Shown one piece after another: positions 1-44,017 of a stretch of 44,017 nt of DNA. The notes under the pieces were generated by a model. That model was not told the DNA's origin. It made no database searches and saw only the letters and a list, made by a program, of their open reading frames with translations. Source of the stretch: a virus; the IMG/VR virus record IMGVR_UViG_3300045931_000023, positions 1-44,017 of that record, one strand, 5' to 3'. The first letter of the stretch is position 1; the number at the start of each line of letters is the position of its first letter. Both the position numbers and the translations under genes were made by a program.

Positions 1-68
1 AACCTCAGGGCCAACCTCGGGGCCAACCTCTGGGACAACCTCTGGGCCAACCTCAGGGACAACCTCGG
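1..68. repeat. Terminal direct repeat, left copy
   Basis: These 68 bases are identical to 43950-44017. Both copies start on the same codon position of the same gene (43950 is 102 codons after the start at 43644), so collapsing the overlap fuses the two gene halves in frame. This is what an assembler produces from a circular or circularly permuted molecule. Because the overlap lies inside a 12-bp tandem array, the true number of repeat units at the join could be mis-estimated. Confidence 0.9.
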
Positions 69-168
69 GGCCAACCTCGGGGCCAACCTCGGGGACAACC
101 TCGGGGCCAACCTCGGGGACAACCTCTGGGCCAACCTCAGGGACAACCTCGGGGCCAACCTCGGTTGG
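1..168 (+). repeat. 12-bp tandem array (tetrapeptide N-L-x-A/D), left part
   Basis: Fourteen 12-bp units with consensus AACCTCNGGGMC encode Asn-Leu-(Gly/Trp/Arg)-(Ala/Asp); the last unit reads NLGW. Variation is confined to two positions: the first base of the third codon (g, t or a) and the second base of the fourth codon (c or a). There is almost no silent variation, which fits recent expansion or ongoing gene conversion. The array continues from 43854 at the other end of the window, giving about 22 units in the joined gene. Confidence 0.9.
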
Positions 169-798
169 TTTTTCTGGGGCCAGCATGAGGCGGCGTGGCC
201 CGCGTATTACGCTTGGCCTGACCTGGCCCTACACCAGATGCACACCGCCGAGCAGCGCGAGCGGCTCGGATGGTGGCTGACACTGGCACAGAGTTGTGGC
301 TGGTGGCAGCCCTATCGCGGCGTGGTGTTTGTCTGCGAGCGCCCCGCGCGTCAGGCGGTGGACGCTGACGGACGCTTGCACCACGAGTCTGGACCGGCGC
401 TGCTCTGTCGCGACGGCTGGCCGGTGTATGCGTGGCATGGGGTGCGTGTGCCGGCGCACGTCATTGAACAGCCAGACACCCTCACGCCCGAAGAGATTCG
501 CGCCGAAAGCAACGCGGAAGTACGGCGCGTGATGATCGAGCGCATGGGGTGGGAGCGGTGGTTGCAGGCGAGCGGGGCCACGCCAGTGCAGTCCGATCGC
601 TTCGGGGATCTCTATCGCACCGAGATGGACGGCGCGCAAGTCGGCGTCGTGGTGGTCGTCAACAGCACGCCGGAGCCGGACGGTCATCACAAGAAGTACG
701 CCCTACTCGTTCCACCTGAGCACGAGACGGCGCATGGGGCCATCGCCTCCACGTTTGGATTGACGGCGGCGCAGTATCAGCCGGTGGTGGAGACATGA
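1..798 (+). CDS. DUF6745-type repeat protein, C-terminal part (gene continues from window end)
   Basis: The reading frame is open from base 1, and the start codon lies at 43644 at the other end of the window. The joined protein would be about 367 residues. After the tetrapeptide array (codons 1-56 here) comes a globular region with Trp-rich segments and the blocks GVVFVCERP, GRLHHESGPAL, GWPVYAWHGVRVP and NAEVRRVMIERMG. These match what I recall of the DUF6745 family, found in actinobacteria and phages, whose members also carry Leu-rich four-residue repeats. The family's biochemical function is not established as far as I know. A repeat solenoid plus a C-terminal domain suggests binding of a partner, but that is inference. 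The gene ends just before the DUF5131-type gene and probably belongs to the same rightward transcript. Confidence 0.75.
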   Translation, partial: NLRANLGANLWDNLWANLRDNLGANLGANLGDNLGANLGDNLWANLRDNLGANLGWFFWGQHEAAWPAYYAWPDLALHQMHTAEQRERLGWWLTLAQSCGWWQPYRGVVFVCERPARQAVDADGRLHHESGPALLCRDGWPVYAWHGVRVPAHVIEQPDTLTPEEIRAESNAEVRRVMIERMGWERWLQASGATPVQSDRFGDLYRTEMDGAQVGVVVVVNSTPEPDGHHKKYALLVPPEHETAHGAIASTFGLTAAQYQPVVET

Positions 799-862
799 CC
801 TTCCCCCGCGCTTGGACAGAACCGCACCCCCCAGACTCCGGACTCACCGAGAGGAGCATTCG

Positions 863-1885
863 TTGAGCGCGATCATCTCGATTGAGTGGACTGACGCGAC
901 GTGGAATCCCGTGCGCGGGTGCTCGGTGATTTCCCCGGGCTGCCATCACTGCTACGCCATGAAGCAGGCGCACCGGTTCAGCGGGCCAGGGAAGCCGTAC
1001 GAGGGCTTGACGAAGCAGACGAAGGCCGGGCCGCAGTGGACCGGCGTCGTGCGCCCTGTCGAGGACGTGCTGCTCGAGCCGCTGTCGTGGCGGAAACCGC
1101 GGCGGGTGTTCGTCAATTCGATGAGCGATCTGTTCCACGAGGACGTGCCGTTCGAGTTCATCGACAAGGTGTTCGCGGTGATGGCGCTGTGCCCGCAGCA
1201 CACGTTCCAGGTGCTCACGAAGCGCGCAGATCGGATGCATGACTATCTGACCAAGGCGAGCGAGGCTGACGACATCACTGTTGCCAAGTTTGAGATTACC
1301 GGCGAAGCATGGGACTTCTTTCATTCACCAAGGGTTGATTTACCTCTCCCGAACGTGTGGCTCGGTGTCTCCGTGGAGAACCAGCAATACGCGGACGAGC
1401 GGATCCCGCTGCTGCTGCAGACGCCGGCGGCGATTAGGTTTATCAGCGCGGAGCCGTTGCTAGATCACCTGAATATCTGTCCGTGGATTGAAGCTGACTG
1501 GTCACCGTCGCTGCACTGGTGGAAGTGGTCTCCTGTGAAACCGAAGCCGGTGATCGACTGGGTCATCTGCAGCGGGGAAAGCGGTCCGGGAGCGCGCGTG
1601 TGTCGCCCGCATTGGTTCAGGAACATCGTTGGACCGTGCAAGGCCTCGAAGACCACAAAGGTCTTCGTCAAACAGTTGGGTTCGCACATCATCACGCGAA
1701 ACGACGACGGATGGGAAGGTGACACACCGCGCAGTTGGCCGATGGATACCGCCTATGACGAAGACCTTTCAGGCTTCAGAGACGGCTACCAGGGTGCGCC
1801 TGTCCGCGTGCGTTTGAAGGACCGCAAAGGCGGCGATCCATCCGAGTGGCCTGAAGACCTGCGCGTGCGTGAGTTTCCAGCATGA
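863..1885 (+). CDS. DUF5131 (phage Gp37/Gp68) family protein
   Basis: 340 residues from a TTG start at 863, chosen because GAGGAG lies at 851-856 with ideal spacing and homologues begin close to ISIEWTDATWNP. An upstream GTG-type start at 812 would add 17 residues unlike the family. Near the N-terminus is a Cys cluster, CX6CX2C (C-SVISPG-C-HH-C), and further on the family blocks LPNVWLGVSVENQ, RFISAEPLL and ICSGESGPGAR are clear. This is PF07505, common in phages and mobile elements. The Cys spacing and beta/alpha pattern resemble a radical-SAM barrel, so an iron-sulfur cluster enzyme is possible, but the reaction is unknown. The stop overlaps the next gene by 4 bases. Confidence 0.85.
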   Translation: MSAIISIEWTDATWNPVRGCSVISPGCHHCYAMKQAHRFSGPGKPYEGLTKQTKAGPQWTGVVRPVEDVLLEPLSWRKPRRVFVNSMSDLFHEDVPFEFIDKVFAVMALCPQHTFQVLTKRADRMHDYLTKASEADDITVAKFEITGEAWDFFHSPRVDLPLPNVWLGVSVENQQYADERIPLLLQTPAAIRFISAEPLLDHLNICPWIEADWSPSLHWWKWSPVKPKPVIDWVICSGESGPGARVCRPHWFRNIVGPCKASKTTKVFVKQLGSHIITRNDDGWEGDTPRSWPMDTAYDEDLSGFRDGYQGAPVRVRLKDRKGGDPSEWPEDLRVREFPA

Positions 1886-2301
1886 GCACGTGGCCGCCTA
1901 CATGGAAGACGCCGCAGTTCAAGCATGACCTCGAGCCCGGCGCCGTCACTCGCCGACGAAGACGCGCCGCAGACGAGGCCGCCTTACGTGCGGCCTACGC
2001 CGATGTGGATCGGAGAGATGCGGGTATCTGCGCCGTGACAGGTCGCTACACGCAGCCGAAGCATGTGGATCCACGCGTGCGCAGAGAGCATCACCACTTG
2101 AAGGGCCGCCGCGTCAGGCCGGAGTGGGTGAGCAGACCAGAGCGAATTATTACTGTGGCGGCGGAGGCCCACGAGCTCATCACGCGCGGCTGGATCGCGG
2201 TGGAGGGGACGGACGCCAGGAAGCCGCTGCGGTTTCATTGGACGGCGCTGGCGAAGACGACGCCGTTCGAGATCCTGCCGCGGAGGGGACAGCCGGGATG
2301 A
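1882..2301 (+). CDS. HNH-like endonuclease candidate
   Basis: 139 residues, starting at an ATG that overlaps the upstream stop (ATGA). The N-terminus is very basic (RRRRR near residue 25). A CAVTG segment around residue 50 is followed by REHHHLKGR around residues 68-76, then ERIITVAAEAHELI. This order (Cys-containing turn, His-rich strand, Asn/His helix) resembles small HNH or Vsr-like nucleases that occur beside phage methylases, but the canonical second metal-binding Cys pair is not obvious. It sits directly before a cytosine methylase. An alternative is a non-catalytic DNA-binding relative. Confidence 0.55.
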   Translation: MSTWPPTWKTPQFKHDLEPGAVTRRRRRAADEAALRAAYADVDRRDAGICAVTGRYTQPKHVDPRVRREHHHLKGRRVRPEWVSRPERIITVAAEAHELITRGWIAVEGTDARKPLRFHWTALAKTTPFEILPRRGQPG

Positions 2302-2304
2302 ACA

Positions 2305-3006
2305 ATGAGGCTCACTGCTGGTTCGTTGTTTTCAGGTATCGGAGGGTTCGATCTTGGGCTCGAGCGCGCCGGCTTCGAGATCAAGTGGCAGGTTGAGATC
2401 GACCCATTTTGCCGGGCCGTGCTGGCGAAGCACTGGCCACATGTGAGGCGCTACGAAGATGTTCGAACCGTTGGACGCGAACTCGAGCGCGTCGATGTTC
2501 TCTGCGGGGGAGCCCCATGCCAACCCGTCTCCTCGGCGTCCCATCGACGTCGATACGGCGCGGCGCATCCTCACTGGCTCTGGCCTGACATGCTCCGCGT
2601 TAGTGACCTCCTCGAGCCGCGTTGGTTTCTTGCTGAGAACCCTGTTGGGATCGACCGCTCCGAACTCGATGCGCTGGTATCTGCGCTGGAAGCCCGCGGT
2701 TACGAAGTCGCGCCAGTTCTTGAAATTCCGTCTTGTGCCTTCGGACGCGATCACCGGCGGTCGCGCTACTGGGTTCTCGGCTACTCCGACCGAAACCGCG
2801 AACCAGGGGTGTCCGTCGATGGCGAAGTGGCCGGGGTGTCGCGGGCTCACGATGACGCCGGCCGAGTGGGAACGGCGCATGGGGTTTCCGGACGGGTGGA
2901 CCGACGTCGTATGGCCGCCATTGGTAACGCCGTCGATCCGTGCATCGTCGAGTGGATCGGGAGAGCGATCCTCGACGTCGAAGCCTCTTCTGTCTACGGA
3001 CGGTGA
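2305..3006 (+). CDS. C5-cytosine DNA methyltransferase (Dcm type), probably frame-disrupted
   Basis: 233 residues. It would transfer a methyl group from SAM to C5 of cytosine. Motif I is FSGIGGFDLGL (residues 9-19), the catalytic loop is PCQPVS with Cys72, motif VI is ENP (111-113), motif VIII is RRSRYWVLG, and the motif X-like RMAAIGNAV plus a terminal helix close the fold. The protein is short for the family, with a minimal target-recognition region. In this frame the segment at about 2785-2910 is not family-like. The expected block TPAEWERRMGFPDGWTDV is present at the right place but in the +1 frame. Two compensating indels, real or from assembly, would explain this, so activity is doubtful as read. 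Confidence 0.75.
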   Translation: MRLTAGSLFSGIGGFDLGLERAGFEIKWQVEIDPFCRAVLAKHWPHVRRYEDVRTVGRELERVDVLCGGAPCQPVSSASHRRRYGAAHPHWLWPDMLRVSDLLEPRWFLAENPVGIDRSELDALVSALEARGYEVAPVLEIPSCAFGRDHRRSRYWVLGYSDRNREPGVSVDGEVAGVSRAHDDAGRVGTAHGVSGRVDRRRMAAIGNAVDPCIVEWIGRAILDVEASSVYGR

Positions 3007-3104
3007 GGGAGAGAGCAGAACGTCAGAAGAAGAAGATTTTGCGCGATGCGCTGGCCTGAGAGTCATGCAGGACGACCGAGTCACCGCGTTGGAGAACGAG
3101 AGTC

Positions 3105-3305
3105 ATGCCACCCATGAAGAACAACCTGACCGCGGTGTACGAGCGAAATGTGGTGTATCGGTCGGTGCTGACGGACAGGTTCTACTTTGCGCCGAAGGTC
3201 AAGGTGATCGGCGAAAAGACGCGGCTGATCATCGGCAGAAAGTACGACGTGACGGACTCACTGCAACCGTTTCTCTTGAAGCGATTTCGGAAGGCTGATC
3301 AGTGA
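3105..3305 (+). CDS. Small hypothetical protein
   Basis: 66 residues, basic, with alternating hydrophobic strands (VVYRSVLTDRFYFAPKVKVIG) and no Cys, transmembrane segment or motif I recognise. Its stop overlaps the GTG start of the following methylase (GTGA), which supports translation. About 100 bases separate it from the cytosine methylase, and I see no other gene in that gap. It may be an accessory of the adjacent methylases, but nothing in it says so. Confidence 0.5.
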   Translation: MPPMKNNLTAVYERNVVYRSVLTDRFYFAPKVKVIGEKTRLIIGRKYDVTDSLQPFLLKRFRKADQ

Positions 3306-4444
3306 GTCTCCGTCCGTATTACGCAGACGGAGCGCGTGGTCCTGTGAGCGAGGTGACGTGGCGGCTGATGGTCGGTGACGTCCGGGAGCAGCTCGCGCTG
3401 TTGCCTGATGGCTGTGTCCAGACGTGCGTCTCCTCGCCGCCGTATTGGGGCCTGAGGGACTACGGCGTCGAGGGGCAGATCGGCCGTGAGCCCACGCCGG
3501 AGGCGTTCGTGGAGGCGATTGTGGACGTCTACCGCGAGGTCTGGCGCGTGCTCAAGGATGACGGGACCATCTGGGTCAACCTGGGGGATTCGTACTTGGC
3601 GCAGCAGGGATCTGGATTTAACGGGCAGAAGCGGCTCGACCACGCGAATCGGAACGTGAAGGTGCAGCGGCCGGCCGGCGTGAAGCCAAAGGACCTCGCG
3701 GGCATTCCCTGGATGGTGGCGTTCGCGCTCAGGGCGGATGGCTGGTATCTGCGGAGCGACATCATTTGGGCCAAGCCGAACCCGATGCCGGAGTCGGTTA
3801 CGGATCGGCCGACCAAGGCGCACGAGTACATCTTTCTGCTGTCGAAGCGGGAGCGGTACTACTACGACGCTGAGGCCATCAGGACGCCGTTCTCGGCCTC
3901 GACGCTTCGTCAGTTCGACGAAGCATACGAGGGGCAGGCGACGAAGGACTACGACGGGACAGGCGCGCAGAACCCGAGCGACGTGAAGCGCCGTATTGTG
4001 GCCCGAGCTCGTGATAAGCAGCGCGGCCACGGACGTCGGCACGCCGGATTCAACGACCGGTGGGATGCCATGCCGAAGGTTGAGCAGCAAATGGGCGGTT
4101 CGAATGCGCGGACAGTCTGGTTGATTGCGACGCAGCCCTATCCCGACGCCCACTTCGCCACCTTTCCAGAGGCGATCCCCGAGCGATGCATCAAGGCCGG
4201 CTCGCGCGTGGGCGATCTCGTGCTCGATCCGTTCACGGGCAGCGGCACCACCGGACAGGTGGCGATTCAGTTAGGGCGGTCATTTGTCGGCATCGAGCTA
4301 AATCCGCAGTATGCCGAACTCGCGCGACGACGTATCGGAGGCGCGGCACCGTTGTTCGCGAGACCTGAGGAGATGTGCTCTCCACATGTCCCAGAGGCTC
4401 GAGCGATCGCGTTCCCGCAGGACGAGGACGGACGGATCCGATGA
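3302..4444 (+). CDS. DNA (N4-cytosine/N6-adenine) methyltransferase, beta class
   Basis: 380 residues from a GTG that overlaps the previous stop. The catalytic motif SPPY lies at residues 45-48 (VSSPPYWGLRDYG), and the SAM-binding motif DPFTGSGTT near residue 310 is followed by FVGIELNPQYAELARRR. SPPY before the FxGxG-type motif is the beta-class order. SPPY rather than DPPY is common in N4-cytosine enzymes, but N6-adenine cannot be excluded. The central segment (about 150-280), with QRGHGRRHAGFNDRWDAM, is the probable target-recognition region. No cognate restriction enzyme is evident, so it is most likely an orphan methylase protecting phage DNA or regulating phage or host genes. Confidence 0.88.
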   Translation: MSLRPYYADGARGPVSEVTWRLMVGDVREQLALLPDGCVQTCVSSPPYWGLRDYGVEGQIGREPTPEAFVEAIVDVYREVWRVLKDDGTIWVNLGDSYLAQQGSGFNGQKRLDHANRNVKVQRPAGVKPKDLAGIPWMVAFALRADGWYLRSDIIWAKPNPMPESVTDRPTKAHEYIFLLSKRERYYYDAEAIRTPFSASTLRQFDEAYEGQATKDYDGTGAQNPSDVKRRIVARARDKQRGHGRRHAGFNDRWDAMPKVEQQMGGSNARTVWLIATQPYPDAHFATFPEAIPERCIKAGSRVGDLVLDPFTGSGTTGQVAIQLGRSFVGIELNPQYAELARRRIGGAAPLFARPEEMCSPHVPEARAIAFPQDEDGRIR

Positions 4445-4475
4445 GACGACGCGCACCCGTGAACCAGGCGAGCCG

Positions 4476-4757
4476 ATGAACAGCGCACGTAAAGGCCGCA
4501 GGGCTGAGCACCGGGCGCAGGACATCTTGGAGGCCGCGGGCTATCTGACGACGCGTGCAGCGGCCTCCAAGGGGCCGGCAGACATCATCGGCTGGAATGC
4601 CACGGCGGTGCGGTTCATCAGCGTGAAGTCGGGCACGAGATACGCGTCTGCGGTGGAGCGCGAAGCGTTGCAGGCGATGCCGAAGCCGCCGAATGCGACG
4701 TGCGAGATCTGGCGATTTCCGGATCGGTGCCGGCAGCCGTTGATCGAGGTGTTGTGA
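4476..4757 (+). CDS. PD-(D/E)XK nuclease, Hjc/VRR-like small protein
   Basis: 93 residues from the ATG at 4476. The in-frame extension upstream overlaps the methylase C-terminus and looks non-coding. The pattern KGRRAEHRAQDILEAAGY, then SKGPADIIG, then FISVKSG puts Glu11, Asp36 and Lys51 where archaeal-type Holliday junction resolvases and related phage nucleases have their metal-binding and catalytic residues. A substrate among branched or modified DNA is inferred from the family. It sits between two methylase genes and directly abuts the next one (stop at 4757, start at 4758). Confidence 0.7.
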   Translation: MNSARKGRRAEHRAQDILEAAGYLTTRAAASKGPADIIGWNATAVRFISVKSGTRYASAVEREALQAMPKPPNATCEIWRFPDRCRQPLIEVL

Positions 4758-5099
4758 ATGGGCTGGGACGACAACAGCGCGGCCTGTACGAAGCAAGCCT
4801 GTGATGTGTGCGGGCGGGTGCGGTTCATGATCTCGGGCGCTGATGTTGGGTTCAGACGCGATGAGATCGAGCGCCAGCATGTCTGCCCGAAGCCGCTGCG
4901 GCTGTGGACGAAAATTCTCAACAGGTTCTCAATGGCTGGGCAGACAGTTCTCGATCCGTTCATGGGCAGCGGAACCACGTTAGTGGCGGCGAAGAACGTG
5001 TACCGCAAAGCCATCGGCATCGAAATCGAGGAGCGCTACTGCGAGATCGCGGCGAAGCGATTAGCACAGGGGGCCTTGCCGTTGGACATCGGGGCGTAG
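4758..5099 (+). CDS. Half methyltransferase: SAM-binding C-terminal part of an N4/N6 DNA methylase
   Basis: 113 residues. The second half is a textbook methylase end: [16 protein letters not shown] followed by [18 protein letters not shown]. The N-terminal half has a Cys pattern (C-x4-CDVC) and [14 protein letters not shown], the helix that normally precedes motif I, but no DPPY/SPPY catalytic motif occurs anywhere in it or in frame upstream. It is therefore either a remnant of a beta-class enzyme or one subunit of a split enzyme, with the catalytic motif supplied elsewhere. It starts immediately after the PD-(D/E)XK gene stop. Confidence 0.75.
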
Positions 5100-5176
5100 A
5101 CAGCTCGGAGAGACGAGCAAAGCGCAGGCGAAGACAGCGCAATTTCTTCGGCAAAACTCTTGATTTGGGGCTGGTG

Positions 5177-5317
5177 ATGAGCGAGAATGGACGGAGCAGA
5201 AAAGTCGGGACGCCTTGGCGGTTGCACGCCTTAGCGCCCCTGACCAGTTGCAGCCGCAGGAGGGCCGCAATGGCTAATAGCCCACAGTATCGCATATCGA
5301 CTGGCAGGCTCAAGTGA
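5177..5317 (+). CDS. Possible small basic protein
   Basis: A 47-codon frame (MSENGRSRKVGTPW... ending STGRLK) fills part of the 214-base interval between the half-methylase and the replication gene. Its stop overlaps the GTG of the next gene (GTGA), the arrangement used by many neighbours, and a G-rich stretch precedes the ATG. The composition is Arg/Ser-rich and matches no family I know. It may not be translated; otherwise 5100-5313 is an untranslated leader. Confidence 0.25.
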   Translation: MSENGRSRKVGTPWRLHALAPLTSCSRRRAAMANSPQYRISTGRLK

Positions 5318-6129
5318 GCCACGTCCGCGTCGATTCCTCGGTTCCCCGCAATCGCAAATTCGTCCAGGCCGGCCCGGCCCCGTCGTGGCTCTGGCTCTGC
5401 GGCCTCGCCTACTGCCAGGAAGGCCTCACGGACGGCTTCATTCCCGACGAAGCGATCGACTTCCTCGGCGTCAAGAACGCGCGCCGGCTCGCCCAGCATC
5501 TCGTGCGCGCTGGGCTCTGGGAGCGCCTCGTTGATGGCTGGCGTGTCCACGACTACCTCGAGCACAACCGCTCGGCCAGCGACATTCAGAAGCTCAAAGA
5601 CGACAAGCGCGAGTACGCGAAACGTGGCGGCGAAGCATCCGCACGAAGCAGAGTGGTCAAGCAGTCTGCTTCGCCAGATCCAAGCAGTATGCTTCAGCAG
5701 CCTGTGAACCCATATGTAGTTGTACCTGTAGTTGAAGCTGCAGTTGTGGTTGATTCGAAGGAAAGGGGTCCGGGGAAAACCATCGGTCCACGGGATGTGT
5801 GGTTTCGCGAGCTGTGCCGCGATTACCCGAAGTCTCGCCTGACGATCGGTCATCTCACGGAGGGCGCGTTTACCCAGCAATTTGAAGAGGATACGCGAGA
5901 GGACGCGGTCATCTGGGAGGACATGCGCGCCGGGTTGCGCAACCAACGGGAGGGCTACGAATGGCGCGTCAAGGGCATGATCCCGACGCTCGAGAAATGG
6001 CTGCGTGAAGGCCGGTGGCGGCAGCGTCACGACGAAGCGCCGGCCTCCGCGGTGCTGAGTGAGCGCACCTCGAGGACGCTGACGAGCGCCGCCGAGTTCG
6101 TGAAGGAAGGCCGCCATGACGCGCGATGA
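5314..6129 (+). CDS. Replication initiator/organizer-like protein
   Basis: 271 residues from GTG. The first 85 residues (NRKFVQAG, WLWLCGLAYCQEGLTDGFIP, RLAQHLVRAGLWE, GWRVHDYLEHN) form the winged-helix pattern seen in phage replisome organizers and replication protein O N-terminal domains. A low-complexity linker follows (Ser/Pro, then Val-rich), and then a C-terminal domain from about 150 with WFRELCRDYPKSRLTIGHL, typical of partner-binding regions. Its role is inferred: origin recognition and recruitment of host replication proteins. The next gene, a probable helicase loader, overlaps by 14 bases, supporting an initiator-loader pair as in lambda O/P. No polymerase is encoded nearby. Confidence 0.65.
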   Translation: MSHVRVDSSVPRNRKFVQAGPAPSWLWLCGLAYCQEGLTDGFIPDEAIDFLGVKNARRLAQHLVRAGLWERLVDGWRVHDYLEHNRSASDIQKLKDDKREYAKRGGEASARSRVVKQSASPDPSSMLQQPVNPYVVVPVVEAAVVVDSKERGPGKTIGPRDVWFRELCRDYPKSRLTIGHLTEGAFTQQFEEDTREDAVIWEDMRAGLRNQREGYEWRVKGMIPTLEKWLREGRWRQRHDEAPASAVLSERTSRTLTSAAEFVKEGRHDAR

Positions 6130-6607
6130 GTTCGTCGCGATCCTCTCGCCGCTGCTGCTCGGGATGCGAACCGAGTTCGATCGGCCGACGTGGAAGGTCT
6201 ACTTCATGGCGATGCGGGACGTGCATCCAGCGCTGCTCGAGGCCGCCGTAGCCACGATGCTCCGTGAGTCGCTCGCGTTCTTTCCGAAGGTCGGCGAGCT
6301 CCGCGCGAGGGCCGAGAAGCACCGCCGGCAGCAGCTCGCCCTGCATCCGCACGAGGCGTGCTGCGATTGCGAGATGTCGAAGGGCTGGCGGTTCGTGGTG
6401 CGCGATGGTGTCTCGAGAGCGGAGCGGTGTCCGTGTCTCGCGCGGCATCAGGCGAAGCTGCAGTCGATGGGGTTGCTCGAGGCGGTGGCGCCCCTGCCAG
6501 GCGAGGCCGAGCGCGAGAGCGAGCAGGTCTTCCCGACGCTCGAGCAGTTGCCGGCCGATGTGCGGCAGCGTCTCGGCGAGGTCGCAGGACAGAAGGTGCT
6601 GCGATGA
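6116..6607 (+). CDS. Probable helicase loader (G39P/DnaC-like N-terminus) with zinc cluster
   Basis: 163 residues. The N-terminal helical part (LLLGMRTEFDRPTWKVYFMAM, HPALLEAAV, ESLAFFPKVGELR) matches the pattern of phage helicase loader/inhibitor proteins such as SPP1 G39P, where a FPxxGExR-like block ends the domain. The middle carries Cys residues (CCDCEMSKGW, later CPC) that could bind zinc. It should load the host DnaB helicase at the origin bound by the upstream protein. It overlaps the upstream gene by 14 bases and the downstream HNH gene by 4. Confidence 0.55.
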   Translation: MTRDEFVAILSPLLLGMRTEFDRPTWKVYFMAMRDVHPALLEAAVATMLRESLAFFPKVGELRARAEKHRRQQLALHPHEACCDCEMSKGWRFVVRDGVSRAERCPCLARHQAKLQSMGLLEAVAPLPGEAERESEQVFPTLEQLPADVRQRLGEVAGQKVLR

Positions 6608-7035
6608 CCGAAGCGCAACGGCTGGTTCGGTTCTGGGGCCTCGTGAACAGTGGCGAGGATCGCGGCGATCTCTTGCGGCGCTATGCCGCGGTCATCGTGC
6701 AGAGGCCAGCGGCGTGGGACCGCGCGAGTATCCGCGCCGAGGTGCAGGTTCAGGGCCCTCCCCTTGAGTGCTTCTGTTGCCGGCATCGTGGCCGCGCGAT
6801 CTATTGGCACCATGTCATTCAGGTGCAGTACGGCGGGTCGAATCACGGCTTGAATCTGGTCGGACTCTGCGGGCTCTGTCACGCCAGCGTGCATCCGTGG
6901 TTGCCGAAGCAGGCGCGTCCTCGAGGCCTCACGCGTGTGCGCGACCTGATGGCGCCAATCCTCGATCGCCTGATGCGCGCCTGGGATCGGAACGCCCAGC
7001 ACGCCCATACCCGAGCGTCGAAGAGGGAGGACTGA
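6604..7035 (+). CDS. HNH endonuclease
   Basis: 143 residues from an ATG overlapping the previous stop. Two Cys pairs (around residues 56-59, CFCC; and C89-GL-C92) bracket IYWHHVIQVQYGGSNHGLNLVGL, with HH at 69-70, Asn84 and a final HASVHP. This is the usual beta-beta-alpha-metal HNH fold with structural zinc. The N-terminal 50 residues are helical and may bind DNA. HNH proteins in such positions can be homing-type nucleases or replication/packaging accessories. Its last bases, 7015-7033, are repeated at the end of the next gene. Confidence 0.75.
   Translation: MTEAQRLVRFWGLVNSGEDRGDLLRRYAAVIVQRPAAWDRASIRAEVQVQGPPLECFCCRHRGRAIYWHHVIQVQYGGSNHGLNLVGLCGLCHASVHPWLPKQARPRGLTRVRDLMAPILDRLMRAWDRNAQHAHTRASKRED
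7015..7033 (+). repeat. 19-bp direct repeat A, copy 1
   Basis: The sequence gcgtcgaagagggaggact at the 3' end of the HNH gene (encoding ASKRED) recurs exactly at 7159-7177, at the end of the following 47-codon gene. The pair brackets that gene, and the copy also supplies a purine-rich ribosome-binding sequence. Confidence 0.9.
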
Positions 7036-7179
7036 GTGAACGAGGTCCTAGTTTCTCTTGCCGTGGCCGTTGGAATATTCATTATGGTTGGCGTGGCGCT
7101 TGAGTCCAGGCTCATCGAGATTCGCGATGAGTTGCGAGCTATCAAGGACGCACTGAAGGCGTCGAAGAGGGAGGACTAA
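7036..7179 (+). CDS. Small single-pass membrane protein
   Basis: 47 residues from GTG, immediately after the HNH stop, preceded by GAGGGAGG. The N-terminal segment, about residues 4-22 (VLVSLAVAVGIFIMVGVAL), is a clear transmembrane helix. The rest is charged and helical (ESRLIEIRDELRAIKDALK). It ends with the same SKRED tail as the gene before it because of a 19-bp duplication. The stop overlaps the next ATG (TAATG). Function unknown; the shape resembles small coiled-coil membrane proteins of phages. Confidence 0.65.
   Translation: MNEVLVSLAVAVGIFIMVGVALESRLIEIRDELRAIKDALKASKRED
7159..7177 (+). repeat. 19-bp direct repeat A, copy 2
   Basis: Exact second copy of 7015-7033, 144 bases downstream. 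Recombination between the copies would remove the small membrane-protein gene cleanly while leaving the HNH gene, its stop region and the downstream ribosome-binding site intact. Confidence 0.9.
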
Positions 7180-7427
7180 TGCCCACCTTCGAGGTTTTCT
7201 GCGCCTGTGGAGCCCAATGGCACGGCGCCTGGGTGGATCAGGCGCAGGTCGCGATCGCCAGGCATCGAATTATGTGCGGCGCGCCGATCAGTCATCAGCG
7301 GTTCATTCGGAGATTTCGGCAGTCGAAGCCCTGTTTGTGCCGCACCTGCCGAGAGGAACGGGCGCGGCAGTCGAAGGTCAACATCGGCTATCTGTCCGTG
7401 CCGATTCGTGTGGAGGCTCGACCGTAA
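7179..7427 (+). CDS. Small Cys-rich (zinc-binding) protein
   Basis: 82 residues, ATG overlapping the previous TAA. Cys residues occur as FCACGAQW at the N-terminus, MCG in the middle and CLCRTCREE near residue 55, suggesting one or two zinc sites. It is basic overall (RRFRQSK). It ends with VPIRVEARP, and this tail is nearly repeated at the end of the RNA ligase that follows. Unknown function; a nucleic-acid-binding role would fit the charge and zinc sites. Confidence 0.6.
   Translation: MPTFEVFCACGAQWHGAWVDQAQVAIARHRIMCGAPISHQRFIRRFRQSKPCLCRTCREERARQSKVNIGYLSVPIRVEARP
7400..7417 (+). repeat. 18-bp direct repeat B, copy 1
   Basis: gccgattcgtgtggaggc at the 3' end of the Cys-rich gene, encoding PIRVEA. 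It recurs exactly at 7949-7966, at the end of the RNA ligase gene, so the two copies bracket the ligase. Confidence 0.9.
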
Positions 7428-7976
7428 ATGCAGAAGATTCCGACGATGTTCGTGAGGGATGAATCAAAGAAGGGCCATCCCGTGATGCTCGCGATCAAGA
7501 CCGAGTGTCAATGGGTGCTCGATGGCGAAGGCGTCGCGACGGCGAAGCTGGATGGGACCAACGTCAAGATTGAGAACGGGCAACTACTCAAGCGGCAGAA
7601 GCCCTTAAATGGCGACTACGACGAGGCGTGTTACGTCCCGTGCGATCGCGCCAACCCAGCCGACAAGTGGGCGTTCGAAGCGTTCGATGCGCTGGCCACG
7701 AAGGGTGATGGCATTTACGAACTGGTCGGCCCGAAGGTCCAAGGGAATCCGCACGGGTATCGTGGGCACGTGCTGGAGTTGGTTGTTCCGCCCGGCGAGA
7801 TGGTGATGGCGCTGGAACTCGGCCCGGCTGATTTGTCGTTCGACGGGCTGCGTGAGTGGCTGTCGCGGTCACCATTCGAGGGCATCGTCTTTCATCATCC
7901 TGACGGACGGATGGCGAAGATCAAGCGCCGCGATTTTGGTCTGCCGTGGCCGATTCGTGTGGAGGCGAGGGGATGA
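7428..7976 (+). CDS. ATP-dependent RNA ligase (DUF5565/Rnl1-like)
   Basis: 182 residues. The nucleotidyltransferase signature is KLDGTN with Lys40 as the likely AMP-accepting residue. YELVGPKVQGNPHGY, FEGIVFHH (Glu151) and MAKIKRRDFG (Lys164/Lys166) fit motifs III, IV and V of the covalent nucleotidyltransferase superfamily, and the block order matches the DUF5565 RNA ligase family. It should join RNA ends through a ligase-adenylate and then an RNA-adenylate intermediate. Phage RNA ligases commonly repair tRNAs cut by host defence nucleases, and this genome carries two tRNA genes. No polynucleotide kinase/phosphatase partner is seen. The last residues, PIRVEARG, duplicate the tail of the upstream gene. 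Confidence 0.82.
   Translation: MQKIPTMFVRDESKKGHPVMLAIKTECQWVLDGEGVATAKLDGTNVKIENGQLLKRQKPLNGDYDEACYVPCDRANPADKWAFEAFDALATKGDGIYELVGPKVQGNPHGYRGHVLELVVPPGEMVMALELGPADLSFDGLREWLSRSPFEGIVFHHPDGRMAKIKRRDFGLPWPIRVEARG
7949..7966 (+). repeat. 18-bp direct repeat B, copy 2
   Basis: Exact second copy of 7400-7417, 549 bases downstream. The repeat pair delimits exactly one gene, the RNA ligase, as repeat A delimits the small membrane-protein gene. Confidence 0.9.
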
Positions 7977-8647
7977 CACGCGCACGTCTAGAGCAATTGA
8001 TCCGGCGGTACCTGTCCGTCCGAGAAACGGTCGAGGGTGAAGGCTGGAAGCATGCCGGGAAGAAAAAAGGCCATGAGGCCGTAGGCGCCCTGACGGTTCT
8101 CGATCAAGTGATCATAGACCTCTCCTCCGTCCTCGCCCAACTACCGCAAGAGCCAGAACCAGAGTCTCAGGCGCGCGTGGACGCGATGGGAGCAGGGACC
8201 CATAGCCCTACCGCGATGGAAGAACCAGCCGGTAGCGTGCGCGGGCCGCACTACCCGCTCGGCGAGCTTGACGCAGCGAAGTGGGCAGCCGAGTTTGTGC
8301 GCCTCTTCGGCGGTGATGAGGGCCTGATGCTGGGGTGGTTCGCCAACGCCATCATGACGGGCTACGACGAGGCCATGAGACGCCAGTCCCCAGCGGCCCG
8401 CGAAGCTGGAGGCGACGTAGCGGCCCGAGCCCACCCTGAGGGGAAAGCCAAAGACGATGCATCGGAGGCGGCGATGGCGGCGCCTGAAGTTCCCTGTGCC
8501 AACGGGCACGTCTGGACCCACCAATTCGGTGATGATTGGACGCCGGAGACGGGCACTTCCTGCGATTGCGGCAAGAAAAAATGGGGCATCCCACTGGCGG
8601 TTGCACAGGAACCTGGTCCTCCGGTCACGGTGGAGCCGAAGCCGTGA
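7973..8647 (+). CDS. Hypothetical protein with C-terminal zinc motif
   Basis: 224 residues from an ATG overlapping the ligase stop, with GAGGGG just upstream. The first 60 residues are helical (RARLEQLIRRYLSVRETV). The centre contains WAAEFVRLFGGDEGLMLGWFANAIMTGYDE, a pattern seen in many phage hypothetical proteins. The C-terminus has CANGHVW and CDCGKKKWG, a probable zinc ribbon. No catalytic motif is recognised. The next gene starts inside its stop codon (GTGA). Confidence 0.6.
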   Translation: MTRARLEQLIRRYLSVRETVEGEGWKHAGKKKGHEAVGALTVLDQVIIDLSSVLAQLPQEPEPESQARVDAMGAGTHSPTAMEEPAGSVRGPHYPLGELDAAKWAAEFVRLFGGDEGLMLGWFANAIMTGYDEAMRRQSPAAREAGGDVAARAHPEGKAKDDASEAAMAAPEVPCANGHVWTHQFGDDWTPETGTSCDCGKKKWGIPLAVAQEPGPPVTVEPKP

Positions 8648-8850
8648 AGCGCCCCGAGCTACGTGACCTCGACGCCTACGACTTCCCCTACGTGACGCCT
8701 GGCGACCTCGCGCGGCTCCCGCACGTGAACTGCGACCCGCGCACCATCCTGCGGATGATCGAACGCCTGGACGGCTATCGCGTGGGGCGCAACTGGCGGA
8801 TCCCGATCGAGTCTGCGCGTCGCGCCTTCCCGCTGAAGCGCACCGCATAG
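8644..8850 (+). CDS. Helix-turn-helix (excisionase/MerR-like) small protein
   Basis: 68 residues from GTG. FPYVTPGDLARLPHVNCDPRTILRMIE followed by GYRVGRNWRIPIESAR is the DNA-binding-domain pattern of the excisionase/MerR-like HTH_17 group, in which a helix-turn-helix is followed by a short wing (VGRNWRIP). Such proteins precede terminase genes in some phages and could bind the packaging or promoter region that follows (8851-8970). There is no integrase in the window, so excisionase function is unlikely. Confidence 0.65.
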   Translation: MKRPELRDLDAYDFPYVTPGDLARLPHVNCDPRTILRMIERLDGYRVGRNWRIPIESARRAFPLKRTA

Positions 8851-8935
8851 TTTCACGGGGAACAGACATCCTGTGTATCCTGCGCATCTTCGGCACTAGA
8901 CCATTGCGTTCCTGATCGCGGACGCGCATCTTACC

Positions 8936-8967
8936 TAACAGCGGGACGACCTTAGCCTCCGCTGTTA
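8936..8967 (+). promoter_or_regulatory. Inverted repeat just upstream of terminase small subunit
   Basis: A perfect 9-bp inverted repeat, TAACAGCGG at 8936-8944 and CCGCTGTTA at 8959-8967, with a 14-base loop. It ends three bases before the TTG start of the small terminase gene, inside the only long gap (8851-8970) of this region. No T-tract follows, so it is not a simple terminator. It could be a terminase recognition (pac) site or a translational control hairpin. Nothing else is seen in the gap. Confidence 0.5.
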
Positions 8968-8970
8968 ACC

Positions 8971-9459
8971 TTGCTCACCCTGAAAGAACGTCGGTTCGTC
9001 AGCGAGTATCTCGTTGATGGGAATGGCCTTCAGGCCGCCATACGTGCGGGCTACGCGCCGAAGTCCGCGCACGTCACGGCCTCGCGGCTGCTAAGGAAGC
9101 CTAACGTCAAGGCTGCTGTAGACGCCAAACGTGCTAAGCAGCTCGAATCCACTGACCTGACCGCGGCGCGCGTGCTCGAGGAAATGCGCCGCCTCGCCTT
9201 CTCGGACGTGCGCCAGTTGTTCGACGAGCACGGCAACCTGCGCCCACTGCACACGTTGACCGCGGAACAGGCCGCGTGCATTGCCGGCGTCGAGGTCATC
9301 ATCAAGAACGCGAAAGCGGGCGACGGGCAAACCGATACCGTCCACAAGATCAAGATTTGGGACAAGCCGCGCACGATGGAGATGCTTGCGAAGCACTTCG
9401 GGCTGCTGATGGAGAAGATCGAGCACTCCGGACATGTGACCTACGGGTGGCAAGAGTGA
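8971..9459 (+). CDS. terS: Terminase small subunit (Terminase_2 family)
   Basis: 162 residues from TTG. The opening LTLKERRFVSEYLVDGNGLQ, AAIRAGYAPKSAHVTASRLL and KPNVKAAV is the typical Terminase_2 (PF03592) DNA-binding helical region, followed by a central oligomerisation part and a C-terminus ending near WDKPRTMEMLAKHFGLL. It should recognise phage DNA and deliver it to the large subunit. The start is supported by the family N-terminus but lacks a visible ribosome-binding sequence. A 9-bp inverted repeat lies immediately upstream. The stop overlaps the GTG of terL. Confidence 0.88.
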   Translation: MLTLKERRFVSEYLVDGNGLQAAIRAGYAPKSAHVTASRLLRKPNVKAAVDAKRAKQLESTDLTAARVLEEMRRLAFSDVRQLFDEHGNLRPLHTLTAEQAACIAGVEVIIKNAKAGDGQTDTVHKIKIWDKPRTMEMLAKHFGLLMEKIEHSGHVTYGWQE

Positions 9460-10871
9460 GCGAGCAGCAGACGCGGTTCGTTCCTATACCGTATAAGCCG
9501 CGCCTCTGGGCGAAGAAGCTCCACGACAGCCTGAAACGGTTCGCGGCCCTTGTCCTCCATCGCCGTGCCGGCAAGACCACGGGCGTTATCAACCACCATC
9601 AGCGCGCGGCGCTCTCGGATGATTGGGAGCGCAAGCGTCTACTCGCGCTGCGGCCCGACCTGACGGCGAGTCACCTCGATGAACTGATTCGCCCGCCTGG
9701 GGGTAGACATTACGGCCACGTGATGCCCCTGCGCACGCAGGCGAAGCTCGTGGTGTGGGACAAGTTGAAGCACTACGCCAGAGCAGTGGAAGGTGTGAAG
9801 TTCAACGAAAGCGAACTGCTCGTTCGGTACCCCAACGGGAATAAATTCCAACTGTTCGGGGCCGACGATCCTGACGCACTGCGCGGCCCGGCGTTCTCGG
9901 GCCTCTCGTTCGACGAATACTCCCAGCAGCCGCGCAACATCTTCTCTGAGGTCTTGTCGAAGGCGCTGGCCGAGCATCTGGGGTACGCCATCTTTCTCGG
10001 GACGATTAAGGGCACGGATCATCTGTACGACACCTACCAGGCGGCGTCGAAATCGGAAGCATGGTTTGCGCTCTGGCAGGATGTGGACGCCAGCATTAAA
10101 ACCGAAGACGGCATCACGGTGCAGTTGCTCGAGCAGGCGATGGCCGACGATCGCGCGCTCGTCGAGCAAGGGTTGATGACGCAGGACGAGTACGACCAAG
10201 AGTGGTACTTGTCCGCAGAGGCCGCCGTCAAGGGCGCGTACTTCGGCAAGGAGATGGCGCAGGCGCGTTCGGAAGGCCGGATTACGCGCGTGCCCTACGA
10301 TCCTGCGTTGCCTGTCGATACGGATTGGGACCTCGGGATCGATGACTATATGTCGATTTGGTTCAGCCAGTCGTTGCGGTCGGGTGAAGTCAGGTTGATT
10401 GACTATGAGGAGAACTCGGGCGAGGGGTTCCCGCACTACGTGAAACTGCTTCGTGAGAAGCCATACGTGTACGGTAAGCACTACCCGCCGCACGACATCG
10501 CTGTACGCGAGTTAGGGACTGGCAAGAGCCGCAAGGAGACGGCGGCGAGTTTGGGATTGATGTTCGAGCATCCCGTGTTACCAACGATGGACCTGGCTGA
10601 CGGCATCAACGCCGCGCGAAGCATTCTTCGACGGTGCTGGTTCGATGCTGAGAAATGCAAGCGCGGCGTGGATGCGCTCCGGCAATATCGAAAGTCGTAC
10701 GACCAGCGCCACGACCAGTTTCGAAGTCAGCCAGTGCATAACTGGGCGAGTCACGGCGCCGACGCCTTCCGTGGGCTCGCGGTGCGGCACCAGGTGCCCA
10801 GCGATGCGATGGTGACACCCTTCCAGCCGAAAGCCGTGCATACCGGCCACACGGCGTTTATGGGGATGTAA
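9456..10871 (+). CDS. terL: Terminase large subunit (packaging ATPase/nuclease)
   Basis: 471 residues from the GTG overlapping the terS stop. The ATPase half has Walker A HRRAGKT at residues 35-41 and Walker B LSFDEY near residue 150. The RNase H-like nuclease half begins at DTDWDLGIDDYMSIWF, and a late acidic position lies in NWASHGADAFRGLA. It powers packaging through the portal and cuts the concatemer. Its length and motif order match TerL proteins of P22-like and related podoviruses. The next small gene starts within its stop codon. Confidence 0.93.
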   Translation: MSEQQTRFVPIPYKPRLWAKKLHDSLKRFAALVLHRRAGKTTGVINHHQRAALSDDWERKRLLALRPDLTASHLDELIRPPGGRHYGHVMPLRTQAKLVVWDKLKHYARAVEGVKFNESELLVRYPNGNKFQLFGADDPDALRGPAFSGLSFDEYSQQPRNIFSEVLSKALAEHLGYAIFLGTIKGTDHLYDTYQAASKSEAWFALWQDVDASIKTEDGITVQLLEQAMADDRALVEQGLMTQDEYDQEWYLSAEAAVKGAYFGKEMAQARSEGRITRVPYDPALPVDTDWDLGIDDYMSIWFSQSLRSGEVRLIDYEENSGEGFPHYVKLLREKPYVYGKHYPPHDIAVRELGTGKSRKETAASLGLMFEHPVLPTMDLADGINAARSILRRCWFDAEKCKRGVDALRQYRKSYDQRHDQFRSQPVHNWASHGADAFRGLAVRHQVPSDAMVTPFQPKAVHTGHTAFMGM

Positions 10872-10996
10872 TGGAGCCGAAGCCGCTCGTCTGCCGCTAC
10901 TTCGTGCGTGGGCATTGGGATCTGCGGGTGGACCAGTATCGGTGCGCGAACTGCGGGCACCTGAAAGCCTCACATCGAGCGGCTCATGGCGTCTAA
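10871..10996 (+). CDS. Small zinc-finger-like protein between terL and portal
   Basis: 41 residues. The ATG overlaps the terL stop (TAATG) and the 3' end overlaps the portal start by 11 bases. It contains VCRYF and YRCANCGHLKASH: a CxxC plus His/Cys residues able to bind zinc. Tight packing on both sides and coding-like composition support expression. No function can be assigned. Confidence 0.55.
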   Translation: MEPKPLVCRYFVRGHWDLRVDQYRCANCGHLKASHRAAHGV

Positions 10997-13280
10997 CGAT
11001 ACCTTCTTCGACACGTTCAAGGCCCGGTGGAAGCTCGCCCGCGACGCCGAGCAGGAGCAGCGCGAGCGCGAACTCGAGGACCTCAAATTCGAAGCCGGTG
11101 AGCATTGGGACGCCAAGGTCAAGAGCGACCGCGAGCGCGACGGCAAGCCGGCGCTGACGATTGACCTGACCTCTGGCCCGATCAAGCTGGTGATGAACCA
11201 GCAGCGGATGGCGCGGCCGGGCATCACGATCAGCCCGGTGGGCCACGGCACCGACCCGAAGAAGGCGGAATACTGGCAAGGCATCATCCGGCGCATTGAG
11301 CGGCTATCTGGCGCTGGACGTGCCTATACGTGGGCCGGCCAGCATCAGGTCAAGATGGGCCGCGGGTTCTGGAAGGTGCTGTCGCAGTGGGTGGGCTCAG
11401 GGTTCAAGCAGGACATCCGCATCCACGAGATCGACAACCAGCACACGGTCTACTGCGACCCGACGACCAAGAAGCTCGACGGCTCCGACAAGCGATGGGC
11501 GATCGTCTGGTGTGACTACACGCACGAGGACTACATCGCGCTCTACGGCGAGTCGAAGTTGTCGGAGGCGATTGCGACGAAGGCGTGGCAGAGCGTCGGG
11601 GACAGCCCGCCGGAGTGGATCACGTCGAAGCATTGCCGCGTCGCGGAGTACTACTACCTCGAGCCGGAGACGCGCGAGAAGTGGCTCCTGAGCACGGGCG
11701 AGGAAGTCTGGGCGGACGAAGTGCCGACGACGGCAGGCCGCGAGAAGGGCAAGTTCGCGAAGGTGCCGGCGTTGCCGGACGGCGTGTCGATCCACATGAA
11801 GCGGGACGTCACGACGGATCGCGTGCAGTGCTGCATCCTCAACGGGATGGGCGAGAAGCTCGAAGAGAAGCGGATCCCTGGTGAGTTGATCCCTGTCGTG
11901 CAGATTTACGGCGAACGGCGGAACATCGACGGCAAGGTGGACTACCGCGGCATGGTCCGGATGGCGAAGGACGCCAACCGCATGGAGGACTTCTGCGAAT
12001 CCTCGCTCATGGAGGCGATCGGGAACGCGAAGACGGCGCCCTGGCTTGCGGAGTGGACGCAGATCGCGGACTTCGCCGAGATTTGGCAGACGAGCAATCG
12101 CGTGTCGTATGCGGTGCTGCCCTACAAGGCGCAGACGGTCAACGGCGCCGCGCTGCCGCCCCCGATCCGTGTGCCGGCCGGCGTGGACGTCTCGCACATC
12201 ACGCTCGCGGCGCAGCGGATGCAGAATCACGTCCGCACCATCGCCGGGCAGCAGGACGTCTTCAGCAACGAGAGCGCGGCCGAACAGGGGCGCTTGTCGG
12301 GTCGAGCGTACAACTTCCGCCGGCAGCAGCAGGAACTCGGGACCTCCGACTACATGGAGAACCTGGGCGACGGGATCGTGCTGACCGCCAAGATCATCAT
12401 GGGCCAGGCGCGCGAGATTTACGACACGCCGCAGATTCTCCGGATTGTCGGCGCGGACGAGAAAGAATCCGCGGTGGTCACGTATCTCGGGCCGGAGCAG
12501 GAGCAAGCCGCGCAAGGGATGCTGACGCAATCCATTACCGAGATGATGGACCTCTCCGGCGAGCCGGACGACTTCGACGTCGCGGTGAGTGCGGGCAAGC
12601 GCCACGACACGGCCCGACAGGAGACGGTAGACACGCTGGTGGACTTGATCCCGCGGCTGCAGGATCCGAAGATGCAGCAGGACGCGACGGTGGCGCTGGT
12701 CAAGAACATGGACGGCGCCGGGATGCAGGAACTCGCGGCCAAGTGGGATCCGGAGTCACAAGGCGACGTCGATCCGCGGGCCTTGGCGCAAGAGAACGCG
12801 GCACTCAAGCAGCAGTTGATGCAGGCGAGCCAGATCATCGAGACTGATCAGGTCAAGCAGCAGGCGTCGATCGAAGTGGCCCGCATGAACAACGAGGCCA
12901 AGGTCACGCTGGAGAAGATGAAGCTGGACGCCGAGATCGCGATTCAGCAGATGAAGCTGGAAGCGGAGCGGGCCAAGACGCTGTTCCAGGCGAGCACGCA
13001 ACGGGTCAGCGACCGCGAGGGGCGTGACTTCGAGTTCGGCGAGGCCGAGCGCGGACGCGCGCATGACATCGGGATGGCGGAGCGCACGGCGCGGCAGGCC
13101 GAGCGGCAACTGGACCGGAACGCCGCGCTGGCCTATACGCAGTCGGAAGTGGACGCGCAGCACGCGCAGGACCAAGCGGCACAGGGGCACGAATACGCGC
13201 TGGAGGAAGGCGCACAGCAGGCGGACGCGGCCATGCAACAGTTGAAGGCGCAGCCGAGGCCGAACGGGTCTGGGGCGTGA
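10986..13280 (+). CDS. Portal protein (P22 gp1-like)
   Basis: 764 residues, close to the P22 portal length (725). Family blocks include KARWKLARDAE, FEAGEHWDAKVKSDRE, KLVMNQQR, GFWKVLSQWV and VYCDPTTKKLDGSDKRW in the N-terminal half. The C-terminal 170 residues are a long helical, Gln/Glu/Lys/Ala-rich barrel-like extension (KQQASIEVARMNNEAKVTLEK). It forms the dodecameric ring through which DNA is packaged and to which gp4-type tail proteins attach. Strong helical periodicity at the end suggests an extended barrel projecting into the capsid, as in P22. The scaffold and coat genes follow after five small frames. Confidence 0.92.
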   Translation: MASNDTFFDTFKARWKLARDAEQEQRERELEDLKFEAGEHWDAKVKSDRERDGKPALTIDLTSGPIKLVMNQQRMARPGITISPVGHGTDPKKAEYWQGIIRRIERLSGAGRAYTWAGQHQVKMGRGFWKVLSQWVGSGFKQDIRIHEIDNQHTVYCDPTTKKLDGSDKRWAIVWCDYTHEDYIALYGESKLSEAIATKAWQSVGDSPPEWITSKHCRVAEYYYLEPETREKWLLSTGEEVWADEVPTTAGREKGKFAKVPALPDGVSIHMKRDVTTDRVQCCILNGMGEKLEEKRIPGELIPVVQIYGERRNIDGKVDYRGMVRMAKDANRMEDFCESSLMEAIGNAKTAPWLAEWTQIADFAEIWQTSNRVSYAVLPYKAQTVNGAALPPPIRVPAGVDVSHITLAAQRMQNHVRTIAGQQDVFSNESAAEQGRLSGRAYNFRRQQQELGTSDYMENLGDGIVLTAKIIMGQAREIYDTPQILRIVGADEKESAVVTYLGPEQEQAAQGMLTQSITEMMDLSGEPDDFDVAVSAGKRHDTARQETVDTLVDLIPRLQDPKMQQDATVALVKNMDGAGMQELAAKWDPESQGDVDPRALAQENAALKQQLMQASQIIETDQVKQQASIEVARMNNEAKVTLEKMKLDAEIAIQQMKLEAERAKTLFQASTQRVSDREGRDFEFGEAERGRAHDIGMAERTARQAERQLDRNAALAYTQSEVDAQHAQDQAAQGHEYALEEGAQQADAAMQQLKAQPRPNGSGA

Positions 13281-13483
13281 GGCGGCCAAGGTTCACATCG
13301 ATTGATGACGGGTGGAGCGCACATGATTATCCCAAGGGCCGCGTTGAGCGCATCTGGGGCGCTCATAAGCTTCCGACGCGCGACCAAGTCCGGGCGGTAA
13401 CGGCCCGCGCGTGGGGATGTGGGCCAGCGAACGCCTTTCGGCAGGCGCTGCAAACGAGCGTTGCCATTGGGAGGCACGAGTGA
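13277..13483 (+). CDS. Small hypothetical protein downstream of portal
   Basis: 68 residues from GTG overlapping the portal stop. RFTSIDDGWSAHDYPKGRVERIWGAHKLPTRDQVR suggests a short alpha/beta fold. No Cys cluster or transmembrane helix. The next gene starts inside its stop (GTGA). Function unknown. Confidence 0.55.
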   Translation: MRRPRFTSIDDGWSAHDYPKGRVERIWGAHKLPTRDQVRAVTARAWGCGPANAFRQALQTSVAIGRHE

Positions 13484-13683
13484 GCATCAACGCGAAAGTC
13501 TCCGGCCGCGAGATGCGTCGGCGCATGCTGGTTCACGACCACGCGACCGGCGAGGCGCTCGCGGCGCTCGAGAAGAACGCGGTGTTCGATCGCGCGCTGA
13601 TTGCGGAAGTGAATCGGCGACTGGATGCCTTGCTGACGCGTGGACTACTGGAGCGCATGCGATGGCTGCTGATCGGACGATAA
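13480..13683 (+). CDS. Small helical hypothetical protein
   Basis: 67 residues from GTG overlapping the previous stop. Predicted helical throughout (ATGEALAALEKNAVFDRALIAEVNRRLDALL). It overlaps the next gene by 22 bases. No family recognised; its position between portal and scaffold suggests a head-assembly accessory, which is inference only. Confidence 0.5.
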   Translation: MSINAKVSGREMRRRMLVHDHATGEALAALEKNAVFDRALIAEVNRRLDALLTRGLLERMRWLLIGR

Positions 13684-13850
13684 CCGACCGCGAGCTGCTC
13701 GAGGAATCCGTGCGGCACCTCGAGTCGGTGCTGGCGCGCGTGCAACGGGCGCTCGAGATTCTGCGCCAGCCGGCAGACGCCGCGGTGCTGCTGGACCAGA
13801 TTGACGAGGCTGTGGCGATCCTGACCGAAGTGGTCGGTGACGACGACTGA
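13662..13850 (+). CDS. Small helical hypothetical protein
   Basis: 62 residues from the ATG at 13662, preceded by GGAG. Almost entirely amphipathic helix (RELLEESVRHLESVLARVQRALEIL, then LLDQIDEAVAILTEVV), so a coiled-coil oligomer is likely. Function unknown. Confidence 0.5.
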   Translation: MAADRTITDRELLEESVRHLESVLARVQRALEILRQPADAAVLLDQIDEAVAILTEVVGDDD

Positions 13851-13865
13851 GCATGGGAGGCCTGC

Positions 13866-13910
13866 ATGGGCAAGAAGAAGACCGGCAAGGGCGGACGTCG
13901 AGACTGTTGA
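13866..13910 (+). CDS. Possible 14-residue basic peptide
   Basis: MGKKKTGKGGRRDC, preceded by GGGAGG at good spacing. Its TGA overlaps the TTG start of the next frame (TTGA), consistent with translational coupling. Short Lys/Gly-rich peptides occur at this place in other phage head operons. It may simply be a leader that hands ribosomes to the next gene. Confidence 0.35.
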   Translation: MGKKKTGKGGRRDC

Positions 13911-14056
13911 CGTTCGCTGAGTGGCTGTCAGAGCTGCACGCGCGCAAGTACACCGGACCCGTGGTCGTGCAGTTCGGGGAGGGCGTGCCGAACGAGGTGG
14001 AGATGCCGAGGCCACCTGATAGGATTCGCTTGACGCGCATGAAAGCAGGCGCGTAG
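13907..14056 (+). CDS. Small conserved-type phage protein
   Basis: 49 residues from TTG. TFAEWLSELHARKYTGPVVVQFGEGVPNEVEMPRP resembles the short TFAEFLxELxxRxxTGxVxLxFxxG proteins common in phage structural operons. An ATG at 13853 would add 18 residues of Gln/Arg-rich sequence in another context; TTG is preferred because of the peptide overlap. Function unknown. Confidence 0.5.
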   Translation: MTFAEWLSELHARKYTGPVVVQFGEGVPNEVEMPRPPDRIRLTRMKAGA

Positions 14057-14151
14057 ACTTGACATCATCGGTACGCTCGCGCGGTTGCGGGCGCGGACGA
14101 GGAGATTAAATCGGGTACGCCCAACGTCTGCGGGTGCCCGACAAAGGGGCA

Positions 14152-14188
14152 GGCTGGGCGCGGGACGCAGCGCGCGTTAACCAGCCTT
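14152..14188 (+). other. Hairpin in the 243-base portal-scaffold gap
   Basis: AGGCTGG (14152-14158) pairs with CCAGCCT (14182-14188), and inside it GCGCG (14159-14163) pairs with CGCGC (14172-14176), leaving GTTAA unpaired on one side. It lies in the longest non-coding gap of the late region (14057-14299). A TTGACA occurs at the gap's left edge without a convincing -10. A structured leader or processing site is possible. Confidence 0.35.
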
Positions 14189-14248
14189 CCCCGAATTAAC
14201 TGAATAGCCTCAAGACAAGACCACGCCTCGCGGCGCGGTGAATTGCAC

Positions 14249-14293
14249 AAGGCCGGTTCTCAGAGCATCGCTCTGGGGCCGGCCTTTTTGTTT
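14249..14293 (+). terminator. Intrinsic terminator abutting the scaffold start
   Basis: AAGGCCGG (14249-14256) pairs with CCGGCCTT (14279-14286). An inner 7-bp stem, TCAGAGC/GCTCTGG (14260-14266, 14270-14276), is closed by an ATC loop. A T-rich tail (TTTTTGTTT) follows. This is the strongest terminator-like structure in the window. Its tail runs to within seven bases of the ATG at 14300, so it cannot merely end the upstream operon without affecting scaffold expression. Confidence 0.75.
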
Positions 14294-14299
14294 GTACTT

Positions 14300-15280
14300 A
14301 TGGCAACAGCAGTCGCAGTCGATACGTCACTCAAAGCGCACATTGCGGCCGAAGAGGCCGCTGTGGAGTCTCCTGCTGCGCCTCCCGAGGTGCCGGCGGT
14401 CGAGACGCCTACGCCCGCGCCGGAGACGCCGGTTGAAGCGAGCGCCGAGGACGAAGCGAATAGCGCGAAGCCGGACGCGGAGCTGACGGCCGCAGCGAAG
14501 ACGCTTCGCAAGAATCGCTACGACGAACGAGTGAAACGCAAGCGCGAGGAGAACGATGACCTCGCCCGCGAACTCGCCCGTGGCAGACAGTTGCGCAGTG
14601 AATGGGATCGGGAGTCGCGCCCCGCTCAGCCCCGCACAGCAGCCGGGCCTCTGCCTGCTGGTACGGCCACCTCCGAGCGGTTCTCGTTCCCTGACTACGA
14701 CGTGTGGGCGCAGCACGGCGACAACGCCAGCAAGCCCTTCTCGGCGTGGATGGACGAACGCGACGACGCGCGGGATGTGTGGAAAGAGTCTCGGCGCGCG
14801 GTTGGCGAGCGCCGGGAGGCCACGACTCGGCACCTGACCGAACGGGCGTCAGCCCTCGATCAGATGCAGGAGAAGGGGCAAGGCAAGTACGCCGACTTCG
14901 ACGCCGTCGTGGACGTGGTACTTGACGCGTTCCGCGAGAACCCGCGTGCCCAAGCCGTCTCCGATTTCATCGCCACGTCGAAAGCGGGCGATGACCTCGT
15001 CTACCGGCTCGGGAAGGACACAGAGAAACTGACGGCGGTTAGTCGCGCCTCGTTCTCGGACGTGTTCCGCACGCTTTCGGCGATCGAGTCCGACATCCTG
15101 GCGCCTGCGAAGGCGCCGCCACCATTGACCCGTGCGCCGGCCCCGCTCTCGAAGCCTGTGGGCGCAGGCGCGTCAGCCTCCACCGTCGATACCAACAAGC
15201 CCGGAACCTCGCTCAAGGATCACATCCGGATCGAGGAAGCGGACATCGCGGAGCGTCGGCGGCAGGGCTACAGGGAATAA
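14300..15280 (+). CDS. Scaffold protein candidate
   Basis: 326 residues, between portal and coat as the P22 scaffold is. It is highly charged, Ala/Glu/Pro-rich at the N-terminus, helical in the centre (TLRKNRYDERVKRKREENDD) and ends in a basic amphipathic helix (IAERRRQGYRE), as coat-binding scaffold tails do. The motif TSLKxHIxxEEA occurs twice, near residue 9 and near the C-terminus. The start at 14300 follows the terminator T-tract without a visible ribosome-binding site. An upstream TTG frame would place the terminator inside the coding region and adds unlikely residues. Identity as scaffold rests on position and composition. Confidence 0.6.
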   Translation: MATAVAVDTSLKAHIAAEEAAVESPAAPPEVPAVETPTPAPETPVEASAEDEANSAKPDAELTAAAKTLRKNRYDERVKRKREENDDLARELARGRQLRSEWDRESRPAQPRTAAGPLPAGTATSERFSFPDYDVWAQHGDNASKPFSAWMDERDDARDVWKESRRAVGERREATTRHLTERASALDQMQEKGQGKYADFDAVVDVVLDAFRENPRAQAVSDFIATSKAGDDLVYRLGKDTEKLTAVSRASFSDVFRTLSAIESDILAPAKAPPPLTRAPAPLSKPVGAGASASTVDTNKPGTSLKDHIRIEEADIAERRRQGYRE

Positions 15281-15283
15281 GCC

Positions 15284-16525
15284 ATGAATAGTCCGATTAC
15301 CCCACAGTGGGTGATCAATGACATCGCGCGGGAGTTTCGTAACCGCACGATTCTGACGGACGCCGCCGATCGCTCCTATGACGACCAGTTTATGGTCAAG
15401 GGCGCGCATGTCGGGGCGCAGATCCAGGCACGTCTGCCGTTCCGCCCGCGTGGCGCGTTCGGCGCGTCGCTGGCCGTCCAGAACGTCATCGATCAGACCA
15501 CGCCGCTGACGATCAGCAAGCAGTACAACTCGGGCGTACAGCTCTCCAGCTACGTGCTGTCGCTTGAGAAGTCCGAGATCCGCCGCACCGTCATCAACCC
15601 GGTCGTGAATCACATCGTGCAGAAGATGGAAGCCGATGGGTTCTCGACGCTCTACAAGCGCATCCCGAACTCGATTGGCACGCTGGCGACCTCACCGACC
15701 GCAAACCTGACCTACTCGCAGGGCGTCGCGAAGCTCAACGACATGATGGGCAGCGCGAATGACCTGACCGCGGTGCTGTCGTCGGACCAGGCGGCGGTGC
15801 TGGCTGACGCACAGAAGGGCAACGCCAACCCCGGCTTCGGCTCGTCTGAGTCGTTCAAGCCGAAGAATGGCAAGTTCCTGGGGCCGATGGCGCTGGGCGT
15901 CGAGCGGTGGGCGGCCTCACCGAACGTCGCGATTCACACCACGGGCAGTTTCGGCTCGTCCACGCCGCTGGTCAACGTGGCCGGTGGCGTCGCGGAAGGC
16001 GCGGCGTCGGTCGTGACGGACGGCTTCAACGCGGATACGGCGCTCGTCGAGGGCGACATCTTCACGTTCGCCGGCGTCTACGAAGTGAACTCTGCCAACT
16101 TCGCGAGCACGGGGCGACTGCGGCAGTTCACGCTGATCGCGGCAGCGAGCGGGGCGACGCCGACCTTGGCGTTCTCTCCGGCGGTCTACGCGTCAGGTCC
16201 GCAGCAGAACGTCAACGCGCTGCCGGCCGACAACGCGGCGATCACGGTGTGGGCGGCGAACCCGTCCAACGGCACCCTGGCCGCGACCGCGAGCAAACAG
16301 GGCCTCATCTTCGCGCCCGGCACAGTGGTCCTGTGCATGGCGGACGCGGAAACCGTGGACGCGCCCGTGTGCGTGTTCGCGCGAGACGCAGAGGCGGGCA
16401 TCTCGATGCGGCTCACCAAGAGCTTCGACATCAGAGACGACCAGAACCTCGCGCGTCTCGACATCTTCTACGGCTGGAATCTGATCCGGCCGGAGTGGGG
16501 CGCCCTGCGCGTCCAGGGAGCGTAG
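15284..16525 (+). CDS. Major capsid (coat) protein, P22 gp5-like
   Basis: 413 residues, close to the P22 coat length (430). ITPQWVINDIAREFRNRTIL, DQTTPLTISKQYNSGVQLSS and LDIFYGWNLIRPEWGALRV match the P22-type coat family (PF11651) in order. It forms the icosahedral shell on the HK97-type fold with an inserted domain near the middle (about 220-340, Gly/Ala/Ser/Thr-rich beta region). It starts four bases after the scaffold stop. No cleavage site or protease is evident, consistent with P22-type capsids, whose coat is not proteolysed. Confidence 0.9.
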   Translation: MNSPITPQWVINDIAREFRNRTILTDAADRSYDDQFMVKGAHVGAQIQARLPFRPRGAFGASLAVQNVIDQTTPLTISKQYNSGVQLSSYVLSLEKSEIRRTVINPVVNHIVQKMEADGFSTLYKRIPNSIGTLATSPTANLTYSQGVAKLNDMMGSANDLTAVLSSDQAAVLADAQKGNANPGFGSSESFKPKNGKFLGPMALGVERWAASPNVAIHTTGSFGSSTPLVNVAGGVAEGAASVVTDGFNADTALVEGDIFTFAGVYEVNSANFASTGRLRQFTLIAAASGATPTLAFSPAVYASGPQQNVNALPADNAAITVWAANPSNGTLAATASKQGLIFAPGTVVLCMADAETVDAPVCVFARDAEAGISMRLTKSFDIRDDQNLARLDIFYGWNLIRPEWGALRVQGA

Positions 16526-16527
16526 TC

Positions 16528-17295
16528 ATGCCGATTACTTCACTGTCAACGACTACGACCTCGGCGGCTGTTGACAACAGCCAGACCCGGTTTCAGGTCG
16601 GCTCGACGTCGGGGATCAACGGGCTCGGCTCGCTGACCACGCCGCAGTCGGTGCTGATTGTCGGCAACGAAGCGATGGCGGTGCTCAGTGTGCCGGCGTC
16701 GGGCTTCGTCGAGGTGGCGCGCGGGTTTGCGGGCACGCAGGCGCACGCGTGGGCGTCTGGGGCAACGGTGTACATCGGCACGCGGGCCAATTTCGACTTC
16801 ACGCGCGGGCCGTGGCACCAGAACCGCGTCGCGCTGGCAGGCAATGCGGGCGTGTTGCCCGATTACGTCCTGCCGCTCAACGGCACACAGGTGGACCCGG
16901 CCACGGGCTACGAGTACGTGCTGGTGGATTACAGCGCGGCGATGGCGATCGGGGCGTGGGTGGTCATCTCGGGGGCCGGAGCGGCCACCCCGCTGGCGTC
17001 CACGTCGAAGGGTCGCGTCGGCGTGGTCATCGAGACGATCGGCGCCTCCGATTTGACCGGCTGGGTCCTCGTGGCAGGGCAGTTCACCAGCGCGCAGTTC
17101 ACGTCCGCGGTCACTACGGCGTGTGACCTGATTGCGGGCGCGGCGATTGCCGACATCCTCACGACGGATGGCGGCAACATCATCGAGCGCGCGTCGTGTA
17201 TCAGTGCGCCGTCGAGCGCTACCGACTACGGCACGGTCTACATGGATCATCCGTGGGTCAACGGCGTGGCGAAGGCGTTCTCGTCCAACGTGTAA
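16528..17295 (+). CDS. Structural protein downstream of coat (head decoration/accessory candidate)
   Basis: 255 residues, Gly/Ala/Ser/Thr-rich with many beta strands (PQSVLIVGNEAMAVL, ATVYIGTRANFDFTRG, GWVLVAGQF). It begins right after the coat stop. No family I can name; composition and place fit a virion surface or head-associated protein. A 12-bp hairpin follows its stop. Confidence 0.5.
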   Translation: MPITSLSTTTTSAAVDNSQTRFQVGSTSGINGLGSLTTPQSVLIVGNEAMAVLSVPASGFVEVARGFAGTQAHAWASGATVYIGTRANFDFTRGPWHQNRVALAGNAGVLPDYVLPLNGTQVDPATGYEYVLVDYSAAMAIGAWVVISGAGAATPLASTSKGRVGVVIETIGASDLTGWVLVAGQFTSAQFTSAVTTACDLIAGAAIADILTTDGGNIIERASCISAPSSATDYGTVYMDHPWVNGVAKAFSSNV

Positions 17296-17304
17296 CACAC
17301 CGAA

Positions 17305-17332
17305 CCGGGGGCAGGAGCGATCCTGCCTCCGG
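17305..17332 (+). terminator. 12-bp GC hairpin with GCGA tetraloop after the coat operon
   Basis: CCGGGGGCAGGA (17305-17316) pairs with TCCTGCCTCCGG (17321-17332) with one G-T pair and a GNRA-type loop, GCGA. Only a short T-run (GTGTTTC) follows, so it may act as a weak terminator or a 3' mRNA stabiliser that raises coat message relative to downstream genes. Confidence 0.5.
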
Positions 17333-17346
17333 TGTTTCGAGGATGC

Positions 17347-18516
17347 ATGATTCGACTGCCGGGGGCGCCGCGACAGGCCATCGCTCGACCCGATGCGCTA
17401 GGACCAGGCCGCACGCGGAAGATTGGCATCATCGGCACCGCGCCGGGCACGCTGAAGTATGCCCCGGTCGATGACCCCGAGTGGATCTTCGTCGGCAACA
17501 GCAGCGCGGTGAATGCGTTCCCGGCCGATCGGCTGGACGCCATCATCGATACCCACCCAGCGCATTGCTACACCGAAGGCCGCAAGAACGGCTTCGTCGA
17601 TTACTACGACTATCTGCGACGGTCGCGCATTCCGGTGTTCATGCAGGACGTCGTGAAAGACATTCCGACGTCGATGAAGTTCCCGCGGGAGCAGATCAAG
17701 CAGCAGTATCCGTACGAGTTCGGCTCGATGACGGCGCAGTTTATCGGCTGGGCGTTGTTGCAGGGCGTGACGCATCTCGGGTTCTGGGGCTGCGAGTACT
17801 GGGACATCGAGTACTTCGACCAGCGGCCGATGACCGTGTTCTGGATCGGGCTTGCTGCGGGGAAGGGCGTGCAGATCGTCCTGCCGCCGAACTCGACGCT
17901 CCTGAAGAACGCGCAGATGCAGGCGGATTGGGAGCAGCGGCGGCTCACGGTGGCGTTGTGCGGCGATTACGCCTACGACACGCACTCGACACCTGAGAAG
18001 TACGCGGCGCTGAAGGCCAAGTACAAGGAACTGAAGCAGCACGCGTTCTCGAAGCACACGCTGATCGCCGTCAACGATCCGGAGATGGCCCGCGCGGCAC
18101 GGGATCTCCGCCTCTCGCTGGATCCCCGCAACGCGGAAGCGGCGGCGAAGTTCGGCGACGACAGCAAGATGCCGATCGAACTCATCGAGCAGGAACATCG
18201 CGACGCGATCGAGTTCGAAGTTGCCCAGATTCACGCGATCGCGAACATGCCGGAGGACGCCCGTGCCCGACTACAACGAGGCCCAGCTCGCCTACTCGTT
18301 ACTCAAGGACTACCACTACCTGACGGTGCCAGCCCTCAAAGCCCTGCGTGCGGTGAAGAAGGGCGAGGCCAATCTGCCGGAGTCGGTGGTGCAGACGCAC
18401 CGGCTCAATGCGACGGGCTGGTTCAACCATCTGGCGATGCTGGTCACGGCGAAGTACGTGACCACGGAGATGTTTTTGTTCGTAGCGACGAAGCAGGCGG
18501 CGCGGCTGTGGCTTGA
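17347..18516 (+). CDS. Conserved phage protein, Rossmann-like (DUF115-like) candidate
   Basis: 389 residues as read. The N-terminus GIIGTAPGTLKYAPVDDPEWIFVGNSS and later IPVFMQDVVKDIPTSMKFP, GVTHLGFWGCEYWDIEYFDQRP and FWIGLAAGKGVQIVLPPNSTLLK are the pattern of a phage family with a dinucleotide-fold core seen near structural genes; the biochemical role is unknown. Start at 17347 (ATG with GAGG upstream). The last 80 or so codons, from about 18263, run in a different frame over the whole first half of the next gene and are Gly/Pro/Ala-rich, unlike the rest. The true protein may end near residue 306, with its stop lost by mutation or a sequence error. Confidence 0.6.
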   Translation: MIRLPGAPRQAIARPDALGPGRTRKIGIIGTAPGTLKYAPVDDPEWIFVGNSSAVNAFPADRLDAIIDTHPAHCYTEGRKNGFVDYYDYLRRSRIPVFMQDVVKDIPTSMKFPREQIKQQYPYEFGSMTAQFIGWALLQGVTHLGFWGCEYWDIEYFDQRPMTVFWIGLAAGKGVQIVLPPNSTLLKNAQMQADWEQRRLTVALCGDYAYDTHSTPEKYAALKAKYKELKQHAFSKHTLIAVNDPEMARAARDLRLSLDPRNAEAAAKFGDDSKMPIELIEQEHRDAIEFEVAQIHAIANMPEDARARLQRGPARLLVTQGLPLPDGASPQSPACGEEGRGQSAGVGGADAPAQCDGLVQPSGDAGHGEVRDHGDVFVRSDEAGGAAVA

Positions 18517-18688
18517 GTACGTCGCGCCGCTCGATCGCGTGGTCCGCGGGGAGCCGTACGACATTCCCTCGGACAACCCGGTCGAGAAGTTCTGGCGCGA
18601 CTACGTCGAAGGCGGGAAGGTCGCGGTCATGAAGGCGATCACCGCGGTGGGCGAAGAGAAGAAGGCGCGGGAGTCGGTGACGCATTGA
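18263..18688 (+). CDS. Hypothetical phage structural-region protein
   Basis: 141 residues from GTG at 18263, chosen because CGGAGG sits six bases upstream and the protein reads naturally from PDYNEAQLAYSLLKDYHYL. It is helical with a central hydrophobic stretch (FNHLAMLVTAKYVTTEMFLFVATKQAARLW) and a conserved-looking ending, FWRDYVEGGKVAVMKAI. It overlaps the preceding frame by 254 bases. The downstream ATG is fused to its stop (TGATG). Function unknown. Confidence 0.6.
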   Translation: MPDYNEAQLAYSLLKDYHYLTVPALKALRAVKKGEANLPESVVQTHRLNATGWFNHLAMLVTAKYVTTEMFLFVATKQAARLWLEYVAPLDRVVRGEPYDIPSDNPVEKFWRDYVEGGKVAVMKAITAVGEEKKARESVTH

Positions 18689-19314
18689 TGGAGCTCGTTA
18701 ACCGCGTGCGCGAGGTCGGCCTGGCGGAAACCACAGCCGCGGCGCTGTGGCCTGCCGAGGCCGTGGCCTGCGTCATGGCGGATGTCCGCGAGGCCGCCGA
18801 GACGGAACGCTGGCGGGAGGTCAAGGGCTTCTCGCGCAAAGTGTTCCTGCGGCAGCTCGAGCCGACCGCGCAGGGCGCCGACGCGATGGCCGAGTGTGCG
18901 CGCGTGATTCAGCCGATGGCCGAGGCCTACATCGGCGGGCCGGCGTACCTGATGCGGACGGATGCCTATCACACACGTCCCGCAATCAGTGGGGTCCGGC
19001 GGCGCTCGCAGAAATGGCATCGGGACGTGGAAGCCACGCGCGTGTTCAAGGCGTTTCTGTACGTGTCGGACGTGGATGCGCAGTGCGGGCCGTTCGAGTA
19101 CGTGCTGGGCTCGAATTTCAGGCGTGGCGCGTGTCCGGCGCGCAGCTATGCCGCGCCTGATGCGACGTTCGAGGCGCACGCGTGCGTGGGGCCGTCTGGG
19201 ACGGCGTTTCTGGTCGATACCGGCGGGATTCATCGGGGTGGTTTCAGTACAGGCGGAGAGCGGCTGCATGTGATGTGGACGTGGCTCCCTGGCAAGAAAG
19301 AGCGGGACGTATGA
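18688..19314 (+). CDS. Fe(II)/2-oxoglutarate dioxygenase, phytanoyl-CoA hydroxylase (PhyH) type
   Basis: 208 residues from the ATG at 18688 (TGATG overlap; the TTG one codon upstream is an alternative). The metal triad reads H111-x-D113 (KWHRDVEATRVFKAFLYVSD) and H182 (TGGIHRGG), with Arg192 a candidate 2-oxoglutarate ligand; GTAFLVDTGGIHRG is the characteristic strand. CGPFEYVLGS between them is typical of PhyH proteins. It would hydroxylate a small molecule or a protein side chain; the substrate is unknown. Placed between head and tail genes, it might modify a virion protein or a host metabolite. Confidence 0.75.
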   Translation: MELVNRVREVGLAETTAAALWPAEAVACVMADVREAAETERWREVKGFSRKVFLRQLEPTAQGADAMAECARVIQPMAEAYIGGPAYLMRTDAYHTRPAISGVRRRSQKWHRDVEATRVFKAFLYVSDVDAQCGPFEYVLGSNFRRGACPARSYAAPDATFEAHACVGPSGTAFLVDTGGIHRGGFSTGGERLHVMWTWLPGKKERDV

Positions 19315-19526
19315 AGCCGAGCCACGCTCCGACGTGGATGTACTCCCGCGCCGGAGAATCGCGGCTCGTGACCACGCTGGCGGAACTGGCGGCGCTCGAC
19401 GAGCAGGACTGGGCTGACACGCCCGCGGCGTTCCTGACGCCTCCCCCTGAGCCTGAGACGGCGCCTCCAGTTGCACCCGCGATGAAACCGAGACGGTTGC
19501 GCACGCCGTCACTGGGGGATGCCTAA
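19311..19526 (+). CDS. Small phage protein, head-tail region
   Basis: 71 residues, ATG overlapping the PhyH stop. SHAPTWMYSRAGESRLVTTLAELAALDEQDWADTPAAFL is the pattern of short proteins often next to head completion genes in phages (a Trp-rich start, then a Glu-Trp-x-Asp-x-Pro segment). The C-terminal half is Pro-rich and disordered. Function unknown. Confidence 0.55.
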   Translation: MKPSHAPTWMYSRAGESRLVTTLAELAALDEQDWADTPAAFLTPPPEPETAPPVAPAMKPRRLRTPSLGDA

Positions 19527-20260
19527 TGGCGACCTTCGGCGATGCGATCAAGGCGGCGCTGCAGGATCTCGGCGTGGTCGATGCGGCCTCTGCGCCGAGC
19601 GCGGAAGACTCGGAACTCGCCCGCCTGCGTGCGAACGACTGGCTCGACAGCCTGCAGCATGACCATCTCGCGATCCCCTACATCGCGCGCACCACGTGGA
19701 CGCTGACGACGGCGAGCAGTTACACCATCGGCGCGGCTGGGACGATTGTCGTGGCGCGGCCGGCGAGCCGGAACGCCATCACCGCCATCGGCTACATCGA
19801 CACGGCGCAGGATCCGGACGCGGAGTATCTGGTCGAGAACTTCACCGATGAGGCCTTCGCCGAGATCGCGATGAAGGCGCAGACCAACTCTGTTCCGTAT
19901 GGCTTCTACTACCGGCCCACGAGCCCGACCGGCACGATCATTCCGTGGCCGATTCCGGACGGCACGTCCACGCTGACGGGCGTGATCTACACGCTGGCGC
20001 AGCTCACGCAGATTTCTGCGCTCACCGACACGTTCACGCCGGCCACGGGTTACGCGCGCTTCTTCCGGACGAATCTGGCCGTTGAACTCGCGCCGGCGTT
20101 CGAGCGCGAGCCCTCACCGTCGCTGTTGCGCGCGGCGATGGATAGCAAGGCGCAAGTGCTTAGCGACAACTACCGGCCGCTCATCTTGAAGGGCGACCCG
20201 GCGTTGTCCACGTCCTCGGGTGGACGCTGGGACATCAACACGGACCAGTGGCGCCGCTGA
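19526..20260 (+). CDS. Tail accessory/head completion protein, P22 gp4-like
   Basis: 244 residues, ATG overlapping the previous TAA. FGDAIKAALQDLGVVDAASAPSAEDSELARLRANDWLDSLQ is the helical opening of the P22 gp4/tail-accessory group, which binds the portal underside. A beta-rich region and YARFFRTNLAVELAPAFE follow, typical of the family's C-terminal helices. P22 gp4 is 166 residues, so this is a longer, marine/soil-type relative. It is immediately followed by a gp10-like gene, the same order as in P22. Confidence 0.7.
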   Translation: MATFGDAIKAALQDLGVVDAASAPSAEDSELARLRANDWLDSLQHDHLAIPYIARTTWTLTTASSYTIGAAGTIVVARPASRNAITAIGYIDTAQDPDAEYLVENFTDEAFAEIAMKAQTNSVPYGFYYRPTSPTGTIIPWPIPDGTSTLTGVIYTLAQLTQISALTDTFTPATGYARFFRTNLAVELAPAFEREPSPSLLRAAMDSKAQVLSDNYRPLILKGDPALSTSSGGRWDINTDQWRR

Positions 20261-21732
20261 TGCCGACCTATCCAGGCTTCATCGGCGGATCGTCAGTCGC
20301 CCACAGCGAATGGGCGAGCGGGGAGCGTACGGTCAATTACTACGTCGAACGCATGGACTCGGCGACCTCGCCGTTCCCGCTCGCGCTCTATCCCTCGCCG
20401 GGCATGGAGTCTGTCGCTGAGGCGACGTCGTCTCCAGGGCGCGGCAGTCTCAAGTTGGTGCACCAGGGCACCGAACGGGCGTTCTGCGTCATCGGGACGC
20501 TGTTCGGCGAGCTGTCCTCGGTGTATGGCCTGACGGTGATCGGCGCCGTCGCCGTAGACAGCCATCCGGCGACGCTGGCGTGGAATGGCGACGGCGGCGG
20601 CCAGGTGCTCGTCGCCTCGGGCGACAAGGGCTATCTCTACGACCTCGATTCCGGCGTCTTCTCGACGGTGCGGACGAGTGCCACCACGATGGTGGTGCAT
20701 CTCGATGGCTACTTCCTGGCGCTGGATACGAATACGAGCACGGTCTATCGCTCGGCGCTGCTCGATGGCACGTCGTGGGACGGCACGGAGTTCCACCAGC
20801 GGTCGATCGCCTCGGATCCGTGGGTCGCGATTGCGGTCCTCGATCGCTACCTGTGGCACTTCGGCACGGAGACGACTGAGGTTTGGTACAACCAGGGCTC
20901 GCTCAACGATCCCTTCGTCCCGCATCCCTCTGGCCTTGTGCCCTACGGCTGTATTGCGCCGTTCTCGGTGCAGGTCGTGTCTGGGACGTTGATGTGGCTG
21001 TCGCAGACCACGGAAGGCAACGGCGCGATTCTGCGGACCTCCGGATTCTCGCCGGAAGTCGTGAGCACGTTCGCGGCGCACATTGCTGTCGAAGAGGAAA
21101 CGCGGATCGAGGACGCGATCGGGGACGTCTACGAAGACCTCGGGCACACGTTCTACCTGCTGACGTTGCCCACGGTGGGCCGAACGCTCTGCTACGACGC
21201 CACGCAGATCATGCAGATTCCGGCGTCGATGCGCTGGACGGATCGCGGGACGTGGCTGTCGGAGGAAAACCGCTTCGACGCGTGGCGGCCGCTGTACCAC
21301 CTGTTTGTCTTCGGGCAGCATCTCGCGCTCGACCGCACGACGGGCGACGTCCTGCGGCTGCATGCGGACCTCGGCTTCGACGCCGATGAGCGCCCCTTGC
21401 GGCGCGTGCGACGGCCGCAGGGCGTATGGTCAGGGAATCGCCGCGTGTTCGTCGCGGAGTTCGAAGTCTTCGCGGAGCCGGGGCTTGGGCTGGCGACCGG
21501 ACAGGGCAGCGATCCACAGATGGCCTTGCGGGTGAGTGTCAATGGCGGGAAGACGTGGGGCGCGGAACGCTCACGCAGTGCCGGCGAACTCGGGAACTAC
21601 ACGGCGCGCATGCGGTGGCATCGCTGCGGGAGCGGGCGCTATTGGGTGCCTGAACTCGTGGTGACCGATCCGGTGCCGTGGCGGTTGGTCGGGGCGCAGT
21701 ATCGCGGGACGCCGATGGAGCGGGCGGCCTGA
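20260..21732 (+). CDS. Packaged DNA stabilisation protein, P22 gp10-like
   Basis: 490 residues (P22 gp10 is 472). The start at ATG 20260 shares bases with the previous stop (TGATG). The opening PTYPGFIGGSSVAHSEWASGERTVNYYVE, with FPLALYPSPGM, is diagnostic. The rest is a beta-propeller-like series of strands (LVASGDKGYLYDLDSG, WVAIAVLDRYLWHFG, TTEVWYNQG). In P22, gp10 hexamers join gp4 to the tail needle. About 40% of the sequence is hydrophobic or aromatic strands with no transmembrane helix. Confidence 0.88.
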   Translation: MPTYPGFIGGSSVAHSEWASGERTVNYYVERMDSATSPFPLALYPSPGMESVAEATSSPGRGSLKLVHQGTERAFCVIGTLFGELSSVYGLTVIGAVAVDSHPATLAWNGDGGGQVLVASGDKGYLYDLDSGVFSTVRTSATTMVVHLDGYFLALDTNTSTVYRSALLDGTSWDGTEFHQRSIASDPWVAIAVLDRYLWHFGTETTEVWYNQGSLNDPFVPHPSGLVPYGCIAPFSVQVVSGTLMWLSQTTEGNGAILRTSGFSPEVVSTFAAHIAVEEETRIEDAIGDVYEDLGHTFYLLTLPTVGRTLCYDATQIMQIPASMRWTDRGTWLSEENRFDAWRPLYHLFVFGQHLALDRTTGDVLRLHADLGFDADERPLRRVRRPQGVWSGNRRVFVAEFEVFAEPGLGLATGQGSDPQMALRVSVNGGKTWGAERSRSAGELGNYTARMRWHRCGSGRYWVPELVVTDPVPWRLVGAQYRGTPMERAA

Positions 21733-22208
21733 TGCCGTTGACATTCGCCCCGGCGCCGATTCGCGACCCGATTGCGGTTCAGCAAACCAACGTCATCACG
21801 CAGCCGTGGATTGATTGGCTCGCGGCGCTGGTGCAGGCCATCGACGCGACGCCAGAGCGGGTGGATTCGACAACGGTCCAAGACCAGAGCGCCAGCATCG
21901 TGGCGACGCCGCTGGGGAATGCCTTGTCGGCGGGGACGTATCGCGTGAGCTGGTATGCCCGCATCACGCGAGCGGGCACCGTCTCGAGCACGCTGACCGT
22001 GACGATTGGCTGGACGGAATCGTCACAGGCGTTGACGTCGTCCGGTGCGGCGATCACGGGGAACACGGTGACGACGACGCAGTCCGGGTCGGTGCTGATC
22101 GACATCGACCACGCCGCGTCGCTCACATATGCCACGACCTACGGGAGTGTGGGCGCGACGTCGATGCAGTATCGGCTCACGGTGGTCGTGGAGAGCGTGA
22201 ACGTATGA
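21732..22208 (+). CDS. Tail protein candidate
   Basis: 158 residues, TGATG overlap with the gp10-like gene. PWIDWLAALVQAIDATPERV is a short amphipathic helix typical of phage fibre or needle N-termini; the rest is beta sandwich-like (GTYRVSWYARITRAGT, STLTVTIGW). It occupies the place of the P22 needle gene 26 but lacks the long coiled coil, so that role is uncertain. Confidence 0.5.
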   Translation: MPLTFAPAPIRDPIAVQQTNVITQPWIDWLAALVQAIDATPERVDSTTVQDQSASIVATPLGNALSAGTYRVSWYARITRAGTVSSTLTVTIGWTESSQALTSSGAAITGNTVTTTQSGSVLIDIDHAASLTYATTYGSVGATSMQYRLTVVVESVNV

Positions 22209-22567
22209 CGGCGCGGATTCTCGAGCCGAACGAGTATCACCGGCTGGCCGGGACGGAAGCGGATGGCGTGTGGCCGCATCTGACGGAAGAGGCGAAGGTG
22301 GTGGTCATCGAGGACGCCGGCGAGATCGTGGGGTGCCAGATTCTCCAGCCGGTCCTGCATGCCGAGTGCGTGTGGGTGCGGCCGGACCATCGCGGGCGTG
22401 GCGTCGTGCAGCAGTTGTGGGCGGCTGTGCAGCGCGCGGCGGTGGTGCATTTCGGCGTGAAGGCGGTTGTGGGGAGCGCGGTCGATGACCGCATGCGCGC
22501 GGTGTTGCGGCATCTCGGGGCCGTGCGCGTGGCGGGCGATTTGTTTACGGTGCCAGTGAAAGGGTAG
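22205..22567 (+). CDS. GNAT-family N-acetyltransferase
   Basis: 120 residues, ATG overlapping the previous stop. CVWVRPDHRGRGVVQQLW is the acetyl-CoA pyrophosphate-binding loop (R/Q-x-x-G-x-G/A type), preceded by a beta strand with ECVWV and followed by AVVGSAVDDRMRAVLRHLGAVRV, the end of the GNAT core. It would transfer an acetyl group from acetyl-CoA to an amine; the substrate is unknown. GNAT genes appear in the structural region of several podoviruses. Confidence 0.7.
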   Translation: MTARILEPNEYHRLAGTEADGVWPHLTEEAKVVVIEDAGEIVGCQILQPVLHAECVWVRPDHRGRGVVQQLWAAVQRAAVVHFGVKAVVGSAVDDRMRAVLRHLGAVRVAGDLFTVPVKG

Positions 22568-22571
22568 CGCG

Positions 22572-22943
22572 ATGGGGCAACAAGCCGCACTGCAGTTGAT
22601 TCCTGGGTTTGGCTCGATGTACAGCGCCGCGCTGCAGGACAAAGCGAACCGGCGAGCCTTGCAGGCGCAGATCACCGCGAACGATGACGCGCTGAACTTC
22701 GCGAAGGAACTGGAGCGCCAGCGGCAGCTCGAGCACGAACAGGAAGAGGCCGAGCGCCGCGCGCAGTGGGAGGCCTACGAGCAGCAGCGCCAGCCCTACC
22801 GGGATGCCGCGTCGTCGATTCTGGACGCCCGCATGGGGCGCCCGCGCGGCTCGTCTGGTCAGCGCCTGAGCGGCATGCTGGGGCCGACTGGCCCATCGGC
22901 GCCGAAGGCACCGGGACGACTCAGCCGCTTGGGAGGCTACTAA
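22572..22943 (+). CDS. Helical internal virion protein candidate
   Basis: 123 residues. It opens with GQQAALQLIPGFGSMYSAALQ, a glycine-containing hydrophobic helix, and continues as a strongly charged Glu/Arg/Gln coiled coil (KELERQRQLEHEQEEAERR). The C-terminus is Pro/Gly-rich. This pattern is common in short genes before ejection proteins. Function inferred from position only. Confidence 0.5.
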   Translation: MGQQAALQLIPGFGSMYSAALQDKANRRALQAQITANDDALNFAKELERQRQLEHEQEEAERRAQWEAYEQQRQPYRDAASSILDARMGRPRGSSGQRLSGMLGPTGPSAPKAPGRLSRLGGY

Positions 22944-22944
22944 C

Positions 22945-23538
22945 ATGATGGTCTGGGATCCGCTTCGTGGTGAGTGGGTGGACGAACGCGATGACACGTA
23001 CGCGCCGTCGCCGAATACTGGCGATGTGCCACCTGGGCAGGCCAGGGTCTTCGGTAGCGGCGGCGACTCTCCATACAGCGCGGGCGACGAAGGCGGGCTC
23101 ACGCGCTATCCAGGCCCATTCCGTCCCAACTACAGCTTCGGTGCCGCACCCTCGTTCGAGTTCCGCCGTCCCACGGGCGCGGATGTCGAAGCCGATCCCA
23201 GTTTCGACTTTCGCCGAGGCCTGGGACAAAAGGGCATTGAGCAGAGCGCCGCCGCGCGAGGCCTGCTGCGCACCGGCGGCACGCTGAAAGACATCCTCGG
23301 CTTCAACCAGAACTTCGCGAGCCAGGAATACAGCAACGTCTATGACCGGATGTTCCGCGAAGCGCAGGAGAACTACCGCCCGCGGTTCAACGAATGGATG
23401 TTCCTGCAGCAAGCGAACCAGCGCGCGGCCGATCTCGAGTGGCAGCGGTTCTGGGACGAGTGGACGTACAACAACCCGAGCGCGACCACGATCTACAACG
23501 CCGGGCAGGATGGCCCACCGGACGTGGGGCGACGGTAA
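22945..23538 (+). CDS. Internal/ejection-associated virion protein candidate
   Basis: 197 residues starting MMVWDPLRG (the second Met is equally possible). The key block FDFRRGLGQKGIEQSAAARGLL with GGTLKDILGFNQNFASQEY is widespread in phage genes located before large internal proteins. The C-terminal part is helical and Trp-rich (DLEWQRFWDEWTY). Exact role unknown. Confidence 0.55.
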   Translation: MMVWDPLRGEWVDERDDTYAPSPNTGDVPPGQARVFGSGGDSPYSAGDEGGLTRYPGPFRPNYSFGAAPSFEFRRPTGADVEADPSFDFRRGLGQKGIEQSAAARGLLRTGGTLKDILGFNQNFASQEYSNVYDRMFREAQENYRPRFNEWMFLQQANQRAADLEWQRFWDEWTYNNPSATTIYNAGQDGPPDVGRR

Positions 23539-24909
23539 ATGGCGATCCCCTACGCCCGCCGTGCGTATGACCTTGAGCCGGCCCACCGGCTCGTGGATCT
23601 CCTGCTGCGTCGTGGCGACATCCAGGCGCGCGGGCTTTCGCAGGAGAGCGCGGGGAAGCAGGAAGCGGCGCGGTCCTTGGGGCAACTCGCCTTGCAGGGG
23701 ATGGACCGCTATCGGCAGGGGCAGATCGACGAACGCGACGCGGCGGCGGCAGCGCAGGAAGGCACACTGCGACAACTCCAGATCGACGCGGCGACGCGCA
23801 GTGGGCAGGCCGCGGAGCAGACGCAGGCGGATGATCTCCGGCGCCGCGGGATCATGCGGAGCGGTGGGACACGCGCGGAGATCCTGAAGCAACTTGAGCG
23901 CGATCCGGAGGGCTACGCCAAAGCGCAGGAGCACTTCGCCTCGGTCGATGCCGCGAAGAATCGCCTCTGGGGCACGGTGGCGGCGGCGGTGCGGGACTTC
24001 GGAGACTCACCGGACGCGGCGATGGCGGGCCTCGACGAGATGATCCGCATGGGCTTCGACGAGCGGGCTCTCGAGGGCATCCGCGCACGCATCCAGCAGG
24101 ATCCCAAGTCCGTGCCGGGCATCATCGATCACTTCTTGAAAAACAGTCCCGATGAAGCCCACCAGGCGCGCGTCACGAAGCCGCCAGAGCGCGGGCAATA
24201 CCTGAATCTCGGCGCTGGTGGTGTGTTCGACACGGCGACGCGGTCAGTGGTGGAGGGGACCGCGCAGCCGCCTGATGCGCCTTCGCGTGATCCGAACCCG
24301 ACCGAGGCGTCGCTCGCGGCGCGGGCGGCGGCTGGAGACGAGCAGGCCAAGCAGGCGCTCAAGATTCTACGCGACCAGCGGGCGACGGATCGGTCCACGG
24401 GCGGGACGCAGATGTCTCCGTCGATGGAGGCCAACGTCATCAACCGACTCTCGACGCAGTGGCAGCGTGCCGTGGCGCCTGTCGCGGAACTCGATCGGCA
24501 GGGAAAAATCATGGACGCAGCGCTTGACGCCGCGCGCCGCGGCGACATTGCGCAGGGCTCAGAGGCGCTGCTGGTGACGTTCCAGAAGATCCTCGATCCG
24601 ACGTCGGTGGTCCGTGAAACGGAGGCCATGCGAAGCGTTGGCATGCAATCGCTGATGAGCCGCGCCCAAGGCGCGTTGCAGCGCATCCAGCAAGGCGGTT
24701 CAGGGTTGACGCTTGCGGAACAGGAGAAATACGCCACGCTCGCGCGTGAGCTCATCACGGCGCAAGTCGGCGGCTATCTGAAGGCGCAGAAGGAGCGCAT
24801 CGGCAAGACGGCCGATCGCTACAACATCCCGCGTGAGTTGATTTTCGAGGACTACGAATTCGGCAAGCCGACGAGCGGGAAGTACTCCGTTGTGAGCGTG
24901 GAGAACTGA
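23539..24909 (+). CDS. Large helical internal (ejection) protein candidate
   Basis: 456 residues, starting directly after the previous stop. It is predominantly helical with abundant Gln/Ala/Arg/Glu; segments such as KQEAARSLGQLALQGMDRYRQG and QSLMSRAQGALQRIQQGGSG are typical of ejection proteins that form a trans-envelope conduit. No enzymatic motif is recognised. It shares its last base with the next gene's ATG. Confidence 0.55.
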   Translation: MAIPYARRAYDLEPAHRLVDLLLRRGDIQARGLSQESAGKQEAARSLGQLALQGMDRYRQGQIDERDAAAAAQEGTLRQLQIDAATRSGQAAEQTQADDLRRRGIMRSGGTRAEILKQLERDPEGYAKAQEHFASVDAAKNRLWGTVAAAVRDFGDSPDAAMAGLDEMIRMGFDERALEGIRARIQQDPKSVPGIIDHFLKNSPDEAHQARVTKPPERGQYLNLGAGGVFDTATRSVVEGTAQPPDAPSRDPNPTEASLAARAAAGDEQAKQALKILRDQRATDRSTGGTQMSPSMEANVINRLSTQWQRAVAPVAELDRQGKIMDAALDAARRGDIAQGSEALLVTFQKILDPTSVVRETEAMRSVGMQSLMSRAQGALQRIQQGGSGLTLAEQEKYATLARELITAQVGGYLKAQKERIGKTADRYNIPRELIFEDYEFGKPTSGKYSVVSVEN

Positions 24910-26399
24910 TGCCGCAGCAGACCTACACCGTGCGCGACAACGACACGGGCGAGACGTTCCGCTTCCAGTGGTCCGGCGCGCAGCCGCCCACGGAGCAGGA
25001 CATCAAGGCCAAGGTCGAAGAGGAGCGCGCGAAGAAGGTGCCGCCAACGCCGGCCCCATCGCATGAGCCCGATCGCCTGGAGCAACTCGCCAACGATGTC
25101 GAGGACTTCGCGATCGGAGGCGTGCTCCGGAGCGGTGTCGCGCGGTCGGCCTACAACGCCGCGCGGCTCATGACGAAGCCCGCGCCAGGCGCAAGTCCAC
25201 TGCCGGAAGATCCGGCGTTCCTGCAGCCGAAGAACGACGCGGAGCGCGCGGGACAGGCCCTCGAGCAGATGGCCGAGTTCTTCGTCCCCAGCGCCGCGAT
25301 CTCGAAGGTGCCTCGACTTGCGACGGCGCCGACGCTGGCGAAGGCCGCGATGGAGGCTGCCGGTTCGGCGGGCGTGGCGACGGTGCAGGGCGGGAATCCG
25401 GCGACCGCTGCGGCGACCGCGGCGCTCGGGCCGGTATTGGGCAAGGTGCTGACGTCGGTGCCGAAGGCCTTGCGTGTCGGGGCTGAGGAACAGGTCACGA
25501 AAGCCCTCGGCGCGACGAAAGAACGATACAAGGCGATGGCGAATCGCCTCGCGCCGCAGATCCTCAAGCGTGGCCTTGGCGGAAGTCGCGAGTCACTCTT
25601 GGCGCAGGCGACAGAGACGGCCTCACTCGTGGGCGATGAGATTGACGACGCCTTGATGCGCGTCGGGGCACGTGGCGTGGATCCGAAACCCGTGATCGAC
25701 GCATTGGAGAGTGCGAAGGACGCGTTCCGTACGACCGCGCTCGACGGCACCGTGGTCGTGTTCGAGCCACGGTCCATCAAGCAACTGGAAAAGTTGCAGA
25801 AGATTGTCGGCGACCTCGGCCCGAACGCGTCCGTTGACCAACTCGTGGCCGTGCGGCGCGCGTGGGACAAGGTTGTGGATCAGGCTGGCGGGTTCTCTCA
25901 TCGAGCGCCGGGCGCGATCGGCGTGCCCCTGAAGGACACGACCGAGGCATGGGCGAAGCGCGAAGCGAGCGGCGCGATTCGTAAGCTGCTGGAAGTCGAA
26001 GCGCCAGACCTGGCCGCGGTCAACAAAGAGTACGCCTTTTGGAAACAACTCGAGGACGTGCTGACGCAGACGCAGCAGCGCACGCAACCGCAGGGGAAGG
26101 GCATCGGCTCGATCGCCACGAAAGGCGCAGGGCAGGTTGTGGGCGGGATAGCCGGGTCATCTGGTGGGCCGATGGGTGCGGTTGGCGGCGCCGTGGTGGT
26201 CGGGCAACTCGCGGAGATGGCGCGGCGGGCGTTCACGTCTCCGCGCTGGCGGCTGATTGATGCGCGGCTGCGGAATCAGCTCGCCGATGCGCTGTCGTCA
26301 GGGAACACGCAGCAGGCGACGAACGTGCTCACGCGGATTACGGCGTTTCTCGGGTCGAAGGTGGGCGGCTCAATGCCGGCGCCGCAGGCGTCGCATTAG
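24909..26399 (+). CDS. Second large internal (ejection) protein candidate
   Basis: 496 residues. It begins with a small beta domain (QTYTVRDNDTGETFRFQWSG) resembling short N-terminal modules of phage internal proteins. An Ala-rich helical body follows, with ATVQGGNPATAAATAALGPVLGKVL and GIAGSSGGPMGAVGGAVVVG near the C-terminus, both weakly hydrophobic Gly/Ala helices that could insert in membranes. No lytic transglycosylase motif is seen. The 3' end overlaps the stop of a small opposite-strand gene. Confidence 0.55.
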   Translation: MPQQTYTVRDNDTGETFRFQWSGAQPPTEQDIKAKVEEERAKKVPPTPAPSHEPDRLEQLANDVEDFAIGGVLRSGVARSAYNAARLMTKPAPGASPLPEDPAFLQPKNDAERAGQALEQMAEFFVPSAAISKVPRLATAPTLAKAAMEAAGSAGVATVQGGNPATAAATAALGPVLGKVLTSVPKALRVGAEEQVTKALGATKERYKAMANRLAPQILKRGLGGSRESLLAQATETASLVGDEIDDALMRVGARGVDPKPVIDALESAKDAFRTTALDGTVVVFEPRSIKQLEKLQKIVGDLGPNASVDQLVAVRRAWDKVVDQAGGFSHRAPGAIGVPLKDTTEAWAKREASGAIRKLLEVEAPDLAAVNKEYAFWKQLEDVLTQTQQRTQPQGKGIGSIATKGAGQVVGGIAGSSGGPMGAVGGAVVVGQLAEMARRAFTSPRWRLIDARLRNQLADALSSGNTQQATNVLTRITAFLGSKVGGSMPAPQASH

Positions 26400-26551
26400 T
26401 CACCGGGGATGGCGTCGTAGATCGCATCCCCAAACGCATTGAGCCACGCGGGCGCGTAGATGTTTTGGGTGTAGGCGTAGAAGAGAGCGAGACACAGGTA
26501 GCCGATGAGGAACCATTTACAGACGGTCCACGCACGACGGGCCACGGTCAT
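26396..26551 (-). CDS. Small opposite-strand membrane protein
   Basis: A 51-codon gene on the - strand inside what would otherwise be a 180-base gap. The protein reads MTVARRAWTVCKWFLIG, then a hydrophobic helix (LCLALFYAYTQ) and a soluble tail ending DAIYDAIPGD. The N-terminus is positively charged before the membrane segment. Codon third positions are mostly G or C, as in neighbouring genes. A TACACT hexamer lies 8 bases upstream of the ATG (26560-26565 on the + strand), so the message may be nearly leaderless; no good -35 is visible. It is the only - strand gene among the late genes. Confidence 0.5.
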   Translation of the reverse strand: MTVARRAWTVCKWFLIGYLCLALFYAYTQNIYAPAWLNAFGDAIYDAIPGD

Positions 26552-26579
26552 AACCGATCAGTGTAGCAGGAACTAGACG

Positions 26580-27296
26580 ATGCCTGGGACCTTGGCTCCG
26601 TTCTTTCGGCAACAGTGGTTCGACGGCAACGGCGACCCGCTCAGTAGCGGTTCGCTCGAAACCTATCTCGCCGGAACCTCTACGCCTGTCGCGACTTACT
26701 CCGATGTCGGTCTGGGCGTCGCCAACCCCACGACTATCACGCTGAACTCGGCCGGGCGGCCAGAAGTCAGCTCGGTGGAGGTCGCGATCTTTCTGGTGCC
26801 TGGTGTCAGTTACAAAGTCATCTGCAAGAACAGCGCAGGCACCGTCATCTGGACCCAAGACAACGTGTCCGCGGTGCCGCCCACGACCATCGATCTGGAC
26901 GTCACCGGGACGGCTGGCGTGACGTTGACGGCTGGCGAGGTGGTCTACCTCTCGGATGGCTCCGGAAGCCTCGTGGCGGGGCGCTGGTACAAGGGCGACG
27001 CGGATCTCTACTACGCCTCGGTGCTCGCGCTCGCGGTGGGATTCGCGACGGCAGCCATCAGCAGCGGCTCGAGCGGCTCGGTGCGGCGCGCAGGTCGGGT
27101 GACGGGCCTTTCGGGCTTGACGGCTGGGCAGACCTATTTCATTTCGGCCACGGCTGGCGCGTTGACGGCGACGCCTCCCGCGTTCGCGCGTGCGGTGGGC
27201 ATCGCGGATTCCACGACGTCACTCATCATCGTGCCCACGGCGCCGTTCCTGAATTCCGCGGATGACGGCATCTTGGCGACGGAGGTCTTCAGCTAA
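26580..27296 (+). CDS. Tail fibre/tailspike N-terminal-type protein
   Basis: 238 residues. PFFRQQWFDGNGDPLSSGSLETYLAGTSTPVATYSD and NPTTITLNSAGRPEV follow the widespread phage fibre pattern FxDNxGxPLxxGxLxTYxAGTxTPxxxYxDxxG...NPIxLDxxGR, a virion-attachment domain. Beta-rich Gly/Ser/Thr repeats then follow. It opens the fibre module after the ejection genes. Receptor-binding specificity cannot be inferred. Confidence 0.7.
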   Translation: MPGTLAPFFRQQWFDGNGDPLSSGSLETYLAGTSTPVATYSDVGLGVANPTTITLNSAGRPEVSSVEVAIFLVPGVSYKVICKNSAGTVIWTQDNVSAVPPTTIDLDVTGTAGVTLTAGEVVYLSDGSGSLVAGRWYKGDADLYYASVLALAVGFATAAISSGSSGSVRRAGRVTGLSGLTAGQTYFISATAGALTATPPAFARAVGIADSTTSLIIVPTAPFLNSADDGILATEVFS

Positions 27297-27646
27297 TGGC
27301 GGTCTATACGAAGCAACTGTTGTCAGGCTCGACCAACGGGCTCGGGATTAAGGTCGTGCAGACGTCCACCGCGGGCACCTTGATCCACACGGCAGACTCG
27401 ACGGCCAAGGATGAAGTCTGGCTGTGGGCGGTGAACTCCGATACCTCCGCGCGGAAGCTGACGATTGAGTTCGGCGGGGTCAGCTCTCCGGATGATCTCA
27501 TCGAGGTGACGATCCAGCCGGAAGACGGACTCTTCCCGGTCGTGCCGGGCATTCCGCTGACGGGCGGCGTGGTCGTGCGGGCCTTCTGCGCCTCAGCGAA
27601 CGTCGTGATGATTCACGGCTACGTCAACCGGATCACGGGGGCATAG
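27296..27646 (+). CDS. Small beta-sandwich tail/virion protein
   Basis: 116 residues, ATG overlapping the previous TAA. Strands such as TSTAGTLIHTADSTAKDEVWLWAVN and RKLTIEFGGV, then GIPLTGGVVVRAFCASANVVMIHGYVN, match small phage proteins that decorate tails or capsids. No catalytic motif. Confidence 0.5.
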   Translation: MAVYTKQLLSGSTNGLGIKVVQTSTAGTLIHTADSTAKDEVWLWAVNSDTSARKLTIEFGGVSSPDDLIEVTIQPEDGLFPVVPGIPLTGGVVVRAFCASANVVMIHGYVNRITGA

Positions 27647-27648
27647 CG

Positions 27649-27930
27649 ATGGGCGCACGCATCCAGTATCGCTACTCGCCGGTTCGGCTGATTCAGCGCG
27701 GGACGATCACGATCACCGCCGGCAACGCGGCGGCTACGGCCACGGTGACGTCGGTGAACACCGCGAAGGCGCGGCTGACGCATCTGGGCGCGACGATCGA
27801 CACGGGCGGATCGGCGGGCACGATCGCCGGCATACGGCTGACGCTGACGAATGCCACAACCGTGACCGCCACACGGGTTGGTACGACGGAAGACTACACG
27901 GTGAGCTACGAGCTGGTGGAGTTCGTCTGA
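27649..27930 (+). CDS. Small beta-rich virion protein
   Basis: 93 residues. QRGTITITAGNAAATATVTSVNTAKARL and TNATTVTATRVG suggest a single beta sandwich, of the kind found beside phage fibres. The last base is shared with the next ATG. Function unknown. Confidence 0.5.
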   Translation: MGARIQYRYSPVRLIQRGTITITAGNAAATATVTSVNTAKARLTHLGATIDTGGSAGTIAGIRLTLTNATTVTATRVGTTEDYTVSYELVEFV

Positions 27931-28382
27931 TGGCGTTTGGCATCCAGATCGACGCAGACGGGTTCGTGAAGGCGACACTCGACGCGCCGACACTGCCCGC
28001 GGTCTACACGATTCGCGGGGACGATCTCGACCCGATCGTGCGGGACCAGATCGAGCGCGGGCTGCGGCGCTACGTCAACGGCGAGTGGGTGCCGCGGGTG
28101 ATTCGCAGACGGCGCATCGGGCAGTACGAGTTCTTGAGCCGCTTTACCTTGGCGGAAGACATCGCGCTCGAGCAGTTCGCGCACACGACGGATCCGGAGG
28201 CGGCAACGACCGCGGCGACGGTGCGCGTGCTGTTCCGGCGATTCCAGTCCGCGCCGATCGTGGACTTGGACCACGCCGAGGTGCGGCAAGGACTGAACGA
28301 GATCGCGCGGGTGTTGATCGGGGCGGGCGTCTGGCGTGATCAGGCGGCGGCGGATGCGCGCGTCGCGGAGATTCTGGCGTGA
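27930..28382 (+). CDS. Hypothetical protein, tail region
   Basis: 150 residues, ATG overlapping the previous stop. QIDADGFVKATLDAPTLPAV opens with strands, followed by helices (EQFAHTTDPEAATTAATVRVL, LNEIARVLIGAGVW). No family recognised. Confidence 0.5.
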   Translation: MAFGIQIDADGFVKATLDAPTLPAVYTIRGDDLDPIVRDQIERGLRRYVNGEWVPRVIRRRRIGQYEFLSRFTLAEDIALEQFAHTTDPEAATTAATVRVLFRRFQSAPIVDLDHAEVRQGLNEIARVLIGAGVWRDQAAADARVAEILA

Positions 28383-28399
28383 GCATGGAGGGCCTTGGA

Positions 28400-29764
28400 G
28401 TGCGTACTCTTCTCATTCGTCTCTCACTGGTGGTGGCCGTTGTGGCGGTCTGCGCGTGGCCGGTTCAGGCGCAGCGGTCAAACGAACGGCGCGGGGAACT
28501 GGACACGGCGGCCGAGTGCGTGTCGATCGACGTCTCCGGTTTGGGCAGTGCGGTGGCGGACGTCACGGGGACGTGGGCCGGCACGTTGTCCTTCTACGTC
28601 GAAGGTGGCGGCGGCACGCGCAACGCGGTGGACGTCGCGAAGGCCGATACGCCCTCGACGTTCGTGAACACCACAACGGCCAATGGGGAATGGAAAGCCG
28701 ACGTGGCGGGCTACAAGGCCTTCGTCGTCTGCATGACCTCGTTTACCAGCGGCACCGCGCGGGTCGATCTCACGGCGGCCGGCACGGGTGGCGGCAGCGG
28801 AGGCGGTGGCGGAGGCGGCGGCGAAGTCACCAACGCAGGCACGTTCGCGACGCAGGAGAGCGGGACGCTGCTCACCGAGGTGCAGAGCATCTCGCACGCA
28901 GAAGACTCTGCGCATTCCTCTGGGCATGTGGGTGTGCAGGTTCTCGCCGTGCGGCAGGACTCACAGGTGGACTTCGCGGCTGATGGCGATTACGTGCCGC
29001 TGTCGATCAACGACGCCGGGGAACTGCGGGTCGCGTTCGCAGGGGCGGCGGGCGGCACGTCACTGGCTGACGATGCGGACTTCTCAGCCGGGACGACGCC
29101 ATTTACCCCGGTCGGCGGGTTCTACCAGTCGTCCGTCACGGCCTGCACGGACGGCGACACCTGCGCGGTCGGCATCACGGCGCAGCGCGCGATCAAGGCC
29201 ACGCTCTACTCGGAAGCCGGCGCGGCGTTGACGCCCGCGACGGATGCCACCGAGGACAGCGCCGCGCCAGAAACCGGCCCACTGATTCAGGCTGAATTCG
29301 ATGACGCCAGCACGAACACGGTGGACGAAGACGACGCCGGCAAGCTCCGGATTGATGCCAATCGAATCCTGTATACACGCCAGATCGATCCGTGTTCGGG
29401 GAGTGGGACCAAGCTCTATCTGCCGTTTGACATCACGACGGCGACGACGACGGAAATCACGCCCTCGCTCGCTGGATCCTCGACGCATTACTACATCTGC
29501 GCGCTCAACATCGTGACGCAGGCGGCGAACTCGGTGAACCTCGTTGATGACAACTCCGACAACTGCGATTCGGTGACGGCCAGCCTGATCAGCAGCGGCC
29601 TGGCGGCGACGGATGGCTGGTACTTCGCGGCCAACGGCGGTATCACCATCGGGAATGGGGCCGGGTCGATCATGCGAACGCAGACCTCGAATTCCGTGCT
29701 GTGCCTGGTCACCAGCGCAGCCACCGAGCTGCACGGGCAGTTCGTCGTGGTGGCGGCACCGTAA
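28400..29764 (+). CDS. Secreted protein with signal peptide (1st of five), Gly-linker and beta domains
   Basis: 454 residues from GTG at 28400, selected because GGAGGG lies seven bases upstream and the protein then opens with a textbook signal peptide: Met-Arg-Thr, a Leu/Val/Ala core, and AWPVQA as the cleavage site. After cleavage comes a beta domain, a poly-Gly linker (GGGSGGGGGGGGE near residue 140), and a long Gly/Thr/Asp-rich beta region with ALNIVTQAANSVNLVDDNS, reminiscent of phage fibre-like tips. Sec export of a phage structural-type protein is unusual. An ATG at 28385 would weaken the signal peptide start. Function unknown. Confidence 0.65.
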   Translation: MRTLLIRLSLVVAVVAVCAWPVQAQRSNERRGELDTAAECVSIDVSGLGSAVADVTGTWAGTLSFYVEGGGGTRNAVDVAKADTPSTFVNTTTANGEWKADVAGYKAFVVCMTSFTSGTARVDLTAAGTGGGSGGGGGGGGEVTNAGTFATQESGTLLTEVQSISHAEDSAHSSGHVGVQVLAVRQDSQVDFAADGDYVPLSINDAGELRVAFAGAAGGTSLADDADFSAGTTPFTPVGGFYQSSVTACTDGDTCAVGITAQRAIKATLYSEAGAALTPATDATEDSAAPETGPLIQAEFDDASTNTVDEDDAGKLRIDANRILYTRQIDPCSGSGTKLYLPFDITTATTTEITPSLAGSSTHYYICALNIVTQAANSVNLVDDNSDNCDSVTASLISSGLAATDGWYFAANGGITIGNGAGSIMRTQTSNSVLCLVTSAATELHGQFVVVAAP

Positions 29765-30504
29765 TGCGGCGCCTGCTCGTTCTGATCGGTGCGCTCGCGT
29801 GCCTCTGGGCGCAGCCTGCCGTCGCGGCCGTCGCGCATGATGGCGAGGCGGCGGTCACTGGCGCCAATGGCGGGGCGACAACCACGATCACGCTGTCCGC
29901 GAAGACGACGGCCGGGTCCGATCGCTTGGGCGTGCTGCGCTGCACGTTCCAGGTGCCGGGCAATCTCGTGGGCAATGCCGCGACGTGGAACGGGGTCACG
30001 ATGGGTGCGCCACGGGTGACCGTCGATAACGCCGATGGCAGGGGCGTCAGGATTTGGGCCATTGTCAACCCGCCCACGACTGCCTCTGATGTCGTGGTCG
30101 ATGCGAACTCAGGCGGCGGCACGGGCTACATCTGCACGGCGACCAGCTACAACGGCGTCGATCAGACGACGCCTGTGTCCGCTACCAATACGGCCAGCGG
30201 CACGGCGACCACGGCCACCGTGGACTGCACGGCGGGCTCGTCGGACACCATGATCGTGGACTCGCTGTACTACACCGGGTCCGGCACATCGCCGAGCGTC
30301 GGCGCGAACCAGACGCAGGAAGCCAACACGGATCAGGGCTCGTGGTTCTCGGCGTTCAGTCGGCAGGACGGCGCGGACGGGGACACGATGTCATGGACTG
30401 TGGCGCCAACGCCGGTCTGGTCGATCGGGTGCGCGACTCTGGCTCCGGTGTCGGGCGGTGCTGCCGTAACGCCCAGAGGGACGCTCCTGGGGGTGCTCCC
30501 GTGA
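29764..30504 (+). CDS. Secreted beta-sandwich protein with signal peptide (2nd of five)
   Basis: 246 residues, ATG overlapping the previous TAA. RRLLVLIGALACLWAQPAVA is a signal peptide with Ala-x-Ala cleavage. The mature part is Gly/Thr/Ala-rich (VTGANGGATTTITLSAKTT, IVNPPTTASDVVVDANSGGG, YNGVDQTTPVSATNTASG), a lectin-like or adhesin-like beta sandwich pattern also seen in bacterial extracellular proteins. Several Cys residues could form disulfides in the periplasm. No catalytic residues are recognised. Confidence 0.62.
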   Translation: MRRLLVLIGALACLWAQPAVAAVAHDGEAAVTGANGGATTTITLSAKTTAGSDRLGVLRCTFQVPGNLVGNAATWNGVTMGAPRVTVDNADGRGVRIWAIVNPPTTASDVVVDANSGGGTGYICTATSYNGVDQTTPVSATNTASGTATTATVDCTAGSSDTMIVDSLYYTGSGTSPSVGANQTQEANTDQGSWFSAFSRQDGADGDTMSWTVAPTPVWSIGCATLAPVSGGAAVTPRGTLLGVLP

Positions 30505-32051
30505 GACTTCGACTCCTGCTCGCGGTCCTCGTCTGCCTGTGGGCCAGTTCGGTTGATGCGGCGAATCTCTGCGTCAAGACGGGTGGCAATGACGGGACGG
30601 CGAAAGCGTCAATCAGCTATTCCGCGGGCAATGAGGCCGGGTCAACGTGCTGGGCGACGATTGGCCGGGCGATGTGGGGCAACGCGGATCGCTCGACGCC
30701 GAGTAGTTCTCAAGCCGCAGACGCGGGCGATACGGTCTACGTCTTCGGGGGGACCTACCAATACTCAGGGAACTGCTCACCCTCGACGGGCAACTGTCGC
30801 CTGATCCCACTCTACGACCCGACGAACACCGGAATGATGGGCAGTCCCATCACGGTGACGAGCGTGGGTACCGTCGTGGTAGCCGCGCAGAACTGGAACG
30901 GGCCAGCGGTCGGCGCGAACACCAAGAACTACATCAAGTGGTACGCGGACATCTCGCTGGGCTACAAGTTCACGATGACGGCGTACTCGTCGAATGACGA
31001 CAACGCCGGGGCAAACGAGGTCGATGTCACGCCTGACACCGGGCCGCTCGTGTACGTCGGCTGCACCGGCTGCGAGGCTGAGGGATTCGAGATCAACGGC
31101 GGCGCTGAAAACGACTGGGGCGACAACTACCCAGGCATCCGACTCGAAGGCTGCGACAGTTGCGTGGCTCGGAATAATTACCTCTATAACTTCATGTCAG
31201 ATGCCACGCACTCGTATGGCATCAACACCTACGACGGCGACAACATCCTAATCGAACACAACCGGATCGACAGCGTCGATGCGTGCATCGCCCCGAAGGA
31301 CAACGGGCCCGACACCACGTCGATCGTGTTCCGGTTCAACTACTGCACGAACGCCAGGGTGGCGCTCGTGTGGTCAATCTCCACGATCACGTCGATGCAG
31401 GTCTATCAGAACGTGGTGTCGGGCCTCCTGTCATGGCCAGGGGCCTCATCGTTCATCCACGTGACAGGCGCGGACTTGAACGACACGGACATCTTCAACA
31501 ATGTGTTCTACAACGGGTCCGGTGGCACGACCTGTATCTGGAACGGCGGGTACGACACATCGAGATTCTGGAACAACATCTGCCACACCGCGCCGCGCAT
31601 GATCTCTCACGACAGTGGAGCCACAGGACCGACCGCCGCCGATCTCGATCTCGAGCACAACGTGCTCTACAACGCGACCACGGTGTTCTACACCGGAGGG
31701 GATGGGTCGAAGTCGTTCGCCGATTGGAAGACGGCCTACGCGAATCAATGCGAAGCGTCCCCGGCGTGCGTGACCACCGATCCACGCTTTGCGAATCCTG
31801 CGGGCAGCGATTTCCGGCTCTGCACCGCAGCAGGAGTACCACACGCGTCGTGTGTGGGCGCGTCGCCAGCCATCGGCCTGGGCGTCGATGCGCTCGACCT
31901 CGACGGTGACGCGAGCACCGTAGACACCATCGACGCGGGCGTGTGCGTGACTGGCACCGAGATCATCGGCCTGACCACGGGCGGCATGTCCTGCGCGACC
32001 GGATCGGGTGTGGGGACGCCGCGCCGGTTCCGCTTCAAGGTAGCCGAGTGA
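30501..32051 (+). CDS. Secreted right-handed beta-helix protein (3rd of five)
   Basis: 516 residues from GTG overlapping the previous stop. A signal peptide (RLRLLLAVLVCLWASSVDA) precedes ANLCVKTGGNDG, the classic start of pectate-lyase-like parallel beta-helices. The body has repeated turn motifs with Asn and Gly (CVARNNYLYNFM, NILIEHNRIDSVDACIAPKDNG, DIFNNVFYNGSGG, LEHNVLYN). Many Cys residues suggest disulfides in an oxidising compartment. The fold is used by tailspike depolymerases and by polysaccharide lyases, so binding or degrading a glycan is a reasonable inference; no active-site residues could be fixed. Confidence 0.68.
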   Translation: MRLRLLLAVLVCLWASSVDAANLCVKTGGNDGTAKASISYSAGNEAGSTCWATIGRAMWGNADRSTPSSSQAADAGDTVYVFGGTYQYSGNCSPSTGNCRLIPLYDPTNTGMMGSPITVTSVGTVVVAAQNWNGPAVGANTKNYIKWYADISLGYKFTMTAYSSNDDNAGANEVDVTPDTGPLVYVGCTGCEAEGFEINGGAENDWGDNYPGIRLEGCDSCVARNNYLYNFMSDATHSYGINTYDGDNILIEHNRIDSVDACIAPKDNGPDTTSIVFRFNYCTNARVALVWSISTITSMQVYQNVVSGLLSWPGASSFIHVTGADLNDTDIFNNVFYNGSGGTTCIWNGGYDTSRFWNNICHTAPRMISHDSGATGPTAADLDLEHNVLYNATTVFYTGGDGSKSFADWKTAYANQCEASPACVTTDPRFANPAGSDFRLCTAAGVPHASCVGASPAIGLGVDALDLDGDASTVDTIDAGVCVTGTEIIGLTTGGMSCATGSGVGTPRRFRFKVAE

Positions 32052-32052
32052 A

Positions 32053-32382
32053 ATGTCTATGCGTACGAATCGGGTCCTGATCCTCGCGGCAGTCGTGGCG
32101 GCGGTGCTGTGCAGCGCGCAAGCGTCAGCCCCGCCCGTGCTCGATGAGCTCGCGCAGGAATACATCAACGGAGTGGCGCTGGCGAGTCAGACCGAACAGT
32201 TCGCGCTCGACGTGCTGAAGCAGACCGAGGCGTACAAGAAATACGACGCGGCAAAGAAGACGCGCGAACAACTGCAGGCCGACAGGCTCGCGCGGATCGA
32301 GAAGAAGTATCCCGGCTACACGGTGGATTGGGCGAGGCGGCTCCTCGTCCCAAAACCGCCGCAGGCCGCCAGGAAGGAGTAA
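32053..32382 (+). CDS. Secreted helical protein with signal peptide (4th of five)
   Basis: 109 residues. Start at ATG 32053 or the ATG two codons on. A signal peptide (VLILAAVVAAVLC, then AQASA) precedes a helical charged region (LAQEYINGVALASQTEQFAL, KYDAAKKTREQLQADRLAR) and a Pro/Lys-rich end. The Cys in AVLC does not fit a lipobox well. Function unknown; short helical periplasmic proteins can act as chaperones or envelope spanners. Confidence 0.58.
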   Translation: MSMRTNRVLILAAVVAAVLCSAQASAPPVLDELAQEYINGVALASQTEQFALDVLKQTEAYKKYDAAKKTREQLQADRLARIEKKYPGYTVDWARRLLVPKPPQAARKE

Positions 32383-32384
32383 CG

Positions 32385-32777
32385 ATGCGAGGACTGCTGA
32401 CTGCACTGCTGTTGCTGATCGCCGCGCCGGCGTTGGCGCAGACCAACCCGGTTCAGGTGGGCCGGCCGTTCAGTGTGAGCTTCGACCACGACGGACAGAG
32501 CGTGACCGGCTTTCAGTGCGTGCTGGACGGGAAGCCGTTCGGGACGCCTCTGTCGAGCGCAAGCCGTTCGTGTGCGTTCTCGTCTGGACTGTCGGAAGGC
32601 ACGCACACGATCGCGGTGGAAGCGGTCAATGCCTTCGGTCGGACGTCGAGCGCGGGCCTGACGGCCACGGCGGGATCGCCGCCGGCGCCACCGACGAACC
32701 TGCAGATTCAGATGACGGTCGCGGTCAAGGCGGATGGTACGGTGGAGCTCGTCGCGTTCAACGTCGAGAAGCAGTAA
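32385..32777 (+). CDS. Secreted Ig-like domain protein with signal peptide (5th of five)
   Basis: 130 residues from ATG 32385 with AGGAAGGAG just upstream, the best ribosome-binding site in this block. A signal peptide (RGLLTALLLLIAAPALA) is followed by QTNPVQVGRPFSVSF. The mature domain, with CVLDGKPFG, SRSCAFSSGLSEGTHTIAVEAVNAFG, is an Ig/fibronectin-type beta sandwich with two Cys in disulfide-bond positions. C-terminal strands follow a Pro linker. Likely adhesive or structural; target unknown. Confidence 0.62.
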   Translation: MRGLLTALLLLIAAPALAQTNPVQVGRPFSVSFDHDGQSVTGFQCVLDGKPFGTPLSSASRSCAFSSGLSEGTHTIAVEAVNAFGRTSSAGLTATAGSPPAPPTNLQIQMTVAVKADGTVELVAFNVEKQ

Positions 32778-32789
32778 ACCCCTAGCGGA

Positions 32790-32819
32790 CTGACCGAGGG
32801 ATGACAGCCCCTCGGCCAG
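32790..32819 (+). other. 11-bp hairpin before the lysis cassette
   Basis: CTGACCGAGGG (32790-32800) pairs with CCCTCGGCCAG (32809-32819) except for one A-C mismatch, with an 8-base loop. No T-tract follows. It sits in the 110-base gap (32778-32887) between the secreted-protein genes and the lysis cassette. A second short palindrome, CCTGCAGG, lies nearby. It may separate expression levels of the two operons. No gene is convincing in this gap. Confidence 0.4.
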
Positions 32820-32887
32820 CCCTGAGCACGACCCGCAGGTAAGGAGCCTGCAGGCCATGCCTGAGTCGATCCTAAACGAGGTGGCGT

Positions 32888-33097
32888 ATGGCCGGTGAGG
32901 GCCTGAACGGCAAGACCGGCGAGTACGTGCGATGGGTGCTGGCGCTCGCGCTGGCCGGACTCGTCTCCTATTTCACGTCTATCGGTGCGGTGCAGACCCG
33001 CGTCGCGATCGCGGAATCCAAGATCGAGCAGATCCGCGAAGACCTCAAGGAAATCAAGGCGGACGTCAAGCTGCTGCTGCAGGCGGTGAATCGGTGA
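32888..33097 (+). CDS. Small membrane protein (holin/XhlA-like candidate)
   Basis: 69 residues. A short polar N-terminus, then a transmembrane helix (WVLALALAGLVSYFTSIGAV) and a heptad-patterned cytoplasmic or periplasmic coiled coil (AIAESKIEQIREDLKEIKADVKLLL). This topology recurs in phage lysis cassettes. It precedes the probable peptidoglycan enzyme by one gene. An accessory holin or spanin-like role is inferred. Confidence 0.55.
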   Translation: MAGEGLNGKTGEYVRWVLALALAGLVSYFTSIGAVQTRVAIAESKIEQIREDLKEIKADVKLLLQAVNR

Positions 33098-33375
33098 ACT
33101 CCTACGTCGAAGCGTTCTACGCCGTCGAGTCGATGACGGCCGCCGAGCGCGACGTGGCGCTGATGGAGGTCGAGAAGCGGCCGCTGCTGGCGAAGGTGGT
33201 TGGGTGGAAGTTGACCGAGCCGGACGCCTACGCCGAGATCCTGGCGCTGATTATGGCGCGCCACCCACCGCCACCGGAGAAGAAGCGCGGCGGCAATCAA
33301 TACGGCCTGCTGAACAAGCGCAAGGCCACCTACGCGGAAACCAGGGATCGCGCAGCACGAGAGGCGGCGGCCTGA
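33094..33375 (+). CDS. Small hypothetical protein in lysis cassette
   Basis: 93 residues from GTG overlapping the previous stop (GTGA). Helical N-terminus (SYVEAFYAVESMTAAERDVALMEVE), then a basic Pro/Lys/Arg-rich tail ending in Ala-rich helix (AETRDRAAREAAA). No membrane segment. The next ATG overlaps its stop (TGATG). Function unknown. Confidence 0.5.
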   Translation: MNSYVEAFYAVESMTAAERDVALMEVEKRPLLAKVVGWKLTEPDAYAEILALIMARHPPPPEKKRGGNQYGLLNKRKATYAETRDRAAREAAA

Positions 33376-33743
33376 TGTGGATCTGGTGTTCTGCAACCGG
33401 CGCACTCCTCGATGCGCAACGACAGAACAAGGCATACGGCTACGCCGGACGTGGGTCGGGCGTGAACAACCCGGACCTGCAGCACGTCAAGGGCATCGGG
33501 CCGCTGCCGGAAGCGGTCTACGTGATCGCCCCGCCGCGCGACTCCGACGTGACCGGGGCGTACTCGCTTCCGCTGATTCCGCAGGTTGGGAGCGAACTGT
33601 ACGGGCGCAGCTCGTTCGCGGTACATGGCGACTCGCACAGTCATCCCGGTGAGGCGTCACACGGGTGCATCGTGCTGACGCGGGCGCAGCGCGAAAAAAT
33701 CTGGGCATCGGACGATCACGTGCTTCGCGTGGTTGCGATATGA
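33375..33743 (+). CDS. L,D-transpeptidase-fold protein (DUF2778/Tlde1-like), candidate endolysin
   Basis: 122 residues, TGATG overlap with the upstream gene. The signature is FAVHGD (H84) followed by SHGCIVL (S95-H96-G97-C98), the YkuD-type HG...SHGC catalytic motif with a nucleophilic Cys98. NNPDLQHVKGIGPLPEAVYVI matches the N-terminal strand of DUF2778/Tlde1 proteins. Such enzymes act on peptidoglycan stem peptides, either cross-linking or cutting. No lysozyme, amidase or other endolysin is recognised in this genome, so it is the best candidate for the lysis enzyme, flanked by membrane proteins on both sides. It has no signal peptide and would need a holin. Confidence 0.72.
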   Translation: MWIWCSATGALLDAQRQNKAYGYAGRGSGVNNPDLQHVKGIGPLPEAVYVIAPPRDSDVTGAYSLPLIPQVGSELYGRSSFAVHGDSHSHPGEASHGCIVLTRAQREKIWASDDHVLRVVAI

Positions 33744-33754
33744 GGAGACGAATC

Positions 33755-33937
33755 GTGTTCAAGGGTTATCGGTCGCATGTCGTGAACGGACTCACCGCAG
33801 TGATCGCGGTGCTCGCGTTGCCCGAGGTCAGCGGGTTGATTCCACCGGAGTACGTCAAGTTCGTCCCGGCCGTGCAGGGCGTCGTCGCGATCGTCATGCG
33901 GCAGATGACCACGACGCCGGTCGGGCAGAAGGAGTAA
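33755..33937 (+). CDS. Holin-like small membrane protein
   Basis: 60 residues from GTG at 33755, chosen for the GAGGAG seven bases upstream; an ATG at 33740 would add five residues. VVNGLTAVIAVLALPEVSGL is one transmembrane helix and KFVPAVQGVVAIVMRQM a second. The tail TTTPVGQKE is a common ending of phage holin-like proteins (R-x-x-T-T-T-P-V-G). It sits directly after the peptidoglycan enzyme, supporting membrane permeabilisation at lysis. Confidence 0.65.
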   Translation: MFKGYRSHVVNGLTAVIAVLALPEVSGLIPPEYVKFVPAVQGVVAIVMRQMTTTPVGQKE

Positions 33938-33941
33938 GTCT

Positions 33942-34586
33942 GTGGCCGATATTCAGCGGATCGATCTCCCGTGGGGCTACGTGCTGTTCGGCTCGCCGGG
34001 GCTGAACGAAGTCACCATCGTCAACACGCAGCCCGGCGATCCGCCGGGACTCCGCTTCGTCTCACCGGACGGCAACTGCGGTAAGTGGTCGTTTTGTGTC
34101 GGTGCGGATCCGGCGACGGCCGTCGAAGTCTGCATCGTTCAGGGGAAGACCGACGAGCGCACCCGCGGTCGTGATGATCTCCGGTGGGGAGAAATCACCT
34201 TTCACGTCAAAGGCGAGCCACTGAACCCCGCCGATCCCCGCGATGACGGCCAGCGCCCTGTCGGGCTCCTTCTGCACGATTACGTGTGGTGGAAGGGCAT
34301 CAACGGGGACCAGCCGGTCAAGCCGTGGGTCACGTTGCCGCCGCCGAAGGTGCCGGTGCCAGTGCCGCCACCGACCGACCCGCCGCCCATCACTCCCGAG
34401 GAGCGCGCACAGCGGGTGGACGACGTATTGTGGGCTCGCGACGAATTCGCGCCGATGGAGCTCGACGAGGGCAAGGTGAACGCCTACCTGCAGGGGCGCT
34501 CATCGCTTCGTGAATTCCACGACGACAACGTGCAGCGGGCCGGCACGCACAATCCGGCGTTCCATCGGCCGGGAAGGCCGTACTGA
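33942..34586 (+). CDS. Hypothetical protein with Pro-rich linker
   Basis: 214 residues from GTG with AAGGAG upstream. The first part is beta-rich (ADIQRIDLPWGYVLFGSPGL, ITFHVKGEPLNPADPRDDG), followed by a Pro/Val linker (PPPKVPVPVPPPTDPPP) and a helical tail (LDEGKVNAYLQGRSSLREF). No recognised family. It is separated from the lysis genes by only four bases. Confidence 0.5.
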   Translation: MADIQRIDLPWGYVLFGSPGLNEVTIVNTQPGDPPGLRFVSPDGNCGKWSFCVGADPATAVEVCIVQGKTDERTRGRDDLRWGEITFHVKGEPLNPADPRDDGQRPVGLLLHDYVWWKGINGDQPVKPWVTLPPPKVPVPVPPPTDPPPITPEERAQRVDDVLWARDEFAPMELDEGKVNAYLQGRSSLREFHDDNVQRAGTHNPAFHRPGRPY

Positions 34587-34624
34587 GTACGTCAACAGGC
34601 GTAGCGGGTACGCCAAAGGACGCA

Positions 34625-35485
34625 ATGGCGAAACGACCTCGGGAAGTGCGTAACCTGGTTGTCGTCAGCGATCTTCATTGTGGGTGCCGTCTCGGACTGT
34701 GTCCGCCGAAGCCGTTTCGCCTGGACGATGGCGGGACGTACACGGCATCCGAGTTTCAGACGAAGGTCTGGGCGCTGTGGCGCGAGTTCTGGAGCACATG
34801 GGTCCCGCTCGTGACCAACGGTGAGCCGTTCGACGTGCTCGTGAACGGCGACGCGTTGGACGGCGTGCCGCATCGAGCTAAGACGCCGATCTCGACCAAC
34901 CTTGACGATCAGCAGCGCATCGCGGAAGCCGTGCTCGGTCCCGTGGTGAAGCAGTGTCACGCGTCCGGCGGCCAGTATTACCACGTCCGCGGCACTGAGG
35001 CGCACGTTGGGAAGTCCGCCGAAGAAGAGGAACGTCTGGCGCGCGTGCTGGGCGCGAAGCCGAATCGCGACGGGCAGCACGCCAGGTGGGATCTCTGGAA
35101 ACGTGTCGGCGGAGCGTCTGACGGCGCGCTGGTGCATTGCCTGCATCACATCGGCACGACGGGCAGCGCGGCCCATGAAGCATCGGCCGTGAACGCCGAA
35201 TTGACTGCGCACTACGAGGAAGCGGCGCGCTGGAGAAAGGAGCCTCCGGACTTCATCGTCCGGTCGCATCGGCATCGGAGCATCGCGGTTGACGTCAACT
35301 CGGCGCGCGGCAACGCGGCGGCGATCGTGACGCCGGCCTGGCAGGGGCGCACGCCGTTCGCGTTCAAGGTGCCCGGCGCGCGTCTGCGAGAACCACAGTT
35401 CGGCGGAATCCTGATTCGCAGCGGTGGACGAGAGCGGTACTACCTGCGGTGGATTCGCACGCTGGAACGGAGCGCAGAAGAATGA
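34625..35485 (+). CDS. Calcineurin-like metallophosphoesterase
   Basis: 286 residues. VVVSDLHCG (Asp16, His18), DVLVNGDALDG near residue 75, the variant GTEAH where most relatives have GNHE/D, CLHHIGTTG, and HRHR near residue 220 follow the metallophosphoesterase order that builds a dinuclear metal site. The Asn-to-Thr change in GNHE is common in phage relatives. It could cleave phosphodiesters or phosphomonoesters of a nucleotide or RNA end; an RNA 2',3'-cyclic phosphate would make it a partner for the RNA ligase at 7428, but that is speculation. It lies downstream of the lysis genes. Confidence 0.78.
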   Translation: MAKRPREVRNLVVVSDLHCGCRLGLCPPKPFRLDDGGTYTASEFQTKVWALWREFWSTWVPLVTNGEPFDVLVNGDALDGVPHRAKTPISTNLDDQQRIAEAVLGPVVKQCHASGGQYYHVRGTEAHVGKSAEEEERLARVLGAKPNRDGQHARWDLWKRVGGASDGALVHCLHHIGTTGSAAHEASAVNAELTAHYEEAARWRKEPPDFIVRSHRHRSIAVDVNSARGNAAAIVTPAWQGRTPFAFKVPGARLREPQFGGILIRSGGRERYYLRWIRTLERSAEE

Positions 35486-35778
35486 GCAGCGGTATCTCTC
35501 GGGACGCGTGGTTGCGTGCGGTGGAAGACGTCGGGATGCCGCTCGTGGACGATCAGGACGCCATCAGCCTGCAAGAGTTCATGGCGATGCTGGATCCCCC
35601 ACTGCGCCTGTCCGCGGCGCGGTCACGCATCAACGCGTTGATCGATGCCGGGAAGGCGATCAAAACCATGAAGCGCATACAGGACACTGCCGGACGCTGG
35701 CAATACGTGCCTGCGTACAAGCTGGTGGATCCACCGTCGAAACCTGCGAAGGGCCGCCGTGGAACCCGTGTGCGATGA
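35482..35778 (+). CDS. Small winged-helix-like protein
   Basis: 98 residues, ATG overlapping the phosphoesterase stop. QDAISLQEFMAMLDPPLRLSAARSRINALIDAGKAIKTMKR is a helix-turn-helix/wing pattern, followed by RWQYVPAYKLV. Possibly DNA-binding or a structural adaptor. The next gene overlaps it by 20 bases in another frame. Confidence 0.55.
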   Translation: MSSGISRDAWLRAVEDVGMPLVDDQDAISLQEFMAMLDPPLRLSAARSRINALIDAGKAIKTMKRIQDTAGRWQYVPAYKLVDPPSKPAKGRRGTRVR

Positions 35779-36040
35779 CCTCGATGAAGAGTCACCGGCG
35801 GACTGGCCCAACGAGTCATGGCCCCTCGGTCTCTGTCGGCACGTCACGCCGAAGCGGGTGCGCGTGCGTGACCGCGGCGGCTGGGCCTCGAGAGGTAAGC
35901 GGACCATCTGCCCAATGTGCAAGAACGACGATGCGACCCTCATCGAAACCGTGATCTATGGCAAGAAGTCTCAGACTCTGTTCTGCGCCGTCTGCGCGAG
36001 CGAGTTCGACGCGGACTCGGCGCGAGACGATGACACGTAA
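35759..36040 (+). CDS. Small zinc-ribbon protein
   Basis: 93 residues from GTG. TICPMCKNDDATLIETVIYG with CAVCASEF gives two CxxC pairs 25 residues apart, a zinc ribbon. The N-terminus is acidic. It could bind nucleic acid or RNA polymerase; unknown. It overlaps the previous gene by 20 bases and the next by 11. Confidence 0.55.
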   Translation: MEPVCDDLDEESPADWPNESWPLGLCRHVTPKRVRVRDRGGWASRGKRTICPMCKNDDATLIETVIYGKKSQTLFCAVCASEFDADSARDDDT

Positions 36041-36266
36041 CCTGCGGGCGTTCCTGCGCGGGGCGCCGATCGCGGGGCTGAGCGCGTGCGGGGTGCTGGC
36101 GATTCAGAGCGGGAACCTGTGGCTCGTTGCGCTCTCGTCGCTGGGCATCAATCTACTGTGGGCGTCGAACGTGCGGGCGGTGAGTCAGACAGAGGGGCGA
36201 TGGTGGTTCGCGCTCGGGGCGGCCTGTGGGTCGGTGCTCACGGTCTGGCTCCTGCGAACTCCGTAA
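36030..36266 (+). CDS. Two-helix small membrane protein
   Basis: 78 residues, starting inside the zinc-ribbon gene. Segments GAPIAGLSACGVLAIQSGNLWLVALSSLG and WWFALGAACGSVLTVWLL are hydrophobic, giving two to three membrane helices. The N-terminus is basic. Possibly a second holin or a superinfection-exclusion protein; no evidence decides. Confidence 0.5.
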   Translation: MTRNLRAFLRGAPIAGLSACGVLAIQSGNLWLVALSSLGINLLWASNVRAVSQTEGRWWFALGAACGSVLTVWLLRTP

Positions 36267-36361
36267 GGTGGGCCGCTCGCTGGTACGGTACCTGGGAAGC
36301 ACTGGCAACCCCGGTCAGTGTGTGCCGCGACCAGCGACGGCCTGCAACGAAAGGAGAGGCG

Positions 36362-36511
36362 ATGCAAGTCGATCCCGTCACGATCATGGTCGATACGGCA
36401 CTGCGCTACGTGGCGATCGAAGCCTTCCAGATGATGATCTGGATCCCGGTCGCGGCGAGCCTGGTCGTCCTGCACGCCTATCTGCACGCGCGCTGGACGT
36501 CGAAACGCTAA
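36362..36511 (+). CDS. Small membrane protein
   Basis: 49 residues from ATG 36362 with GGAGAGG upstream. One membrane segment (AIEAFQMMIWIPVAASLVVLHAYL) and a basic end (HARWTSKR). The 95 bases upstream (36267-36361) hold no gene I can support. It is the last rightward gene before the oppositely oriented tRNA block. Confidence 0.5.
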   Translation: MQVDPVTIMVDTALRYVAIEAFQMMIWIPVAASLVVLHAYLHARWTSKR

Positions 36512-36547
36512 CGGGTCGGTGGCCGTACTTCATGGCGCCGTGAGGAT

Positions 36548-36623
36548 TGGCTGAGAAGGCTGGGTTCGAACCAGCGACCACCCGATTAACAGCCGGGCGC
36601 TCTACCACCTGAGCTACTTCTCA
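36548..36623 (-). tRNA. tRNA-Asn (anticodon GUU)
   Basis: Reading the - strand: 7-bp acceptor stem TGAGAAG/CTTCTCA, D arm GCTC/GAGC, anticodon arm CCCGG-CTGTTAA-TCGGG with anticodon GTT, T arm GCTGG/CCAGC with loop TTCGAAC, discriminator G, and encoded CCA. All arms pair, so it should fold and function. It decodes AAC/AAU. Confidence 0.95.
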
Positions 36624-36660
36624 GTAGGTGGTTATCGCGGTCGATTATTGGGATGAGGAG

Positions 36661-36736
36661 TGGAGCCACCGACAGGCATCGAACCTGCGACCCGCTGCTT
36701 ACGAGGCAGCCGCTCTACCATCTGAGCTACGGTGGC
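36661..36736 (-). tRNA. tRNA-Thr (anticodon CGU)
   Basis: Reading the - strand: acceptor GCCACCG/CGGTGGC, D arm GCTC/GAGC, anticodon arm GCTGC-CTCGTAA-GCAGC with anticodon CGT, T arm GCAGG/CCTGT (one G-T) with loop TTCGATG, discriminator T, and encoded CCA. It decodes ACG, a codon frequent in this GC-rich genome. Confidence 0.95.
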
Positions 36737-36798
36737 CCAGATGGTCGTTGTGCCGTCGATGTCCATGACGGACGAATTGTAGCACGCCGAGGTAGGCG

Positions 36799-36975
36799 TT
36801 AGCGCGGAAAGAGCGGCGGTCCCGGCGCCGGACGCACGTACGCGAAGACGAGCAGGAAGATCACGCCCACGATCGTGAGCACGGCGACCCACGCCACGCC
36901 TGTGCAGCCAAGCCGCCCGAGTTCCGCAGGAGCGACCGCGCGCACCGGAGGCCGCTTCGGCCATCCCGGTTTCAT
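36799..36975 (-). CDS. Small membrane protein, leftward
   Basis: 58 residues, ATG overlapping the stop of the gene to its right (ATGA). A basic N-terminus (KPGWPKRPPVR) precedes one transmembrane helix (GVAWVAVLTIVGVIFLLVFAYV) and a short Pro-rich tail. It shares the leftward transcript with its neighbour and, beyond a 60-base gap, the two tRNAs. Function unknown. Confidence 0.6.
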   Translation of the reverse strand: MKPGWPKRPPVRAVAPAELGRLGCTGVAWVAVLTIVGVIFLLVFAYVRPAPGPPLFPR

Positions 36976-37181
36976 CGCAGCCACCAGTCCGGGTGATAGG
37001 CCGCGACCGCGATGATCACGGCAATAAGACCCATGACGCTGAGGATTGCGACCCACGGTCGCGCGTGCTCGAGCCGCGCTTGACAATCCGTGCAGATTTG
37101 GTGGCCGAATGACGTCGCCGGCGCCGCGGCGGCAGGGCAATACAGGCACGGCCCGAGAGGATCTTGGGGGGAGATCGTCAT
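36972..37181 (-). CDS. Zinc-finger plus membrane-helix small protein, leftward
   Basis: 69 residues, ATG at 37181 on the - strand with AAAGGAG upstream. CLYCPAAAAPATSFGHQICTDC gives two CxxC pairs (zinc), followed by one membrane helix (WVAILSVMGLIAVIIAVAAY). A probable promoter lies about 70 bases upstream. A membrane-tethered zinc domain suggests an envelope or signalling role during the quiescent or early stage. Confidence 0.65.
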   Translation of the reverse strand: MTISPQDPLGPCLYCPAAAAPATSFGHQICTDCQARLEHARPWVAILSVMGLIAVIIAVAAYHPDWWLR

Positions 37182-37248
37182 GGGGTACTCCTTTCGTCGT
37201 ACTCCGAAGTAACGCTGCTCAGGGACTTCCCCGAACAGCCGAGTCGGA

Positions 37249-37277
37249 ATCTTAAAAAAATTTCAGAATTCGGGCAA
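37249..37277 (-). promoter_or_regulatory. Putative leftward promoter for the membrane-protein/tRNA operon
   Basis: On the - strand: -35 TTGCCC (37272-37277), a 17-base spacer containing an A/T-rich run, and -10 TAAGAT (37249-37254). Each hexamer matches the sigma-70 consensus at four of six positions. It is correctly placed for the gene starting at 37181. The surrounding 37182-37401 region is markedly more AT-rich than the rest of the window and holds no gene supported on this strand. Confidence 0.5.
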
Positions 37278-37401
37278 ATCCTGAGGAACGGACGAGTCGC
37301 ACTCTGGTAATCTGAGCCCTTCCCGGATAGGTGTTTACCCGTACACAGGAGGCGGTCCCCCATGCCGCGGTCGCTCCATCTCGTGAAGTCTGCCCTACCT
37401 A

Positions 37402-37920
37402 CTACTTTGCGCTCGCGTCCGCTATCGGTGGGTCTGGACGTCGACGAGCGCGACGCCCTTTGGGAGAAGTTGACCTCGGCGCAGCGGGTGATCGTTCTGT
37501 ACTGGATGCGCCGGTACGCTGGCGCTTCAGCTCGGCAAGCTGCGCGAGCAGAATCGTCCGATCGGCCCGGTCGAGCCGCAAGACTTCGGTAATCAGCGAG
37601 CGGTCTGCCCCTGCGGGTTCGTGGTCGCGGAGAAGGTGTGTCACGTCCGCCACCCGACGATCGGCACCCGTGCGCCGAGTGTGCGCGCGGCGTTCGGTGA
37701 GCGGCGTGATGCCAGGCTGCAGGAGTTGATACGTGGCGATCCCGAAGAAGTCCGCGATGCGATCGAGGTACTTCAGCGGCACGCCGCGCGTGTCGGACGT
37801 GAAGATGTGGCTGATCCACGTCTCCGATCGCCGGCACCACTGCGCGAGGTCCCGTTGCGTCTGCCCGCGTCCACGCAGCAGGGCCTTGATGTTCTGCTTC
37901 AGGAGCAGATTGGCTTTCAT
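37402..37920 (-). CDS. XRE-family phage repressor (cI-like)
   Basis: 172 residues from the ATG at 37920 on the - strand; an in-frame upstream extension to 38145 would run across the whole divergent promoter region and the cro-like gene start and is rejected. The helix-turn-helix reads NIKALLRGRGQTQRDLAQWCRRSETWISHIFTSDTRGVPLKYLDRIADFFG, residues about 9-60. The C-terminal half has a Leu-rich helix (RADRTILLAQLAELKRQR) and a disordered basic tail, without a LexA-type peptidase domain, so induction would not be by RecA-stimulated self-cleavage. No ribosome-binding site is visible upstream. It faces the cro-like gene across a shared operator. Confidence 0.75.
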   Translation of the reverse strand: MKANLLLKQNIKALLRGRGQTQRDLAQWCRRSETWISHIFTSDTRGVPLKYLDRIADFFGIATYQLLQPGITPLTERRAHTRRTGADRRVADVTHLLRDHEPAGADRSLITEVLRLDRADRTILLAQLAELKRQRTGASSTERSPAAPRSTSPKGRRARRRPDPPIADASAK

Positions 37921-37978
37921 CAGCGTGTAAGTAGTTATCACGGAAGCGCTTGCCAATTCGGACAGGGAGCATAAAAAA

Positions 37979-38008
37979 ATTCTAGCATAGGGCTTGACAA
38001 TTTGTCGA
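37979..38008 (-). promoter_or_regulatory. Putative repressor promoter (leftward)
   Basis: On the - strand: -35 TCGACA (38003-38008) and -10 TAGAAT (37979-37984) with an 18-base spacer. The -35 overlaps operator 1, so a bound regulator would block or modulate it. The predicted leader to the repressor ATG is about 50 bases. Confidence 0.5.
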
Positions 38009-38009
38009 G
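37993..38009 (+). promoter_or_regulatory. Operator 1 (17-bp palindrome)
   Basis: CTTGACAATTTGTCGAG is a 17-bp palindrome with GACAA/TTGTC half-sites around a central T, and only one mismatched pair (third from each end). It contains the -35 of the rightward cro-like promoter and of the leftward repressor promoter. A near copy in inverted orientation lies at 38352-38368. Confidence 0.75.
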
Positions 38010-38022
38010 CCCATGCGAGACT
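37994..38022 (+). promoter_or_regulatory. Putative cro-like promoter (rightward)
   Basis: A perfect -35 TTGACA at 37994-37999, a 17-base spacer, and a weak -10 GAGACT (38017-38022) that keeps the key A2 and T6. Predicted transcription starts at about 38029, the first base of the ATG, so the mRNA may be leaderless. Operator 1 covers the -35. Confidence 0.45.
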
Positions 38023-38028
38023 CCCTGC

Positions 38029-38301
38029 ATGGCATTGGAAGTGACCGGCGCGGCCCATCTCAAAGACTGGATGCACCGTCGCCAACTGCGGAGCCAGCGC
38101 GAGCTGGCGCAATACCTCGGATTCGACGAACGGCTCATTTCGCAAGTCCTGACTGGTCAGCGTGGCCCCGGGCTCCGGAACGCGATCGTGATCGAGCGCA
38201 AAACCGGGATCCCGGTCGAGGTCTGGGCGTCAAGTGAACTGGACGAATTGAACGAGGCAGACACCGCCACCATCGGTAACCGTAAGCTCCGCAAAGTGTA
38301 A
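38029..38301 (+). CDS. Cro-like transcriptional regulator
   Basis: 90 residues from the ATG at 38029; an ATG-initiated extension from 38002 would start inside the operator. LKDWMHRRQLRSQRELAQYLGFDERLISQVLTGQRG is a helix-turn-helix of the Cro/XRE type, followed by KTGIPVEVWASSELDELNE, a conserved segment in prophage Cro-like proteins. No ribosome-binding site precedes it, consistent with a leaderless message. It lies between two copies of the operator. Confidence 0.72.
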   Translation: MALEVTGAAHLKDWMHRRQLRSQRELAQYLGFDERLISQVLTGQRGPGLRNAIVIERKTGIPVEVWASSELDELNEADTATIGNRKLRKV

Positions 38302-38351
38302 ACGGCCATGGTGCGTGGTTTACATAACGTGTCCTATCGGATCGTCGCAGA

Positions 38352-38368
38352 CTCGACAATCTGTCAAG
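38352..38368 (-). promoter_or_regulatory. Operator 2 (17-bp palindrome, inverted relative to operator 1)
   Basis: On the - strand it reads CTTGACAGATTGTCGAG, 15 of 17 identical to operator 1. It lies 50 bases after the cro-like stop in the 170-base gap 38302-38471, which has no other gene. A regulator bound here could control the rightward early genes from 38472. No strong promoter hexamers are obvious around it on either strand. Confidence 0.7.
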
Positions 38369-38471
38369 AATCGCGGATTGCCCGAGGAAGTGCGCGGTTC
38401 ACACGCGCGGTCCAGCGGTGGGGTGTTCGCCCCTCATTCTCTCACAACGCGACGGAGATGGCGAGGTAGCC

Positions 38472-38759
38472 ATGCCGTACCTGAATTCGGCCGCGATGGA
38501 GTTGCCATTCTCCGAGCCTGAGACGTCGCGAGACGCGGCGATCCGGGCGCAGCACTCGGCGACCACGCAGCGGTTGCGGGTGCTGGAGTGGCTGACGACA
38601 CGCGGGCCTCGAGGCGGCACGATGCGCGAGGCCGAGAGCGAGCTGCGGATGAAACGCCAGTCACTGTGTCCGCGCTTCTCTGAGCTGGAAGTGCGCGGCC
38701 TGATTCGGAAGACGAGCGCCAAGCGGGACGGCTGTCGCGTCTACGAGTCACTCGCATGA
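38472..38759 (+). CDS. Winged helix-turn-helix protein
   Basis: 95 residues from ATG 38472 preceded by GCGAGG. The block ATTQRLRVLEWLTTRGPRGGTMREAESELRMKRQSLCPRFSELEVRGLIRKTSAKRDGCRVYES is a complete winged helix: two helices, recognition helix with RQSLCPRFSEL, and a wing. Such proteins are common early phage regulators. It probably acts on phage or host promoters; the stop overlaps the next start. Confidence 0.68.
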   Translation: MPYLNSAAMELPFSEPETSRDAAIRAQHSATTQRLRVLEWLTTRGPRGGTMREAESELRMKRQSLCPRFSELEVRGLIRKTSAKRDGCRVYESLA

Positions 38760-38983
38760 GCCGCGGTCCCTATCGTCGGCGCGATGGCCTGCCACGGCAG
38801 CACGGGCTATCTGGTGCTGGTCGAGTGCGGTCCTCAAGGCGTCCAGGTCGGACTGAGTCGGACCTGATTGCGGCGCTGATCGAGGGAGACGACGTCGATC
38901 CGGCTTTATCCGAAGGGTTGGCAGCGTATGCCGACTGGATGATCCGAACCGGCGCACGAACGGAAGGACCTTACAAGCCATGA
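38756..38983 (+). CDS. Small hypothetical protein
   Basis: 75 residues, ATG overlapping the previous stop. Basic, Arg/Gly-rich N-terminus (RGPYRRRDGLPRQHGLSGAG) and an acidic helical C-terminus (LIEGDDVDPALSEGLAAYADWMI). No motif recognised. Confidence 0.5.
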   Translation: MSRGPYRRRDGLPRQHGLSGAGRVRSSRRPGRTESDLIAALIEGDDVDPALSEGLAAYADWMIRTGARTEGPYKP

Positions 38984-39369
38984 GCGACAGCATGTCATCA
39001 GCCTTGAAGGGAAGTCTTCCCGTAAGAGGGGAGATGCCGCGGCCGACGATGGCGAAGGTCGGATCGGTGGCTCTCCCGAAAGGGGAGAAACCCTCAGAAG
39101 CCGAGGACAAAGCCGCGTACGGCCGGGTGTTGCGCGTGGTGCAGCACGTCCTCGGGAAATCGCGGAAGGAGATGGCGGCGTTGCTCGGGGTGGATGAGCG
39201 GCAGTTGGGGCGCTGGTATGACGGCGTGGAGACGGCGCAGATGTGGCGCTATCACCGCGACCTGAAAGTGCGGCGCGCGCTGCGGCTGATCGAAGCCATC
39301 GATGACGTGGACGGTGCGACGGTGGAAACCACGATCCGGTCACGGCTGGATCTCACGCAGGAGCAGTAA
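38980..39369 (+). CDS. XRE-type helix-turn-helix protein
   Basis: 129 residues, ATG overlapping the previous stop. After a disordered 40-residue start, YGRVLRVVQHVLGKSRKEMAALLGVDERQLGRWYDGVETAQMWRYHRD is a helix-turn-helix with recognition helix around VDERQLGRWYDG, followed by a helical dimerisation tail. Third predicted regulator in a row, suggesting a graded early switch. Confidence 0.68.
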   Translation: MSDSMSSALKGSLPVRGEMPRPTMAKVGSVALPKGEKPSEAEDKAAYGRVLRVVQHVLGKSRKEMAALLGVDERQLGRWYDGVETAQMWRYHRDLKVRRALRLIEAIDDVDGATVETTIRSRLDLTQEQ

Positions 39370-39372
39370 GCC

Positions 39373-39489
39373 ATGACACGCCTTGAATGGACCGGAGACG
39401 ACGATCCGCGGGAAGGGCAAGGGGCGATCTCGTGGACGGTGGTGCTCGTGGCGCTGGCGTTCGGTGCGCTGGCGGTGCTGTTTCGGTAG
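39373..39489 (+). CDS. 38-residue membrane peptide
   Basis: MTRLEWTGDDDPREGQGA, then a hydrophobic segment (ISWTVVLVALAFGALAVLF) and a final Arg. ATG at 39373 three bases after the previous stop. Acidic head followed by one membrane helix. Function unknown; could modulate lysis or exclusion. Confidence 0.5.
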   Translation: MTRLEWTGDDDPREGQGAISWTVVLVALAFGALAVLFR

Positions 39490-39537
39490 GAAGACAACTC
39501 GGGCCGCGTCGCTGAGTGAAGGCAGCGAGCGGCCCTG

Positions 39538-40086
39538 ATGATGACCGGCGCCAAGGACGCCGAACACCATATGGCGATTATTGCACGAGAACCAGAATCG
39601 AAATTCACGCCGGCGCCGGAAGGCCTGCACCAGGCGGTCTGCGTCGATGTCCACGACCTCGGGCTGAAGACGACGCCGTGGGGCGACAAGCACAAGGTGC
39701 TGATCGTGTGGCAGCTCGACGCCATCGACCCGGAAACGCACAAGCGGTTCCAGGTGCGCAAGCAGTACACGCTCTCGCTCTCAGACAAGGCGAACCTGCG
39801 GAAAGACCTCGAGTGCTGGCGCGGCCGGAAGTTCACGAACGACGAACTGCAAGGCTTCGACGTCGAGAAGTTGCTCGGAGCGAACTGTCAGTTGCAGGTC
39901 GCGCACAACCTCAGCGACGACGGCAAGGTCTACGCGAACGTGCAGACGCTCGTGCCCTACAACACGAAGCTCGGGCCGAAGATTGCCGCCGAGAGCTATA
40001 CGCGTCTGAAGGACAAGGCGCGGCAGATGGACAACGGCGCGGCGGGTCACGGGTCGGACATCACGGACGACGACATCCCTTTCTGA
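39538..40086 (+). CDS. SSB-like single-strand DNA binding protein
   Basis: 182 residues; a start at ATG 39571 (AIIAREPESKF) would fit homologous N-termini better and give 171 residues, but neither start has a clear ribosome-binding site. Strands LHQAVCVDVHDLG and HKVLIVWQLDAID with QYTLSLSDKANLRKDLECWRGR are family traits of phage SSB-like proteins. The C-terminus ends DITDDDIPF, the acidic tip that in SSB proteins recruits replication and repair partners. It directly precedes a RecB-like nuclease, a typical recombination pair. Confidence 0.72.
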   Translation: MMTGAKDAEHHMAIIAREPESKFTPAPEGLHQAVCVDVHDLGLKTTPWGDKHKVLIVWQLDAIDPETHKRFQVRKQYTLSLSDKANLRKDLECWRGRKFTNDELQGFDVEKLLGANCQLQVAHNLSDDGKVYANVQTLVPYNTKLGPKIAAESYTRLKDKARQMDNGAAGHGSDITDDDIPF

Positions 40087-40096
40087 GGAGGCGACG

Positions 40097-40957
40097 ATGG
40101 CCAAGACCACTTCACTCGATCCCGCCGCCTTCGCCGCTCAAGCTGACGCGATTGCGACCTTCCCGAAGCCCACGCGAAAAGATGGGCCGTCAGGTCGGTT
40201 CTATGAAATCGACGGCGAGCGGCTTCCGTCGGTGACGCACATTCTCCAGGTGATTGGCAAGCCGGCGCTGATCAATTGGGCCGCAAATCAGGAGCGGACG
40301 CTCTGCCTCGACGCGGCGGCGGACTTCTATCTGGACTGTCTGAAGGCGCAGCCGATGTCCCGAGCGTCGTTTGTGCTCTCGCTTGAGAGCCGGATCGGCA
40401 AGCAGAAGGCGCACAAGCGCGAACTCGACAAGGCCGGCGAAATTGGCTCGCAGGCGCACGCGCTCATTGAGTGGAACCTGCGGCAGTCGCTTGGGCAGCG
40501 CATGGGGCCAGAGCCGCGCGTGGTGGACGCGGCGCAGTGGGCGTTCATGGCGTTTCAGGATTGGGCCAATAGCGTGGCCCTGAAGCCGCTCTACATCGAG
40601 CAGACGGTCTTCTCGAAGATGCATGGTTACGCCGGCACGATGGACCTGTTGGCGCTCGTCAACGGTGTGCCGACGCTGATCGACTTCAAGACCGGAAAGG
40701 CGATCTACGCCGAGGCGCACTTGCAGAACGTGGCGTATCAGTCGGCGCTCGTCGAGATGGGGCACGCGGGCGCGCAGGGCGGATTGATTGTCCGCCTGCC
40801 GAAGGTGGACAGCGACCCCGAATTCGAGACGGCGGTCGTTCCTCCGGTGGCCGATCTTCTGCCGGTGTTCTTGTCGGTCAAGCGCGTGTGGGTGTGGTGG
40901 TTCCAGCAGGAAGAGGCGTATCGGCAGCGTCGCGCGGCGATGAAGGAGACGGCATGA
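40097..40957 (+). CDS. RecB-like PD-(D/E)XK nuclease
   Basis: 286 residues. GEIGSQAHALIEWN near residue 115, GYAGTMDLLALVNG near 180 and PTLIDFKTGKAIYAEAHLQNVAYQSAL near 195-220 give the GxxxH, D, DxK and QxxxY elements of the RecB/Cas4-type exonuclease fold. It should degrade DNA ends in recombination or genome processing with the upstream SSB-like protein. No ATPase domain is present. Confidence 0.8.
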   Translation: MAKTTSLDPAAFAAQADAIATFPKPTRKDGPSGRFYEIDGERLPSVTHILQVIGKPALINWAANQERTLCLDAAADFYLDCLKAQPMSRASFVLSLESRIGKQKAHKRELDKAGEIGSQAHALIEWNLRQSLGQRMGPEPRVVDAAQWAFMAFQDWANSVALKPLYIEQTVFSKMHGYAGTMDLLALVNGVPTLIDFKTGKAIYAEAHLQNVAYQSALVEMGHAGAQGGLIVRLPKVDSDPEFETAVVPPVADLLPVFLSVKRVWVWWFQQEEAYRQRRAAMKETA

Positions 40958-41169
40958 GCGCGCGTCTCTCGTTCCTCTGCGACTGCAACGGGATGCTGAA
41001 CGCCATTCGGAAGGCGGCCGATCCGGCGCTGTGGGAGAGTTACGGCAGCGTAAGCCTCGGCATGGACCGGATTCCCTTGGCGGTCTGGTACGCGAAGCGC
41101 GTGGTCCGCCAGGCGCGGGCGCTCGGACTCTACGACGACGCGGACGTGAAGAACGAGGTTGCCGCATGA
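40954..41169 (+). CDS. Small helical hypothetical protein
   Basis: 71 residues, ATG overlapping the nuclease stop. FLCDCNGMLNAIRKAADPALWESYGSVSLGM has two near Cys residues; the rest is helical. No family recognised. The next gene starts within its stop. Confidence 0.5.
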   Translation: MSARLSFLCDCNGMLNAIRKAADPALWESYGSVSLGMDRIPLAVWYAKRVVRQARALGLYDDADVKNEVAA

Positions 41170-41498
41170 CCGACTTCCTAGCGAGCTATCTCGATCGCAC
41201 GGCGCCGGCCGCGGTGCTCATCCTGATGGCGATGGCGATCGGGGCGGTGGTGCCCTACGTGCTGTCGCTGGTCTTTCCACGCAAAGGAGTGTCGCGTGTT
41301 CCTGCTGTTCCTGATCAACCTGCAGCGACGGCTGCGGGAACGTCGAGCGCGTCACGAGGTGCTGATCGGGGATCAGTTGCTCGCGCGGATCGCTTCGTCG
41401 TGGCAATAGCGTGTTCGTGTCCGTCCTGCGTGCGGGCGCGGTGTTTGCGGGCGCGTGGGTTCACCTACGTCGATGGCGTGTGGGTGCCGGTGAATTGA
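41166..41498 (+). CDS. Membrane protein with C-terminal Cys cluster
   Basis: 110 residues. A membrane helix near the start (TAPAAVLILMAMAIGAVVPYVLSLVF) is followed by an Ala/Pro/Ser linker and a Cys cluster (CSCPSCVRARC) plus GFTYVDGVWVPV. The linker and Cys end could also be a separate 32-residue product starting at a GTG near 41400. A second short frame with an excellent ribosome-binding site overlaps this linker (41296-41409). Function unknown. Confidence 0.45.
   Translation: MTDFLASYLDRTAPAAVLILMAMAIGAVVPYVLSLVFPRKGVSRVPAVPDQPAATAAGTSSASRGADRGSVARADRFVVAIACSCPSCVRARCLRARGFTYVDGVWVPVN
41296..41409 (+). CDS. Overlapping 37-residue basic peptide
   Basis: From GTG at 41296, with AAAGGAG six bases upstream, better than for the gene it overlaps. 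The product (FLLFLINLQRRLRERRARHEVL...) is a hydrophobic patch followed by an Arg-rich amphipathic helix ending in SSWQ. It lies wholly inside 41166-41498 in another frame. A frame like this can be chance, but the ribosome-binding site makes it worth listing. Confidence 0.35.
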   Translation: MFLLFLINLQRRLRERRARHEVLIGDQLLARIASSWQ

Positions 41499-41508
41499 GG
41501 AGAGGGCT

Positions 41509-42303
41509 GTGATCAGCATCAAGCATCGATGGACGGAAGCGGTGTTGTGGACGGGCGAGGCGGCGGATCTGCGCGACGCCGTTATGCAGGCGGTGGCAGC
41601 GGGCGCGAACCTCGGTGGCGCGGACCTCGGTGACGCGAACCTCGGTGACGCGAACCTCCGTGGCGCGAACCTCGGTGGCGCGAACCTCCGTGGCGCGAAC
41701 CTCGGTGACGCGAACCTCGGTGACGCGAACCTCCGTGGCGCGAACCTCGGTGGCGCGAACCTCCGTGGCGCGAACCTCCGTGGCGCGAACCTCCGTGGCG
41801 CGAACCTCGGTGGCGCGAACCTCCGTGGCGCGAACCTCCGTGGCGCGAACCTCGGTGGCGCGAACCTCCGTGGCGCGAACCTCGGTGACGCGAACCTCGG
41901 TGACGCGAACCTCCGTGGCGCGAACCTCCGTGGCGCGAACCTCCGTGGCGCGAACCTCCGTGGCGCGGACCTCGCGTTCTTTCGCGACGATGTCTACGCC
42001 GTGCTCTCTAGTGCGCCGCGTGAGGCCGCTGCGGTGCTGGCGGCGCTCCGTGCGGGGGCCGTGGACGGCTCGTCGTATCAAGGCCAGTGCGCGTGCCTGG
42101 TGGGCACGATTGCGAAGGCGCAGCACTGCGACTACCAGCACGTGCCCGATCTGACGCCGAACGCGCGACGCCCTGCGGAGCAGTGGTTTGTGCAGATTCG
42201 TCCCGGCGATACCCCGGAGACGTCAGAGGCGTGCAAGCAGGCCGCGATCTGGGTCGAGGCGTGGATTGATCGGATGCGGACGGCGTTCGGTGTGACGGCG
42301 TGA
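41509..42303 (+). CDS. Pentapeptide-repeat protein with C-terminal domain
   Basis: 264 residues from GTG with GGAGAGGG upstream. After a 30-residue head (KHRWTEAVLWTGEAADLRDAVMQA) come about 24 A-N/D-L-x-x repeats (ANLGG, ANLRG, ANLGD), a quadrilateral beta-helix that can mimic DNA. The C-terminal domain, with AFFRDDVYAVLSSAPREAAAVLAALR and SSYQGQCACLVGTIAKA then RPAEQWFVQIRPGDTPE, is characteristic of a phage/actinobacterial family with unknown role. DNA mimicry, for example against host gyrase or nucleases, is a hypothesis from the fold. Confidence 0.8.
   Translation: MISIKHRWTEAVLWTGEAADLRDAVMQAVAAGANLGGADLGDANLGDANLRGANLGGANLRGANLGDANLGDANLRGANLGGANLRGANLRGANLRGANLGGANLRGANLRGANLGGANLRGANLGDANLGDANLRGANLRGANLRGANLRGADLAFFRDDVYAVLSSAPREAAAVLAALRAGAVDGSSYQGQCACLVGTIAKAQHCDYQHVPDLTPNARRPAEQWFVQIRPGDTPETSEACKQAAIWVEAWIDRMRTAFGVTA
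41605..41973 (+). repeat. 15-bp tandem array encoding pentapeptide repeats
   Basis: About 24 consecutive 15-bp units, consensus GCGAACCTCSGTGRC (S = g or c, R = g or a). Only two positions vary, giving Gly/Arg and Gly/Asp at the variable residues; the Ala-Asn-Leu codons are identical throughout. Such uniformity fits recent expansion by slippage or unequal recombination. All other frames and the opposite strand stay open as a by-product. Confidence 0.9.
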
Positions 42304-42309
42304 GGAGTG

Positions 42310-42576
42310 ATGGCGAAGCCTGATGGTGGTCCGGTGTTTCCTGTTCACGAGCGGCACGCGGTGTTGCGTGAGACAGGGTACGGCGATGATTGGATCGCGG
42401 TCGGCGGCATGTCACTGCGCGACTACTTCGCTGGAAAGGCGTTGCCGCAAGCGATCGCTCGGTACTTGGCTGTGCGTGAGGCGCGTATCAACCCAGGCGA
42501 GTTTGATTACGAAGAGATCGCGCGGGCGGCGTATGTCGTGGCAGACGCAATGATCGCAGAGCGCGAGAAGCAGTGA
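42310..42576 (+). CDS. Conserved small phage protein (SLRDYFAGKAL type)
   Basis: 88 residues from ATG 42310 (a GTG one codon earlier is possible). DGGPVFPVHE near the start and GMSLRDYFAGKALPQAIARYL are the signature of a small family present in very many tailed phages; function unknown. The C-terminal YEEIARAAYVVADAMI is a helix. The next frame overlaps its end. Confidence 0.68.
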   Translation: MAKPDGGPVFPVHERHAVLRETGYGDDWIAVGGMSLRDYFAGKALPQAIARYLAVREARINPGEFDYEEIARAAYVVADAMIAEREKQ

Positions 42577-42644
42577 GGAAGTATCGCCCGCTACAGCGGT
42601 TCGTCCTACGACGATCCTCCGCGGGAGAAGGAGCGAAGCACACG

Positions 42645-43259
42645 ATGATTCGTATTCAGCCAAGTCCGACCGCTGACACGCGGACCTGTGATTATGCCAA
42701 TGTCAGCCGGGAGACGCTCTACAACAGCTCCGTGCGGCACATTCAGGATGTGCGAGCCGCGTTGATGTTCTTCGTGAAGTGCATCGACAAGACCGCCGAG
42801 GTCCACGACTTCGACAAGTTGACGGACATTGCCGGGTTCCATGCTGACTTCCTGACCGGCTTCAAGGTCACGGAGTGGTGGGACCGGCACAGGAGGCTGA
42901 ACCGCCATCACCTGACCAACGAAGACGGCGTGCGCGAGGACGTGAACCTGATCGACGTACTCGACTTCATCGCGGATTGCGTGATGGCCGGCATGGCGCG
43001 CAGCGGGAGCGTGTATCCGCTGACGCTGTCGCCGGAACTGCTTGAGCGTGCTTTTCAGAACACCGTCTCAATGCTCAAGGCGGAAGTAGTGGTCGCGTCT
43101 GCGTCGGCACCGAACGCCCAGCCGGACGGGGACCAGGGCGCAGCAGACGACACGTCCGGGCCGATGGCCGAGACGTTGAGCGAGGCCCAGCAAGCGTCAC
43201 CGGGGCGCGGCGTGCTGGCGTCGCGTCCTGGCGGATACCGTGTGGCTCCCGAGCGGTGA
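42645..43259 (+). CDS. Conserved phage protein with His-Asp motif (DUF5662-like candidate)
   Basis: 204 residues from ATG 42645 (an upstream GTG at 42573 would add 24 residues overlapping the previous gene's end; the ATG has AAGGAG upstream). SSVRHIQDVRAALMFFVKCIDKTAEVHDFDKLTD, then RRLNRHHLTNEDG, form a helical domain with His/Asp residues arranged as in phage DUF5662-type or HD-like proteins. The C-terminal 50 residues are disordered (PNAQPDGDQGAADDTSGP). Catalysis is not established. Confidence 0.6.
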   Translation: MIRIQPSPTADTRTCDYANVSRETLYNSSVRHIQDVRAALMFFVKCIDKTAEVHDFDKLTDIAGFHADFLTGFKVTEWWDRHRRLNRHHLTNEDGVREDVNLIDVLDFIADCVMAGMARSGSVYPLTLSPELLERAFQNTVSMLKAEVVVASASAPNAQPDGDQGAADDTSGPMAETLSEAQQASPGRGVLASRPGGYRVAPER

Positions 43260-43298
43260 CACTTCGGGGGCAGTAACCGCAATAGACAGGAGAAGATT

Positions 43299-43643
43299 GT
43301 GGCGACACACACACGGAGAGATGCGCGAGAGCACGGCCGAATTGTTCTCGCATGGGGAGAGTCAACCGGGCACTGTCACGAGGTTTTGGTTGACGCTACG
43401 GGGGCAGTACCGACCGTCACGGAAGCGCAGTTCTTCGAGCTGGACGGCGTGCGCGAGTTGATCGCGCTGGTGCCCTGCGTGCTGCGGCATCAGGAGCACG
43501 CACCGATCGCGCTCGATCCGCAGCGGCCGGAGATGTTTCGGCAGGGGGACGTGCTCGGCGTGCCGACAGGTCCGGGCACGTGGCGGATCGAGCGTCAGCG
43601 GGAGTGGGCGGGGCCTGACGCGTGGCGTACGGTGGCAGACTAA
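43299..43643 (+). CDS. Conserved small phage protein (GHxH/RHQEHxPI type)
   Basis: 114 residues from GTG with AGGAG upstream. GESTGHCHEVLVDATG and CVLRHQEHAPIALDPQRPEMF are the pattern of a widespread phage family, with GHxH and HEEH/HQEH motifs suggestive of a metal-binding or structural beta domain; function unknown. Ends one base before the DUF6745-type gene start. Confidence 0.6.
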   Translation: MATHTRRDAREHGRIVLAWGESTGHCHEVLVDATGAVPTVTEAQFFELDGVRELIALVPCVLRHQEHAPIALDPQRPEMFRQGDVLGVPTGPGTWRIERQREWAGPDAWRTVAD

Positions 43644-44017
43644 ATGGCCTGCAAGATTGATTCCCTGACGGCGGACCAGCAGGCGGCGCTGATCGCGTAT
43701 CGTGCCGAGTGGCTGGCGCATGGGCGAAGTTGTGCCCCAGCAGATCGGGGCGCCACCGCCCGCGTGCTAACGGCGATGTATGCGGCCATCAATGAAGCGC
43801 CGCCCTATGTGTGGTGGTGTGATGGCCCGGCGGTGGGCTCGCTGGTGCGCGGCGTCCTCTGGGCCAACCTCTGGGACAACCTCGGGGCCGACCTCGGGGA
43901 CAACCTCTGGGCCAACCTCAGGGCCAACCTCGGGGCCAACCTCGGGGACAACCTCAGGGCCAACCTCGGGGCCAACCTCTGGGACAACCTCTGGGCCAAC
44001 CTCAGGGACAACCTCGG
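43644..44017 (+). CDS. DUF6745-type repeat protein, N-terminal part (continues at window start)
   Basis: Starts at ATG 43644 immediately after the previous stop and is open to the end. The N-terminal 70 residues (SLTADQQAALIAYRAEWLAHG, then PPYVWWCDGPAVGSLVRG) match the head domain of DUF6745-type proteins. From 43854 the sequence becomes the 12-bp tetrapeptide array, which continues at base 1. With the 68-base overlap removed, the whole gene encodes about 367 residues. Confidence 0.75.
   Translation, partial: MACKIDSLTADQQAALIAYRAEWLAHGRSCAPADRGATARVLTAMYAAINEAPPYVWWCDGPAVGSLVRGVLWANLWDNLGADLGDNLWANLRANLGANLGDNLRANLGANLWDNLWANLRDNL
43854..44017 (+). repeat. 12-bp tandem array (tetrapeptide N-L-x-A/D), right part
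   Basis: Begins with VLWA, then NLWD, NLGA, DLGD and similar units, and runs off the window end. The first eight units are unique to this end; from 43950 it duplicates positions 1-68. Confidence 0.9.
43950..44017. repeat. Terminal direct repeat, right copy
   Basis: Identical to bases 1-68, in the same codon phase. See the left copy: the assembly is circular or circularly permuted and the unique length is 43,949 bp. Confidence 0.9.

Follow-up and report, generated by a model that had tools for sequence, protein, structure and literature searches.

Single exported phage proteins are already known, from lysis, from exclusion and from the case of XepA. XepA of the Bacillus subtilis prophage PBSX is absent from mature particles, is exported during phage development and is cytotoxic in plaque assays (PMC6834076). 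Like YomS of SPbeta it is a phage beta-sandwich protein, and it is encoded directly beside xhlA. The soluble, glycan-cutting depolymerase GH32 of Bacillus phages is predicted to be secreted and is reported without a signal peptide (PMC4595243), and Pantoea stewartii WceF, a biofilm-modifying enzyme, is described as having a phage tailspike-like fold (PMC7949094). Furthermore, the cultured podophages BcepC6B and PBR31 carry, between tail spike and holin, gp19 (L100:4001-5074), annotated as tail fiber, and orf035 (L058:23906-24715), annotated as structural; in the PBR31 paper a different gene, gp40, is the only one said to have a signal peptide, and no mass spectrometry is reported.

Here we describe a run of five adjacent genes, with products P1 to P5 (Table 1), in the 44,017-base IMG/VR virus record IMGVR_UViG_3300045931_000023, which was analysed over its whole length and is called the window below. 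An XhlA-type gene directly follows P5, as xepA adjoins xhlA; XepA differs in being one protein and not a run, in coming from a Gram-positive host, and in that only P1 matches it, weakly. Soluble phage depolymerases differ from the run as single enzymes that are reported to have no signal peptide, and WceF, likened here by its description only, is encoded by a bacterial and not a phage gene. BcepC6B gp19 and PBR31 orf035 are single genes, in which no sequence similarity to P1-P5 was seen.

Table 1. Coordinates of P1-P5, their parts and the adjoining lysis genes in the window (signal-peptide scores from the home-made scorer; cleavage sites predicted)
Feature	Position	Strand	Details
P1, 454 aa, GTG start (alternatives 28379, 28385)	28400..29764	+	8 Cys after cleavage
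P1 signal peptide, MRTLLIRLSLVVAVVAVCAWPVQA then Q	28400..28471	+	score 7.9
P1 residues 35-126, weak match to XepA positions 185-277	28502..28777	+	NCBIfam, PHROG, PDB
P1 Gly-rich linker	28781..28822	+	sequence
P1 repeat-type domain	29063..29389	+	sequence searches; 52% identity to L006, also L053, L054, L063-L071
P2, 246 aa, two beta-sandwich domains, C-terminal tag TPRGTLLGVLP	29764..30504	+	sequence and AF2
P2 signal peptide, MRRLLVLIGALACLWAQPAVA then A	29764..29826	+	score 7.5; Met1 of homologues without signal peptide aligns with the first mature residue
P3, 516 aa, GTG start, parallel beta-helix-type, 18 Cys after cleavage	30501..32051	+	C-terminal tag TPRRFRFKVAE
P3 signal peptide, MRLRLLLAVLVCLWASSVDA then A	30501..30560	+	score 6.9
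P3 Asn ladder, seven xNNxh-type motifs about 27 residues apart (24-29)	31170..31667	+	one shuffle in 5000 gives as many
P4, 109 aa, with a signal peptide before a helical mature part that lacks Cys	32053..32382	+	helical by sequence appearance
P4 signal peptide, start 32053 or 32059, cleavage SAQA then SAPP	32053..32124	+	score 7.6
P5, 130 aa, signal peptide and small beta domain (Ig/fibronectin-like by eye), 2 Cys	32385..32777	+	sequence
P5 signal peptide, MRGLLTALLLLIAAPALA then Q	32385..32438	+	score 6.7
XhlA-type lysis protein, directly 3' of P5	32888..33097	+	PHROG holin/anti-holin E 2.5e-5; Pfam XhlA E 0.0075
Tlde1-domain protein, probable endolysin	33375..33743	+	Pfam Tlde1_dom E 2.7e-13
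Probable holin	33740..33937	+	PHROG E 0.009

The window has podovirus-type PHROG matches for portal, scaffold, major head protein, head-tail adaptor, head closure (Hc3) and ejection proteins, and its Hc3 is 31-32% identical to those of Rhodoferax phage P26218 and Xanthomonas phage PBR31. Its genes run from head, tail and ejection proteins through a short spike-adaptor-like gene (26580, 238 aa) and three small genes to P1-P5, and on to the XhlA-type, Tlde1-domain and holin genes. The tail-spike slot of PBR31 and P26218 thus holds P1-P5 in the window, where the spike-adaptor-like gene alone remains. The five ORFs are present at the coordinates first described for them. P1-P5 lie on the same strand, with neighbours that overlap stop to start or sit at most 2 bases apart, and this operon-like packing continues to the XhlA and endolysin genes. 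The endolysin position itself is occupied by the L,D-transpeptidase-like Tlde1-domain protein.

The preliminary description had read all five products as Sec-exported. To score these N-termini we used a home-made scorer of basic tip, hydrophobic core and small-x-small site, checked on two E. coli K-12 regions, where exported proteins score 3.5-6.9, the top cytoplasmic false positive, Mdh, scores 4.7, and several transmembrane proteins also score high, so that the scorer alone cannot separate anchors from cleaved signals. All five have a basic tip, a hydrophobic core and a small-x-small site, with scores from 6.7 to 7.9. The site had been described as Ala-x-Ala throughout, which holds for some only: cleavage is predicted at VQA-Q, AVA-A, VDA-A, AQA-S and ALA-Q, that is, at A-x-A or V-x-A. 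With called starts, P1-P5 are the sole signal-peptide genes among the 66 called genes of the window, and all are adjacent (p about 8e-6 for five of five among 64 genes); gene 14300 passes the scorer only from an alternative upstream start. Among 227 non-gene ORFs in the GC-rich DNA of the window, one passes the threshold and none reaches the level of P1-P5. By the same scorer, BcepC6B gp19 and PBR31 orf035 reach 7.8 and 6.1. Collectively, these features make Sec export of P1-P5 a well-supported prediction. We found no lipobox in P1-P5, which rules them out as exported lipoproteins of the exclusion type. The N-terminus of P4 may be an uncleaved membrane anchor.

Next we examined the cysteines, whose pairs had been thought suited to the periplasm. 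The mature forms of P1-P5 contain 8, 4, 18, 0 and 2, all even, in keeping with the proposed pairing in P1, P2, P3 and P5, P4 being Cys-free. P1-P4 each have one further cysteine inside the signal peptide, hence odd precursors and even mature forms; mature BcepC6B gp19 and PBR31 orf035 have 4 and 2. Other genes with at least two cysteines often have even counts as well, so that a raw parity test misleads, and control rates were used instead. Among 21 signal-peptide proteins from the runs and slots, an even number is found in 16 of the 18 that contain cysteine, compared with 41% for the other genes at these loci (p 3e-5), and of those with at least four cysteines 12 of 13 are even, against 64% in other genes (p 0.024), the p-values being indicative as the proteins were picked by similarity. 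Cysteine content is 1.67% in the signal-peptide proteins versus 0.44% in their signal-less homologues. Paired mature cysteines thus indicate an oxidising compartment and cleavage.

P1 consists of the signal peptide, a beta domain (35-126), the Gly-rich linker, a GGTSLADDADF repeat domain and a C-terminal beta domain. Its first beta domain matches the C-terminal domain of XepA (NCBIfam NF047953, E 1.5e-4; PDB XepA 6i56, E 0.025), and PHROG 16458 matches the same stretch (E 5e-4); the XepA match is absent when the profile is built with P1 relatives. Membership of the XepA family was rejected, the NF047953 match reaching 21 bits over the C-terminal third against a full-length cut-off of 400 bits, and we treat the predicted likeness as a weak lead. 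A search with P1 found the 52% identical domain in a phage contig (L006) and weaker matches in MW202554 (L053) and MW202647 (L054). In the species-genome collection no repeat domain was confirmed, and therefore there is no evidence for prophage carriage.

For P2, described beforehand as a lectin-like sandwich, an AF2 model from 17 sequences confirms the beta-sandwich, being all-beta with two domains (pLDDT 80, pTM 0.80); the mature cysteines (39/103 and 134/202) fall, by position, one pair to each domain. The best named matches in BFVD come from phages of Mycobacterium and Gordonia, namely minor tail proteins that span nearly the whole of P2, including both domains (E to 4e-10, TM up to 0.78). 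P2 thus has a fold like that of actinobacteriophage minor tail proteins but differs from them by its signal peptide and two cysteine pairs, and most close P2 homologues have no signal peptide. Foldseek gave no clear match of P2 in the PDB; in a second structural comparison with the PDB, sandwich domains of GH86 agarases came top (Z 9.5 and 8.6 over about 114 residues), and other structures reached common levels only, with XepA 6i56 (Z 6.3) within noise.

P3 had been read as a beta-helix. The spacing of its Asn ladder fits the expectation for a right-handed beta-helix and favours that fold, whereas AF2 from the single sequence gave no usable model. We found no significant match of P3 to an enzyme family in Pfam, NCBIfam, PHROG or PDB (DUF5123 at E 0.13 only), and a search of viral contigs, genomes, phages and PDB returned a near-identical copy only. 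The Ig-like label of P5 comes from sequence appearance (Pfam PKD, E 0.1). Searches of phage records for P2, P4 and P5 found none.

Comparable runs of signal-peptide genes, which the preliminary description had proposed to look for in other phage genomes, turned up in four other phage contigs (L006, L053, L065 and L068) as runs of 3-4 genes with a P1-type repeat protein. The L053 run, four genes after the portal gene, encodes a P1-type protein, a 195-aa protein, a Laminin_G_3 lectin-like protein and a GH28-type protein whose N-terminus, MRLLAIVTTLLVVMPALVEA, scores 4.6, under the scorer cut. In L006 three genes between head and adaptor genes encode a P1-type, an Apiosidase-like and a 235-aa protein. 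The four genes of L065 encode a P1-type protein, a P2-type protein, a P2-type protein with beta-helix and an Ig protein with beta-helix, and L068 has several signal-peptide genes, one of which weakly matches polysaccharide lyase 14. Cysteines are mostly paired in these runs too. Among 1,369 genes of the loci, runs of at least three are confined to these phages and the window, a count that is no census as the loci were picked by similarity; with gene 27296 as anchor (45 loci), no such runs were seen in those phages. No homologues of P3-P5 were found by sequence in the other runs. BLASTP of P2, P3 and P5 against the L065 proteins gave nothing significant, and the L065 parallels therefore rest on fold type, tags and the P2 family alignment. 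The apiosidase-like glycosidase at L006:5051-6454 (Pfam Apiosidase, E 3e-25, and Collagen_bind_2) has a signal peptide and lies among head genes.

The same protein types also occur without signal peptides. P1-type repeats without one are found in L054, L063, L064, L066, L067, L069 and L071, and P2 homologues in about 20 further contigs mostly have none. Signal-less P2 homologues begin with MAIAxDA, aligned to AVAHDG, the first mature residues of P2; they start exactly at mature P2, and the signal peptide is thus a clean addition. Signal-less P1 and P2 homologues are Cys-poor and located in structural and lysis regions. In L054 and L066 the order is a P1-type gene, a C-tagged or P2-type gene and a small gene that is XhlA-like by eye, with a cell-wall enzyme next in L054; this is the arrangement of the window without P3-P5. 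Otherwise similar proteins would so have gained, or lost, both signal peptide and cysteines. Of 971 distinct proteins at the loci, 11 have LLGVG- or RFRV-type C-terminal ends, and almost all of these come from the runs or their signal-less counterparts, by a pattern derived from the same proteins as were counted. These ends are common to different folds, with and without signal peptides, and we hypothesize that they serve as docking or sorting tags. LLGVG-type and RRxRFRVPE-type tags lie at L065:7669-12403 and window 30469-32048, and in L053, L066 and L071.

Taken together, the run is real, beyond chance and recurring in other phages, and it is probably an exported accessory set. The reading we favour, at about an even chance, is that P1-P5 are a late Sec-exported, disulfide-stabilised set of glycan-binding and glycan-degrading proteins that act around the time of lysis in envelope or matrix. 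It builds on the signal peptides, the adjacency, the even cysteines after cleavage and the comparable runs seen in the sequences, and within it we infer late expression, export, disulfide formation, glycan targets and purpose. The host Sec machinery would export P1-P5 late, signal peptidase would cleave them, and P1, P2, P3 and P5 would form disulfides as they fold in the periplasm, virion assembly meanwhile taking place in the cytoplasm. Around lysis, P1 and P2 might bind outside the cytoplasm as beta-repeat and beta-sandwich proteins, P3 could be a beta-helix protein that processes or binds glycans, and P5 a small beta binding module; P4 is left without an assigned role. The set would then likely bind and cut glycans in the envelope or matrix around the dying cell, so that progeny are released and not trapped on debris. 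Given signal peptides and paired cysteines, export is the most economical reading, since a signal peptide would remove an ordinary virion part, assembled in the cytoplasm, from assembly. Together with the binding-type folds, the glycan-active proteins of comparable runs suggest that P1-P5 act on sugars of the envelope or matrix close to lysis. An earlier proposal of a secreted phage complex working outside the cytoplasm agrees with the signal peptides, the even cysteines, the runs with glycan-active enzymes and the proximity of lysis genes as far as a secreted set is concerned, but not as to a "complex", as P3-P5 have no sequence homologues in the other runs.

Against the glycan-directed set stand the tail annotation of signal-less relatives, the fold of P2 and the position of P1-P5 in the tail-spike slot of related phages, and the annotations and the slot leave room for a virion role. 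The lack of a significant enzyme-family match for P3, the XepA match that is lost with P1 relatives and the possible membrane anchor of P4 also weigh against it. Because of that slot and the P2 fold, the main rival is that P1-P5 are exported virion fibres, disulfide-folded in the periplasm, which dock on virions as lysis mixes the compartments, perhaps via their C-terminal tags. This would also accommodate signal-less P1 and P2 homologues in structural and lysis regions, tags common to signal-bearing and signal-less proteins of different folds, and the one signal-peptide "tail fiber" protein that PBR31 and BcepC6B each have in the slot. We nevertheless consider it rather unlikely: the runs of L053, L006 and L065 are placed among genes for the head, MW202554 encodes a tail-collar protein separately, the tags were counted in the very proteins that had defined their pattern, and we know of no tailed phage that assembles by periplasmic fibre docking. 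That tail-type proteins are exported, folded in the periplasm and attached to the virion only at lysis, part of the virion thus being made outside the cytoplasm, is in our view quite unlikely.

Known phage exclusion proteins are exported, and predicted export to the envelope and binding-type folds would suit proteins that coat the infected cell, mask receptors and block the adsorption of other phages; such superinfection exclusion is distinctly improbable here, given that P1, P2, P3 and P5 have neither lipobox nor membrane anchor, that lysis-gene proximity implies late expression and that the enzyme-type members of other runs fit poorly. The place of P1-P5 directly upstream of XhlA, endolysin and holin, together with the match of P1 to a domain of XepA and the cytotoxicity of XepA (PMC6834076), could instead indicate exported XepA-like proteins that help lysis by disturbing the membrane or cell wall and not extracellular glycans. 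As the similarity is weak and of one domain only, and in other phages the runs are located apart from lysis genes and include glycosidases, we judge this very improbable. Extremely improbable, finally, is that the N-termini are no export signals but membrane anchors or chance products of GC-rich DNA: E. coli transmembrane proteins do score high and P4 could be an anchor, but non-gene ORFs are hardly ever flagged, all five proteins have a small-residue cleavage site, cysteines are even after cleavage and the signal peptide of P2 is a clean N-terminal addition. Sequence does not discriminate between coating, exclusion, degradation of the matrix and attachment to virions after export.

In a limited literature search we found no description of runs of 3-5 signal-peptide genes that combine tail-type binding proteins and glycan-active enzymes, and the run seems to be an overlooked secreted phage toolkit, probably aimed at sugars around the infected cell. 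The signal-bearing and signal-less homologues make it testable whether some phages send their binding and degrading proteins via Sec instead of on the virion. They also call for caution, as fold alone is not enough to call such genes virion proteins or host metabolic genes.

Some further features of the window lie outside the run. Its two ends (1-176 and 43850-44017) share one 12-base tandem repeat of the AACCTCGGGGCC type, which encodes NLGANL repeats and adjoins a DUF6745 domain; the record appears to represent a circular or permuted genome that was opened inside this repeat. A GNAT acetyltransferase gene (22205-22567) lies within the tail and ejection block. Between head and adaptor genes, 18688-19314 encodes what by eye resembles a phytanoyl-CoA dioxygenase-type oxygenase, with no Pfam match at E 0.01. 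A DUF5131 protein (863-1885) and a pentapeptide-repeat protein (41509-42303) are both encoded outside the structural region.
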